A DNA stretch of 48,190 nucleotides from a virus, in the IMG/VR virus record IMGVR_UViG_3300045110_000015, positions 1 to 48,190 of that record; one strand, given 5' to 3'. Shown one piece after another: positions 1 to 48,190 of this stretch. Position 1 is the stretch's first letter. Each line of letters begins with the position of its first letter. The notes below the pieces were generated by a model that saw only the letters and a program-made list of their open reading frames with translations, ran no database searches and was not told the DNA's origin. A program made the translations under genes and the position numbers.

Positions 1-927
1 CAGAAAGGTAATTGGGTTCTCGACGTAGAGCCTGTGTACGTTGTACGAGGGCTTGAGGATATCCTTCCTGACGCAGACGGAGACATCTATGATGGACTTC
101 GTGAGCTAGGCGTTCAGATGATGACATTCTATAAGGAGTACGCGGAGGCCAACGATGCTTTCGAGGTACTGGTCGTTGAGCATGACTTCTCAATCCCGAT
201 CTGGGATTTTGAGAACGATTGTATTCTCAAGGCTACCGATCTACGCGAGCATTCACCCAACTACGGTAAGAAGTTGGAGGTTCATAACCGTGGTAGAATG
301 GACGCCATTTGGTCTAAGCCCAATGGCAAACTTGGAGTCATCGACCATAAGACTTCAAGTAGGATCGACGAAGATTTCTTTGAAAAACTCGATACCGACG
401 AACAAGTAACCAGCTACCTATACGCGGCAGAAGTGGAGGCTAAGTATTATGACCTGCCATACGCCGGTGAACAAATGGAAGAGTGCATCTACAACGTGCT
501 CCGTAAAGCGTTCCCGAAACCCCCGACAGTGGTACGCGGTGGACTCTTCAGTGTCGATCGTAAAGAGGAATCCTGTACCTACGATATGCTTACATCGTGG
601 ATGCAAGAACAAGAACCACCAGTCCTCTACGAAGAACTGTCGGAGAAGCATCAGAACTACGTTGATTGGTTGCAAGAGCTAGGTGCTGACCAGTTCATTG
701 TACGGAAGCAGGTGCGCCGCAACAGACATCAGTTGCAGGCAGCAGGATATCTCATGTATCAGCAGGCAATGGATATGCTTGCACCGGACGTGAGAATCTA
801 CCGCAACATGACCAATGACTACAAGTGCATGGGCTGTCAGTTCCGCGCACCGTGTCTTGCAAAGGACGACGGTGGGGATTGGGAGCAGCTAATCAATGAC
901 AACTTCACCAGGACACGCGACAGATGA
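1..927 (+). CDS. PD-(D/E)XK nuclease, RecB/Cas4-like (5' partial)
   Basis: The frame is open from base 1 with no stop before the first GTG at 34, so the gene starts upstream of the window. The visible 308 residues contain GVIDHKTS, which fits the D-x-K core of PD-(D/E)XK nucleases. A cysteine-rich C-terminus (CMGCQFRAPC) resembles the iron-sulfur cysteine cluster of Cas4/AddB-type exonucleases. In phages such proteins process DNA ends for recombination or replication, often next to a Sak4-like ATPase, and one lies just downstream here. The exact substrate is inferred. The stop is followed by a chain of very short overlapping frames (ATG at 924). Confidence 0.75.
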   Translation, partial: QKGNWVLDVEPVYVVRGLEDILPDADGDIYDGLRELGVQMMTFYKEYAEANDAFEVLVVEHDFSIPIWDFENDCILKATDLREHSPNYGKKLEVHNRGRMDAIWSKPNGKLGVIDHKTSSRIDEDFFEKLDTDEQVTSYLYAAEVEAKYYDLPYAGEQMEECIYNVLRKAFPKPPTVVRGGLFSVDRKEESCTYDMLTSWMQEQEPPVLYEELSEKHQNYVDWLQELGADQFIVRKQVRRNRHQLQAAGYLMYQQAMDMLAPDVRIYRNMTNDYKCMGCQFRAPCLAKDDGGDWEQLINDNFTRTRDR

Positions 928-958
928 TTACGCGGTTAGCGGATCAGAACTGGTGTAA

Positions 959-1104
959 ACGGCTGTGAGCGAGCCGTCCACAAAGCACCTGAAACCATCG
1001 GAACCAGGACAAGGCTCTCAGGCGAGCCGGGTGAGTAGCGGAGATGAAAGGAACTCTCCTGCATCCAAGCGCAGACCTGAGGTGGACGGCTCACTGACAG
1101 CCGT
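959..1104 (+). other. Long imperfect inverted repeat, possible structured RNA
   Basis: Arm 959-981 pairs with 1082-1104 at 21 of 23 positions. It encloses about 100 nt with smaller hairpins, including GGAGA/TCTCC around 1040-1060 and GGCT/AGCC around 1013-1028. The element overlaps a small open frame (965-1144), so it could be mRNA structure rather than a separate RNA. I do not recognise a known RNA family. Confidence 0.35.
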
Positions 1105-1144
1105 GTTAGTGGATATCGAACTAAACAAGATGCCGGGATTATGA
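965..1144 (+). CDS. Putative 59-aa hydrophilic protein
   Basis: This 59-codon frame starts with GTG overlapping the stop of a 14-codon frame (ATG 924) that itself overlaps the stop of the nuclease gene. The overlaps suggest translational coupling. The product is rich in Ser, Pro, Lys and Glu, with a short hydrophobic stretch near the C-terminus (LTAVLVDIEL). There is no clear ribosome-binding site and no recognised domain. The start and end of the frame are built from the two arms of an inverted repeat, so the DNA may be doing double duty or may be non-coding. Confidence 0.35.
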   Translation: MSEPSTKHLKPSEPGQGSQASRVSSGDERNSPASKRRPEVDGSLTAVLVDIELNKMPGL

Positions 1145-1178
1145 GCCGGTTAGGTTACCTTGCTCTGTAACGGAAAAC

Positions 1179-1367
1179 ATGATAGTACCGATTTTGTGTC
1201 ATGGCGATCACACTTTTGCTGTTAGACAGTGGTGGATGCCGTGGCGTATCGGCAGAGTGAGATACTGGCGCTGTTCAGTGTGTGGCGCGAGAGTTCCGAA
1301 TCAAAACCACGAAGTAATAACGGGAGATAGGTATTGCCACTTGACGCAGAAACAATCAGACGGCTAA
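1179..1367 (+). CDS. Possible 62-aa zinc-ribbon-like protein
   Basis: Open frame starting with ATG after a weak GGAA. The product is rich in Trp and Arg and carries CSVCG, with later Cys and His residues (RYCH) that could complete a metal site. It overlaps the next gene (start 1334) by 34 nt. Only the cysteine pair supports it as a real protein; it could be a chance frame. Confidence 0.3.
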   Translation: MIVPILCHGDHTFAVRQWWMPWRIGRVRYWRCSVCGARVPNQNHEVITGDRYCHLTQKQSDG

Positions 1368-1792
1368 CAGAGACAAAGAAACGGGCACCCGCTAGTAAAA
1401 AACCCGCACAGGGCAGCGGCGGTAAAAAGGGATCGCGCAAAGGTTATATGGGGATTCGTGTAAAGACGCAATACCCCAAGCTTATCCCAAATGATTACGT
1501 GAAGAGTGTTCCAGGTACGGAGCAGAGTAGTACGATGGGCTGCACATCATTCGGTTGTGGTGCGCCGTCGTATTATCTGTTCTTGGGTCAACCGCTTTGT
1601 TCCATTCACATAGTTTATGCTCTGGTGCATCAACTACAATATGGTGCTAATGGGGCAACACAGACTAGCGAGGTGTCTAACCAATCAGTTCCTCCTGACG
1701 TGAGGCCGCTGACCCAGTTGGACGGCACCTCGCTAGTTATCATCAACGGTACCGACGAAAGCGGTGAAGATGACGACGACAGCTACCTCTAG
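1334..1792 (+). CDS. Hypothetical protein with basic N-terminus
   Basis: 152 codons from TTG, placed there because GGGAG lies seven bases upstream. The first 40 residues are rich in Lys, Arg, Ala and Gly and probably disordered. The middle holds a small Cys/His group (MGCTSFGCGAPSYY, then CSIH) that could bind zinc. The C-terminus is acidic. It overlaps the Sak4-like gene by 29 nt, so the two are probably co-translated. No family recognised. Confidence 0.6.
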   Translation: MPLDAETIRRLTETKKRAPASKKPAQGSGGKKGSRKGYMGIRVKTQYPKLIPNDYVKSVPGTEQSSTMGCTSFGCGAPSYYLFLGQPLCSIHIVYALVHQLQYGANGATQTSEVSNQSVPPDVRPLTQLDGTSLVIINGTDESGEDDDDSYL

Positions 1793-2597
1793 TGTTACGA
1801 CACTCAGAGACAGCCTTCAACCGAGGCCACCTTCACAAGTGGTTGACTGGATCAACATGCTTCTGTATGGTGACCCAGGTGTGGGTAAGACCCATTTGTG
1901 TGGGACGGCGATGGATCATCCTGAAACTGCTCCTGTGCTGTACTTGGACGTTGACGGTGGCGTGACGACGTTGCGTAATCGTCAAGACTTGGACGTGAAA
2001 GCTGTACGTCAGATTGATGATCCTAACCCTGAAACACCAGGCATCAATCAGATTTACGAGAAGCTCTTTGCGTCCATCACAAAGGACAGCAAGGGAATCA
2101 GTAGGGTTGAGCACTACAAGACTGTAGTGATCGACAGGCTGGATGAACTGGCTGATGTGGATATGCGGTACATCATGCGAGCCGCGTATTCAAGGAATCC
2201 TGATAAGGTGGACGTTGATGTACCGTCCCCTAGAGAGTACGGTATCAATCGCTCTCACATCAGGAAGCTAGTACGTGCGTTCCGTGATCTTCCATGTCAC
2301 GTGATCTTCGTGGCTGGTATGGCTAGTAGGCAGGAAGAAGGACAGCCTACCAAATACTTCCCTGGATTCTCGGGGAAGTTGGCAAGCGAAGTACCTGGCT
2401 TCTGTGATATCGTTGGGTACTACTACAACGACAACAGCACAGGAGAAGTGGTACGTCGGTTGCAGTTCCAAGGGACTCGCAGAGTACAAGCGAAAGACAG
2501 GACTGATTCGCTTGGTGAGTTCATCGACGATCCAAGTATTCCGCTCATGTGGAATATGATTCACCCTCCCGCTGTCACTAAAAAGGCAGCGGCGTAG
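1764..2597 (+). CDS. Sak4-like RecA-fold ATPase (AAA_24)
   Basis: A 277-residue P-loop ATPase. Walker A is GDPGVGKT at residues 36-43, and a Walker B-like strand VVIDRLDEL lies near residue 120. Size, the early P-loop and the gene neighbours (nuclease upstream, DUF669-like protein downstream) fit the phage Sak4/AAA_24 group of single-strand annealing or RecA-like recombinases. The inferred role is strand annealing or exchange during replication. The start overlaps the upstream gene and has only a weak ribosome-binding site, so coupling is likely. Confidence 0.8.
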   Translation: MKMTTTATSSVTTLRDSLQPRPPSQVVDWINMLLYGDPGVGKTHLCGTAMDHPETAPVLYLDVDGGVTTLRNRQDLDVKAVRQIDDPNPETPGINQIYEKLFASITKDSKGISRVEHYKTVVIDRLDELADVDMRYIMRAAYSRNPDKVDVDVPSPREYGINRSHIRKLVRAFRDLPCHVIFVAGMASRQEEGQPTKYFPGFSGKLASEVPGFCDIVGYYYNDNSTGEVVRRLQFQGTRRVQAKDRTDSLGEFIDDPSIPLMWNMIHPPAVTKKAAA

Positions 2598-2645
2598 CTA
2601 GACAAGTCTAGCGACCAAACCAACAGAACAAAGGAGTGAAAGAGT

Positions 2646-3140
2646 ATGGCTAATGACAGCCTGCTGAATCTCAGCGATGCGGATATGGGTGGCTTTGAAG
2701 CACTCGATCCTGGTCGTTACAACGCGGAAGTGTTTGACATCACGTGGGATGCTGTGAAGAACGCTGGTGGTAGGACGCCTGTTGGTACTCCGATGATTAA
2801 GGTGGAGTTCAAGCTCACCGATGAGGATGGCGGCGGTCGTCATGCGTGGACGCAGTTCGTGGTGCCTCCGAAGGATCACGATAAGGAGAAGGCTGCGAAG
2901 ATGAAGGGCATGATTGCACGCTTCTTCGTAGCACTTGGTGATACCGAAGAGGCTGTACGTGCCAAGGACTTCAATCCTGATTTCGAGGATTACAAGGGTA
3001 GGCCGTGTGTCGTTGTTCTTGGGAGAGAGGCAAAGCGCACACGCGAAGGTGACATCATCGAAGGAGAGTACAACAATCCTGTGAAGGGTGTCAAGCCTGC
3101 GGGTTCTCTCGTAGGTGGCGCAAGCACAGGGCTGCTGTAA
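2646..3140 (+). CDS. DUF669-like, putative ssDNA-binding protein
   Basis: 164 residues starting at ATG with AAGGAG a few bases upstream. Size, the N-terminal PGRYNAEV segment, the alternating strand pattern and the position straight after a Sak4-like ATPase match the DUF669 group, which often sits in the place of a single-strand DNA-binding protein. The C-terminus is Gly-rich (VGGASTGLL) rather than the acidic tail of classical SSB. Function is inferred from context. Confidence 0.6.
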   Translation: MANDSLLNLSDADMGGFEALDPGRYNAEVFDITWDAVKNAGGRTPVGTPMIKVEFKLTDEDGGGRHAWTQFVVPPKDHDKEKAAKMKGMIARFFVALGDTEEAVRAKDFNPDFEDYKGRPCVVVLGREAKRTREGDIIEGEYNNPVKGVKPAGSLVGGASTGLL

Positions 3141-3141
3141 C

Positions 3142-3363
3142 ATGCCTAAGATCGCTGTCAGGACTGAGGATCGCATTCGTATTGAACTTGAGTACGATGA
3201 CTACAAGGAATGGGAGCGTGTACTTGGTGATGCTGCTGAGGAACACACGACGCTTGTAGATGCGAGCGATCCTGATAGTGGTTGGTGGAAAACTCTGTAC
3301 CTCAAGATCGGCAAGACTGAGTATCGTTTTAGTGGGCCGATTATGAGAAGCAGAGAGGACTAG
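3142..3363 (+). CDS. Hypothetical 73-aa protein
   Basis: Starts with ATG one base after the previous stop. An upstream in-frame ATG-like start at 3115 would overlap the previous gene. The product is acidic and beta-strand-like (RIELEYDDYKEWERVL), compatible with a small modulator of the neighbouring recombination proteins. No motif or family recognised. It is the last gene before a strong terminator-like hairpin. Confidence 0.6.
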   Translation: MPKIAVRTEDRIRIELEYDDYKEWERVLGDAAEEHTTLVDASDPDSGWWKTLYLKIGKTEYRFSGPIMRSRED

Positions 3364-3375
3364 CAACCAACAAGT

Positions 3376-3417
3376 GTGAGGGGCACCTGTCCTTTGACGA
3401 GTCCAGGTGTCCCTCAC
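3376..3417 (+). terminator. Strong hairpin, likely intrinsic terminator
   Basis: A 14-bp stem (3376-3389 with 3404-3417, one G-T pair) and a 14-nt loop, followed by TTATTTGT. It separates the recombination genes from the primase-helicase gene, although the next ribosome-binding site (GGGAG, 3430) lies directly after it, so it may attenuate rather than fully stop transcription. Confidence 0.75.
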
Positions 3418-3436
3418 TTATTTGTAAACGGGAGAT

Positions 3437-5617
3437 ATGACAGAGACAACGAAAGCCGCGAAAAGTGAACAGAGACTAAGATTCTTTGAGACACTGTTTG
3501 GTGATACAGAGGGTATACTCTGTACCGCCACAACTGACCCTCGCGCTCCCAAGGCTACATTCGCGCAACAGTATTGGGAATGGCCTAGAGAATGTAAACG
3601 TGTAGAGAACTTCATTCTCAGGGTTGAGCGCAGGGACAACGTATACTTTTGCATCAATCTCCTGACTAAGCGGGAACGCAAGAAGGAGAACTGTCAACCT
3701 ACCGATCTTTTGTGGGCTGACCTTGATGCTGTAAATCCAGACGCCATTGGTGATTACCCACCGCCTATTGTGCTGCGTTCTAGTCCTGGTAGGTGGCAGG
3801 GTATCTGGCGTATGACTACTAAGCTGTCTCCATTCCAAGCAGAGGACTACTCACGTCGCCTAGCATACCATCTTGGCGCGGATAAGTCGGGCTGGGATTT
3901 GGGACAGCTTCTACGTGTCCCTCTGACTGTCAACTGGAAGTACAATACCCCTGTGCAGGTTGAACTACAGCGGCTCTCAGAAATCACAGCAGAGCCAGCT
4001 ATCTTTGAAATCCTAGAAGCCGATGTAGGATTGCAACGGGAATCTCATGAAGAGAACATGCCTGACATCGACGAGATACTTGAGTCAGAGCAGATCATCT
4101 ACAAGTATGGTGAGCTTCTAGCAAAGACACAGTTCCTCGCACTCTTCACACAAGATCCAGAAGAGGGTGCTGACTGGTCTGCAATCCTTTGGAGATTGCT
4201 GCACGTATCCCTGAAAGTGGGGATGAGTGAGGAAGAGACATTCGCTGTAGCTCTCGATGCCAAATGCAACAAGTACGCCCGCGACGGTAGACCACTAGGA
4301 CACCTATGGCGCGACGTACTCAAAGCCGCTAAGGAATATCAGAATGTTGTTGTTGGAGCAAACCTCATAGAAATACCACAGTTGGTGGATGAGGATGATC
4401 CGAGACTTACTGAGACATTCCTAGATATTTACAGAGAGTGGGCGACTGAGGCGACTGATGCAATACCGGACTTTCACAACATCAGTATGCTCACCGTCCT
4501 GTCTGCTATTGTCTCGTCTAGTGTGAGACTTGAGACTACAGCAGGTTCAATCGCCCCCAACATTTGGGGAATGATTCTCGGTGAATCCACTATTACCCGT
4601 AAGACTACAGCTATGGGTTTGGCTGTTGATTTCCTGATGAAGATTGATCCTGACCTGATCGTGGCTACTGATGGTACGGCAGAGGGATTGCTTGGTGCGC
4701 TTGCTGATCGTCCCAACAGAGCCAGCATGTATTACAGGGATGAGGTATCTGGACTGTTCGAGAGCATGACGAAGAAGGAGTACCTTGCAGCTTTGCAGGA
4801 AACCTTCACTGAGCTGTATAACGTGCCTCCGATAATAAAGCGTCTTTTGCGTAAAGAGACGATCATCATTGAGTCACCAGCATTCGTATTCCTGTGCGGG
4901 GGTATTCCTAACCGGATCTTCGGATCGGTTGATGAGTCATTTATTGATTCGGGATTCCTGCCACGATTTATTATTGTCTCAGGTCATGCAGAACTCGACG
5001 ATCTACGGCCGCTCGGCCCACCCACAACAGAGGATACTACCAAGCGCCAATCAATCCTCGATACGATCGCAGATATCTACGAGGCTTATGCTACCGATGT
5101 GAAGCAGAAGATCGGTGGTCAGTCAATATCCATGCCTCCACGTTATGTCGCAAAGATGACAGAAGATGCATGGAAGCTGAACTCTCTGTTTGACAGTAGA
5201 ATGTTACGCGCCGGGAAAGACTCGATAGCTGCGGATCTGGCGCTTCCCACGATGGAGAGGCTTAGTCGTAGTCTGTTGAAGATCGCTATTATCTTCGCTG
5301 CTATACGCCAGAAGCCTGACGAGCGAGGTAACATAGTAATCGAGGATTTCGATCTAGTCAATGCCGCATCATATACTCAACGTTGGGCAGAAAGCTCAAT
5401 CGAGATGGTTATGAATGCCGGCAAGGGTAAGAACGAGAAGAAGCTTGAGAAGATTGTTCAGTTTATCGCTGAGCATCCTGGTGCGTTGAGAAGTAACATC
5501 ATGAATCAGCATCGTTTGTTGGCACAGGATGCGACTATCGTTCTTCAAACTCTTGAAGAGCGTGGACTCATACGTGGTGAACGTAGAGGTCGTGGGTTCG
5601 CCTACTGGATCACATGA
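3437..5617 (+). CDS. Primase-helicase (AEP primase plus DUF3987 ATPase)
   Basis: 726 residues. The N-terminal half resembles RepB-type archaeo-eukaryotic primases: a DxD strand (LLWADLDAV, residues 91-99), a second motif SSPGRWQGIW (115-124) and DLGQLLRVP (154-162). The C-terminal half is DUF3987-like, with a Walker A variant GESTITRKTT from residue 382 and Walker B YYRDEVSG about 45 residues later. The last 60 residues look like a winged helix (LRSNIMNQHRLLAQ). The inferred role is primer synthesis and unwinding at the phage fork. In motif II a Trp stands where many AEP primases have His. Confidence 0.85.
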   Translation: MTETTKAAKSEQRLRFFETLFGDTEGILCTATTDPRAPKATFAQQYWEWPRECKRVENFILRVERRDNVYFCINLLTKRERKKENCQPTDLLWADLDAVNPDAIGDYPPPIVLRSSPGRWQGIWRMTTKLSPFQAEDYSRRLAYHLGADKSGWDLGQLLRVPLTVNWKYNTPVQVELQRLSEITAEPAIFEILEADVGLQRESHEENMPDIDEILESEQIIYKYGELLAKTQFLALFTQDPEEGADWSAILWRLLHVSLKVGMSEEETFAVALDAKCNKYARDGRPLGHLWRDVLKAAKEYQNVVVGANLIEIPQLVDEDDPRLTETFLDIYREWATEATDAIPDFHNISMLTVLSAIVSSSVRLETTAGSIAPNIWGMILGESTITRKTTAMGLAVDFLMKIDPDLIVATDGTAEGLLGALADRPNRASMYYRDEVSGLFESMTKKEYLAALQETFTELYNVPPIIKRLLRKETIIIESPAFVFLCGGIPNRIFGSVDESFIDSGFLPRFIIVSGHAELDDLRPLGPPTTEDTTKRQSILDTIADIYEAYATDVKQKIGGQSISMPPRYVAKMTEDAWKLNSLFDSRMLRAGKDSIAADLALPTMERLSRSLLKIAIIFAAIRQKPDERGNIVIEDFDLVNAASYTQRWAESSIEMVMNAGKGKNEKKLEKIVQFIAEHPGALRSNIMNQHRLLAQDATIVLQTLEERGLIRGERRGRGFAYWIT

Positions 5618-5784
5618 GCACAGTTCATACCATTCCCATAAATGACATCATAGAGCACGACACGAACTCGGATGAGTGTGTCTGTGGCCCTGATATCATT
5701 TACGTCGAGAATGGTGGGAAGCAAGTTATACATCACTCGTTGGACGGACGTGAGTTCCGTGAGACTAAGGAGAGAGAAGAATGA
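5614..5784 (+). CDS. Small conserved-type actinophage protein
   Basis: A 56-codon frame with ATGA overlaps at both ends: its ATG overlaps the primase stop and its stop overlaps the kinase start. The product has CVCGP near residue 22 and ends in HHSLDGRE plus a charged tail. I recognise this pattern from small uncharacterised actinobacteriophage proteins. It may bind a metal through its two cysteines, but no function is known to me. Confidence 0.8.
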   Translation: MSTVHTIPINDIIEHDTNSDECVCGPDIIYVENGGKQVIHHSLDGREFRETKEREE

Positions 5785-6365
5785 TCGTAGGACTCGCAGG
5801 ATTCAAGGGTAGTGGTAAGGATACTGTAGCAGCGTATCTGGTGAAGCAGCATGGTTTCGAGCGTAAGGCGTTTGCCGATCCCATGAAGCAATCAATCGCT
5901 GCTCTTTTTGGTATCTCTTTCGCAGATGTAGACAGATACAAGAACGATGAATCAATCATCGTAGAGTTGAAGCAATCACGATGGAATAAAGAATTTGAAG
6001 GAGTTACAGATCACGATAATCTTGGTTCTATGGACTTCCGTTCATTTCTACAGCGGTATGGTACTGAGGCCCATCGTGATGTGTTCGGTCAGGACTTCTG
6101 GCTTGAGTACACTCTACCCAGTAATGGGTATTATCACGGACGTAACATAGTTGTGACTGACGTGAGGTATAGCAATGAGGCCAAGCGTGTCAGGGACTTC
6201 GGTGGCTCTATCTGGTTTATCAATCGTATCACCAACAAGCAGACATCCGATCCGCACAGTTCCGAAACCCTAGACTTTGGTACGGACGTGACTGTACCAA
6301 ATAGCAGCACGATTGAGGATCTATATGCTAGAATAGAAGAGGCGCTCAATGTCTCAGTCGGCTAG
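5781..6365 (+). CDS. Deoxynucleoside monophosphate kinase
   Basis: 194 residues with an N-terminal P-loop GFKGSGKDT (residues 7-15) typical of phage dNMP kinases. It would phosphorylate deoxynucleoside monophosphates to diphosphates in the cytoplasm to feed phage DNA synthesis. AAGGAG lies about eight bases before the ATG. The IVVTDVRYSNEAKRV segment fits the second conserved region of the family. It sits between replication genes and overlaps the next gene by 17 nt. Confidence 0.85.
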   Translation: MIVGLAGFKGSGKDTVAAYLVKQHGFERKAFADPMKQSIAALFGISFADVDRYKNDESIIVELKQSRWNKEFEGVTDHDNLGSMDFRSFLQRYGTEAHRDVFGQDFWLEYTLPSNGYYHGRNIVVTDVRYSNEAKRVRDFGGSIWFINRITNKQTSDPHSSETLDFGTDVTVPNSSTIEDLYARIEEALNVSVG

Positions 6366-6894
6366 CCCACGTCAGATAGCAGAGGATAAACAGTCGGTTT
6401 TCGTATCTCAACTGGCTAGCAAGCTTCGTGGCATCGTCGAGGAAATCACTGACATTGATCGAAAGCTTACGCCGCTAAAAGACAGAAGGAAACTTCTGGC
6501 TTCTGAGCGCGATAGGCTAAGGAAGCTGATGTACGACACACCTTCGTTTGAAACCCGCACAGGGAGTGGACAAGGATTGTACGTCCACACTCGCTACTTC
6601 ATGCCATATGTCGATGAATGGATCATTGACTATGACATTCATCACGGTGGTAAGGGTGGACAATCCATGCTCGCTGCTAGAGCCAACATCAGCTCCAAGA
6701 ATATCAGGAGCTACAACAGTGGAAAGATCAACTATGCGGGGATTGTCACGGTTGACAGGCTTCTCACAGCAATGGGACGTGAGGATCTGATGGACAGTAT
6801 GCCGTTCCAGACCACACTAGAGCTAGGTATGGGTGGTCACGCATTCCGCAAAGAAACAATAGAGCCACCACCAAGCCAATACTACGAGGACTGA
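6349..6894 (+). CDS. Coiled-coil/HTH DNA-binding protein
   Basis: 181 residues. Residues 25-65 form a charged heptad-like stretch predicted to be a coiled coil. Residues 105-145 ([16 protein letters not shown], then VDRLLTAMG) resemble a lambda-repressor-type helix-turn-helix. It overlaps the kinase and the HNH gene. It could be a regulator or a replication accessory protein. It is the only HTH-like protein I found, but its place inside the replication operon argues against an immunity repressor. Confidence 0.6.
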
Positions 6895-7244
6895 TGTTAC
6901 AAGCGGAAGAAATCGACAGACTCTACGGAATCAAGTCTGTCCCAAGGGATTACCACGAACCTCTTGTTACTGTCGAAGAATGGCAAGGTTGTGAGAGGTC
7001 GATTAGGAATGGTGGTTATGCCTATAGACGCATAGCTGGTATTCTTAGAGCAGAGCACAGACTTGCAATGGAGAACATACTAGAGCGCAAGCTAGTAAAG
7101 GGAGAGAGCGTGCATCACAAGAATGGAATCAAAGACGACAACAGATTTGAGAACCTAGAACTGTTCTCATCGAGAAGTCATCCGAATGGGGTGAGACTCA
7201 ATGACATCACTTGTCCCCACTGTGGAAAGCCCTATGGAGCCTAA
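6894..7244 (+). CDS. HNH homing-type endonuclease
   Basis: 116 residues with the HNH_3 pattern: AEHR (His55), SVHHKNG (His74-His75, Asn77), then [10 protein letters not shown] (Asn87). A C-terminal CPHC (107-110) probably helps bind zinc. Such genes are often free-standing homing endonucleases that sit beside DNA polymerase or other replication genes. Here it overlaps the last 44 nt of its frame with the polymerase start. The target is unknown. Confidence 0.85.
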
Positions 7245-9726
7245 AGCACCTGGCGCCATCTGTCACAAATGTCCATTCAAGGATAGAGCGTTCGCTGCTA
7301 CAACTGGCCCAAAGGATGCAAAGATCGCAGTTGTTTCACGCTCTCCTGGGCATATGGAAGCTATGGCTGGCAAATCATTTGCTGGAATGTCAGGCAGAGT
7401 TTTGAATCATTTGCTTGAAGTGCATGGTGTTCCACGTGACACAGTTATCGCTACTAACGTGGTTCTCTGTGAATCGGGAAGCCCCGCAGAAGAGAAAGGC
7501 AACAGCTTTGCGCTGGCTGCGGCTTGCTGTGAGAGCCGCCTAGAGGCTGAAATCGCTCAGGCCGACACCGTAATCGCCTGCGGGGTCGAGGCGGTTTCAA
7601 CCCTTACAGGCGTTTCCAGCATTGCCAGGAATCGCGGTTATGTCCACAATCGCGTGTCAAACGGGAAAACACAGCGAGTAATAGTCAGTTCTAATCCGGC
7701 TGTAGCGATTCGCAATGATGGAACATTCCCTGATCTAGTACGAGACTTTAGGCTCGCGCTTGATCCTCTACCTACACCTGATATGCCGAAGGTGCGGATA
7801 GTGGACACGCTTGAGGAAGCCGAAGTAGCGTTCTATCAGATGCTTGAGCAGCTTTGTGAGAACCCCACGCTGATCGCGTCTGATATTGAGACTCGCGGTT
7901 CTCTTGATATATCGCAGAAGGATACTGATTCAAAGCGTGGAGGTCTGCGACATACAGCACAAGTCGTCTGTGCGGGTTTCTCCATACGTCCCGAGCGGGC
8001 TGTAGTATTCGGAGAAGCCGTGTGTACCAACAAGGCGTTCTTTGAAGATAAGCTCAGTCAGTTGTGGGATATCGAAGGTTGCACGTATCTCTGGCATAAC
8101 GGCAAGTACGACGTGAAGATCCTCAGAACGCAGGGTATTGATTGTCGTGTGGATGAGGATAGTATGCTGCTCTCCTGGTGTTTGGATGAGCGTCCTGGTA
8201 ATCCTGAAAGTGGAGCAGGAGGTCACTCACTTGAATGGCTACTCAAAGACGAACTCGGATGGACAAAGTACGAATCACCCTCTGTACAGCAGTTCAAGAA
8301 AACCGGCGTCCTCGCAACAACCTCAGTCAGACACGAACTCTACAATTACAACGGACTCGATACAGCCGGATGTCTCGGTCTATTCGAGGTTCTCAAACAA
8401 CGTGCTATTAACGACAATGTATGGGACAAGCCATACAAGTCCATGCTTATTGACCTCAGCGAGACTTTCGTAGCTCTTGAGCTTGAGGGTAATCTCTTCG
8501 ATGCTGACGTAGCTTGCGACATTCTTGAAGATGAGGTATGGCCGTTGCTTCGCAAGCAGAAAACTAAGATGCGAACTGCGGTGAAGAAGCCAGGTCTGAA
8601 TCCTAACTCACCGAAGCAGATGGAAGAACTGTACTACGAGGATTGGGGATTGAAGCACAACCTCATGCGTCCCAAGATTGAGCGTATGGGTAAACGTTCA
8701 ACGGATGCGCTGGTTCGTGAGACAATCTTGAACAACGAGTTTACGTCGTATACTCTTGGTACTGACTTCAATCGGGAGAGTATCAAGAACTTCACTGAGG
8801 TCTATGACGACTTCAAGAGTCTCGACAAACAACGCGGGACATACTTCGAGGGTCTTGTGTTACGGAGGTTCCCCAATGGACGAATATACACTGAATTTAA
8901 AATTCATGGAACTGAATCTGGACGTGTCAGCTCAGCTAACCCAAATCTTCAAAATATTACAAGAACTAAAGCTGGAATGCCAAGCATCAGATCCGCGTTT
9001 ATTCCAGATCCCGGCTGTCTCTTCATTTCGGGTGACCTATCACAAGCTGAGCTACGTACAATTGCGGTCTTGTCTGGAGACACTAATCTCCAAGGAATAT
9101 ATCGTGACACTGGAAGAAGTCTCCATAAGGAAGTTGCCGCAGAGTTCTACGGTGAAGATTACACCTATGAACAGTACGTCCGAGCAAAGAACATCAACTT
9201 CGGAGTAGCGTACTGGCAGAGCGCGTTCAGTTTCGCGCAGCTCTACCACATGGAGATTGGTGAAGCGCAGAACTACATAGACTTCTGGTGGGATAGGTTC
9301 CCACAAGTGTGGGAGTGGACTAAAGCGATGGAGCAGCAGGTTATGACCGAGGGTGAGATACAATCACCGTTCGGTCATAAGCGGCGCTTCTACATCATCC
9401 CAGCAGATGAGGGTGCTCGCCTGCATGTAGTGAAAGAGGGCATCAATTTCAAACCTCAGAACATTGCAGCGAACACAACACTTTGGGCACTCATCAAGTT
9501 TACCAGGCACTTGAAGGAGAACGATCTTTGGCACATTGCCCAGCCGCGCATCACAGTCCACGATTCCATCCTCGTCAACTGTCGTGAATCTCACGTAGAT
9601 GAGATTTCTGAACTGCTCAAGGGCTTCATGCAAACAGCGGCACAGGAGTCGATTGGATGGGAGTTCCCGTATCTCGCTGATATCTCGGTTGGTAGAGATT
9701 GGGGTTCAATGAAGGAAATCACATGA
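7201..9726 (+). CDS. Uracil-DNA glycosylase-like/DNA polymerase A fusion
   Basis: 841 residues. GGGGTGAG precedes the 7201 ATG; 7234 is an alternative. Residues 20-185 resemble family 4 uracil-DNA glycosylase, with Cys21-x2-Cys24, Cys90 and Cys109 placed as in the iron-sulfur site and GKSFAGMSG near 57. Residues 195-400 hold a 3'-5' exonuclease (ASDIETRG with Asp228/Glu230, then WHNGKYD, then YNGLDTA). The rest is family A polymerase: motif A DLSQAELR, motif [13 protein letters not shown] and motif C HDS at 787-789. The usual motif C is HDE, so Ser replaces Glu. It is the replicative polymerase by context; glycosylase activity is doubtful because the NPAVAI segment replaces the usual HPS motif. 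Confidence 0.9.
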
Positions 9727-9941
9727 GGCGCATCATCTACGGGCCACCCAACTGGCTCGTCACAAAGATGAGTGCAGAGGACAGACGTATGTTCGGTTTC
9801 TGGACAATCATCTTCTCGGTGATTGGCGCGTTCTTTTGGGGGCATCAGGTATTGTACGTGACCGTGCTCAGCATTGTCGCGTTGATTCCCAACTATGCCA
9901 GTGAAACACCTGTCGAAATAGAGGGGTCGGATGAGGCGTAA
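9723..9941 (+). CDS. Small two-helix membrane protein
   Basis: 72 codons from an ATG overlapping the polymerase stop (ATGA), with AAGGAA upstream. Residues 24-42 and 45-58 are hydrophobic (FWTIIFSVIGAFFWG, then YVTVLSIVALI), giving one long or two short membrane helices. The N-terminus is basic and the C-terminus acidic. Function unknown. Confidence 0.65.
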   Translation: MRRIIYGPPNWLVTKMSAEDRRMFGFWTIIFSVIGAFFWGHQVLYVTVLSIVALIPNYASETPVEIEGSDEA

Positions 9942-10203
9942 TAAGGAAAGAGAGAGTGAACTATCGGAAATGCAGACCAATCCAAACTTCCCTTTTTACG
10001 TGGGGAGACTTGTGGGTGCAGCAGAAGTAACAGCCCACTGGCTCTCCCTACAGGAACAACCACAAGCTAAGGAAATGGGTAGGCGTATGGGAATGGTGGT
10101 CGGATGGTTTCTTCCGGGTGGTGCTGGTGATATGGAAACGTCTGAGTATCCCACAGGTATCATGCCCCCCACACTGACGCCACCGCTGCCACCCAAGAAG
10201 TAG
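9931..10203 (+). CDS. Hypothetical 90-aa protein
   Basis: Starts at ATG preceded by GAGGGG and overlaps the membrane protein by 11 nt. It has an amphipathic helical core (GRLVGAAEVTAHWLSLQEQ) and a Pro-rich C-terminal tail (MPPTLTPPLPPKK). I have the impression of similar helical proteins in actinophages but cannot name a family. Its stop overlaps the start of the tiny frame at 10203. Confidence 0.6.
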   Translation: MRRNKERESELSEMQTNPNFPFYVGRLVGAAEVTAHWLSLQEQPQAKEMGRRMGMVVGWFLPGGAGDMETSEYPTGIMPPTLTPPLPPKK

Positions 10204-10277
10204 TGTCAGTAGAGCATGTCATTGAAGTCTTGTTCATTCTCCTAATCCTGGCTCTGTTTTGGGAGGCTCGTAGATGA
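10203..10277 (+). CDS. Possible 24-aa single-helix membrane peptide
   Basis: A GTG frame overlaps the upstream stop (TAGTG), and its own stop overlaps the resolvase ATG (ATGA). The product is almost entirely one hydrophobic helix (VIEVLFILLILALFW) followed by EARR. Both overlaps suggest coupled translation. It might only carry ribosomes to the resolvase start. Confidence 0.45.
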   Translation: MSVEHVIEVLFILLILALFWEARR

Positions 10278-10765
10278 CGCTGAGAATCATGGCTGTCGAT
10301 CCTGGCGTGATGACTGGCTTCACTTACGCCAACATCACGGATGATAAGAAGCTTGAGGTCTACCCATTTCAGATGCCTGATGAGGTTGATGACTTCTGGC
10401 GCAGACTCCACACGTTCCTGCCAGACATCATCATCATGGAGGACTTCGAGTTTCGTGGACGTGGTAGGACTGGCCTCAATTTGTTTCCCGTCCAGCTCAT
10501 CGGTGTGGCTCGATTGTACGAACTCACTGAGGCTAGCGGTAGAGTCGAACTTGTCCTACAGAATGCAGGTGTCGGTAAAGCCTACTATACCGATGTCATG
10601 CTGAAAAGCAAGAAGCTGTATAAGCGCGGCATCCCACACGGTATGGACTCTCTGCGTCATTTGATGCAATGGACGACATTCCGTGGAGGCGCGCGATACG
10701 TGGATTTCAAGACTGGCGAACAGATGGCGGCGCTACTCACAACTTGGATTGAGCGCCCCCGCTAA
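10274..10765 (+). CDS. RuvC-like Holliday junction resolvase
   Basis: 163 residues with an RNase H-fold pattern: MAVDPG (Asp9), IIIMEDF (Glu56/Asp57) and HGMDSLRHL (His122, Asp125) supply the acidic triad. The inferred role is cutting branched DNA during recombination or before packaging. GGAGG precedes the ATG at a good distance and lies inside the upstream mini-frame. It closes the replication block. Confidence 0.8.
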   Translation: MTLRIMAVDPGVMTGFTYANITDDKKLEVYPFQMPDEVDDFWRRLHTFLPDIIIMEDFEFRGRGRTGLNLFPVQLIGVARLYELTEASGRVELVLQNAGVGKAYYTDVMLKSKKLYKRGIPHGMDSLRHLMQWTTFRGGARYVDFKTGEQMAALLTTWIERPR

Positions 10766-10802
10766 CAAAAACCAGCACAGGAAGGGGTGATAAAGATACA
10801 CA

Positions 10803-10840
10803 ACTAGAAATACTGCCGCATATACTCGGCAGCATCTAGT
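10803..10840. other. Two-part hairpin in intergenic region
   Basis: ACTAGA (10803-10808) pairs with TCTAGT (10835-10840) and CTGCCG (10813-10818) with CGGCAG (10827-10832). There is no T run after it. It lies upstream of the lysozyme-like gene, whose AGGAGG is at 10850, and may be a regulatory or processing site. GCACAGGAAGGGGTG at 10775 is a repeat also found at 16762. Confidence 0.4.
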
Positions 10841-10866
10841 AAACTACACAGGAGGATTCACCACTT

Positions 10867-11223
10867 ATGCGTAAGCTAACGCTGACACTCGTTCTGCTCC
10901 TAGCTATAACGGTGCCAACAGCAATAGCCCAAGCAGATAGTAGCAAGTCGAACTACGCATCAGCACAGAGAGCCGTGTGTTACTACTTCGGCCCAAACTG
11001 TGGCATGGCAATGAAGATCGTCAACTGCGAAACTGGAGGTAGCTATAGTCCCTGGGCATCAAACGGTCAGTATCTAGGAATGTTCCAAATGGGCAGTTAC
11101 GCCCGATCTAGATACGGACACGGAAATAGCGTATGGGCGCAAGCGAAGGCAGCATACGCTTATTTCAAAGACGCAGGGTTCAGCCCGTGGTTGAACTATG
11201 AGCCGCCCGGTTGCGCTATGTAA
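10867..11223 (+). CDS. Secreted lysozyme/transglycosylase-like protein
   Basis: 118 residues with a clear signal peptide: basic MRK, a hydrophobic stretch to about residue 20, and an AIA-QA cleavage-like site. The mature part has CETGGSYSP (Glu55 as candidate catalytic acid), then GMFQMGSYARSRYG, a pattern of SLT/lysozyme-like folds. Four cysteines (38, 45, 54 and one near the end) may form disulfides. It is on the opposite strand from the endolysin and last in the replication operon. It could act on the wall from outside or help export; the role is uncertain. Confidence 0.7.
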   Translation: MRKLTLTLVLLLAITVPTAIAQADSSKSNYASAQRAVCYYFGPNCGMAMKIVNCETGGSYSPWASNGQYLGMFQMGSYARSRYGHGNSVWAQAKAAYAYFKDAGFSPWLNYEPPGCAM

Positions 11224-11245
11224 GAAGATATAACAGCATAACACC

Positions 11246-11327
11246 GTTGAGGGGTGCAGCGTCGGATATGGAGGATGGACGGGAGAGAGTCGCCGTGTCC
11301 TCGACAGTCCTTCGCGCACCCCTCAAC
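11246..11327. terminator. Convergent terminator-like long stem
   Basis: A perfect 12-bp stem (11246-11257 with 11316-11327) lies between the two converging operons, followed on the plus strand by CTTTTTA. The 58-nt loop is unusually long and contains a smaller hairpin (GTCG/CGAC). It probably ends the plus-strand replication transcript. On the minus strand no T run follows. Confidence 0.6.
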
Positions 11328-11339
11328 CTTTTTAGTTGG

Positions 11340-11651
11340 TCAGGTTTTAACGCATGTCCAGATTTCGGTTTGTCCTCCTGGTGCATTCAATACAACAGCT
11401 TGGAATGTAGAACCAGTTGGACAACTCTCTGCACCACCGCCTGGGCCTGCTGGGCCTGATGGCCCTGTAGCTCCTGCTGGGCCAGATGGCCCTGTTGGGC
11501 CTTCTTGTCCTGTACCAACGTTTATAGTCGTGGTTTTCGTTGGGGCCTGTGTACTGGAGCTTGTCATAGCTACGGCTCCTAGAGCACCTGAAGTGCCTGC
11601 TAGTCCAACCGCAGCAGCCATGTACAGAACTGATGGTCTAGGCATTTTCAT
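11340..11651 (-). CDS. Membrane-anchored collagen-like small protein
   Basis: 103 residues. An N-terminal hydrophobic segment (residues 8-30) looks like a signal or anchor. A short run of Gly-X-Y triplets follows (about residues 50-72, GPTGPSGPAG pattern), then a small C-terminal domain with two cysteines. It is the last gene of the late operon, beyond the lysis gene, so it may be a lysis accessory or a host-surface protein. No homologue recognised. Confidence 0.6.
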   Translation of the reverse strand: MKMPRPSVLYMAAAVGLAGTSGALGAVAMTSSSTQAPTKTTTINVGTGQEGPTGPSGPAGATGPSGPAGPGGGAESCPTGSTFQAVVLNAPGGQTEIWTCVKT

Positions 11652-11832
11652 CGGCTTTCACCCATTCCTCTTCGGTGTTTACTTCCGCGACTAGCTTCTG
11701 TCCTTCCGGCTTCTTTGGTTCTGTGCCAGCTCTTTTGAGTGCGGCATACCCCGCCAAGAAGCTACCGATACCAGCTAGGAGAGAGCCTAATCCAACAAGC
11801 GTTATCTCCCATGTGATGTCTATGAAAATCAT
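11638..11832 (-). CDS. Possible holin (small membrane protein)
   Basis: 64 residues with one glycine-zipper-like helix (LVGLGSLLAGIGSFLAGYAAL) and a charged C-terminus. It starts eight bases after the endolysin stop and overlaps the next gene. Position next to the endolysin, size and charged tail fit a holin, but a single predicted helix is weak evidence. Confidence 0.5.
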   Translation of the reverse strand: MIFIDITWEITLVGLGSLLAGIGSFLAGYAALKRAGTEPKKPEGQKLVAEVNTEEEWVKADENA

Positions 11833-11840
11833 TCACCCAT

Positions 11841-12767
11841 TCACGGTTCCCTGACGCGGACAAATACAACCTGTGCCATACTTACTGATCTTTCGCGCCG
11901 CATGACCTGTCCACCATTGCTGTCGTTCCCTGCTCCGGTGTTACCTTCGATTGAACTGAACACACCGTGTGGTCTGTCGATCCACTTCTCAAAGATACCG
12001 ATGTGGTCGAACGTTACATCTCTGTCCCAATCGAAAAGAACTAGATCACCAGGAATAGGATCTTTTGTGACACTCAATCCGTTCTTGTTGTTGCGAGCAT
12101 CCTGTACGACATAAGGACAGTAGGCATACTGGCTACCGCGCTCAAAGCTGGGACTTCCACCAGCTTCAATCTCGAAGCAGTAAGTCATAAAGATGGCACA
12201 CCACGGCTGGTAGTCAACTCCGTACCAGCTTCCGAACTGTGTGTGGTTTGAGCCTCTTGGTGATTCCTTTGTACCGATGTGCTTGATAGCTCCGTCTAGC
12301 GCACGCTGACGAACCGAGCTAGGTGCAGGAGACGGTTCGGTTGTCTCCTTTCCACCGAACATCGTCCATGCCTCGGCAATGAGGTTCTGTGCAGTAACGT
12401 CCATTGCCATCTCACCAGCATGAGGATTGCCTTCTGGCACACGGATGCTACGAAACAGATTAAAAGTTTTCTCTCCAATCCAGCCAGTATCATCAAGACC
12501 CTGCTGACGTTGCACACCAGCGACACCGCTCTCTCCAACGTTGCCGCTAGTTCCATGTGAGAATCCATTGCTGAACTTCTCATCAAATTTCTGCCACGGC
12601 CATCTACCTGCGCGAGATACCGTTCGCTTGTAAGCCTCGATATCAGGGCCAGGTGTGCTAGGCGTCTTACCCTTACTCTTTGCATCAGGCGGGTACACTG
12701 GCCGAGGAAAACCCGGCACAGGAACCATCTTACCACCTTTGTACGGTTCTTTCCACCAATCTGTCAT
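11841..12767 (-). CDS. Endolysin with CHAP domain
   Basis: 308 residues. Residues 75-135 (GVAGVQRQQGLDDTGWIGEKTF) resemble a peptidoglycan-binding repeat domain. Residues 150-305 form a CHAP/NlpC-type amidase or peptidase with Cys190 (YQPWCAIFM), His255 (TFDHIGIF) and a third polar residue in IEGNTG (274-276). It would cut cell-wall peptide links to release progeny. There is no signal peptide, so a holin or another route is needed; the small membrane protein downstream is the candidate. Confidence 0.85.
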   Translation of the reverse strand: MTDWWKEPYKGGKMVPVPGFPRPVYPPDAKSKGKTPSTPGPDIEAYKRTVSRAGRWPWQKFDEKFSNGFSHGTSGNVGESGVAGVQRQQGLDDTGWIGEKTFNLFRSIRVPEGNPHAGEMAMDVTAQNLIAEAWTMFGGKETTEPSPAPSSVRQRALDGAIKHIGTKESPRGSNHTQFGSWYGVDYQPWCAIFMTYCFEIEAGGSPSFERGSQYAYCPYVVQDARNNKNGLSVTKDPIPGDLVLFDWDRDVTFDHIGIFEKWIDRPHGVFSSIEGNTGAGNDSNGGQVMRRERSVSMAQVVFVRVREP

Positions 12768-12787
12768 GCTCTCTCCTAACTTCCGAC

Positions 12788-13822
12788 TTACGAGTTGTAA
12801 CCTGACTTTGGTACGAAGTCGTAGTACGCACCAACGTTGAAGCAGATGGCGTTATTGACTCCCTGTGCGGTACACCAACGCTTCGCACCTATCTGTTCCC
12901 CACCATTGACATTGCAGACATAGATGTAGAAGCCATAGGTGGGGCCATTCTGCCACGGCTCGTACCAAGTACCACCTACTAGAAGATCAAGAACAATGAC
13001 GTTCCCTGCTGAACCACTCTCGACACGTTCACCATACAACCACGCCCGCATCTGATAGTGCGTGGGATCAGGATTTCCAGGTAGGTTGAGATAGCCGATC
13101 TTCTGTCCAGTGTTGCTCCAAATCCAGTTTCCACCTGAACCGTCATATCCCTCTGGTGGGGTACGTCCACCTTCGTAGTCTCCGTTGTCATTATTCCACA
13201 CATACAGCTCTCCTAGAAGAACTGTGCCTGCTGCCGGAGCTGCATTACTAACACTGGCAGTTACGGCAGAGCTAACGTTGTTACCGTGACTATCTGTTGC
13301 TCCTACCTGGAATGTGTGGTTACCGGCGGAGAGCAGATGCGTGTCGTAACTGACAGAATGAGCGCCTGCCCAATTCTGTGCTGCTCCTACAGCCGCACCA
13401 TCTACGTAGAACTGTACGCTTATGCCAGCATCATACGAGGTTGCGTTGGCTGACATCGTGATGACACCCGAGACATTCGCGCCATTACCAGGACTAGTCA
13501 ACACCACGGTTGGCGCGTTTTCTATATTAACTGGTACAGACACGACAGTCACGTTGCCCACACGATCTGTGATAACAGCCTGATATGTGTGGTTACCATT
13601 CAGGGCTGTAGTGGTGTCGTGATTCACTGTGTACGGCGCAACCGTGTCGGGCGCCCCGATATTGGCACCGTCGATGCGGAACTGGACACTTGCGATCTTG
13701 TCGTTGTCAGCCGCATTCATGGAGAGCGTGATTGTACCGCTTACCGTGGCACCACTAGCAGGACTGGTAAACCCACCAGTCGGGACTACACGATCAGTGT
13801 CAAGGATTCCGTGTGGTATCAC
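12788..13822 (-). CDS. Ig-like domain tail or surface protein
   Basis: The GTG at 13822 overlaps the upstream stop (GTGA) and follows AGGAAA; a TTG nine codons earlier is possible. The 344 residues hold two bacterial Ig-like repeats, each beginning with a SPxxGAxVSG-type turn (about residues 20-110 and 110-200). The C-terminal part is rich in aromatics, Gly and Asn (WNNDNGDYEGGRTPPEGY) and could be a carbohydrate-binding tip. It is probably a fibre tip or accessory adhesin on the virion. Receptor unknown. Confidence 0.65.
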   Translation of the reverse strand: MIPHGILDTDRVVPTGGFTSPASGATVSGTITLSMNAADNDKIASVQFRIDGANIGAPDTVAPYTVNHDTTTALNGNHTYQAVITDRVGNVTVVSVPVNIENAPTVVLTSPGNGANVSGVITMSANATSYDAGISVQFYVDGAAVGAAQNWAGAHSVSYDTHLLSAGNHTFQVGATDSHGNNVSSAVTASVSNAAPAAGTVLLGELYVWNNDNGDYEGGRTPPEGYDGSGGNWIWSNTGQKIGYLNLPGNPDPTHYQMRAWLYGERVESGSAGNVIVLDLLVGGTWYEPWQNGPTYGFYIYVCNVNGGEQIGAKRWCTAQGVNNAICFNVGAYYDFVPKSGYNS

Positions 13823-14637
13823 GGTACGAGGTTTCCTGCAACCCACCAATCATCTGTGCCGCGCTTGATTAGCGAGCACATCGCGTACTGACCGGCTAGC
13901 CTCAAGTTGTTGTTGTACGCTCTGAGTGTCACTCCTGCACCAGCCACGATTAGCGTCTGTCCTGTACTGAGCTGTCCTACCTCGATCGTCGTGCCAATCG
14001 GGAAAGCCACTGATGCGTTCGGTGGGACTGTGAGATTGTTGGCAGCGGCCATGTTCATCTCAATCACCAAAGCAGCATCACTCAGGACTAGCGTGTAGTT
14101 CACTGTCTTAGTGGCAGGCGGGTTGACTGGATACGACCAGGAAGAGTCACCATTCAACTGCTTCCTGGGATCACCAGGATATCCGGCAAGTGAGCTAGCT
14201 GCGATGATTAGCGTTTGCACACGCTTATCAACAATCTTCGCACCATTGATGGACGCCGCTCCTGATGGAACCCGCACAGCAGCTAGGACTACCTTACCTG
14301 CTGGATCAGGAAAAACAGGTGCAGCCGCAGGAGTACCATTTACTGCACTCTTCGCACCTGTGTTATCTACACAGATGAGATCGAAGCGTGCGTTAGTAGG
14401 ATCAGCCGCAGCGATGTTGACGTTACCACCAGTCACAGCTACGGTCGTTCCTGCTACAGCAATAGAACCCGCTGCTACTGCGACAGTCATGTTGGGTGCG
14501 CCTTGCGCTGTTACTGCACAACCACTGATGATGCCTGTTCCCATGAATGCTGGGACAAGCATAGCCGAGAAGTCACGTGCGTCAGGTTGTGCTTGTGACA
14601 CATGCTCGGCGTCTGCTGAGTTCGGGATCGTAAACAA
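13819..14637 (-). CDS. Tail fibre or minor tail protein
   Basis: The start is TTG at 14637 because a perfect AAGGAGG sits five bases upstream; the longer frame reaches into the upstream gene. The 272 residues are poor in Cys, with strand-rich Ala/Val/Thr repeats, an internal APNMTVAVAAGSIAV segment and a C-terminal DDWWVAGNLVP tip. I read it as an adaptor or fibre placed after baseplate protein I. The order J, I, fibre matches P2-like tails. Confidence 0.65.
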   Translation of the reverse strand: MFTIPNSADAEHVSQAQPDARDFSAMLVPAFMGTGIISGCAVTAQGAPNMTVAVAAGSIAVAGTTVAVTGGNVNIAAADPTNARFDLICVDNTGAKSAVNGTPAAAPVFPDPAGKVVLAAVRVPSGAASINGAKIVDKRVQTLIIAASSLAGYPGDPRKQLNGDSSWSYPVNPPATKTVNYTLVLSDAALVIEMNMAAANNLTVPPNASVAFPIGTTIEVGQLSTGQTLIVAGAGVTLRAYNNNLRLAGQYAMCSLIKRGTDDWWVAGNLVP

Positions 14638-14647
14638 GTATGCCTCC

Positions 14648-15226
14648 TTAGATAACCAGCCTGAGCGTGTCAGGCGGCGTACCTCGCATTGCCGAGTCAC
14701 GCATAGCAAATGCCTTCTGACCTACGAAAACAATGTAGGTCATGATTAGTCCGGCAGGCTTCTGAGATGTCAGAGCCTTCAATACCTTGGCTTGATCGGT
14801 AGTCTCACTACCGTAGGTGAGTACCTCAAAGTGGTATGGACTGGTATCTCTCTCCTTGACAATGACTGTCTGGCTACCAGTCAAAAACGGTAGTGGCGCA
14901 GCTTGTAGCGCAGCCACAGTTCCACGCTTCCAGTTGCCTAGTCCAATCAGTTGTTCTCTCTGCATATTAGCTGGCAGACCTTGGGTGATCTGGATTCCCA
15001 CGAACTGCCCAAGCCATGTGATAGCGTAGTCGGGTACGCGAGTTGCATCGACCAGGATGCTATACCCGATCTTACCATCGTCTGAGTCACGTGCCCAATC
15101 CTCGATAATCTCGAAGTTCATGCCGAGAGAACTCAGGTACGTGGTTAGTGCGTATCCCTGATTTGGCTCGTCGTACAGCATTGGCTGTAGCAGCTTCAAC
15201 AGCGACTCTGTGAATGTCTCTGGCAT
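14648..15226 (-). CDS. Baseplate protein I (P2 gpI-like)
   Basis: 192 residues immediately after the J-like gene. The ITWLGQFVGI segment near residue 70 and the late position fit the P2 tail protein I/baseplate wedge group, which joins the wedge to the fibres. The ATG comes just after the J stop. Assignment rests on this motif and gene order. Confidence 0.7.
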   Translation of the reverse strand: MPETFTESLLKLLQPMLYDEPNQGYALTTYLSSLGMNFEIIEDWARDSDDGKIGYSILVDATRVPDYAITWLGQFVGIQITQGLPANMQREQLIGLGNWKRGTVAALQAAPLPFLTGSQTVIVKERDTSPYHFEVLTYGSETTDQAKVLKALTSQKPAGLIMTYIVFVGQKAFAMRDSAMRGTPPDTLRLVI

Positions 15227-15227
15227 C

Positions 15228-16403
15228 TCAGTTCACCGTTACAGCTATTGTACCAGGCTGTGTCAAAGCTGCGGGGGTTGCCAGTGGTACATCTGCTGTG
15301 CCGCCGTTCAGCGTGAGCGCCGTTACCCGGTTGACTCCTGGCGTGTTAGAGATTGCGGTAATCACTTCGTTGTAGTAGACAGTCGGAGTTTCAATCCACG
15401 ACTGACTACCACTAGACTGTGTGATCGTCGGATCTTGTCCCCAAGTAGCAGGACTGAGGTACTGTTGGATAGAAGCTACGACTGACGATTGTACAGCAGC
15501 CTGAGTAAAGCCGGCGAGTGCCACTACAGTAGTGGCTACATTGATTGTGGTGAACTTCGGATCAATGACATTCACGATGAAGTTTATTTCCCTGTTGGCC
15601 TGCAAGTAAGCGTCAACATTGGCTTTCACTGTAGGCGAGACAGCCGCTCCATTCACGTCTACCGCAGCTACAGCGACCATACGCTCGTTGTTGTAAGTGC
15701 CGTTCGCTGGGTTGTAGTTGTCAATTGCCACGGCTCTCCAAACCGACGGGTCTGCATCAAGTGCCATAGACGCAAAATCATTGGGAAGGATCGGCCTCTG
15801 TGACAGCCGTTGCAGGTGTGCAACTAGACGATTGAGGTAGGTAGTGTCATCCTCATCATCTTGTCCACCAGTTGTAGCGCCAGTGAGTGCAACTCCACCA
15901 TCAGCAACCCACGTGAGTACGTCGATGAGCTGGATTAGTACACCAGCACCACCTAGACCATTGGCATCCGAACCTTCTATGACGGCTCTGATTACTACAG
16001 CACCCGGCCCTGTTACGTTAGAACCGTTGGGCACCACAACATCGCTGACCACCTGGAAAGCTTGAATGTTGCCTGACAGGTCAGTGATACCAACCGTAGT
16101 GCCTGCTGGGATTGTATGTCCCAGGTAGTCTGTGAGAGTCCACGTCGTATTGCCGATAGCCGGTGTAGCATCAACGGGCTGAATGCCCATGAGGGAAGAT
16201 CCGAAGTACCGGAAGATGTCGTCCTGCACATCACTTGCGACATTCCTGTTGTCGCTTGCTAGCTGAGAGATTGCGCGAATGATCCATACGTCGAGGTTCG
16301 CATCCTGCGCTGCCCAGCTAGGAGCCTTTGTCTGAATGTAGTCAAATACCTCCTGTGCTAGAGCCGTCTGATTTGTCTCTAGCGGGATCTTGATGTAAGT
16401 CAC
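15228..16403 (-). CDS. Baseplate wedge protein J
   Basis: 391 residues with the pattern of the baseplate J family: an N-terminal helical part (LDVWIIRAISQLASDNR), a strand-rich middle with IPAGTTVGI, then DEDDTTYLNRL near residue 185 and a C-terminal ferredoxin-like part. In contractile tails this protein forms the wedge that triggers sheath contraction. It lies directly between the gp25-like and I-like genes, the usual order. Confidence 0.85.
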   Translation of the reverse strand: MTYIKIPLETNQTALAQEVFDYIQTKAPSWAAQDANLDVWIIRAISQLASDNRNVASDVQDDIFRYFGSSLMGIQPVDATPAIGNTTWTLTDYLGHTIPAGTTVGITDLSGNIQAFQVVSDVVVPNGSNVTGPGAVVIRAVIEGSDANGLGGAGVLIQLIDVLTWVADGGVALTGATTGGQDDEDDTTYLNRLVAHLQRLSQRPILPNDFASMALDADPSVWRAVAIDNYNPANGTYNNERMVAVAAVDVNGAAVSPTVKANVDAYLQANREINFIVNVIDPKFTTINVATTVVALAGFTQAAVQSSVVASIQQYLSPATWGQDPTITQSSGSQSWIETPTVYYNEVITAISNTPGVNRVTALTLNGGTADVPLATPAALTQPGTIAVTVN

Positions 16404-16407
16404 TAGT

Positions 16408-16734
16408 TCACCCCACCTGTACTGTCAGTCTGTCGATGAGTGAGTCAATAAGGTCTGGCATTTCTGAGATGAGAATGGTAGCCCGTGGTTCCTGTGCTTG
16501 CACTATCGAAACCACGTCGCTGCTGACAATCGGTTGTTCCAAAAGCTCCAACGTTGGGAAGCCGAACTGCGGCGCATCATTCCTGAAACCAATAGGAGTG
16601 CGCACGATAGCCTCCACACAGTTGGCGATATCTTCAAACGAGTTCTGTTCAGCAACGACAGCACTCTTGTTGATTCCTGTACTACCGCTAAATCTAAACG
16701 GTAGGTCGAAGTGTGGATTAAGCATCAGACTCAT
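16408..16734 (-). CDS. gp25/W-like baseplate protein
   Basis: 108 residues from ATG 16734; ATG 16725 is an alternative, and neither has a strong ribosome-binding site because both sit inside the end of the previous gene. NCVEAIVRTPIGFRNDAPQFG resembles the conserved core of gp25/W baseplate proteins, and the next gene is J. It would nucleate sheath assembly at the baseplate. Confidence 0.75.
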   Translation of the reverse strand: MSLMLNPHFDLPFRFSGSTGINKSAVVAEQNSFEDIANCVEAIVRTPIGFRNDAPQFGFPTLELLEQPIVSSDVVSIVQAQEPRATILISEMPDLIDSLIDRLTVQVG

Positions 16735-16942
16735 CGGGCGCGGCTGGGGTTTCCAAAGGCGGCACAGGAAGGGGTGCTGATGCCATTGCACCAATCTGTG
16801 CTGATGCATTCATGGTAATCGAAATCATATCCTTTTCAGGATCACCACCGACTGCATCCAATATCCTCTGTGCAGTTTCGTCGGCGGTGTATTCGTAACT
16901 TTCATCACCTGCCGTGAAATTGATCGACACGTTGATATTCAT
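16718..16942 (-). CDS. Hypothetical 74-aa acidic protein
   Basis: ATG preceded by AAGGAGAG. A strand-rich N-terminal half (NINVSINFTAG) is followed by a Pro/Ala/Glu-rich tail. It lies between the fibre genes and the gp25-like gene and overlaps the latter. No family recognised. Confidence 0.55.
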   Translation of the reverse strand: MNINVSINFTAGDESYEYTADETAQRILDAVGGDPEKDMISITMNASAQIGAMASAPLPVPPLETPAAPDESDA

Positions 16943-16951
16943 CTTCTCTCC

Positions 16952-17758
16952 TTATGTGTATGTTGCAGCCAGAAATGAGATTGGAGACAAAGTGAGAAAC
17001 TGATTACCTCCACCGTTTTGAACAATTGCGCCACTTCCCTGCACATCTACACGACCTATCCCATTGTCAGTATTGACAGGGAAGATATGCGATCCTCCTG
17101 CTGGTGTATACCCAGCTGGAAGATAGGCTATAAGTCCTGAGCCACCCTGAATGAGTCCATCCAAATGGACTACATTGGAACCATCCTTCCAGAATGTGGC
17201 ACCAGCAAATCCTCCTCCGTAATTGCCCCATCCATTTGTAAGTCCCAAACCTTGTTGATATTCACACATGCCTTGACGAACCCAAGGTTGCCAAGCGCCA
17301 CCTGAAGAGTAGCGTACCCATGAAATTACAGGAGTAGTCTGCATTGTCCAACAAATCTGTGTTGCCCAGCCACCATTCTGGTGTGTCATGTGCATTACAA
17401 ACAACCAGTCGCCACGTCCACCTGGAGCGTTGCCTAATGCTGCTCCGTTGTACCAACCGCTATCAGTGATGGCGTTCAAATCAGCGTTGTTCCAAACAGC
17501 CGTCAATCTGCTGATCGGGCCGTTCTGAGGTAGATCTGCTTGTGTGATGCCAGCCCAAACAGCCGCACCACCCACACCCTTAATCCATTGTCCATTTACG
17601 ACTGGTGTTGGAAGTCCTGGCCCTGCTGGGCCTGTAGCGCCTGCTGGGCCTGTTGGGCCTTGTGGCCCTACTATTCCAGGCCCAAGAGGTACCCACTGTG
17701 TTGTAGCAGGATCGGGCGTTGCTTGCGCTTCAACGTGTGGTTGATCGTTACTACTCAC
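16952..17758 (-). CDS. Collagen-like tail fibre with knob domain
   Basis: 268 residues. The N-terminus (PHVEAQATPDPATTQWVP) is shared with the next fibre gene. It is followed by a short Gly-X-Y collagen-like run at about residues 30-48, the shared module [16 protein letters not shown], then a pyocin-knob-like region (ADLNAITDSGWYNG, residues 90-170) and a Gly-rich tip (DGLIQGGSGLIAYLP). GTG start overlaps the upstream stop. This is a likely host-receptor fibre. Confidence 0.75.
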   Translation of the reverse strand: MSSNDQPHVEAQATPDPATTQWVPLGPGIVGPQGPTGPAGATGPAGPGLPTPVVNGQWIKGVGGAAVWAGITQADLPQNGPISRLTAVWNNADLNAITDSGWYNGAALGNAPGGRGDWLFVMHMTHQNGGWATQICWTMQTTPVISWVRYSSGGAWQPWVRQGMCEYQQGLGLTNGWGNYGGGFAGATFWKDGSNVVHLDGLIQGGSGLIAYLPAGYTPAGGSHIFPVNTDNGIGRVDVQGSGAIVQNGGGNQFLTLSPISFLAATYT

Positions 17759-19005
17759 GATACCCTTATAGGCCAGACAGACATTGATCGTCTCCTAAAC
17801 TGAGAGTTACCACCATTCAACGACTTGTATTTCATCACCAGCGCAACAGCAGTAAAACCCGTCCTTGACATAAGCCGTGAGCAGTAGACAGTAGAACCCA
17901 TCACGGCTGTAGATGCATTATTGAAGGTAATGCTGTCGTTGTCGTTCGCCGCGATTGCACCTATATCGTAGGAGATACGAGCGATATCGGATGGAGCCGC
18001 AGAGACATCTACACCGAGCGAGATGAGATAATCACCCGGCCTTGGTAGCGTGATTGAAGGGCCAGGAGTTGCTATTGCCACGTAGGTCGTGCTCGTAGTG
18101 CTCTCCAAGGCATCAACGCTACTTGATACTGGAGAGCCACCAATGAACTCCCACTTGTAGGCGCTCGTTGAAGTTGCGTTGTAACGAAATCTCCACTGAT
18201 ACGACGGATTCGTAGTGGAGTCAACGAAGATGGTTTCTTGTCCATTGGCCGGTGATGCTGGTAATGTGGTGCCATACCCAGGAGCGGTCGCAGCAGGAGT
18301 GCCAGGTACGCCCTGTGGCCCAGTTGGGCCAGCAGCACCTTCTATTTTCATCATTGAAAACTCTGGTGACCACTGACCCGTTGGCCCTACACCACCGCTG
18401 AGCACGTCGAGGTTCCCACCTGAATCCTGGTAGGCAAGCAGTTCTAGATAATCACCAGCCACAAGATCAACTACTTGTGCTCCACTAACAGCAGGAGAAG
18501 ATGCCATCACCGCAGTTTTGAAATACCCCAATGAGCCTGTGCCGTTCAAGCGGGGAAATACGTACCGTTGCACGCCACCAGCGGCTTGCGCGAACGCAGC
18601 GGTGGCGGTGACGACATATTTGCCAGCTGTACGACATGTCAATCGCGAGGTGTTAGTAACAGTGTCATGAATGTTGTCGGTGTCGAAGCGCTCGCTGTCG
18701 AAAGTGAGCACCGTCTCAACTCCGGTGGGAATCGTTTGATTCGTACTGCGAGAAACGTGACAACCAGGAGTAGTTGTTACTGGTAGTAGCGCCCAAGGAA
18801 CGGGTGCTGTACTTGTGGGAGCTACACACAAGTACGCGATTCCATTGTAGATAGTAATGTCACCGTCGTAGTAGTTCGTAGCTGCAACGAAATCACCACG
18901 ATACCTGAAGTCAGGCATAGGCCCAGGCCCGACTGGTACCCAATTGGTAGTAGCCGGATTAGGCGAAGCCTGAGCCTCAACATGTGGTGTATCGTTACTA
19001 CTCAT
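17755..19005 (-). CDS. Tail fibre with jelly-roll-like domains
   Basis: 416 residues. It carries the shared N-terminal PHVEAQASPNPATTNWVP, a carbohydrate-binding-module-like strip (YYDGDITIYNGIAYLC), a TNF/C1q-like middle (TIPTGVETVLTFDSE, about residues 90-200), a very short collagen-like run (GPTGPQGVPG), the shared YQWRFRYNATSTSAYKWEF module and a second jelly-roll-like C-terminus. It is probably a trimeric fibre protein. Modules recur in neighbouring genes. Confidence 0.7.
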   Translation of the reverse strand: MSSNDTPHVEAQASPNPATTNWVPVGPGPMPDFRYRGDFVAATNYYDGDITIYNGIAYLCVAPTSTAPVPWALLPVTTTPGCHVSRSTNQTIPTGVETVLTFDSERFDTDNIHDTVTNTSRLTCRTAGKYVVTATAAFAQAAGGVQRYVFPRLNGTGSLGYFKTAVMASSPAVSGAQVVDLVAGDYLELLAYQDSGGNLDVLSGGVGPTGQWSPEFSMMKIEGAAGPTGPQGVPGTPAATAPGYGTTLPASPANGQETIFVDSTTNPSYQWRFRYNATSTSAYKWEFIGGSPVSSSVDALESTTSTTYVAIATPGPSITLPRPGDYLISLGVDVSAAPSDIARISYDIGAIAANDNDSITFNNASTAVMGSTVYCSRLMSRTGFTAVALVMKYKSLNGGNSQFRRRSMSVWPIRVS

Positions 19006-19946
19006 TGTACCCGCCTCGGTGTGAGAGTGACGATGTTGTTCCCGAAAGTAACGCTGTTGCCCTGGTCTGACCGAACCTCAATCTGTAGTACCGTTCCGGC
19101 AGAGAACGGCGCCTGTGAAGCGCCAACTGTCGGGTATGTCGTGTAGTTGCCTGTCGAGCCAGACCCAACGCTGACTACGTTTACCTCACCTGTTCCGTTC
19201 CATAGTGCGACGGTCAGGATGAATGCGCTAATCGGCCCACCTTGCATTTGTGTTGACCAGTCAACAATGTAGTCACCCGTTCTAGGAACGGTCACGCCCG
19301 CGCCGCCTGGAATCAAAGTGCTCGATGAGGGGAACGTGACGTTGATTCCACCGAGGACAATGCTCTTGTACGGTGCCCCACCTATAAACTCCCATTTGTA
19401 CGGGCTGATCGACGCAGCGTTGTATCGAAACCTCCACTTCCATTGAGGGTTCGTGGTTGAATCAACGAGGATTGCTTCCTGTCCGTCGTAAGGACTAGCA
19501 GGAAAAGTTGTTGCATATGGAATGTTTGCTACATCTGCTGGAGTGATCGGACTCCATACCATTCCACCTGCTACACCTTTGAGCCACTGGCCGTTTACTA
19601 CTGGAGGTATTTGTACCCAAACTCCTGGTGACCACGGAGCAGGTGTGACACCCAATGTACCTTCTTTTACACACTGATATGTGTAACCGTCTGGCCCTAC
19701 AACGTAGTCACCATCGTGATAAGTTGTGCCTGCTGCGTAGTCACCACGATACGTGATGCTTGCGCCACCACCACTACCACCAGTAGGTGGTGCCCAAGTT
19801 GGAGCAGCACCATCTGTTGTGACTGTTAGAACTTTACTAGCTTGACCAGCAGTTGGTGGAAGTGCTGGCCCCTGCACAGGAACCCACTTTGTCAAAGCAG
19901 GATCAGGTGCAGTTTGCGGATCTACTGTTACGTCTGTTTCACTCAT
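19002..19946 (-). CDS. Tail fibre protein sharing modules with neighbours
   Basis: The start is ATG 19946, preceded by AGAGGA; a longer frame to 20012 lacks support. The 314 residues contain the [18 protein letters not shown] module also present in the 20013 gene, VVNGQWLKGVAGGMVW shared with two fibres, and KWRFRYNAASISPYKWEF shared with the 17755 gene. The C-terminal 120 residues look like a jelly-roll tip. It is likely a product of duplication and domain exchange. Confidence 0.7.
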   Translation of the reverse strand: MSETDVTVDPQTAPDPALTKWVPVQGPALPPTAGQASKVLTVTTDGAAPTWAPPTGGSGGGASITYRGDYAAGTTYHDGDYVVGPDGYTYQCVKEGTLGVTPAPWSPGVWVQIPPVVNGQWLKGVAGGMVWSPITPADVANIPYATTFPASPYDGQEAILVDSTTNPQWKWRFRYNAASISPYKWEFIGGAPYKSIVLGGINVTFPSSSTLIPGGAGVTVPRTGDYIVDWSTQMQGGPISAFILTVALWNGTGEVNVVSVGSGSTGNYTTYPTVGASQAPFSAGTVLQIEVRSDQGNSVTFGNNIVTLTPRRVQ

Positions 19947-20012
19947 AATCAATCCTCTATGATCCAGGTCACGCCTGTCACTCAGGGACAGCCAGTGGGT
20001 TGATTGTGTCAC

Positions 20013-22076
20013 TCATATCTTTGTAAATCTAATAAATGTGGGTGGTGTTGCGAGGCTCGTCCCAGCCCCCGCAGTTATGGTGGCCGTCCCGGCGATGTCC
20101 ATCGCGCCGAGCGTATAAGTGTGTGACCCAGCTGTTGGCGTGAAGCGAATCCACCCGGTCATCGGGATTTGAAGCTGAGCCGTAGCCGTCCCAGCCTGGA
20201 TCGCCTTGAAGAACCTGGTGATCTGCGTCCCACCCTCGTACAGTCCAACTCTGGTTTCTGAACCTGCCCCAACAGCAAGACATCCCATAAATGCGTGTGC
20301 AAGAACGGGGCCACCGTCGAACGTGCGAGCAGGGCAAGTAATGATCGTCGTCGGGGCCGACTCGTTTGTCGAGGGTATGGTAGTCGTACCAACCGTCAAC
20401 TGATCGTAGCCTAGCTCAGTTCCGGGTGCTATTGCTGGCTCAGCAGTTACTTGTGTCCAGTGTGGACTACCAGTCGAGTCGTAGATGAACTCGACTACAT
20501 CAGCGGAGTTGAGTGTTAGATCAGCGCTCTTGTTGAGCCAGAAATTCGTTCCGCTCCCACCCGCCATATTGTGGCGAATCACGGTAGGCGAGCCACCACT
20601 CAGGCGGATGACGAGCCTCGTTCCAGCACCGGCGGGTGGTGTGCCATATGAACGAATGCTCGACCCAGTGTTGACAGGTGCACACTCGTCGAACACGGTA
20701 TGAGCACCGAGTCCAGGCCATGGAAGATCAATGTTCGCCCCAGTAAGTAGCGCGCCCGAGCCAGCTTTCACTCCAATGCCAGAGACGTCTGTAGCAGTGA
20801 TAGGTGCCCATACTGCTGCACCACCTACACCCTTAATCCACTGACCATTTACTACAGGCTGTGGAATGCCCCATTGCCATGATCCAGACCACGGAGATGG
20901 TGTAACACCTACAGTTCCTTCTGCAACACACTGGTAAGTTATGCCGTCAGGGCCAACAACATAATCACCATCGTGATACGTGTGGGCATTGTCATACTGT
21001 CCCAAGTATGTGATCTGTGATCCACTAGCAGCAGGCGCTTGCCAAGCTGTCGCGTAATCAGTCGCGCTAGTCTTGGTAAGAATAGTTCCTGTCGTACCGC
21101 CTGCGGGTACTCCCACGCCTGCTGTACCTTGTGGCCCCTGTGAGCCTGTTGATCCTTGTGGCCCAGTATTACCTATTGGCCCCTGTGGGCCGGTCGGCCC
21201 TGGTACCGTACTGTCTGCGCCCTTTGGGCCTGTTGGCCCTTGTGGGCCTACTGCACCTTGTGGGCCTCCTGGGCCTGTTGCACCTGTATTACCTATTGGG
21301 CCTTGTGGCCCTGTGCCGCCTTGTACTCCCTGTGCTCCTGTTGCGCCTGTATCACCCTTGTCACCCTTCGGGCCTTGTGGCCCTGTCGGGCCTGGTACTG
21401 GTGCGCTTGTTGCAAGCACCGACATATCGTTGTTGTTGCCTGGAAGCCCACCACCAGTATCAACAAGCGTAACAGGGAATGATACCCAAGTACCTTGATC
21501 TACAGCAGCCTGAGTAACCTTGTATTTACCCCATCTTGTCGAGTCACCAGCTACCTGGAGATACAAGTGGTCGTCAGGCTCAATCTGAAACAACACAGCC
21601 GAGACATCCGAGTTAGCTTTGTTATCCTTTGAGATGTTGATTTGTGTGGCTGTGTTCCATGCACCAGTATTGATTCCCACACGACCAGACGCAGCAGCAG
21701 TTGTAAGTGAGGTTGTCCAGACAAACGTACCAGTGACGATTGCACCGCCACCACCAGTTGGAGGATCAACCCAAACAACTTTACCGTCTTGACCTATGGG
21801 AATCTTGCCTTCTTCAACGTATGGCAGGTTTCCCCACTTTACTACAGTCAAACGTCCGCTGTCATCCATGACAACGATGCACGCATCTCCCGTTTGTGGA
21901 AGCGTGATGTTGTCTTTTGGTGCCCACTCACAATTTTCCCACCGCAAGTCCTCACTGAGTCCAGGAACTACTACAGAAATGGTATCAGTCATATCAACCG
22001 CGTCTGTAGTAATCACGCCCTGCAATACTCTCTGAGGTACTGCTGTCGGATCTGTGGCATCACGGAGATAAGTCAT
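20013..22076 (-). CDS. Baseplate spike/fibre with long collagen-like stalk
   Basis: 687 residues. The first 85 resemble a gpV/OB-fold spike ([14 protein letters not shown], then [18 protein letters not shown]). A strand-rich domain follows, then about 100 residues of Gly-X-Y repeats (about 228-330), a carbohydrate-binding-like module ([18 protein letters not shown]), the shared [16 protein letters not shown] module and a C-terminal jelly-roll-like tip. Its start overlaps the hub stop (ATGA). The fusion suggests a central spike or side fibre attached through its own OB fold. Confidence 0.75.
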
Positions 22077-24151
22077 GTGAGGTAAGTCCTAATCATCGCT
22101 GGAACTGGAGAGCTTGCAGAATACACGCGAGGGCCGGCCTCACTACCACAGCTAGCCACCAAACCATCACCAATATTAACTGTCACATGGTGGAAGTCTG
22201 GAGGATCACCGTAGAACTGAAGATCACCAGGCTTAGCGACACTCACTTCTTTCCCATGCTTGGCTAGAGTTCCTGTGAAGCCATCACCGTTGTAGGCACT
22301 TCCATTCGGATCAGGCGCACCGGCCTCTTTGTAGCAGAGTGTGACAAACGCTGAACAGTCGAGCGCGCTGTGAGCATCTGCGCTCCATAGACTATCAGGG
22401 ATAGGACGTGCGGAACTACCGCCACCACCCTCATCACCCGGATAGTGGTAATGCCACGTCTTGTTGACTTCCACGGCTTTCTTGGCAGCTACGACAATCG
22501 CGCTGTAATCGCCAGTACCGATGTAGTTCAGATCATTCTGACCTGCCTTAGTTGAGACAGGCTTGGGAACCCACGTAGGATTAACGTCTGTCTTGTTACC
22601 ACCCTTGGGGTTAGGCTCGGGAAGCCCAGGACGCTCACGTGCTAGAGTGATAGTGGCTTGCGAGTCAAATAGGCTACGCTCGAAATCTGACACTAGCCAC
22701 CTACCATCCCACGGCCCCATATCCTCGACAACTACCAGGCGTCCAGGCGGTACCTGCCATCTACCAACGTCGGCAGTTACAGTGAGAGCAGCAGAGTCCT
22801 TGTGTTCGTAGAAGTTCCCATCTACGTTGATGATCCCATCACTCCACTCATTCATGGTGAACGCTGGTTGCTGCTTGATTAGATCATCCTCGCTGATGTA
22901 GTAGAACGTGCCGCTCACGAAAAACGCTCGCCAGTTTACATCATCTGCTAGACGCTGGATACAAGTCCAAGTGTTCTCGGGCTTGCGAATCTTCTGACCC
23001 AGGCGGTTGTCAATATTTCCACGGTAGTAGTAGAACTGACCACCGGCGCCTAGATCGTTGTACGAGCCATTTGCCTCGGCGCCAGACGTTTCAGTCAAAC
23101 CACCGACAATACCAGCAGCCGTCACAATCCTGTCAGCCCTCTCTTGGAACTGTCCATAAGCGTAGGGAGTACCGCTGATTTGAACGCCCTGACAAAGATC
23201 GTTGAGACTGACGTGTGGGTATTTCGTATCATAGTCGATTGCCTGGTTGTAGTACAGTCGTGCGGAAGTCTCGGGATTCATACGATCTTCTGTAGAACCC
23301 CAACTGTCTCGTTGCTGGAATAGTCCCACACTGTCACGATCGCCGTAGTTGACGTTGACAAGATTACTCTCATCGATAGCTGTCATAATCGCGGAGACTA
23401 TGACCTTACGATTGGCCTTCATCTGTTGACCCACACCGACAATCGTTCTGGCGTTTTGAAGCTGCTCTTTATTCAGAGCTACGTTGTCTCGCGCTACGAG
23501 CGGTGTCTTGTTTACCCACGAAGTGCTAGGAGTAGGGGCTTGCTTGCTTGCAGGATCTTGCGCGAGTCCTGCGCGTTTGTACATCGTTGCGTCAATACCT
23601 TTGCTGTCGTTGTCGTATCGTTGCAAAGGCTGGACTGTGTGGAGTTCAGGAATCACCACGGGAATCTTGAACTCTTTGACTTCCGAGATAAGACTCATGA
23701 TGAACTCTGCGCGTGTCATCTTATCACGACTCGCAACCTTCCACGAATCGTAAGAGCGCAGCACAGCGATCTCTCTATCCTCAAACGTGAGAGTCAGTTC
23801 GTCACCTGACTTGTCTACTCCCATCAGCCGGAACCATAGACCATCAACAGTCACGTCAAGCTTGTTGTACAGGTAACCTGACGTAAGCACAGCCCTGTCG
23901 TGATCGTCGAGTGTCACAGTGAGTGTGGAGGATGCGTCCATCGTGCGACTGATAGAAGCATCAGTAATGCGATCACCCACGTCAAATCTGATTTGACTAG
24001 ACAGGTAGACGGCGAGCTTGTCAATCCCGACATCAACACCCATCAACTCCTGCTGAACTGTCTTAGCTGTAACTTGAGACAGCTCTAGCTTACGGCGAGC
24101 CGATTGGGTAGTCGTGATCTTCTTGGGCTTTTCGGGGACTGTTGTGCTCAT
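22073..24151 (-). CDS. Baseplate hub with transglycosylase and NlpC/P60 domains
   Basis: 692 residues. Residues 40-175 look like a gpD/gp27-type hub barrel. Residues 245-345 hold a lysozyme-like domain (AIDESNL with Glu261, then DSVGLFQQR). Residues 390-545 return to hub-like strands ([14 protein letters not shown]). Residues 565-692 are an NlpC/P60-like peptidase with Cys599 (LDCSAF) and His654/655 (DFHHVTV). It is a virion-bound hydrolase that would open the wall during injection. Having both glycan- and peptide-cutting domains is notable. Confidence 0.85.
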
Positions 24152-24886
24152 CTACTTTACTGGCCCTTGTGGGCCTGCTGGCCCTGGTGTACCTGGCGTA
24201 CCAATCGGGCCTACGACTGTTCCCTTGATTGGCAGATTGAATGGACTACTTGGAATGATGAGATGCTCACCAGTCTTGACAGCCTTGCTATCTCTTTTCC
24301 CGTTTGCCCGAATGATTGCATTCACCGAAGTGTTGAAATCATTGGCGATGTTTTGAAGAGTCTGCTCTGCCTTCAAGACGATAGAGACTCCACTATTGGG
24401 AGCACTCACTTGAAGAATCTTCGGCTGGATATACTGTAGCAGATGCAGAACAGCGTCCTGCCTAAGACGGTACCCAGCTCCGTGGTACTCTCCCATTCTG
24501 TCACTTGAGGTATTTGACCAGAGAACCATATCTCCCCAATCAATCCCTTCCATTACCCATGTACCACCCTTGACTGGAAGCGCCCCGTCTACAAAAACCT
24601 GCACAGGGGGTACTAGATCACCAGGTGATTGACGCATGTTGTTCAACAGAGCTACGTCATGTTCAACACTGATGTTCCTCATCCAACCGTCAAGCAGGAT
24701 AGACACGTCCATTCTATACGGGTCGTCACCATCCCACTGGACTGTTGATCTACGACGTGCTCTATTCACGACGTTGTATCTTGCGCCACCACTGACAAGC
24801 TTGGGGCTACTATCCCCGCGCCAACACATCACGCTTGCGCCGTTTGTGGCACGAATGAGATAGTATTTGTTAGCGTCTAGCTGCAT
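24152..24886 (-). CDS. LysM baseplate/tail protein with collagen-like tail
   Basis: The start is ATG 24886, overlapping the tape measure stop by 17 nt, with AGGA upstream; a TTG at 24919 is less likely. The 244 residues have a gp53/U-like core (GGTWVMEGIDWGDMVLW), a LysM domain near the C-terminus (LQNIANDFNTSVNAIIRANG) and a last 18 residues of Gly-X-Y type (TPGTPGPAGPQGP). The LysM domain usually binds peptidoglycan or joins tube to baseplate. The collagen tail may help it dock with the collagen-bearing spike. Confidence 0.75.
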   Translation of the reverse strand: MQLDANKYYLIRATNGASVMCWRGDSSPKLVSGGARYNVVNRARRRSTVQWDGDDPYRMDVSILLDGWMRNISVEHDVALLNNMRQSPGDLVPPVQVFVDGALPVKGGTWVMEGIDWGDMVLWSNTSSDRMGEYHGAGYRLRQDAVLHLLQYIQPKILQVSAPNSGVSIVLKAEQTLQNIANDFNTSVNAIIRANGKRDSKAVKTGEHLIIPSSPFNLPIKGTVVGPIGTPGTPGPAGPQGPVK

Positions 24887-27137
24887 AATCCTGGTTGGCT
24901 CTCGCCACTCCCTGTGCAAGCACTTTGCGATCCAACATTACTTGCACCACGATTGGTCTGTCATGCCCTCCGCCTTCTCTTGAATATCCAATCGGTCGTA
25001 CATCACCAAGTCTGTTGTTGGGTATCACATTTGAACCACCTGGCAGGTTCACAATCTCTGGGCCTTTCTCACCAACTATCACAGAGCCACCACCAAAGAC
25101 AGGCCCACCTTGCGCTCTCTTAGTAGCGTGAACATCAGACGTGGTAGCCCAATGAGCAGCACTACCAATGGCGTGCATTATCGAACCCAGGAATGGGATA
25201 TGACTTGGGATCTTCTTTATCCAGTGAATGACCGACTTGATTGCGCCAATCGAAGCATTGATCGCACTAGTAAAGAATCCCCAGGCTGCACCCACATCTT
25301 CAACTATCCCGATTAGGACGTTTAGACCTGGAACGAAGGACAGAAATACTTTCCAGTACCTCTGTATAATCCAGATCGAGTGGTTGACTAGATCATGGAA
25401 CCATTGCCACTTCCTGTACATCAGGATGAGTCCACCAATGACGGCACCAATTAGTAGTGGAACCCAAATCCACTCGATGTTCGCTGCGACGAATAGCCAT
25501 ACTGCTGATGTTGCACCGGCAAACAACGGGACTAGTGCGCCTACTTCAGTACCAAGTTGTGCAATAGCAAGTCTCAGTCCACCTGCCTTGAATACAGCAG
25601 AGACACGTCCCATTGATGCAGCAAATCTAGAAGCTGCTACTGCATCAAACACTTTGGAGAGGGGCCTTGACAACGCTGCGAGTGCTCCGACGTTTTGTGG
25701 CACTTCTTTCTCCATACTTCGAGCGGCACCACCAGTCAATACAACTGGGCCTTCGTATGTACTTACAGTCTTTGTGGCGTTGGCCCACTTCCTCCATTTA
25801 CTGATTAGACCTACTCCACCTTCTGTACCCAACAGAAGGTCTTGAAGCTTCATAACTGCCGTAACTGCGATAATTGCGCCACGGAGTCCGTACATCGTTG
25901 CTCTAACAAGATCGACTACCACGCGATAGCTGCCCCAAAGGGTAGTACCGATGATAATGAAACCAGCCAGAATACCCAGCCCAATACCAAGCGCCTTAGC
26001 TGCCAGATGATTGGCACCGAAGAGACTACCCATGTAATCGAGTGGCCTCAGTAGAAGCTGGATACTCTTGAGCAACACCCCAAGGAAGATGATTACCGTC
26101 TTTAGGGTTGTGCTAAACGTGATGAACAGGTTGATGAGGATATGGGTATTCGGAGATAGCTGTCTATCCATTGCAGTAGCTACCTCCAGCAGAGTCACTG
26201 GCTTACCATGCTCTGACATTTTACCCAACTCAGCGTTGACTCCGGTAATCTTCTTTTGAATCAAAGCGAAGATACCAGTTGATTGGCTAGCACCGCCAAT
26301 CGCCATACCGGAGGCTTGAGCAATGTAGTCCTTGAGTGAGCTAGCTGCTCCACCCAGCGTGAGGTTTGCCTGCCTGAACGCTGCGCCAGCAATACCTGGC
26401 GTACTCTTAGAATACTTGATGAGCGCCATGAGTACGTCACGTGCAGGAATACCCGCTTTGCCGATGTTCTGCAACTGCTCCGATGTCAGCCCAAGTTCCT
26501 TTTGTAGAGCAGGCTGTAGCTGTAGACCGTCGCGAGCAAGCTGCAATACAGCCTGTCCTGTCAGATGTCCCACGTTAGCCATGTGCGTGAGTGCCGTTGA
26601 AACTCTGGTGAGTGATGCTGGCGTCACCCTACCTGTTGCTGAGAGGTTATCGGTGATAGCCAGGATCGTGTCATTCAGAGTTCCGATACTCACGTGGAAC
26701 GGCTTGAATCCAATGTACATCTGACGGAACGCTTGCGTGACGTCTTTGACCTGGAACGGCGTCTTAGCTGCAATCAGGAACAAGCTTTGCAGCTCTGCAT
26801 TTAGAACTCTCTGAGGCTTGATTACTTGGTTCAACGCGACGTTGGCAGATTGCATCGCGTTGTTATACGCAAAGCCCATCTTGACAACTTCTGCCGTGAG
26901 TCCAATAGCACCTAGCGTAGTGTAGAACATCGCACGTCTTGCTGTGAACAACAACTGGTTCTGCAAGAACGAACGTTTGTTGGTTTCCGCCATCGCCCTA
27001 CCAAGCTGCTGATTAGCGGCAGCGTTGGCTTTTGTAGCTAGCCCAGCCTTCTCCATTTCGGCGCGGTACTTCGGCCCACCAAGCAGGTAGAGTTTGACTA
27101 GGATCTGTTGTGTAGATGAGAGACTACCGAATCCCAT
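24870..27137 (-). CDS. Tape measure protein
   Basis: 755 residues, the longest gene in the late operon, placed after the tail chaperones. Residues 85-330 resemble the tape-measure domain (AAKTPFQVKDVTQAFRQMY). Residues 335-425 and 535-640 hold hydrophobic segments (LGIGLGILAGFIIIGTTLWG). It sets tail length; at the usual 1.5 angstrom per residue this gives a tail of about 110 nm (inference). Confidence 0.9.
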   Translation of the reverse strand: MGFGSLSSTQQILVKLYLLGGPKYRAEMEKAGLATKANAAANQQLGRAMAETNKRSFLQNQLLFTARRAMFYTTLGAIGLTAEVVKMGFAYNNAMQSANVALNQVIKPQRVLNAELQSLFLIAAKTPFQVKDVTQAFRQMYIGFKPFHVSIGTLNDTILAITDNLSATGRVTPASLTRVSTALTHMANVGHLTGQAVLQLARDGLQLQPALQKELGLTSEQLQNIGKAGIPARDVLMALIKYSKSTPGIAGAAFRQANLTLGGAASSLKDYIAQASGMAIGGASQSTGIFALIQKKITGVNAELGKMSEHGKPVTLLEVATAMDRQLSPNTHILINLFITFSTTLKTVIIFLGVLLKSIQLLLRPLDYMGSLFGANHLAAKALGIGLGILAGFIIIGTTLWGSYRVVVDLVRATMYGLRGAIIAVTAVMKLQDLLLGTEGGVGLISKWRKWANATKTVSTYEGPVVLTGGAARSMEKEVPQNVGALAALSRPLSKVFDAVAASRFAASMGRVSAVFKAGGLRLAIAQLGTEVGALVPLFAGATSAVWLFVAANIEWIWVPLLIGAVIGGLILMYRKWQWFHDLVNHSIWIIQRYWKVFLSFVPGLNVLIGIVEDVGAAWGFFTSAINASIGAIKSVIHWIKKIPSHIPFLGSIMHAIGSAAHWATTSDVHATKRAQGGPVFGGGSVIVGEKGPEIVNLPGGSNVIPNNRLGDVRPIGYSREGGGHDRPIVVQVMLDRKVLAQGVARANQDYAARR

Positions 27138-27144
27138 TGCTCTC

Positions 27145-27351
27145 CTACTTGAACAGTTTGCCCACGTTGTTGGCGATGTCGATTGCTAGGTTGTGATCCA
27201 TGTCACGCTTCTTTTCGTAGACTTTCCTACCAACTTCCATCATGAAGTTCCTCTCTGTATCGTCACGTGTGTAGAGAAACTTCATGGAGTCCAGACCGAG
27301 AGCACCCAACTGAGCTGCGGTGTCTATAAGTTCACTCAGTTGGGCACTCAT
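27145..27351 (-). CDS. Tail assembly chaperone, second frame
   Basis: A 68-codon frame lying in the -1 frame relative to the upstream chaperone. An ATG at 27351 overlaps the upstream stop (ATGA), but the open frame extends 54 nt further upstream without a stop. The product is helical (LSELIDTAAQLGALG). This matches the gpG/gpGT or P2 E/E' arrangement, where the second part is made as a fusion by frameshift. Both independent initiation and frameshift are possible. Confidence 0.7.
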   Translation of the reverse strand: MSAQLSELIDTAAQLGALGLDSMKFLYTRDDTERNFMMEVGRKVYEKKRDMDHNLAIDIANNVGKLFK

Positions 27352-27986
27352 TCCCCCACTTGCCAGATTTCCAGGTTGAGGTCTGCCTTGGTATTCTGCA
27401 ACCAACGCTGTAGATCGAAAGCGTGTGTGATGATGGCAAGCTCGTTATCACCAAACAGCTTCCTGATTACTGCACGTGCTGTGGTATCTGCATCGAGTTC
27501 CATTCCCAACATCTGAGCCAGAGTTGTATCGAATCCACACGGCTCACCGACTTCATCGGGATCAAGCATTACAGGTTCAGACACGTCCTCAGGCTGGACA
27601 AACAATCCATCGCACAACAGGATCATCGTGTCCATTGCTCCGTAGAGATTCCGTGAGTACGTGTCCTTGTACTGCCTGTTGATCTTGGTAGAGATGATTT
27701 CCAGTTCCTTACCTGACTCAGCCATCCTGTAGCGGATCTGTAGTCCTGTCTTTTCATATCCCTTGACGGCGATAAAGACGGACTTTGTTTCAGCAAGTTC
27801 ACGCTGTTCTTGCTTGAACAGATCCACGATAGATGGCGTGGAAAGCGCCCCCTGTGCTCCCAACCCCGGCACAGGGGGTGTAGCATCTTCGTCGTTACTT
27901 GCCCCATTCGTAACCAGGGTAGACTCTTCCGCTTCCTTGATTGTCTCAGTTACCCCAGCATTGGGGGGCCATGCTTCATCTGCCAT
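27348..27986 (-). CDS. Tail assembly chaperone, first frame
   Basis: 212 residues, located between tail tube and tape measure as expected. The N-terminal 55 residues are acidic and Pro-rich; the rest is mixed helical. Just before the stop the message reads GTG GGG GAA TGA, a G run that would allow a -1 slip into the 27145 frame. A perfect 10-bp inverted repeat (27848-27878) lies inside the coding part. Confidence 0.75.
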   Translation of the reverse strand: MADEAWPPNAGVTETIKEAEESTLVTNGASNDEDATPPVPGLGAQGALSTPSIVDLFKQEQRELAETKSVFIAVKGYEKTGLQIRYRMAESGKELEIISTKINRQYKDTYSRNLYGAMDTMILLCDGLFVQPEDVSEPVMLDPDEVGEPCGFDTTLAQMLGMELDADTTARAVIRKLFGDNELAIITHAFDLQRWLQNTKADLNLEIWQVGE

Positions 27987-28015
27987 GACTCTCTCCTTTC
28001 ATAGCAGCTAGTGTG

Positions 28016-28471
28016 TTACGGAGCGACACTGGCAGGCTTGCCAGCAACCGTGATTTCCACTTCCAGTAGTGCGGCAGAGGTAGCCTCGGAATCCACATCA
28101 GGAACAAGGACTCTCTTGAGAGTACCGTTCCACACGATGCGGTTACCGAACGGGTTACCATCGGGATCGAGTGGACGCTGTGTTACCACAGCGGTCTGCT
28201 TACCTACAGCATTCAGCAGACTACCGATCTTGGGATGATCGTCCTTGCGGTCGTAGAGCCGTTGAAGTGTGACGTTACCAGGAACGAGCCGACCACCCAG
28301 AGATACAGACTGGTCAGTAGCACCTGGGTAATACTTCACTTCATCGGAGTCAAGCTCTCCACCAGTTTTCTTGTCCCAAAATCCCCAACTGGTAGTACCG
28401 ACCTGTAGAGTGATTGCAAACTGATCTTGTCTCGAACCATCAGTCGGCAGGTTAGTACGCGGATATCCCAT
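28016..28471 (-). CDS. Tail tube protein
   Basis: 151 residues immediately after the sheath gene. Short length, strand-rich pattern (FAITLQVGTTSWGFWDKK) and position fit myovirus tail tube proteins, which form the inner tube through which DNA passes. A weak homologue could be missed by eye, but gene order is strong support. Confidence 0.85.
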   Translation of the reverse strand: MGYPRTNLPTDGSRQDQFAITLQVGTTSWGFWDKKTGGELDSDEVKYYPGATDQSVSLGGRLVPGNVTLQRLYDRKDDHPKIGSLLNAVGKQTAVVTQRPLDPDGNPFGNRIVWNGTLKRVLVPDVDSEATSAALLEVEITVAGKPASVAP

Positions 28472-28491
28472 GTGTTATCCCTCCCTCCTGC

Positions 28492-29928
28492 TTACAGAGT
28501 TTGCGTGATCTGACGCTTGACGATCTGGATGACAACGTACTCGGCAAACGGACTCATCTTCACAGTCACGATTGCGTGGAGTTCGTTGTTAGCCAGCGTA
28601 GCTAGCGTATTCACAGTAGGCCCGGTGTCGATGCGGAACGCCTGCTCAGGCGTGTCACCGAACAGGTCACCACTGTTGAAGTGAGCGAGCATCGCACCTG
28701 CGAGAGATGCGCTGAACAGGTTGACTGTGGAACCGTTCTGACCGTCGATCTGTGCAAACACGTAGTTCTCACCGATAGCGTTCAGCTCAGCAGAGATATC
28801 CATGTAGAGCCGACCGTTACCGAAGTTGACCCACGAAGGATCACTGACAGAGTTGACGAGTGCGCGCCAGCCGTAGTTACGGATACCACCATACAACCTG
28901 CGGATCACGTTGCAGGCGTTGGAGTTGAGGTCTGTACGAGTTGCGTCATCCCAATCAGGCTGAGACAGGTCTGTGCAGTACCGCGAGATTCCGTTGTTAC
29001 CAGAAGCAGGCGTGTTCGTGCTCAGGCTGGGATCGTTGCGAGCAATCAATCCAGCGATGAGAGCACACGGAGGTACTGTACGAACGGTACCCACCGTAAG
29101 CCCCGGAATCACAAGCCACGGCCCGAATGATGCACAGAAGCGACTTGTCACACCAGCAGCCGCAGCCTTCACAACTGCGGAAGTAGGACTGTCAGGCAAA
29201 TCCAGCAGACCAACACGATTGTTGGATTCCACATGAGTCTTGATCTGACTGAACGCCACTGAACTGTTGCGACCAGGAGCAGAAACCTGACCAGGCCCGA
29301 GTCCTGCACTAAACGATGCAAGTGCAACAGCCCACTCGTTGTCCGTGACACTTGCACGCTGATCGTTACCAGCGGAGAGTGCGGAGAGTGCAACAGGTAC
29401 AGGATTCAGAGCAGTTGCACCTAGTACGACTCTGACGTAGTTGCTGTAGGAACTCCAAGCAACCGCTGCACCCTGCGTGAGTAGGTCACCACTCTGTTCC
29501 AGAATGTTGTTGCTCGCATCTGAAACCTGAATCACAAACGATCCGCCTGTGATGCCAGCGATAACACCGACCTTGTAGTTGGCAGACCAAGCACCAGGCC
29601 CAACTGCATTCACAACAAGGCTAGAACCTGCGCCGCTATCCAAGAGGCTCTTGGTACCCACCGTAGCACCTGGGCCAACCACGCGACCGATGTAGACCCT
29701 GTTACCACCCTCGCGGAAGAACACTTCCACAGCATCATAGAGAACGCTGTAGGACTGACGAGAACCGAACACCGTGTTGAACTGGTCGATACTCTGAATC
29801 AGCGTGGCCTGGTTTGCAGGCCCACGATCAGCAGTACCAGCAGCGAACCACGTACCAGTATCAGACTGGTCAGATACCGGAGTCGGTAGTTCCAGTAGAG
29901 ATACTGCGACACCTGGTCTAGCTGTCAT
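28492..29928 (-). CDS. Tail sheath protein
   Basis: 478 residues. The N-terminus (RPGVAVSLLELPTPV) and the FFREGGNRVYIGRVVGPG segment around residues 70-87 are hallmarks of contractile sheath proteins. The C-terminal domain ends in VIQIVKRQITQTL, the part that usually contacts neighbouring sheath subunits. It is the key evidence that this is a contractile-tailed phage. Confidence 0.92.
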   Translation of the reverse strand: MTARPGVAVSLLELPTPVSDQSDTGTWFAAGTADRGPANQATLIQSIDQFNTVFGSRQSYSVLYDAVEVFFREGGNRVYIGRVVGPGATVGTKSLLDSGAGSSLVVNAVGPGAWSANYKVGVIAGITGGSFVIQVSDASNNILEQSGDLLTQGAAVAWSSYSNYVRVVLGATALNPVPVALSALSAGNDQRASVTDNEWAVALASFSAGLGPGQVSAPGRNSSVAFSQIKTHVESNNRVGLLDLPDSPTSAVVKAAAAGVTSRFCASFGPWLVIPGLTVGTVRTVPPCALIAGLIARNDPSLSTNTPASGNNGISRYCTDLSQPDWDDATRTDLNSNACNVIRRLYGGIRNYGWRALVNSVSDPSWVNFGNGRLYMDISAELNAIGENYVFAQIDGQNGSTVNLFSASLAGAMLAHFNSGDLFGDTPEQAFRIDTGPTVNTLATLANNELHAIVTVKMSPFAEYVVIQIVKRQITQTL

Positions 29929-30231
29929 TTACTTACCTCCCTTCGCATCTTCGTCGTCTTGTGATTGCGACTGTCCCTGTGCTTGTGCTTGGGGATCTGG
30001 CTCTACACCGATTGTGGAAGTTTCCACGAGAGTACCTGCGTTGATGAGATGGCTGATCCTCTCACTACTCACATCGGTATCAGACAGTTCCACGATTTCA
30101 CCAGGCTCTAGCCAAGGCAGAGCATCACCGAGTTGTACCTCAGTTGCATGAGTACCCATAAACCTGTACTCAGTGGTACCTCCTGTGCTGGTTTGAGAAG
30201 CACCTGGCTTTGCAGAAGGAGTCGATGGCAT
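29929..30231 (-). CDS. Hypothetical small protein before sheath
   Basis: 100 residues. A compact middle (ATEVQLGDALPWLEPGEIVEL) is followed by a Gln/Ser/Asp-rich, likely disordered tail (QAQAQGQSQSQDDED), similar to the tail of the 32408 product (QGQAQSQSKAAQSK). Possibly a head-tail joining or tail accessory protein. Family not recognised. Confidence 0.55.
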   Translation of the reverse strand: MPSTPSAKPGASQTSTGGTTEYRFMGTHATEVQLGDALPWLEPGEIVELSDTDVSSERISHLINAGTLVETSTIGVEPDPQAQAQGQSQSQDDEDAKGGK

Positions 30232-30244
30232 GTTACACCTCCCC

Positions 30245-30883
30245 TCATTCGTTGATGTCGATATTCATTATCACTTCTTGGAAATCTTCGTAATCCTCCG
30301 GGTTCAGATCAGGAGTATCAGGGCCAATAGACCCAGGCCCACGTGCAACGACAGCATTGATTTCAAACTGGAACCAAATCTCCGCTGCCTTGTAGAGCCT
30401 GTGCTGGTTTGGAATCTGAGGGAGGTCTATGTAATCCTCAGACGACCAGTAGATTTCGCTCAAACTTGTGAGGCCATACTCCCTGACTGTCTTGGGCTTG
30501 TGCATCATCAGCGATCTAATGGCTGCGGCATATGCCTTGACGTTTCGGTTACACTCCCGTTCTGTCTTAGCTCCCGTTGCTACACCTACACCGACACGCC
30601 ACATTGCACTATAGGCCGCTGCGTGCTTCAAAGGCCCAGCACCTAGTCCCGTACAAATCACTACGATCTTTGGGGTTTTCTCTCCTTCAACAGTATCGAA
30701 ACTGTTGCGATTCGTGTAGTTCTGTGGTGCAATCAGTGTGCCCTTACGTAAGGACAACCGACGTTCCATCTCAGCGCAATACGTTGGCAACCAGAACTTG
30801 ACTGTTTCAATAGCGGCTTCCTCGATTTCCGAAGCGGAAATCATGGGGCCAAAGATTGCGCTCTCTATCGGTGCAGTTGGCAT
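30245..30883 (-). CDS. Putative tail terminator/neck protein
   Basis: 212 residues between the morphogenesis protein and the sheath block. The central part (HAAAYSAMWRVGVGVATGAK) and the C-terminal acidic tail resemble neck or tail-terminator proteins, which cap the tail tube for joining to the head. The assignment rests mostly on position. Confidence 0.5.
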   Translation of the reverse strand: MPTAPIESAIFGPMISASEIEEAAIETVKFWLPTYCAEMERRLSLRKGTLIAPQNYTNRNSFDTVEGEKTPKIVVICTGLGAGPLKHAAAYSAMWRVGVGVATGAKTERECNRNVKAYAAAIRSLMMHKPKTVREYGLTSLSEIYWSSEDYIDLPQIPNQHRLYKAAEIWFQFEINAVVARGPGSIGPDTPDLNPEDYEDFQEVIMNIDINE

Positions 30884-30886
30884 CTG

Positions 30887-31390
30887 CTATTCCTCTGTTA
30901 GAGCTGCCATTAGTTTCTCCGCTATCCAACCCTTCCATCTCGCTTGGTCTTGTGGTGCAGCTACCAAGAACGGACGACGTGGGATATGACGTCCTGGGTG
31001 ACCATACTGATGTGTGGCAGCATACGGACGATCTGTGCCAAGCTCAACATGCTCGTTGTCTGTGTAAGAATGCTGATACTCAGCACCAGGCTCCGTTACA
31101 CTTCTGACGAGTGTGTCGTCACCGAGCTTCGTGTAGTTTGGCCTAGCTCCCATCGTATAAAGGATTTCTGCGCCACCCTTCTTCTTGACGGTATCCGGTC
31201 TAAGATTGGCATACGAGCCACCAAATCTACGACCACCAGATGCGATGTTCTCAGCATTCGCTCGCATCATATCAAGAAGAATCAGATTCATTACTTCATC
31301 CATTCCCACTACAGCAGCAGCGCCAGCCTCTTCAAGACGTTCACCGACTCTAAAGAAATCACCGTTATCCTCAACAAACATCTCAGACAT
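30887..31390 (-). CDS. Virion morphogenesis protein, Mu gpG/P2 gpS-like
   Basis: 167 residues with the ATHQYGHPGRHIPRRPFLVA pattern near residues 125-145, typical of the phage virion morphogenesis family, which completes tails or connectors. It overlaps the start of the next gene upstream by one base. Its presence supports a Mu/P2-like assembly scheme. Confidence 0.7.
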   Translation of the reverse strand: MSEMFVEDNGDFFRVGERLEEAGAAAVVGMDEVMNLILLDMMRANAENIASGGRRFGGSYANLRPDTVKKKGGAEILYTMGARPNYTKLGDDTLVRSVTEPGAEYQHSYTDNEHVELGTDRPYAATHQYGHPGRHIPRRPFLVAAPQDQARWKGWIAEKLMAALTEE

Positions 31391-32133
31391 CAGAGGATCA
31401 TTCCCATCGTGAATGCACGATCAGTTGCATCAACCGGGAAGAAGTCGTCTGTCGTGATTGCCGTATCAGCCCCGATGATGATGCCATCACTATCACCGAG
31501 GCCAATCGTGCCGTCAACGATTCCTTGCAACATCGCCATTGCTGCATCATACAGGCGTTGTGCATAGTTGAAGTTTGAGATATCATACGACTGACGCGCT
31601 GCGAGGTTGAAGTATACCTGAGCTGCAATCAGCATTGAAGCAATCTCACGTACCGTACTCGGCGTTTCCTCGGGAGTCTGCCAACTCATCAGGGTTGTGG
31701 TATCTACAGCAGCAGCGAGATAACCACGGACAATCCTCGCCACACTGACCTGCACTAGATTGGAGTTGTCAGCGGTAGCCTCGATTACCTCACCATCTAG
31801 GTGAGCGTTGACATCATCGAGAGTCGCCATAATCTCCGTTGTTGCAGGATTGAAGATTGGCTCGTAGTCCCTGATATTATCACCATCATCAGCTGACTGA
31901 ATCTTGTACCAACCGACACCAGCATCGAGAGTCGCCTGATTTGTGGTGAACGACACAGGCTGTGGATCTGACGGATCTGTGATAGGCATGTCGATCTGCT
32001 GGGAATCAATCAGATTCCACTCAGTTGTTACGTCATTGGCATCGACGAGTGCTGCCTCAAAAATGTTCACCTTCGTCCACTGAGTGCCATCGTACCGTGG
32101 TTCTAGTTCAAAATCTTTGAATGAGACAATCAC
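31390..32133 (-). CDS. Head-tail connector (gp36/DUF1320-like) with added N-domain
   Basis: 247 residues from GTG. Residues 1-100 are strand-rich and Ig-like (WYKIQSADDGDNIRDY). Residues 100-200 resemble Mu gp36-type connectors (MATLDDVNAHL, then REIASMLIAAQVYFNLAARQ). It would sit at the portal-tail interface. The N-terminal extension is unusual for the family. Confidence 0.65.
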   Translation of the reverse strand: MIVSFKDFELEPRYDGTQWTKVNIFEAALVDANDVTTEWNLIDSQQIDMPITDPSDPQPVSFTTNQATLDAGVGWYKIQSADDGDNIRDYEPIFNPATTEIMATLDDVNAHLDGEVIEATADNSNLVQVSVARIVRGYLAAAVDTTTLMSWQTPEETPSTVREIASMLIAAQVYFNLAARQSYDISNFNYAQRLYDAAMAMLQGIVDGTIGLGDSDGIIIGADTAITTDDFFPVDATDRAFTMGMIL

Positions 32134-32141
32134 CTATATCA

Positions 32142-32204
32142 CTACCCTTTCGTGGTTGTGACCAAAGGCGTCTTGCCCTTGTGTGGATGGACAATCTTAA
32201 CCAT
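32142..32204 (-). CDS. Possible 20-aa basic peptide
   Basis: A 20-codon frame starting with ATG after a strong AGGAGAGGTGG. The product is short and basic (KIVHPHKGKTP). Its stop lies nine bases before the next gene's GTG, so it may be a leader that couples ribosomes to the connector gene. Confidence 0.4.
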   Translation of the reverse strand: MVKIVHPHKGKTPLVTTTKG

Positions 32205-32407
32205 TTCCACCTCTCCTAAAAATAGGCAAGCATAAGCAAACGGTATTTGCCGTTTGCGAACGCTCCAACCTTCCATTCATTGTTCGCTGCTCATTACGCC
32301 TTATCTAGAGACTATTGCAATTAACTGGCTTACTCACAGTCATACACAATAGACCCTTTTGTGCGGCCCCTGGTATCCCAAAGGCCGCACAGGGAGTGGG
32401 GAGAGTC
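32205..32407 (-). other. Intergenic region with two hairpins
   Basis: This 200-base gap in the late operon holds GCAAACGG/CCGTTTGC (32236-32257), followed on the minus strand by a T-rich stretch, and TGTGCGGCC/GGCCGCACA (32360-32391). Either may be a terminator or processing site that separates capsid from tail expression. I see no convincing promoter in it. Confidence 0.45.
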
Positions 32408-32842
32408 TTACTTGCTCTGTGCGGCCTTGCTCTGAGACTGTGCTTGACCCTGACCCTTGGTAGGGTCATCAGCAGCAGATGTGCCCAGCTTGTTAGGATC
32501 TACGGTAGCCTCCGCAGCCTTACGCGCTCCTGCTCTCTTTGCGGCAGCTTCGTCAAGACCCTCTTCGATGCTCTGACCCTCTTCCACGTGCATCCTCAGT
32601 TCCTCAACAACTGCCGAACGAGCGAGCTGTTCCTTCTCGTACTCAGCAGGTGAAACACTATCAGGAATGTCGGGATACTCTTCCTCACTGACAACTCCTG
32701 TCTCGATCATTTCCTCGAACTCTTCGTCAGTCACACCAAGATCGGATGCTGTAACCTTCTCACCAACCTCGATGGTCTTGGTAGTCTGTCCCCACTCGTT
32801 CTTCTCTACGGGGAAGTTACTCCATGCGTAATACGTTGCCAT
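32408..32842 (-). CDS. Hypothetical acidic structural-region protein
   Basis: 144 residues. The N-terminal 60 (YYAWSNFPVEKNEWGQTTK) are followed by a long acidic helix and a Gln/Ser/Ala-rich tail. It lies directly after the major capsid gene, where head-closure or small capsid proteins are common. No family recognised. Confidence 0.55.
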   Translation of the reverse strand: MATYYAWSNFPVEKNEWGQTTKTIEVGEKVTASDLGVTDEEFEEMIETGVVSEEEYPDIPDSVSPAEYEKEQLARSAVVEELRMHVEEGQSIEEGLDEAAAKRAGARKAAEATVDPNKLGTSAADDPTKGQGQAQSQSKAAQSK

Positions 32843-32860
32843 GCTGTTTCACTCCCTTCG

Positions 32861-33868
32861 TTAGAAGGCGGTCGGGCTGAATGCTGTGCTGATGAGGTAA
32901 CCTGCACCAGCAGAGACAACCTTGAGGTCGTACTTCATCGACACACGAACGAGGTCTGCCTTGCGAGGCTCTTCACGCCAACGATCAGTCGGGCGTGTAG
33001 AACCATCGGGATACAACTGAGCAAACGTCTTACCGAACGTGAACTGATTGAGTCCCAGCCCAGGATCGACAATACCGACCCACACGTCCTTGCCCCAGAA
33101 GGACTGAACGTTGATCGAGGCGTCGATGTTGTTCGCTGAGTTGTACACGGAATCCACAGTAAGAACCTGACCGTCGAAACCAGTCAACGAACGGAACGCA
33201 TCGGGAATGCTCAGCGAGAAGTTCTTGAAACGATCCACGACACGCGGGTGATTCTCGATGTACGACATACCCAACGCAGGAATGATGATCGTGTTGGGGT
33301 ACCGCAGAGTCGCGGCATACACGGCGCGCATGGCAACCATGATGTCGTTAATCGGGTTACTGGTAGATGCAGTACCACCAGTGTAGTTGTCCCACTGGCT
33401 TGCACCGGACAGCGTGATCTTGTTGCTAGCACCATACTGTGCCGGGTCACGCACCAACGTTGACACCTTGCTTTCAAGGTCAAGCAGGATGCTACGTGTG
33501 GCAAGTGCAGTAGCATCCAGTTCGGGGTCGATCTGCAATGCGCCACCAAACACGGCGTTTGCAAGACCACCCTGTGACGTGAGCTGCTGACGCTCTTCGT
33601 CATAGATCGGAACCTGGAGAGAACGCTCGCGGGTGTAGAACGTATCCTCACTCCACTTGGCACCGAGGATCTCGTTTGCCACCGCACCAGGCTCACGTGC
33701 AGACTCGAAGATGAGCCAGTTCGACCTGTCGAACACACGGTACCTACCCGACTGTGTGCGAACAGGAGTTACAGGAAAGATCCTGTCTCCGTAGAGTCCC
33801 TGATCCTTGTATCCAACCGAGAAGTTGGTTAGAATCGGATCTTGGTATAGGGTACCTGGATCGTACAT
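32861..33868 (-). CDS. Major capsid protein, HK97-fold
   Basis: 335 residues. Position after protease and decoration protein, size, and patterns such as DRIFPVTPVRTQSGRYRV near the N-terminus and RYPNTIIIPALGMSYIENHP in the A-domain-like region fit the gpE/HK97-type major capsid. ADLVRVSMKYDLKVVSAGAGY near the C-terminus is a typical final strand. It is the shell subunit. Confidence 0.85.
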   Translation of the reverse strand: MYDPGTLYQDPILTNFSVGYKDQGLYGDRIFPVTPVRTQSGRYRVFDRSNWLIFESAREPGAVANEILGAKWSEDTFYTRERSLQVPIYDEERQQLTSQGGLANAVFGGALQIDPELDATALATRSILLDLESKVSTLVRDPAQYGASNKITLSGASQWDNYTGGTASTSNPINDIMVAMRAVYAATLRYPNTIIIPALGMSYIENHPRVVDRFKNFSLSIPDAFRSLTGFDGQVLTVDSVYNSANNIDASINVQSFWGKDVWVGIVDPGLGLNQFTFGKTFAQLYPDGSTRPTDRWREEPRKADLVRVSMKYDLKVVSAGAGYLISTAFSPTAF

Positions 33869-33886
33869 CTCACCACCTCTCAGTTG

Positions 33887-34276
33887 TTAGGGAGAAAGAG
33901 CACCAGCGACAGACAAACGAACCGTGCAACGATCACCAGCATTGACAGCAGCAGCACCCACGCAAACACCAATCACGCGAGCACCTGCCGCAGCCGCAGC
34001 AGCCGTACCAGTTGCGGTAATCGTGACGGGACTGTTGAGCGGAATCGGGCCTGACGCTTCCATCTCAGTCTGTCCCATCGGGCGCACGTTAGTACCCTTA
34101 CCACGTGCAAGCTCAGCAGCAGAAACGCTGAACTGTGCAACACCCGCGATTTCATCTGTGATCGCCGTTACCGGAGTCACAGTCTCAGGCGCAGAAAACT
34201 TCACAGCTCTGAACTTGGTGATCGGCACCGCAGCACGATAACCCTTGTCCATCACGAAGTTTCCAGTTGCCGCCAT
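33887..34276 (-). CDS. Capsid decoration protein
   Basis: 129 residues, strand-rich, with Gly/Ala/Val repeats (TVTPVTAITDEIAGVAQF and VIGVCVGAAAVNAGDRCTV). This looks like the DUF2190/head-decoration type. It sits between the protease-scaffold gene and the major capsid gene, the usual place. It would stabilise the expanded capsid. Confidence 0.65.
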   Translation of the reverse strand: MAATGNFVMDKGYRAAVPITKFRAVKFSAPETVTPVTAITDEIAGVAQFSVSAAELARGKGTNVRPMGQTEMEASGPIPLNSPVTITATGTAAAAAAGARVIGVCVGAAAVNAGDRCTVRLSVAGALSP

Positions 34277-34307
34277 TTATATCACCACCTTTACGTGACA
34301 GTTGTGG

Positions 34308-34928
34308 TTAACCAGGAAGTGCAACAGAGTAAGCTTCTGCAAGATCAGGATGCTTCTTGCTGGCTTCACTCATGCACCTGACGTAATCCCACTCGGGATT
34401 CTCAGCTTGGATCTTGCCAACGACTTCCGCAAACACCTTGCGAGCACCAGCGATGCCACCAGCGGTAGTCGTGTCAACGATCGGAATCTCGTCACCACTG
34501 TTGGAAGTGCCGATTTCACCGAACTCGACAATTCCACCATTGACGATAGTGCGAATGACGTCCTCGTACTCTTCGAGAGTCGCAGTACCCTCACTGAAAT
34601 GCTTGTGAAGCTCTGCAACCTTCGTCATACTCATGGACGACAGACCCTTCTGAGTCTCCTTGAGTCCGTAACCCTCAGCCTTACGAACACGCTGAATGGA
34701 CTCACTGAACTGACGTGCGCTGTTGTCCCTGTCGCGCTCCATCAGCTTGTTGTGCTCCTGCCAGTACGCGGGATACTCTTCCGCAAACTTCCGCTCCTGA
34801 GTAACTGCGTCCACGTTGCGACGTAGCTCAGTCAGCTCACCGAGTTGAAGCTTGGAAGCCTCGATGATGTCGGCGTCCACGGAGATACCCAAGACGTTCC
34901 TAAGCTCGAACTCCTGCTCAGGCGTCAT
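34308..34928 (-). CDS. Nested scaffold protein from internal start
   Basis: In-frame ATG at 34928 preceded by AAGGAGGT at ideal spacing, better than the start of the full gene. It would yield a 206-residue helical protein (TPEQEFELRNVLG onward) with no catalytic residues. Such internally started scaffolds are known in lambda and Mu. Expression is inferred from the ribosome-binding site and architecture. Confidence 0.65.
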   Translation of the reverse strand: MTPEQEFELRNVLGISVDADIIEASKLQLGELTELRRNVDAVTQERKFAEEYPAYWQEHNKLMERDRDNSARQFSESIQRVRKAEGYGLKETQKGLSSMSMTKVAELHKHFSEGTATLEEYEDVIRTIVNGGIVEFGEIGTSNSGDEIPIVDTTTAGGIAGARKVFAEVVGKIQAENPEWDYVRCMSEASKKHPDLAEAYSVALPG

Positions 34929-36017
34929 ATTACCTCCTTCCACTTGTGTAGTCGTTGTTGCAGGGACAGTAGAACTACTAGGATTGTCTGGCCCCGCTGG
35001 GATCGTCTGGTCTGGCGGTGTACTCCTACGCCATCCTTGTTGAATGGCAGGATCATCACTACCGTCCTCATCCTTACGAGGGGCAGGTGGTGAACCAGTA
35101 CCAGGCTCCGAGTGCTCGTACTCCTTGCTTTCACCTGTGGGGTCTGTAACCTCAGGTGCATCAGGTGAAAGCACTTCGTAGCCTTCTCTCACTAGAAGCT
35201 CGAAAGCATCGGCTACGGCTGTGTTTCCTTCTGCCATCGCTTTACTAGCACCCCCTAACAGCCTACGTGCCTTGGCTTGTAGAGAAGCTTTCTTTGCTGC
35301 ACTAATACCGGACTGTGGAATCCTCGCAATCGCATTGCGAAGATGTGGCAAGTCGATCTTGCCATCTGGCCCCTTATACGGAAAGTGTCGCAAACTACGA
35401 GGCACAGTCTTACCATCTGAATCCTTCTTCCCACCAGACTCGACAAACAAGAAAGCACCATCAGGCAAGTTATTGATGAAGGATGTGCTCCAGACAGCAA
35501 ACTGCTTCTTTTCCTCGTAGTCCAGTTCATCCCACATGGCCTCGCTAAAGTTGATGGGGAGAATGTTCTTCGCGACTGGCTTGTTGGTGAAAGCTCCACC
35601 AGTGATGACATCGAAATGCTTGATGCCGTTGTTGTCAAGCCAATCGTCCATCCACTCCAACGAGAAGTACCGCCACTTCTTGTCCTTGATTTCCTTCGCA
35701 GCATCGCTTGTCAGCTCGATACGTGCAAAGAGACTAGCCTGTGTGGGATCATCAGAGCTAGGCTTCATGGCGAACTCCCTAAACCAGCCACTAGCCATAT
35801 TGCCCTTAGCACGATCCATCCCATGATCGAAGTCAGTTGCAATATCCTGACCACGAACACGCTTGTTGAAGTTCTGAATCATGCGAGCAATCTTGTCTTT
35901 CGTGACTTCAACAGGCCCATACTGCGGGGTATGGAAGGTGCGAGCAGGCAGAGCTTCTACCCACACTTCGTTTCCACCGTCCAGCGTCGGTACATCAACT
36001 ACTGCCGCTTCTAGCAT
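34308..36017 (-). CDS. Prohead protease fused to scaffold, Mu gpI-like
   Basis: 569 residues. Residues 1-160 resemble Mu-like prohead proteases, with candidate catalytic His65 (DFDHG) and Ser119 (RYFSLEW). Residues 175-262 form a second domain (RSLRHFPY, HLRNAIARIP) often attached to phage capsid proteins. A Pro/Glu linker follows, then a helical scaffold (364-569). A strong internal start at 34928 would make the scaffold alone. This gives a protease-scaffold nest as in lambda C/Nu3 and Mu I/Z. Confidence 0.8.
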   Translation of the reverse strand: MLEAAVVDVPTLDGGNEVWVEALPARTFHTPQYGPVEVTKDKIARMIQNFNKRVRGQDIATDFDHGMDRAKGNMASGWFREFAMKPSSDDPTQASLFARIELTSDAAKEIKDKKWRYFSLEWMDDWLDNNGIKHFDVITGGAFTNKPVAKNILPINFSEAMWDELDYEEKKQFAVWSTSFINNLPDGAFLFVESGGKKDSDGKTVPRSLRHFPYKGPDGKIDLPHLRNAIARIPQSGISAAKKASLQAKARRLLGGASKAMAEGNTAVADAFELLVREGYEVLSPDAPEVTDPTGESKEYEHSEPGTGSPPAPRKDEDGSDDPAIQQGWRRSTPPDQTIPAGPDNPSSSTVPATTTTQVEGGNMTPEQEFELRNVLGISVDADIIEASKLQLGELTELRRNVDAVTQERKFAEEYPAYWQEHNKLMERDRDNSARQFSESIQRVRKAEGYGLKETQKGLSSMSMTKVAELHKHFSEGTATLEEYEDVIRTIVNGGIVEFGEIGTSNSGDEIPIVDTTTAGGIAGARKVFAEVVGKIQAENPEWDYVRCMSEASKKHPDLAEAYSVALPG

Positions 36018-36268
36018 TTAACCTCCCTCCGAGTCAACCTAGAACGCCTGTATGCAGTATCATTCGCAATCCACTTGACAGTTGCCTTGGGATGCATGAA
36101 CTCAAAGCCAACCGGATGCGAGTAAAGCGTTTCACAATTCTCAATCACAAAGCCACCGTTCATGTAATCGAGAATGAAGTACAGATGCCCGTTTTTAGTG
36201 AAGTAATCCCCAGCACCAAAGACGGTGATTTCCTCACCAGTCACTACTTCGGTTACTGTTGTACTCAC
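36011..36268 (-). CDS. Hypothetical 85-aa protein
   Basis: Strand-rich product (GHLYFILDYMNGGFVIENC) with a basic C-terminus (YRRSRLTRREVKC). Its stop overlaps the protease start. Located between portal and protease genes, so possibly a head accessory protein. Family unknown. Confidence 0.55.
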   Translation of the reverse strand: MSTTVTEVVTGEEITVFGAGDYFTKNGHLYFILDYMNGGFVIENCETLYSHPVGFEFMHPKATVKWIANDTAYRRSRLTRREVKC

Positions 36269-36277
36269 TTCATCGGC

Positions 36278-37810
36278 CTATTGACCCTGTTGTGGCCCTT
36301 TCCCTACGTTTCCCGTTTTGATCGCGTTTGGAGTAATTGCGCCTTTTTGCACATTGCCATTTCCGGGGGCCTGGGTGTTCAACGGCGGCACAGGGGGTGT
36401 GGCCCTGCTTTCACCCCCTGTGCCATTAACCGCACCTGCGGTGTGCGGCGCCGTTGTGGGTACAGCTCCAGGTTGCTTAGCAGGCATATCAAAGACCTGA
36501 CGAATCCAGTTCTCTGTGGGATCGTCCATCGTAATCCCCTGCTGTGCTAGCAGATTCGCTAGAGCCGCACCGAGCATTTGTAGGTCACGTGTCTCACCGA
36601 TGTTGCGTACCCTCAGCCGTGGGAAGTTAGTAGTGGGGAAGTTCCACACTACCAACTCAGGCACCAGATACATATTGATGTGCTGGCAAATGTTGTTCGC
36701 GACATACTTCAAAGACTTCATGAACAGGTCAGCACCCGTAGCTCCGGTAGACCTGCCACCTGAGCCAGTGGCCCCACCCGGCCCGGAACCTTGCGCTAGG
36801 AATGCAGCCATAATGTTCATCATAAGCATCATGTTATGATGACCGGCGCTTTCCAGCGCATCCACCGTCATACCCTTCAACTCCACGAAGTCCACTTCAA
36901 CGTTGGGAGTCTCGATGATGAAAGCTTCCTCGTTAGTCCTCAAATTGCGGAGGGCTGTGCGGAGAGCCACCTTGTCCTGTGCAGTTGCAGCAGGCCCGAG
37001 CTTTCCACGTGGGATACCGATGCCGTGGCGTTCCTTCTGAACTGCGTCAATCTTGTAGAAGTGATCTTTGTAGTACCAATGCTTGTAGGCTGTGCGGAGG
37101 ATACTCTTACCTGTCAGATCCCCGCCAGTCTTGCCAAACGTGAACACCATCACTTTCGAGACATCTAGCGCCTTCTCGACAACCGAGCCGTCCGACTGAA
37201 CAGCGTTTTGAATGATCTTGTTAGGCCCACCATTGTTGTCGTAATCTATCTCCTTGATGGTAGGCGCCGGCCTTACGCCAAGCTTCTTGAGCATGGTGTA
37301 CTGGCGAGTATTCGCACCCTTGGCGTTTGGCGACCAGACACGGTTCTCGTAAACCTTCTCAATGATGGAATATCCATCTTCAAAGAAATGCAGGATATCC
37401 TCAAGACTATTGAGGAAGGGAGCACTCATGCCACCTGCGAGATTGTCCCATATAAAGTCGGAAATCAACTGATCCTGTGGAGAGTCGCTATACGGCTCCA
37501 TGAAGAATTCTGCGCCAAGCACAGGAGTCTTGATAGCCCTAACACTCATGTCAACTCCAGCGTCAGTCATCATCCGTGTGTAAGCTAGAGTACGCTGGTA
37601 TGGTGTGGTAAGCTCAGGTACCTGGTCAATGATGCGAACAGGAATACTAGAGCCAAGTTCGCTGTCCAGGTTGGGACGCGGAATCTGAGCTAGAGCTGTA
37701 CTACCCGCCTTGTACGTAGTGCCCGTCTTGGTGCCGACACCACGCGCAATAGCCTGCTGCGATCCAGCGACTTGTGGCTTCTTGTTATTTCTGCGGGGGA
37801 AGAGAGGCAT
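36278..37810 (-). CDS. Portal protein, Mu gp29/DUF935-like
   Basis: 510 residues. The patterns RAIKTPVLGAEFFMEP and LNSLEDILHFFEDGYSIIEKV are typical of the DUF935 portal family. The C-terminal 80 residues are Pro/Thr/Gly-rich and probably disordered. It forms the ring at the capsid vertex through which DNA enters. The ATG overlaps the methyltransferase stop (TAATG). A perfect 13-bp inverted repeat lies in the tail-coding part (36387-36424). Confidence 0.85.
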   Translation of the reverse strand: MPLFPRRNNKKPQVAGSQQAIARGVGTKTGTTYKAGSTALAQIPRPNLDSELGSSIPVRIIDQVPELTTPYQRTLAYTRMMTDAGVDMSVRAIKTPVLGAEFFMEPYSDSPQDQLISDFIWDNLAGGMSAPFLNSLEDILHFFEDGYSIIEKVYENRVWSPNAKGANTRQYTMLKKLGVRPAPTIKEIDYDNNGGPNKIIQNAVQSDGSVVEKALDVSKVMVFTFGKTGGDLTGKSILRTAYKHWYYKDHFYKIDAVQKERHGIGIPRGKLGPAATAQDKVALRTALRNLRTNEEAFIIETPNVEVDFVELKGMTVDALESAGHHNMMLMMNIMAAFLAQGSGPGGATGSGGRSTGATGADLFMKSLKYVANNICQHINMYLVPELVVWNFPTTNFPRLRVRNIGETRDLQMLGAALANLLAQQGITMDDPTENWIRQVFDMPAKQPGAVPTTAPHTAGAVNGTGGESRATPPVPPLNTQAPGNGNVQKGAITPNAIKTGNVGKGPQQGQ

Positions 37811-38577
37811 TACGCTGCAACCTGTAGGAGTTGTTTACCAACGTACTCTGTGTACGCCGGCGGGATAGCCTCGTTCAGCTCGCGCTTCTTCCTAGCCCAC
37901 GGGATCTGCATTGCATCCTTAGCCGCGTCAAACCGGCAAGTACCGCCACCCACGACAGTCACGTAATCCTTCCACTGATCCAACTTCCCGTAGTGGTTGT
38001 GGCGCTTGTTCCACGTGACACACAACGGATGCTCCCATCGTGACATGTGTGGAGGGGCTACCAGTGGAACATCGGATTCAAAGAGCCTATGCCTAATCAC
38101 CCTGAGATTGTGGGACTCGTGAAAATAAACCCCGCACAGGAGGATGGTCTGTTCTTTGATTAGTGGCGACCACATCACGTTCTCAATGATGTAGGGCTTG
38201 CCAGTTTGTTGGAGCAAGTCACGTACTACTGGTAACAGGTCAGGGTGCAAATGTCGATTCCCGTTTTGGTCTGCCGTAATGCTATAGTGCTGGCAGGGTG
38301 GACTTGCATGGATCACGGTAAAGTCGCTCAGCTTGTAGCTGCGCTTTTTACTTTTACCAGTGATAGGGTGGTTAGGCGTGATAGTCTCGGTGGGATCTGT
38401 GAGCAGCCGCCGTAGTGTGGCAGGCGCATCATGCAGGACGAGTGCAGAATACGGGTAGTTTGGTTGAAGGTAACGGTCTACTCCAATCACGTCAAAACCC
38501 GCATCGTGGTAACCCTTTGCAGCCCCACCAACACCACAGAACAGGTCAAGCAAGAGGGGCCTATTTGTATCAGCCAC
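37810..38577 (-). CDS. C5 cytosine DNA methyltransferase
   Basis: 255 residues with motif I DLFCGVGG (11-18), motif IV SPPCQ with Cys95 as nucleophile, motif VI ENV (132-134) and RHRLFES (162-169). It transfers a methyl group to C5 of cytosine. It is short for the family, so the target-recognition part is small. No partner nuclease is visible, so it is probably an orphan enzyme protecting phage DNA. It sits between terminase and portal genes with stop/start overlaps on both sides. Target unknown. Confidence 0.88.
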   Translation of the reverse strand: MADTNRPLLLDLFCGVGGAAKGYHDAGFDVIGVDRYLQPNYPYSALVLHDAPATLRRLLTDPTETITPNHPITGKSKKRSYKLSDFTVIHASPPCQHYSITADQNGNRHLHPDLLPVVRDLLQQTGKPYIIENVMWSPLIKEQTILLCGVYFHESHNLRVIRHRLFESDVPLVAPPHMSRWEHPLCVTWNKRHNHYGKLDQWKDYVTVVGGGTCRFDAAKDAMQIPWARKKRELNEAIPPAYTEYVGKQLLQVAA

Positions 38578-40079
38578 TACAGCCTGACCCTAAAGACATC
38601 TTCTGAATCCAGCGTCATGCTCTGATTCAGAGTAAAGAAGTCCTCAGATTCACTACCAGTGTACATCTCGCCATAGATGTCAGCAACGGACGTACCGGCG
38701 CCATCTACGAACCAAGGCCCAATGAAGTAGCGCAATGCATCACAAGCGTGGTCGTCGATCTTGTGCTGGATATTGCCATCACCTGCCAACTCGTTGAGGT
38801 CGTACTTGGCGTTCTTACCAACCTCTTTCACGTGCAGGTTGTTCATCTGCCGGATGAGGTTAGTGCAGGACTTGTGGACGCGAATCTTTGGTGGCCTGTC
38901 TGACAGCATACGCTTGATCTGTTCGACAGCCAGCTTCCACCTGACATCTTGTGAAGCTGGGAACTTGAACACCTGACCTAGAATAGCCGCCTCATCTGCG
39001 CCACGTGGGTCACCCCAACATGAATCAATGGTGTAGCCGTTGGGATTCAACCTGTCACGCAAGTGGTAGGCATGTTCAAGGGTAGACTGGTGTGCCATGT
39101 AGTACTCGCGCCATACAAAGCACGTGTTGGAGCGAGGGTCGATTTGGATATCTAGCGCGACAAAAGGATTGTTAAATCCGTAGTCCATCGCTAGATGATT
39201 TGTATACGCGGGGTTGTAGCGCTCGTTCAGGGAATCCTCTTCGTGTCCGTAGACGTGTGTATCTTCGCTCCACTCTTCGTAGATGCTTCCTGTGAGGGCT
39301 GTGAACTTGGCCCCGTACTCCTGGTCGAACCAGATGGGGCTGACGGTTTTCTCAACACGTAGGATTTCAGGATCATCCCTACCACCTGGATACCTGACTG
39401 AGTTCTCCCATGTTGGAAACTGCCAACTCCTGTAGTCTTGCGCTGTGTTGTACTTCGTGGCGTTCTCTCTATTGAGAGTTTGATTTGGGGTTGTCGGGGG
39501 CGCGATCGTATGTAACTGTCCCAGCATGTACAACCCGTGGAACCAGTTGTAACCCTGTGGTGTAGAGGGAAAGTCGCATGATCCGCGCAAATCGGAGAGG
39601 GCTGGTTCGATGTATTGTTCCCACGTAGCTCGGTTGTGTTTAGCGGCCTCACTCATGATGACGTGGGACAAACCCTCTCCTAGTAGGGAGTCTGGATTGT
39701 CGGCACTCACTACCATGATGGTACTTTGCCAAGGGGTCTTGATGTACATATCCCCCTGGTGTTGACTGTAAGCCTTCTTGCAATATCGCAGAAGATCGAG
39801 TTTTTGGTAGTCATTCCAGACAACTCTAAACTCTTTCTCCCCAATTCGGTAACTTGTGCCGACGATCCAGTTCCAACTGTCAGGTATGAAGCTTTTGAAC
39901 GTCATACGGTGGCCTGCTGCTTGGCTTTTACCCCAGCGCCGACCACAACACGGAGCATTGAACCGTGCTTTGCTGTACAAGTAATCTGTTTGGCCCGTAG
40001 AATGAGGCTTGAAGCCTACTTTCTCGTATAGGGCTTTAGCAGATATACCTGGTTCTGCTCCGCTTACTGCGTCTGCCAT
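38577..40079 (-). CDS. Terminase large subunit
   Basis: 500 residues from ATG 40079; TTG 40103, inside the upstream frame, is possible, and neither has a good ribosome-binding site. Walker A is CGRRWGKSQ at about residues 45-53 and Walker B SHVIMSEAA near 155. The nuclease domain shows LAMDYGFNNP and DHACDALRYF. It is the DNA-packaging motor and cleaves concatemers. The GRRWGKS form is typical of phage terminases. Confidence 0.9.
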   Translation of the reverse strand: MADAVSGAEPGISAKALYEKVGFKPHSTGQTDYLYSKARFNAPCCGRRWGKSQAAGHRMTFKSFIPDSWNWIVGTSYRIGEKEFRVVWNDYQKLDLLRYCKKAYSQHQGDMYIKTPWQSTIMVVSADNPDSLLGEGLSHVIMSEAAKHNRATWEQYIEPALSDLRGSCDFPSTPQGYNWFHGLYMLGQLHTIAPPTTPNQTLNRENATKYNTAQDYRSWQFPTWENSVRYPGGRDDPEILRVEKTVSPIWFDQEYGAKFTALTGSIYEEWSEDTHVYGHEEDSLNERYNPAYTNHLAMDYGFNNPFVALDIQIDPRSNTCFVWREYYMAHQSTLEHAYHLRDRLNPNGYTIDSCWGDPRGADEAAILGQVFKFPASQDVRWKLAVEQIKRMLSDRPPKIRVHKSCTNLIRQMNNLHVKEVGKNAKYDLNELAGDGNIQHKIDDHACDALRYFIGPWFVDGAGTSVADIYGEMYTGSESEDFFTLNQSMTLDSEDVFRVRL

Positions 40080-40093
40080 GAAGAGGGGTGTTT

Positions 40094-40222
40094 CTAGCCC
40101 CAACCGTTGAAGTACGCCAGGACAACAAACACCGCGATCACGACAAGCGCGATGTCACTGAGGCCAACTACGAGGCTGAACTTCACAGCGGGTGACGCTG
40201 GTGTCACAACAGGGGTAGTCAC
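40094..40222 (-). CDS. Small membrane protein upstream of terminase
   Basis: 42 codons from GTG overlapping the previous stop (GTGA). After a short polar N-terminus there is one membrane helix (FSLVVGLSDIALVVIAVFVV). Its role is unknown. A membrane protein at the head of a packaging operon is unusual. Confidence 0.6.
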   Translation of the reverse strand: MTTPVVTPASPAVKFSLVVGLSDIALVVIAVFVVLAYFNGWG

Positions 40223-40308
40223 TCGTCGTCAGGATCAGTGGGTTCGGGTGTCGGCTCAGGCTCAGGTGTGGGTGTCGGCTCAGGCGTTTCGTCATGCTTG
40301 AAGATCAT
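40219..40308 (-). CDS. 29-aa Pro/Glu/Thr-repeat peptide
   Basis: ATG preceded by a perfect AAGGAGG. After FKHDE the product is almost purely PE/PT dipeptides (TPEPTPTPEPEPTPEP) with an acidic end. The strong ribosome-binding site and coupling to the membrane-protein start suggest it is translated. Function unknown. Confidence 0.55.
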   Translation of the reverse strand: MIFKHDETPEPTPTPEPEPTPEPTDPDDE

Positions 40309-40317
40309 GGTGCCTCC

Positions 40318-40716
40318 TTATTTGTCTGATGTCTCGTCTGCGGTGGGTGTCATTTGTAGAGAGGATAGCAGATCCTTGATAGGATCACCTTCCAGGCGAG
40401 CATCCTCAAGCGCCTCTTTCACGATAAACGTGGAAGCTCGCAGCCTGATGGAATCCGAGGAAGAATTGGCACTCAACCAAACGATCTGAGCTGCCGCATC
40501 TGGGAGGTTCTGCCGGAAGAACTTCCGTGTGTACTTGTCAACGTTACTGATGGGGTCGTCGAGGTGGGAAATGCTGGTTTGTTCGTCCTCGCGAGAAAAC
40601 TCCTCTTGCAGAGCCTTTGCGTAGTTTTCACGCATGGCTTTGATTTCGGGATCTGTGGGGCCAAAGTTGAGTGGTGTGGAATCGTCGGGTGTGTCTGGTG
40701 TGTCGTCTGTAGGCAT
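40318..40716 (-). CDS. Putative terminase small subunit
   Basis: 132 residues, mostly helical after a Pro/Asp-rich N-terminus, with a basic stretch (VDKYTRKFFRQNL) and a late helix (LRASTFIVKEALEDARLEG). It is the first gene of the late operon, with GGAGG upstream of its ATG, where the small terminase usually lies. No classical HTH is visible, so the call rests on position and size. Confidence 0.55.
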   Translation of the reverse strand: MPTDDTPDTPDDSTPLNFGPTDPEIKAMRENYAKALQEEFSREDEQTSISHLDDPISNVDKYTRKFFRQNLPDAAAQIVWLSANSSSDSIRLRASTFIVKEALEDARLEGDPIKDLLSSLQMTPTADETSDK

Positions 40717-40743
40717 GAGGTAACCTCCGATCTGGCTGCGGGC

Positions 40744-40772
40744 ATTGTAGCAGACTACTTTTTCTGATTTGA
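40744..40772 (-). promoter_or_regulatory. Candidate late-operon promoter
   Basis: On the minus strand TACAAT (40744-40749) matches the -10 consensus in five of six bases and lies about 28 bases before the ATG at 40716. A weak -35 (TCAAAT) is 17 bases upstream, as expected if a late activator is needed. Inference only. Confidence 0.4.
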
Positions 40773-40882
40773 CTGAGTACCGATTTTGTGGGACAAATGC
40801 ACATCTGAGTAATCTAACGTGTGACGTGTTTGCAAACCTATTTTTGTGCGGTACATTTAAAAGAACGGTTCCCCCTAGCCGG

Positions 40883-40987
40883 CCGCCTGCATACTATACA
40901 GTCTCTATGCATAGTATGCAGGCGGTTTGGGCAGGTGGTCGACCACCTACGCCCACGTGACGCGCCCCGTGTAGGGCGCGTCACGTG
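40883..40987. repeat. Cluster of three large palindromes
   Basis: A perfect 15-bp inverted repeat (40883-40897 with 40911-40925), a perfect 16-bp palindrome around GTCGAC (40933-40948), and a perfect 14-bp inverted repeat (40954-40967 with 40974-40987). No T runs follow, so they may be protein-binding or replication sites rather than simple terminators. They lie just beyond the stop of the 40996 gene. Confidence 0.65.
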
Positions 40988-40995
40988 TAGGGCGT

Positions 40996-41922
40996 CTACC
41001 CTTGCGCGGCCGTCGGATCAGCTACGCCCAGGATCGCCGCGTAGCGTTGGACATCCGACGTGGGCGTGACACCTGACGTGGGCGTGTCTGACGTGGGCGT
41101 ATCCTCGTCCACGTGGACAGGCAGGATGGCGCCCCACGTGGGCGCGTCCACGGGCGCGACACGCGGCACGTACTCTCCCCACTTCGCGTGTCCAGGGTAC
41201 GCCCCGTGAATGTCCACGCCCCACGGTGCGGTATGCAGGACACGGTAGGTTGCGAGCATTGGGCGCGTGAGGATTGCGTCCATTGCGTCCATGCCGTAGC
41301 GCGTGACGCCCGGTAGCGTCGCGTGTCCCACGGTCGTCAGATTGCGCAGCGCCCACGGGTCACCATGGGCGTCACGTGACGTGACACGTGCAGCGCTTGG
41401 GGCGCGCTTGACGTGTCCACGCCCACGCTCAGCGGCGCGTGTCTCACGGGCGTTTATCACCTCCGGCTGCGACCATTCGTCCCACGCCCCGTCCCGCGTG
41501 GGCTGCACGATGCCTGCACGGGCGTATGCAGCTGCGACACGCCCACCCCGCTTGGCGTCCAGGTAGCGCTTGTCTGCCGCTTCGATTGCGTCCAGTAGCG
41601 CGACACGTTCACGGTTCACGATGTCCAGGTAGGCGCGTACCGTCCAGCGCTGCATACGGGCGTGTCCAGGCGTCCACGTCAGGCGTCCAGGCATCCAGTC
41701 GTACCGTGCAGGGCGCGTGGGGCGCGACTCGTCCACGTGGGGCGTGGGCGTCCACGTGGGCGTGTACGTGGGCGTCCAGGTGTCCAGTGTGGACACGGGC
41801 GCGTACACCTGACGTGACGTGTCCGACGTGGACGGTATTGCCCACGTGGGCGTGGGACACGCGGCAGCATTGACACGGGCGATTAGCCGCGCCTGCCGCT
41901 TGACTGATTCAAACATGTCCAT
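40996..41922 (-). CDS. Low-complexity protein in GC-rich island
   Basis: 308 residues from ATG 41922, chosen because GGAG lies eight bases upstream; the frame is open to 42114. The product has TPTWTPT-like repeats, many Arg, Ala, Thr and Trp, and a less repetitive middle (RAYLDIVNRERVALLDAIEA). The DNA is far richer in G and C than its neighbours and full of CACGTGGGCG-like words in coding and flanking parts alike. It may be acquired DNA or, less likely, a non-coding repeat region that stays open by chance. Family unknown. Confidence 0.5.
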   Translation of the reverse strand: MDMFESVKRQARLIARVNAAACPTPTWAIPSTSDTSRQVYAPVSTLDTWTPTYTPTWTPTPHVDESRPTRPARYDWMPGRLTWTPGHARMQRWTVRAYLDIVNRERVALLDAIEAADKRYLDAKRGGRVAAAYARAGIVQPTRDGAWDEWSQPEVINARETRAAERGRGHVKRAPSAARVTSRDAHGDPWALRNLTTVGHATLPGVTRYGMDAMDAILTRPMLATYRVLHTAPWGVDIHGAYPGHAKWGEYVPRVAPVDAPTWGAILPVHVDEDTPTSDTPTSGVTPTSDVQRYAAILGVADPTAAQG

Positions 41923-42141
41923 TGCTGTACTCCATTCCCGCGCCCCGCGTGGGGCGCGACTCGATTGGTGAGATTCCAGCGTACCTGACGTGGGCGTGAC
42001 ACGTGCATAGGGCGTGTCACGTGTCGATTCCACGTGTCCTGCATACGTCACGTGGGACACGCCCCAAATAGTGCCCATTTGCAGGTAAAACGCCTGCGAG
42101 CGGTTTAGAGTCAACTAGTGCCACTTGGGGGGTGCTACGCG

Positions 42142-42189
42142 TTACAGAGGCTTACAGAGCCTTACAGAGGCATTGTAGGCATTGCCTAC
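42142..42189. repeat. Three 10-bp phased repeats plus palindrome
   Basis: TTACAGAG occurs at 42142, 42152 and 42162, exactly one helical turn apart, followed by the inverted repeat GTAGGC-ATT-GCCTAC (42175-42189). This is typical of a protein-binding site. It is in the non-coding stretch between the island gene and the early region. Confidence 0.6.
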
Positions 42190-42249
42190 GTGATGAGATT
42201 GTTAGGCGAGATTTCATACTATGCTTACGTTTGGGATTCGGGGGGTAGG

Positions 42250-42296
42250 CGTACCTTGGAGTGTGCAGGGCGAGAGGATACGCCCTGGAGGGTACG
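42250..42296. other. Nested hairpin
   Basis: CGTACC/GGTACG (42250-42255 and 42291-42296) encloses CAGGGCG/CGCCCTG (42266-42272 and 42281-42287). It lies between two direct-repeat groups and may be part of the same functional site. Confidence 0.5.
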
Positions 42297-42329
42297 GTAG
42301 GACACGGGGCGCGTATGCGCCACGTGGAC

Positions 42330-42377
42330 TAGTCGTGTCCTGCATTAGTCGTGTGCGCGATTAGTCGTGTGCGCGAT
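42330..42377. repeat. Three tandem 16-bp iterons
   Basis: TAGTCGTGT begins units at 42330, 42346 and 42362; the last two are identical over 16 bases and a partial fourth unit (TAGG) follows. Iterons of this kind bind initiator or partition proteins. GTCGTG also occurs in the adjacent hairpin and at 42434. Confidence 0.7.
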
Positions 42378-42403
42378 TAGGTGGCCGGCTACCTAGCCTG
42401 CCC

Positions 42404-42429
42404 GATACACGACATTTTTGTCGTGAATC
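42404..42429. other. Hairpin with T loop beside iterons
   Basis: GAT-A-CACGACA pairs with TGTCGTG-A-ATC around a TTTT loop. Both arms carry the GTCGTG core of the iterons. The AT-rich loop could be a melting or nicking site, or the whole may act as a terminator for leftward transcription. Confidence 0.5.
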
Positions 42430-42458
42430 GGATGTCGTGAAATGAGATTCGCGACTTC

Positions 42459-42478
42459 ACACACTCCTTACATTTGAG
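42459..42478 (+). promoter_or_regulatory. Promoter-like repeat R1
   Basis: First of five copies of a shared 20-base block (ACACACTCCTTACATTTGAG). The -35-like TTGAGT is conserved, but no -10 lies at the usual 17-base distance, so this copy is the weakest. It precedes the 39-aa membrane protein gene. Confidence 0.45.
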
Positions 42479-42562
42479 TGTACAGGCCGCCGGCTACCTT
42501 GAATAGTGCAAGCCCGAACAAACGCCCCCCGCAAGTAAAGGCAAGCACAGGAGGTGAAAAGT

Positions 42563-42682
42563 TTGGCTTGGATCGCAAGCCCCACGTTTGTATGGGCGTG
42601 GGTTGGATTCTGGCTGCCAGTAACACTGGCAGTAGGGATCTACGCGCAAGTTGGTATCTGGCGCAAGCGCGACAGACACTAA
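42563..42682 (+). CDS. 39-aa small membrane protein
   Basis: TTG start a few bases after AGGAGGTG. The product has one long hydrophobic segment (FVWAWVGFWLPVTLAVGIYA) and a basic C-terminus (WRKRDRH). Single-helix phage peptides of this type often target host membrane functions, but nothing specific can be said. The stop overlaps repeat R2. Confidence 0.6.
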   Translation: MAWIASPTFVWAWVGFWLPVTLAVGIYAQVGIWRKRDRH

Positions 42683-42725
42683 CACACTCCATACATTTCA
42701 GTCGCAAGCTGACTGGCACTATGGA
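42682..42725 (+). promoter_or_regulatory. Promoter-like repeat R2
   Basis: The shared block ACACACTCCATACATTTCAG is followed by 17 bases and TATGGA. It would drive transcription of the structured element at 42751. Confidence 0.5.
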
Positions 42726-42750
42726 GTGTAGTAAGGCAAGCGCAAGGCGC

Positions 42751-42858
42751 TTGTTAGGTGCAAGACAACACGCTGTGATAACCGCGTGCGTCCACAGATG
42801 GCCGGCCACATAAGGCTGGGATACGTGAGATAGCGCAGCCCCGTGTTGCACCTAACAA
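42751..42858 (+). ncRNA. Long-stem RNA element A
   Basis: A perfect 13-bp stem (42751-42763 with 42846-42858) encloses about 80 nt with inner hairpins CACGC/GCGTG and GGCTG/CAGCC. No open frame with a ribosome-binding site is present. The right arm runs into promoter-like repeat R3. Known RNA class not recognised. Confidence 0.45.
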
Positions 42859-42898
42859 ACTCCTTACGTTTGAGATGGAGTGAGTAAGGCACTATGTA
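42855..42898 (+). promoter_or_regulatory. Promoter-like repeat R3
   Basis: The block ACAAACTCCTTACGTTTGAG is followed by -35-like TTGAGA, 17 bases, and TATGTA. The downstream GTTAGTAAG is shared with R4. Confidence 0.55.
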
Positions 42899-42947
42899 GT
42901 TAGTAAGCAAGTGAGAGCGTGCAAAGCATGCTTTTCAGGCATGGCGC

Positions 42948-43114
42948 TTGTAAACTGCAAGTCAAAATCCACGTAATGCCCTGTAAGGCGCCAATCGGGT
43001 TGTGGTCTGAAGTCTGTGATAAATCGGTAGCCTTCCTCGGGGACGGGTGAAGCCCCCATAAACGGACAAAATACCGTAAGGCACAGGTGAGCAGATAAGA
43101 CTTGCAGTTTACAA
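42948..43114 (+). ncRNA. Long-stem RNA element B
   Basis: A perfect 16-bp stem (42948-42963 with 43099-43114) encloses about 135 nt rich in short hairpins. No credible gene lies inside. It is bounded by R3 and R4, and its right arm overlaps the start of R4. It could be a stable small RNA transcribed from R3. Confidence 0.45.
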
Positions 43115-43154
43115 ACTCCATACACTTGAAAAGTGTGGAGTAAGGCACTATGTA
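43111..43154 (+). promoter_or_regulatory. Promoter-like repeat R4
   Basis: The block ACAAACTCCATACACTTGAA has -35-like TTGAAA, a 17-base spacer and TATGTA, placed 24 bases before a strong ribosome-binding site and the 43178 gene. It is the best candidate promoter of the family. Confidence 0.6.
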
Positions 43155-43177
43155 GTTAGTAGGAAGGAGGTGAGGTA

Positions 43178-43435
43178 ATGGGACTCACAGTAAGTCAGAT
43201 AAGTGATCTGATGGCGCCGGTCAAGCATAGGGCGCCTAAGACGAACGCCCTGGTAAGGGTTGCGGGTGAAGCAAGACTTGAGAATCAACAAGTCAAGCCC
43301 GCTCAGTTCGGTCGCTTCGAGGGCAAGCAGGGTACGAAGCGCAGATCCCGCAAGGGACTGGTCAGAACGATGCCCAATGGCTACGTGTTCTACAACGGCG
43401 TCACAGACACAGAAGTGGTCGCGTACCGGGCGTAA
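43178..43435 (+). CDS. Basic 85-aa protein
   Basis: ATG preceded by AAGGAGGTGAGG. The N-terminus GLTVSQISDLMA is similar to that of the 46995 gene (GLTPEQIKGLMA). The rest is strongly basic (GKQGTKRRSRKG) with an aromatic end (NGYVFYNG). A nucleic-acid or host-protein binder is plausible. It is the first gene after R4. No family recognised. Confidence 0.7.
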   Translation: MGLTVSQISDLMAPVKHRAPKTNALVRVAGEARLENQQVKPAQFGRFEGKQGTKRRSRKGLVRTMPNGYVFYNGVTDTEVVAYRA

Positions 43436-43451
43436 GCCAGCTCTGGTACGA

Positions 43452-43492
43452 ACACCACCTTAGAACAGTCGAACAGATTGTAAAGGTGGTGT
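43452..43492 (+). terminator. Hairpin after the basic protein gene
   Basis: ACACCACCTT/AAGGTGGTGT (43452-43461 and 43483-43492) with a 21-nt loop, 16 bases after the stop. No T run follows, so termination is uncertain. Confidence 0.45.
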
Positions 43493-43514
43493 AAGGAACG
43501 ATCCAATCCACGTG

Positions 43515-43543
43515 CCAAAATCCCTGCAAATGGGGGGTTTTGG
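43515..43543 (+). terminator. Second hairpin, G/C-rich with T-rich arm
   Basis: CCAAAA-T-CCC pairs with GGG-TTTTGG around a short loop, followed by TGTTGTC. It probably ends transcription before the LexA-type boxes. The stretch 43544-43660 contains only short TAG-rich sequence and no gene. Confidence 0.5.
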
Positions 43544-43666
43544 TGTTGTCAAGATTGGCACTTCTGAAACTCTGAAAGTCTGCTCCCCCGGAAAAAGGAG
43601 ATAACTAGAAATAGCTATATATAACTAAGTAGTAGTTGTAGTAAGTGTAGTATGAAAACCGGGCGA

Positions 43667-43743
43667 TCGAACATACGTTCGCGTTGCAGAGGCGCTGTCT
43701 AGAAAATCTAAGTGGCCCCTGCGCAAGGCGAACACACGTTCGC
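43667..43743 (+). promoter_or_regulatory. Two LexA-type (SOS) boxes around a promoter
   Basis: TCGAAC-ATAC-GTTCGC (43667-43682) and GCGAAC-ACAC-GTTCGC (43728-43743) both match the GAAC-N4-GTTC LexA site of actinobacteria and Bacillus. Between them lie TTGCAG and, 17 bases later, TCTAAG, a plausible promoter. The arrangement would let host LexA repress the downstream small gene and RNA until DNA damage. Confidence 0.65.
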
Positions 43744-43787
43744 TTGTCTTGACGCAGTTGACTTCAATGGAAGGAAGGAGTAAAATC

Positions 43788-43883
43788 GTGTCTCAGAAGA
43801 AGATCAAAGCGGCGATCCAACATCCCAAGCAGAGCAATCTCGGCTCGCTTGGTGTGGCACTTCTCGCCGCAGCCAAGAAGTAG
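43788..43883 (+). CDS. 31-aa basic peptide
   Basis: GTG preceded by AAGGAAGGAG. Lys-rich N-terminus (SQKKIKAAIQHPK) and an Ala/Leu-rich helix (LGVALLAAAKK). It may be amphipathic. It lies directly downstream of the two LexA-type boxes, so it may be damage-regulated. No family recognised. Confidence 0.6.
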   Translation: MSQKKIKAAIQHPKQSNLGSLGVALLAAAKK

Positions 43884-44042
43884 CAAACCCGTAAGGGTTT
43901 GTAAAGCACACGGTTGTATTCTACCAAGACCCAAGATATCCAGTATCCCTATGGGTAACGCTGGTTACGCTTGGTGAGGATGGCGCGGCATGAATACCCG
44001 CGTGGGTTCAAATCCCACAATGGCCGTGTGCTTTACAAACCC
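43884..44042 (+). ncRNA. Oversized tRNA-like RNA 1 with competing hairpin
   Basis: A perfect 19-bp stem (43895-43913 with 44024-44042) closes a region with a canonical T-arm, GTGGG-TTCAAAT-CCCAC (44002-44018). A CGCGG/CCGCG hairpin lies directly before the T-arm. The space before the T-arm is about 88 nt, too long for a standard tRNA, and no normal D or anticodon arm is clear. The left arm can also pair with CAAACCC at 43884-43890 around a GTAA loop, so two folds compete. Class unknown. Confidence 0.5.
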
Positions 44043-44101
44043 TTGCTATCTTGCATAGGGTCGCTTTACAAACCAACAACAAGAAGGAGAACTAAACAAA
44101 C

Positions 44102-44497
44102 ATGCCCCTGCTTCATCCGTCGCAGCGCAAGTCCTTCACGATCACGAAGGACACCGCTGTTTGGCTTGCCAGCCAGCTCGCAAATGGCCGCAAGCTTCGT
44201 TTCCAGTCTTACGCGAATCGCAACTGGGTCGCCAAGATTGCGCGCACTCGGTATGGTGTCGATACCAAGTCGTATGTCACGAAGGATCAGCTTTTCGATC
44301 CGTCGTCTACGGTGGAAGGCTTCGATATCGAGCCGGGTAGCTCGCACTACATGAACCTCTACTGCGCCGAGATGGTCGCTATCTCACAGCCGGCGTTCAT
44401 CAAGCCCGAGCCTGCTACCACGCCTACCACTACTTACATGAACGGTAACATCGTTCGTGTGCCCACGTACAACCGGCGCGAGGATTACGTCCGCTAG
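44102..44497 (+). CDS. Hypothetical 131-aa protein
   Basis: ATG about 10 bases after AAGGAG. A strand-helix mix (SFTITKDTAVWLASQLANG) is followed by an aromatic-rich C-terminus. Basic N-terminal half. No motif recognised; the neighbours are other small early-type genes. Confidence 0.65.
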   Translation: MPLLHPSQRKSFTITKDTAVWLASQLANGRKLRFQSYANRNWVAKIARTRYGVDTKSYVTKDQLFDPSSTVEGFDIEPGSSHYMNLYCAEMVAISQPAFIKPEPATTPTTTYMNGNIVRVPTYNRREDYVR

Positions 44498-44521
44498 AAA
44501 CCACATGTAAGGAGGAAGTGA

Positions 44522-44683
44522 ATGTCTGTCATCGTCTGGGATATGAACGTGCAAGCTTACATGACTGTCCATTGGGGCAGCCGTGGGTCTTGTGAGAACT
44601 ACATCAAGACCCGCAAGCTTGTAGGTGACAGGCGTACCTTCCTGCTTCGCCCCGCAACATTCATCAACGAGCCGCTTTACTAG
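44522..44683 (+). CDS. Hypothetical 53-aa protein
   Basis: ATG preceded by TAAGGAGGAAGTGA. The product is a compact mix of strand and basic residues (MNVQAYMTVHWGSRG, then KTRKLVGDRRTFLL). Its stop codon lies in the left arm of the long inverted repeat at 44681. Function unknown. Confidence 0.6.
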   Translation: MSVIVWDMNVQAYMTVHWGSRGSCENYIKTRKLVGDRRTFLLRPATFINEPLY

Positions 44684-44814
44684 GCTCGTCAAGCTAGTCT
44701 GACTTCCAACGTGAAAGGCGATTAGTTCGGGCCAAGCTCATCACGAGAGCCTCTGGTACTCCCCTATGAAAGCATACTCAACGTAATCGGCCTCAGGCTA
44801 GCTTGACAAGCCTA
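44681..44814 (+). ncRNA. Long-stem RNA element C
   Basis: A 22-bp stem with two G-T pairs (44681-44702 with 44793-44814) encloses 90 nt with no gene. It could be a terminator, a processing signal or an independent small RNA. It is not followed by a T run. Confidence 0.5.
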
Positions 44815-44852
44815 GTGAGCACCGCTAGGTGTCAACAAAGGAGGGTTTACAA

Positions 44853-44969
44853 ATGTACGTCCACAACGACGCGCAGGCCATCTACACGCGCGGTGTCCTC
44901 AAGGGCAACATCAAGAACTGGCGCATGGCGTGGGCCATCCGGCAGGCCAAGCGCAACAACAAGGCATAG
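44853..44969 (+). CDS. 38-aa basic peptide
   Basis: ATG preceded by AAAGGAGGG. The C-terminal half is a basic helix (NWRMAWAIRQAKRNNKA). No cysteine or known motif. It may bind nucleic acid or a host factor. Confidence 0.55.
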   Translation: MYVHNDAQAIYTRGVLKGNIKNWRMAWAIRQAKRNNKA

Positions 44970-44975
44970 CCAACC

Positions 44976-45146
44976 ATGAGAGAGAAGCCCTGCAAGGTGA
45001 TGCACAAGGTGGGTACTGGCTATACCTGCAACATCTACAAGTCCGGTGCTGTCTTTATCAAGGACAAGCACTCAACTCTCTCACACAGGCAATACACTTC
45101 CGCAACGGAAGCACAAGCCCAGCTACGCAAGTCTGGCTGGCGGTAA
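44976..45146 (+). CDS. Hypothetical 56-aa protein
   Basis: ATG six bases after the previous stop, with only a weak AAGG. Strand-rich product (KVGTGYTCNIYKSGAVFIKD) with two cysteines and a basic end. Likely coupled to the upstream gene. Confidence 0.55.
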   Translation: MREKPCKVMHKVGTGYTCNIYKSGAVFIKDKHSTLSHRQYTSATEAQAQLRKSGWR

Positions 45147-45173
45147 CAAATGCAGCACAGTAGGGCACAGTAA

Positions 45174-45220
45174 GGGCCATGAGATTTCTTAGCTAAGTTG
45201 ACAACTTGGCTATCATGCCC
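45174..45220 (+). other. Hairpin competing with tRNA-like RNA 2
   Basis: GGGC-C-ATGA pairs with TCATGCCC (8 bp, one bulge) around an inner AAGTTG-A-CAACTT hairpin. The last four bases of its right arm are the first bases of the tRNA-like acceptor strand, so the two folds exclude each other. Confidence 0.5.
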
Positions 45221-45347
45221 CCATAGCTCAAGGATAGAGCGCCGTTGGTAGCGGAGCTAGTCACTCTCATAAATCCAAGGTCAGTCTGACTAACTGACTA
45301 CTCGACTGTTTCGAGCGGAGATTCGGGTTTGAATCCCGATGGGGGCT
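45217..45347 (+). ncRNA. Oversized tRNA-like RNA 2
   Basis: Ends and D-arm look like a real tRNA: acceptor GCCCCCA/TGGGGGC (45217-45223 and 45340-45346), TA then GCTC-AAGGATA-GAGC (45226-45240), T-arm TCGGG-TTTGAAT-CCCGA (45323-45339; T in place of C56). The stretch between D- and T-arms is 82 nt instead of about 23-35. It has hairpins CCG-TTGGTAG-CGG, GTCAGT/ACTGAC and CTCGA/TCGAG. A GGT (Thr) anticodon is possible in the first but its stem is only 3 bp. It may be a tRNA with an insertion or a degenerate tRNA. Confidence 0.55.
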
Positions 45348-45362
45348 GCTTACTGTCACAAC

Positions 45363-45410
45363 GAGGCGTCAGAGAACCTGCCATACCAACGGTAACGGCA
45401 GCCACGCCTA
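45363..45410 (+). other. Nested hairpin after tRNA-like RNA 2
   Basis: AGGCGT/ACGCCT (45364-45369 and 45404-45409) encloses CTGCC/GGCAG (45378-45382 and 45397-45401), with TACC/GGTA innermost. It may be a terminator or processing site; no T run follows. Confidence 0.4.
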
Positions 45411-45453
45411 CCTACTGAGCGCAAAATCAAACACAACGAAAGGAGTGGCAAGC

Positions 45454-45636
45454 ATGGTGTTCAAGGTCTACACAGACTTCGCATACGACAGCGAGCGTTA
45501 CCTGATGGCTTACCACTTCGATCGTATGTGGAAGGACAGATATAAGCCTCACAACAGGACAAGCCTGCGTCAGAACATCGCAGCGCAGCGTAAGGAGAAG
45601 GATGTCTCTCTCACAACAGAGCACTACCTGTCCTAA
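45454..45636 (+). CDS. Hypothetical 60-aa protein
   Basis: ATG nine bases after AAAGGAG; an in-frame GTG three codons earlier is too close to the ribosome-binding site. The product is rich in aromatic and basic residues (RYLMAYHFDRMWKDRYK). It overlaps the next gene by 35 nt. Family unknown. Confidence 0.55.
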   Translation: MVFKVYTDFAYDSERYLMAYHFDRMWKDRYKPHNRTSLRQNIAAQRKEKDVSLTTEHYLS

Positions 45637-45817
45637 CCTGCGACACTTGCGGCTGGAGCGTTACAACGGAAAGCTCGCACAAGTGCCCAACGCGATTGGT
45701 GACATCGTTTGCATGGGCTGTGGCGCAGATCACACAAGCCCAATCCACCGAACCGCTAGAGAGATTGCTGCTGACATAAGGCAGCACCTAATCCGACAAG
45801 GAGTGAACCTCAAGTGA
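45602..45817 (+). CDS. Hypothetical 71-aa protein with Cys pair
   Basis: ATG after AAGGAGAAGG. The product has DIVCMGCGADH, a possible metal site with nearby His, and a helical basic C-terminus (AREIAADIRQHLIRQG). Its stop overlaps the next GTG (GTGA). Function unknown. Confidence 0.55.
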   Translation: MSLSQQSTTCPNLRHLRLERYNGKLAQVPNAIGDIVCMGCGADHTSPIHRTAREIAADIRQHLIRQGVNLK

Positions 45818-46056
45818 AAGACAGCTACAACGCAAACAGTGGTATCCAAGTGTTTGACACGCCTGACCAGATTGCGGCGTTTCAGCAGCTAGCACAGTAC
45901 CACGCCTGTAAGCTGCAACTGCTAGGGATGCGGCATAGCAGCGGTAGAAGCATTATCGCGCATGTCAAGGCTACCTATGGCTTCAAGGGTAGCAACCAGT
46001 CAGTGGTCGATCAGTTCAAGCAGCACCTCATCAACGAAGGGATCATCAAGGCATGA
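45814..46056 (+). CDS. Hypothetical 80-aa helical protein
   Basis: GTG overlaps the upstream stop. It resembles a small helical DNA-binding-like domain (DQIAAFQQLAQYHACKL, then VVDQFKQHLINEGI). The last helix is similar in style to that of the preceding gene (DIRQHLIRQGVNLK versus FKQHLINEGIIKA), suggesting a shared origin. Its own stop overlaps the next ATG. Confidence 0.6.
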   Translation: MKDSYNANSGIQVFDTPDQIAAFQQLAQYHACKLQLLGMRHSSGRSIIAHVKATYGFKGSNQSVVDQFKQHLINEGIIKA

Positions 46057-46577
46057 CTGAATCAGGGCCAGTACCCAACGACAAGTGGTACAAGATCGGT
46101 GGTGTCCTAGCCGTTCATGGCTACTGCCACAGCAACCTCAAGACTGGCTGGTATCGGTGGCCTGACTTGACTCCCGAGAAGATCGCGTATCTGTCACAAC
46201 TGGTGATCTTCGAGCCTAAGATGGAAGTGGAGGCTATCGGTTACGACCCTGATACCGGAGGCTTCACTCTCGTCAACAAGCTTGACCCTCGTTACGATAG
46301 TCTCAAGGCTAAGTTCAATGAGGCCAATCGTGAGAGGGTCGAGTGGGCTAAGCGTGAATCTGAGAGGCGTCAACTGAACAAGGAACTAGGTGAAATCGTC
46401 ATGGCGCAGAAGAAGAAGAATCGTGAGAATGAGATCCTGCGCCAAGCTGCCACGATCATCTTCGCCAGGACACAAGAGAATCCTGGTAGCGTGGACATCA
46501 AGTTCAAGCCTGGTAGACCTGAGATGGTCAAGCTCACAAGCTTCATCCACGACGGGACTGGTGATACCAGTGAATGA
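46053..46577 (+). CDS. Hypothetical 174-aa protein with coiled coil
   Basis: ATG overlaps the upstream stop. Residues 1-75 are compact (WYKIGGVLAVHGYCHS), and residues 85-135 form a charged helix or coiled coil (NRERVEWAKRESERRQLNKE). The C-terminus is mixed. Possibly a regulatory or scaffold-type early protein. No family recognised. Confidence 0.6.
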   Translation: MTESGPVPNDKWYKIGGVLAVHGYCHSNLKTGWYRWPDLTPEKIAYLSQLVIFEPKMEVEAIGYDPDTGGFTLVNKLDPRYDSLKAKFNEANRERVEWAKRESERRQLNKELGEIVMAQKKKNRENEILRQAATIIFARTQENPGSVDIKFKPGRPEMVKLTSFIHDGTGDTSE

Positions 46578-46743
46578 CAAGCTGTGGTATGCGGAGCAGA
46601 TCGCAAAGCTGAGTGATAAGCCTTGTGGTCTACCAATGGAGGGTAGAGAGACTGTCGCTAAGTGCGATCCTCCTGTGCGGCCTTTTGAGCGCCGGTGCTC
46701 CATGTGTAACAGGCTTGTATGGAAGTCTGACACAGGTGAATAA
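46561..46743 (+). CDS. 60-aa Cys-rich protein
   Basis: GTG 46561 is chosen (GTG 46570 is an alternative), overlapping the end of the previous gene. Cysteines in CGLP, AKCDP and CSMCN could form a small zinc site near the C-terminus (RRCSMCNRLVW). It directly precedes the tRNA gene. Confidence 0.6.
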   Translation: MIPVNDKLWYAEQIAKLSDKPCGLPMEGRETVAKCDPPVRPFERRCSMCNRLVWKSDTGE

Positions 46744-46746
46744 CAC

Positions 46747-46832
46747 GGGAGTCTGACAGAACTGGATAATGTAGCGGGCTGTAACCCCGCTGTCGTGGCT
46801 AACACGTGGAGGTTCAAATCCTCCGGCTCCCA
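46747..46832 (+). tRNA. tRNA-Tyr (GTA)
   Basis: All parts fit a class II tRNA: acceptor GGGAGTC/GGCTCCC (46747-46753 and 46825-46831), anticodon arm GCGGG-CTGTAAC-CCCGC with anticodon GTA, long variable arm CGTG-GCTAA-CACG, T-arm GGAGG-TTCAAAT-CCTCC and discriminator A. There is no encoded CCA. It would decode TAC and TAT codons. Confidence 0.93.
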
Positions 46833-46833
46833 T

Positions 46834-46904
46834 TCAAGCCTACCACGCCCTATATGGTCACAAAACAAACGAGCGTGACCGGACTACGGGAACGGTAGGC
46901 TTGA
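46834..46904 (+). terminator. Terminator-like long stem after tRNA-Tyr
   Basis: An 11-bp stem TCAAGCCTACC/GGTAGGCTTGA (46834-46844 and 46894-46904) encloses GGTCAC/GTGACC (46856-46861 and 46875-46880), followed by TCCTTTTA. It probably ends the tRNA transcript just before repeat R5. Confidence 0.6.
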
Positions 46905-46911
46905 TCCTTTT

Positions 46912-46955
46912 ACAAATTCCTTACATCTCAGCGTCCACGTGTCGTGTACTCTGTA
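46912..46955 (+). promoter_or_regulatory. Promoter-like repeat R5
   Basis: The block ACAAATTCCTTACATCTCAG, then 17 bases after CTCAGC, then TCTGTA, followed by GATAGTAAGG as in R3 and R4. It lies about 40 bases before the ATG of the 46995 gene. Confidence 0.55.
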
Positions 46956-46994
46956 GATAGTAAGGCAACCCCCGCATGAAAGGTGGTGAAATAC

Positions 46995-47345
46995 ATGGGA
47001 CTTACCCCTGAACAGATCAAGGGTCTGATGGCGAAGAAGCGCACCAAGGGCATCTACGACGAGAGGCTGATGGAAGTCTACGAGTCGGACGAGGCTGGTG
47101 TGGACGTCGCTGAGACTTGGCCGGTTGACTTCTCTGAGAAGTCTGCTACCACTCTCTATCAGGGCTTTAGCAACGCTGCTAAGAGGCTTGAGATGGAGGA
47201 TGCCGTTGACATCGTGAACCGCGATGGTCACGTGTTCATCCTTATCAAGACTCGCGTGGCACTTGTTCTCGCTGAGACTACCGCTAACGGTACTGTCGAG
47301 GTCGAGGACGAGGCTGAGGCTGCTATCGAGGCCGAACTGGTCTAG
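46995..47345 (+). CDS. Hypothetical 116-aa acidic protein
   Basis: The ATG follows AAAGGTGGTG. The N-terminus GLTPEQIKGLMAKKR matches the start of the 43178 gene; both genes follow a promoter-like repeat. Residues 50-95 look like a small alpha/beta domain (YQGFSNAAKRLEM, HVFILIKTRVALVLA) and the tail is acidic. Function unknown. Confidence 0.7.
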   Translation: MGLTPEQIKGLMAKKRTKGIYDERLMEVYESDEAGVDVAETWPVDFSEKSATTLYQGFSNAAKRLEMEDAVDIVNRDGHVFILIKTRVALVLAETTANGTVEVEDEAEAAIEAELV

Positions 47346-47351
47346 TACAAC

Positions 47352-47404
47352 GAGCAAGCTAGTCAATCATATGCCTAAGCGCAAGGTGATTGACTAGCTT
47401 GCTC
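47352..47404 (+). terminator. Perfect 18-bp stem, terminator-like
   Basis: GAGCAAGCTAGTCAATCA pairs perfectly with its complement (47352-47369 and 47387-47404) around a 17-nt loop, seven bases after the stop of the 46995 gene. No T run follows, so it may be an RNase III-type processing site instead. Confidence 0.55.
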
Positions 47405-47454
47405 TCAACCTACTGCACCTTCAACTGAAACACAAAGAAACGGAGGCAACACGA

Positions 47455-47682
47455 ATGGCTGAGCCTACTAAGAAGGCTCCTGAGATTGAGAAGTTCTTGG
47501 AGGGTATCTCAGGTAGGACTACTGCGATCCATGACAACAAGTGTATCCAGCCGCCGCTTGGCTGTGGTAAGCCTGTAGTCATGGCAGACTTCAAGAACGA
47601 AATCTCACGACGTGAGTATCGTATCTCGGGTCTGTGTCAGAAGTGTCAGGACGAAATCTTCGGAGAGGACGAGGATGCCTAA
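47455..47682 (+). CDS. Small Cys-motif protein of actinophage type
   Basis: 75 residues with CIQPPLGCG and CQKCQDEIF, and SRREYRISGLC between, likely a four-cysteine zinc site. I recall similar proteins as common small actinophage genes with no assigned role. GGAGG precedes the ATG. It overlaps the next gene. Confidence 0.75.
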   Translation: MAEPTKKAPEIEKFLEGISGRTTAIHDNKCIQPPLGCGKPVVMADFKNEISRREYRISGLCQKCQDEIFGEDEDA

Positions 47683-47887
47683 ACTTCACACGTTCATTGT
47701 CGAGGGGAACTATCAGTTTCCTTTCGATATGCTGAGGTACGACCAGTGTTGGCCCCACACTTCACAAGATTCAAAGGGGATTCACAGTGGTGATCCTTAC
47801 ATTGCAAGACGGGTCATACTGACAGGAACCAAACTCCCTACTGTCGCAAGGTGGGAGAGTTTTGGATGGAAGGTGGTGAATGACTAA
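47675..47887 (+). CDS. Hypothetical 70-aa protein
   Basis: The ATG overlaps the previous gene by eight bases, and the stop overlaps the next start (TAATG). Mixed alpha/beta product (HTFIVEGNYQFPFDMLRYD). The C-terminal VARWESFGWKV is distinctive, but no family is recognised. Confidence 0.6.
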   Translation: MPKLHTFIVEGNYQFPFDMLRYDQCWPHTSQDSKGIHSGDPYIARRVILTGTKLPTVARWESFGWKVVND

Positions 47888-48190
47888 TGGCATCCCCCGC
47901 GCAAGTCAAGTACATGACTGAACTGGCAGAGAAGCGCGACTTGAATAGTGAGCTAGCTTCTCCTGAACTGCGAGCATGGCTGAACACGCCGCTTGCATTG
48001 GAGAACGCGACTAACCAGGAAGTCAATCTTATCCTGGCTGCTCTCAAGTTGCTGCCTCTCAAGGTTGGCGAGCCTGCACAGTTGAAAGCACCAAACCCCG
48101 CACAGGTGGAGTTGGCGGAAGCTGAGCAGAAGGTGGATAAGGGACATTACTTCATTGTCGATCCTTTCGATGGTGAGGAAAAGTTCTTCA
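47887..48190 (+). CDS. Hypothetical protein (3' partial)
   Basis: The ATG overlaps the upstream stop; the frame runs off the window end. The visible 101 residues have a helical N-terminus (SPAQVKYMTELAEKRDL) and an Ala/Pro/Glu linker before GHYFIVDPFDGEEKFF. I associate the pattern with an uncharacterised actinophage family but cannot name it. Confidence 0.65.
   Translation, partial: MASPAQVKYMTELAEKRDLNSELASPELRAWLNTPLALENATNQEVNLILAALKLLPLKVGEPAQLKAPNPAQVELAEAEQKVDKGHYFIVDPFDGEEKFF

Follow-up and report, generated by a model that had tools for sequence, protein, structure and literature searches.

Repeated promoter-like modules with a conserved block in place of a -35 element in the early region of a phage with a likely actinobacterial host

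The early region of this phage contains five copies of a 20-base block, and the question is whether they mark a family of early promoters and, if so, what reads them. The window, a linear viral contig of 48,190 nt (IMGVR_UViG_3300045110_000015), represents 81% of the complete genome. The complete genome comes from a second contig of this phage (L006/L014), which matches the window at 100% identity over 17.9 kb; the 127-bp terminal repeat shared by its ends gives a circular map of 59,197 bp. The structural genes point leftward, starting from the terminase (38577-40103, - strand), and rightward early and replication genes begin at about 42.4 kb. The closest named terminases are those of Arthrobacter, Microbacterium, and similar phages (about 30% identity), and an actinobacterial host is therefore likely. 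No relative was found among public phages by nucleotide search, nor was the phage terminase found in bacterial genomes. The heptamer GCACAGG occurred 43 times in the 59 kb without strand bias, for example at window positions 48092-48106, where genome length alone predicts about 7. It often lay within aaaccccGCACAGGgggtg, a 15-mer found 16 times at ≤3 mismatches in the whole genome versus 1.5 expected.

The five blocks start at 42459, 42682, 42855, 43111, and 46912. As the first-pass annotation had described, all match one consensus and point the same way, rightward on the + strand, in non-coding DNA. The exact sequence ACAMAYTCCWTAC occurred 5 times in the window, each time at one of the blocks. 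Matches with ≤1 mismatch numbered 5 versus 0.22 expected (20-kb stretch of the same phage), and none of 100 shuffles reached 5. A scan of the remaining genome had been advised, and the record covering all 59,197 bp held just these five at ≤1 mismatch. A sixth, degenerate copy (c0) at 42222 shares both its -10 (TACCTT) and its spacing with copy 1. The AGTAAGG-type sequence also said to be shared was common to copies 2 through 5, at positions that differ between copies. Modules c3 and c4 are 80% identical over 60 nt, so that modules within one genome are partly duplicates. The modules, each with its block, its block-to-(-10) distance, and its -10, and the genes behind them were as follows:

42222-42257, + strand: degenerate module c0; TGCTTACGTTTGG, 17 nt, -10 TACCTT (42252-42257)
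42459-42500, + strand: module c1; ACACACTCCTTACATTTGA, 17 nt, -10 TACCTT (42495-42500); heads the small ORF
42554-42682, + strand: small ORF behind c1; TTG at 42563, strong ribosome binding site AGGAGGTG; hydrophobic product
42682-42722, + strand: module c2; ACACACTCCATACATTTCA, 16 nt, -10 CACTAT (42717-42722); heads structured RNA 1
42855-42895, + strand: module c3; ACAAACTCCTTACGTTTGA, 16 nt, -10 CACTAT (42890-42895); heads structured RNA 2
43111-43151, + strand: module c4; ACAAACTCCATACACTTGA, 16 nt, -10 CACTAT (43146-43151); heads gene A
43178-43435, + strand: gene A; 85-aa product without a known family; 14 related phages carry a homolog
46912-46952, + strand: module c5; ACAAATTCCTTACATCTCA, 16 nt, -10 TACTCT (46947-46952); heads gene B
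46995-47345, + strand: gene B, 116 aa; homologs in about ten related phages

Six more modules, with the block upstream of gene A, were carried by two distant relatives: three copies in the L023 phage, and two plus one reversed in the L048 phage. In the latter, two divergently oriented blocks are separated by 3 bp, each has an outward YANNNT, and the leftward one heads an ATG, so that the pair would open divergent transcription units; this arrangement favours an element that would act directionally at the DNA level. When 2.9 million viral contigs were searched for the block plus a -10, 46 distinct stretches were returned, and modules clustered in this phage and the L023 and L048 phages and in no other contig. 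The remaining single matches looked like chance, most having no second module nearby. The block was also considered as a host regulon. In 84,980 bacterial and archaeal genomes, its long form gave ten single matches in unrelated taxa, with about 15 expected by chance (an estimate); the matches were thus at chance number, and we called neither a host regulon nor a host. Because the block is confined to a small phage group and its bacterial matches are those of chance, its reader is probably phage-encoded.

The first-pass annotation had proposed -10 hexamers TATGGA, TATGTA, TATGTA, and TCTGTA exactly 17 nt after TTCAGT, TTGAGA, TTGAAA, and CTCAGC. These were present at that distance in copies 2 through 5, and copy 1 lacked one. 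Alignment of the window modules with those of the relatives moved the -10 three bases upstream, to a better-conserved hexamer present in all copies, copy 1 included. YANNNT was found 13-18 nt after the block in 12/12 modules of the three phages against a background of about 4% (3.9%, the chance of the slightly stricter YACNNT within a 5-nt range); given the relatedness of the three phages, this reflects conservation rather than twelve independent events. The -10s were CACAGT, TACTGT, and CACAGT in the L023 phage and CACCGT, TACAGT, and TACTCT in the L048 phage, and the spacers between block and -10 had diverged. Among mapped promoters of M. smegmatis, 79% have ANNNT and 63% of these TANNNT, the -10 used by mycobacterial SigA (PMC6448022). 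The window modules have a -10 of this kind, as canonical actinobacterial SigA promoters do. The distance from block to -10 was 16-17 nt in the window, about 17 in the L023 phage, and 13-14 in the L048 phage. Loss of the 17-base spacing in related phages had been named beforehand as evidence against the proposal, and it counts against the exact spacing, not against the promoter idea itself. Such variation between phages (13-14, 16, 17) would be unusual for a plain -35.

We then compared these promoters with those of relatives that lack the block. Eight leaders of gene A and gene B homologs in such relatives carry near-perfect TTGACA/TTGACT-17-TANNNT (each 0/300 shuffles), and this phage itself has four TTGACA-17-TANNNT sites in its later early region. 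At the window's gene A and gene B, no TTGACA-like -35 was found about 17 nt before the -10, and the block is there instead; the best -35 matched 3/6 positions (p 0.61 and 0.74) versus 5-6/6 in the eight leaders. The block therefore stands where a -35 normally stands. This contrast is our main evidence, and it suggests that the block is a promoter part that is read otherwise than through standard sigma contacts.

Each block had also been said to follow a stable RNA stem, and a fold does end at or close before all five (z = -6.6, -6.2, -3.6 to -3.9, -3.3, and -6.6, in order). Fold windows of 80 nt do not capture the long-range stems at c3 and c4. The folds were as follows:

42402-42455, + strand: two hairpins directly before c1; z -6.6
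42600-42684, + strand: hairpin pair immediately upstream of c2 that overlaps the small ORF at its 3' end; z -6.2
42737-42857, + strand: structured RNA 1, between c2 and c3; long arms close just before c3; z -3.9
42941-43121, + strand: structured RNA 2, between c3 and c4; arms of 23 nt with 91% complementarity; extends into the start of c4; z -3.3
46834-46904, + strand: hairpin before c5; z -6.6

No convincing gene was found in the c2-c3 and c3-c4 intervals, which contain only structured RNA. The L023 phage has the same layout of module, closed stem of 100 nt, and module. An alignment of RNA 1, RNA 2, and the L023 RNA hints at a family, three sequences being too few for more. Rfam returned two tRNAs only over the region and nothing credible for the L023 RNA. 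A stable fold preceded one of the three L023 modules (z -7.7) and L048b (z -5.7), and none was clear before L023a or L023b. The canonical gene A promoter of the related L032 phage has a perfect hairpin of 18 bp upstream of it. The stems could themselves be the functional elements rather than the blocks. No U-run followed the stems, and classic termination is therefore not implied.

Other structured elements were observed in the early region. A tRNA-like gene at 45217-45347, which scored 43.8 bits with the Rfam tRNA model and was not reported by ARAGORN, has an anticodon arm enlarged by about 71 bases and is possibly a tRNA with an intron or insertion. At 43893-44044, a perfect 21-bp stem closes a body with a tRNA-like T-arm (GTGGGTTCAAATCCCAC) that was not recognised as a tRNA. 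Early-operon intergenic regions contain a stem at 44679-44816 (24-nt arms at 92%, z -4.7) and a perfect 18-bp hairpin at 47352-47404. Two perfect CGAAC-N4-GTTCG boxes of the LexA/SOS-box type lie between gene A and the next gene (43668-43681 and 43729-43742), and the equivalent position in L017, L021, L025, L031, and others retains one or two of them; these boxes suggest host SOS control of a neighbouring promoter.

A sequence family with this placement and orientation, restricted to one phage group and with no TTGACA -35, was what had to be explained. We think it reasonably probable that the modules are co-regulated early promoters with a SigA-type -10, in which the -35 is replaced by the putative site of a dedicated factor. 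The YANNNT -10 would be used by the host polymerase holoenzyme containing the main sigma factor, and the block (ACAMAYTCCWTACATYTSA), 13-19 bp long and spanning about -47 to -29, would take over the -35 contact. A dedicated DNA-binding factor, probably phage-encoded, would recognise the block and either recruit polymerase or repress. We infer the start of transcription at the modules, the binding of a factor, and the choice between activation and repression from sequence. Each stable stem may insulate its unit from the preceding one, and the units would lead in turn to the small ORF, the two structured RNAs, gene A, and gene B. The phage thus probably switches these early genes as a set through such a factor. 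The first-pass idea of a phage-specific early promoter or operator family, with an RNA stem ahead of every copy, is in this respect still the best reading; its hexamers and its exact spacing of 17 are not retained.

These observations allow more than one scenario. The block could be a repressor operator comparable to the L5 operators and stoperators, at which a monomeric or dimeric phage repressor shuts early promoters or stops elongation. We find this doubtful, if credible: an asymmetric site of the 13-bp type in several copies, oriented with transcription and overlapping the -35, fits an operator, but neither Pfam nor PHROGs recognised a repressor or integrase among the early and neighbouring ORFs (gene B gave a weakly winged-helix-like model), and the copies are few with none elsewhere in the genome. 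An L5-type stoperator set would show the consensus GGTGGMTGTCAAG in 20 or more copies; this consensus was not enriched here (6 matches at ≤2 mismatches versus 2.9 expected). That the modules are ordinary SigA promoters built on TTGAGA-17-TATGTA, with the remaining block incidental, is unlikely. TTGAGA and TTGAAA do resemble TTGACA, and the spacing is exactly 17 in copies 2 through 5. However, TATGTA and TATGGA have no T at position 6, and the pair fails a sigma-70 scan; copy 1 and the L023 and L048 modules do not fit; the conserved sequence reaches 10-12 bases upstream of the hexamer; and the SigA-type promoters of this phage group are near-consensus.

The block could also act in RNA, pairing with its complement (ACTCC..GGAGT) as a hairpin in read-through transcripts and serving as an antitermination or processing signal. 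Arms pair with differing sequences in c2 and L048b, and partly in c1, c3, and c4, and stable RNA stems adjoin. Long inverted arms were clear in only 2/12 modules (c2 and L048b), however, and absent in L023a-c, L048a, L048L, and c0; the pooled pairing signal was weak (Fisher p 0.0096, or about 0.01), and the divergent back-to-back L048 blocks and the relation of the block to a -10 also speak against it. We largely rejected this hairpin and regard an RNA-level role as quite improbable. A recent duplication without function would explain the identity of c3 and c4 over 60 nt and their related upstream arms, but conservation is confined to two boxes, block and -10, around diverged spacers, and recurs in phages whose terminases are 60-67% identical, which makes such an origin highly improbable.

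If the co-regulated promoter reading is correct, the factor might be sought among the phage's own genes. None of the 49 early and neighbouring ORFs was recognised as a sigma factor, an RNA polymerase, or a repressor. The model of gene B (mean pLDDT 80) had weak matches to TubR/ArsR-type proteins, weakly suggesting a winged-helix-like fold; fold matches did not rise above background (best values: Foldseek E 0.02, Z 6.6), and tblastn of public phages with gene B found no relative. Gene B is only a lead as the block factor because it also occurs in relatives without the block. The gene A model was too poor to use, and the small ORF behind c1 possibly encodes an early membrane peptide. It is a speculative extension, to which we give little weight, that an undescribed phage specificity factor, perhaps gene B, replaces -35 recognition at a dedicated set of promoters, and that this set drives tandem cassettes of promoter plus structured RNA, the RNAs acting early in infection.

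Actinobacteriophage promoters are poorly defined. Homologous genes with textbook TTGACA promoters on one side and a block-containing, -35-less promoter on the other offer a natural comparison, which makes the replacement of the -35 directly testable. The locus also points to early structured RNAs described by no RNA family.

The nearest known kind is the ESAS (extended start-associated sequence) of Cluster K mycobacteriophages, also found in Cluster EF Microbacterium phages (PMC3203893, PMC11373665, PMC7302621). Like the window modules, ESAS are repeated intergenic modules, specific to a phage group and located in the non-structural region, that have been interpreted as SigA-like promoters extended by further conserved sequence, and Adephagia has a long RNA stem before one ESAS. 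In Adephagia, the -35 and -10 hexamers of an ESAS are separated by 17-18 bp and accompanied by an inverted repeat of 15-17 bp, and an SAS is usually present at the ribosome site (PMC3203893, PMC11373665, PMC7302621). In contrast, the window modules have another consensus and no TTGACA-type -35, SAS, or general inverted repeat; flanking imperfect 17-bp inverted repeats are not a feature of the set, and the SAS GGGATAGGAGCCC expected at the start codon had 3 matches at ≤2 mismatches versus 0.8 expected, none near the modules. By its sequence, the window set is a repeated, putative phage promoter family and not an ESAS. Cluster A operators and stoperators (PMC9283540) are likewise short asymmetric sites with orientation matched to transcription, some in promoters. 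The window sites differ from stoperators in being promoter-associated only, in number (5-6 copies), in sequence, and in that no repressor homolog was recognised. At class II activator-dependent promoters, the site of the factor overlaps the -35 and the host -10 is used. Although the window-type spacing varies between phages and the factor here is putative, the two have in common a good -10, a missing -35, and a conserved block over the -35 region.
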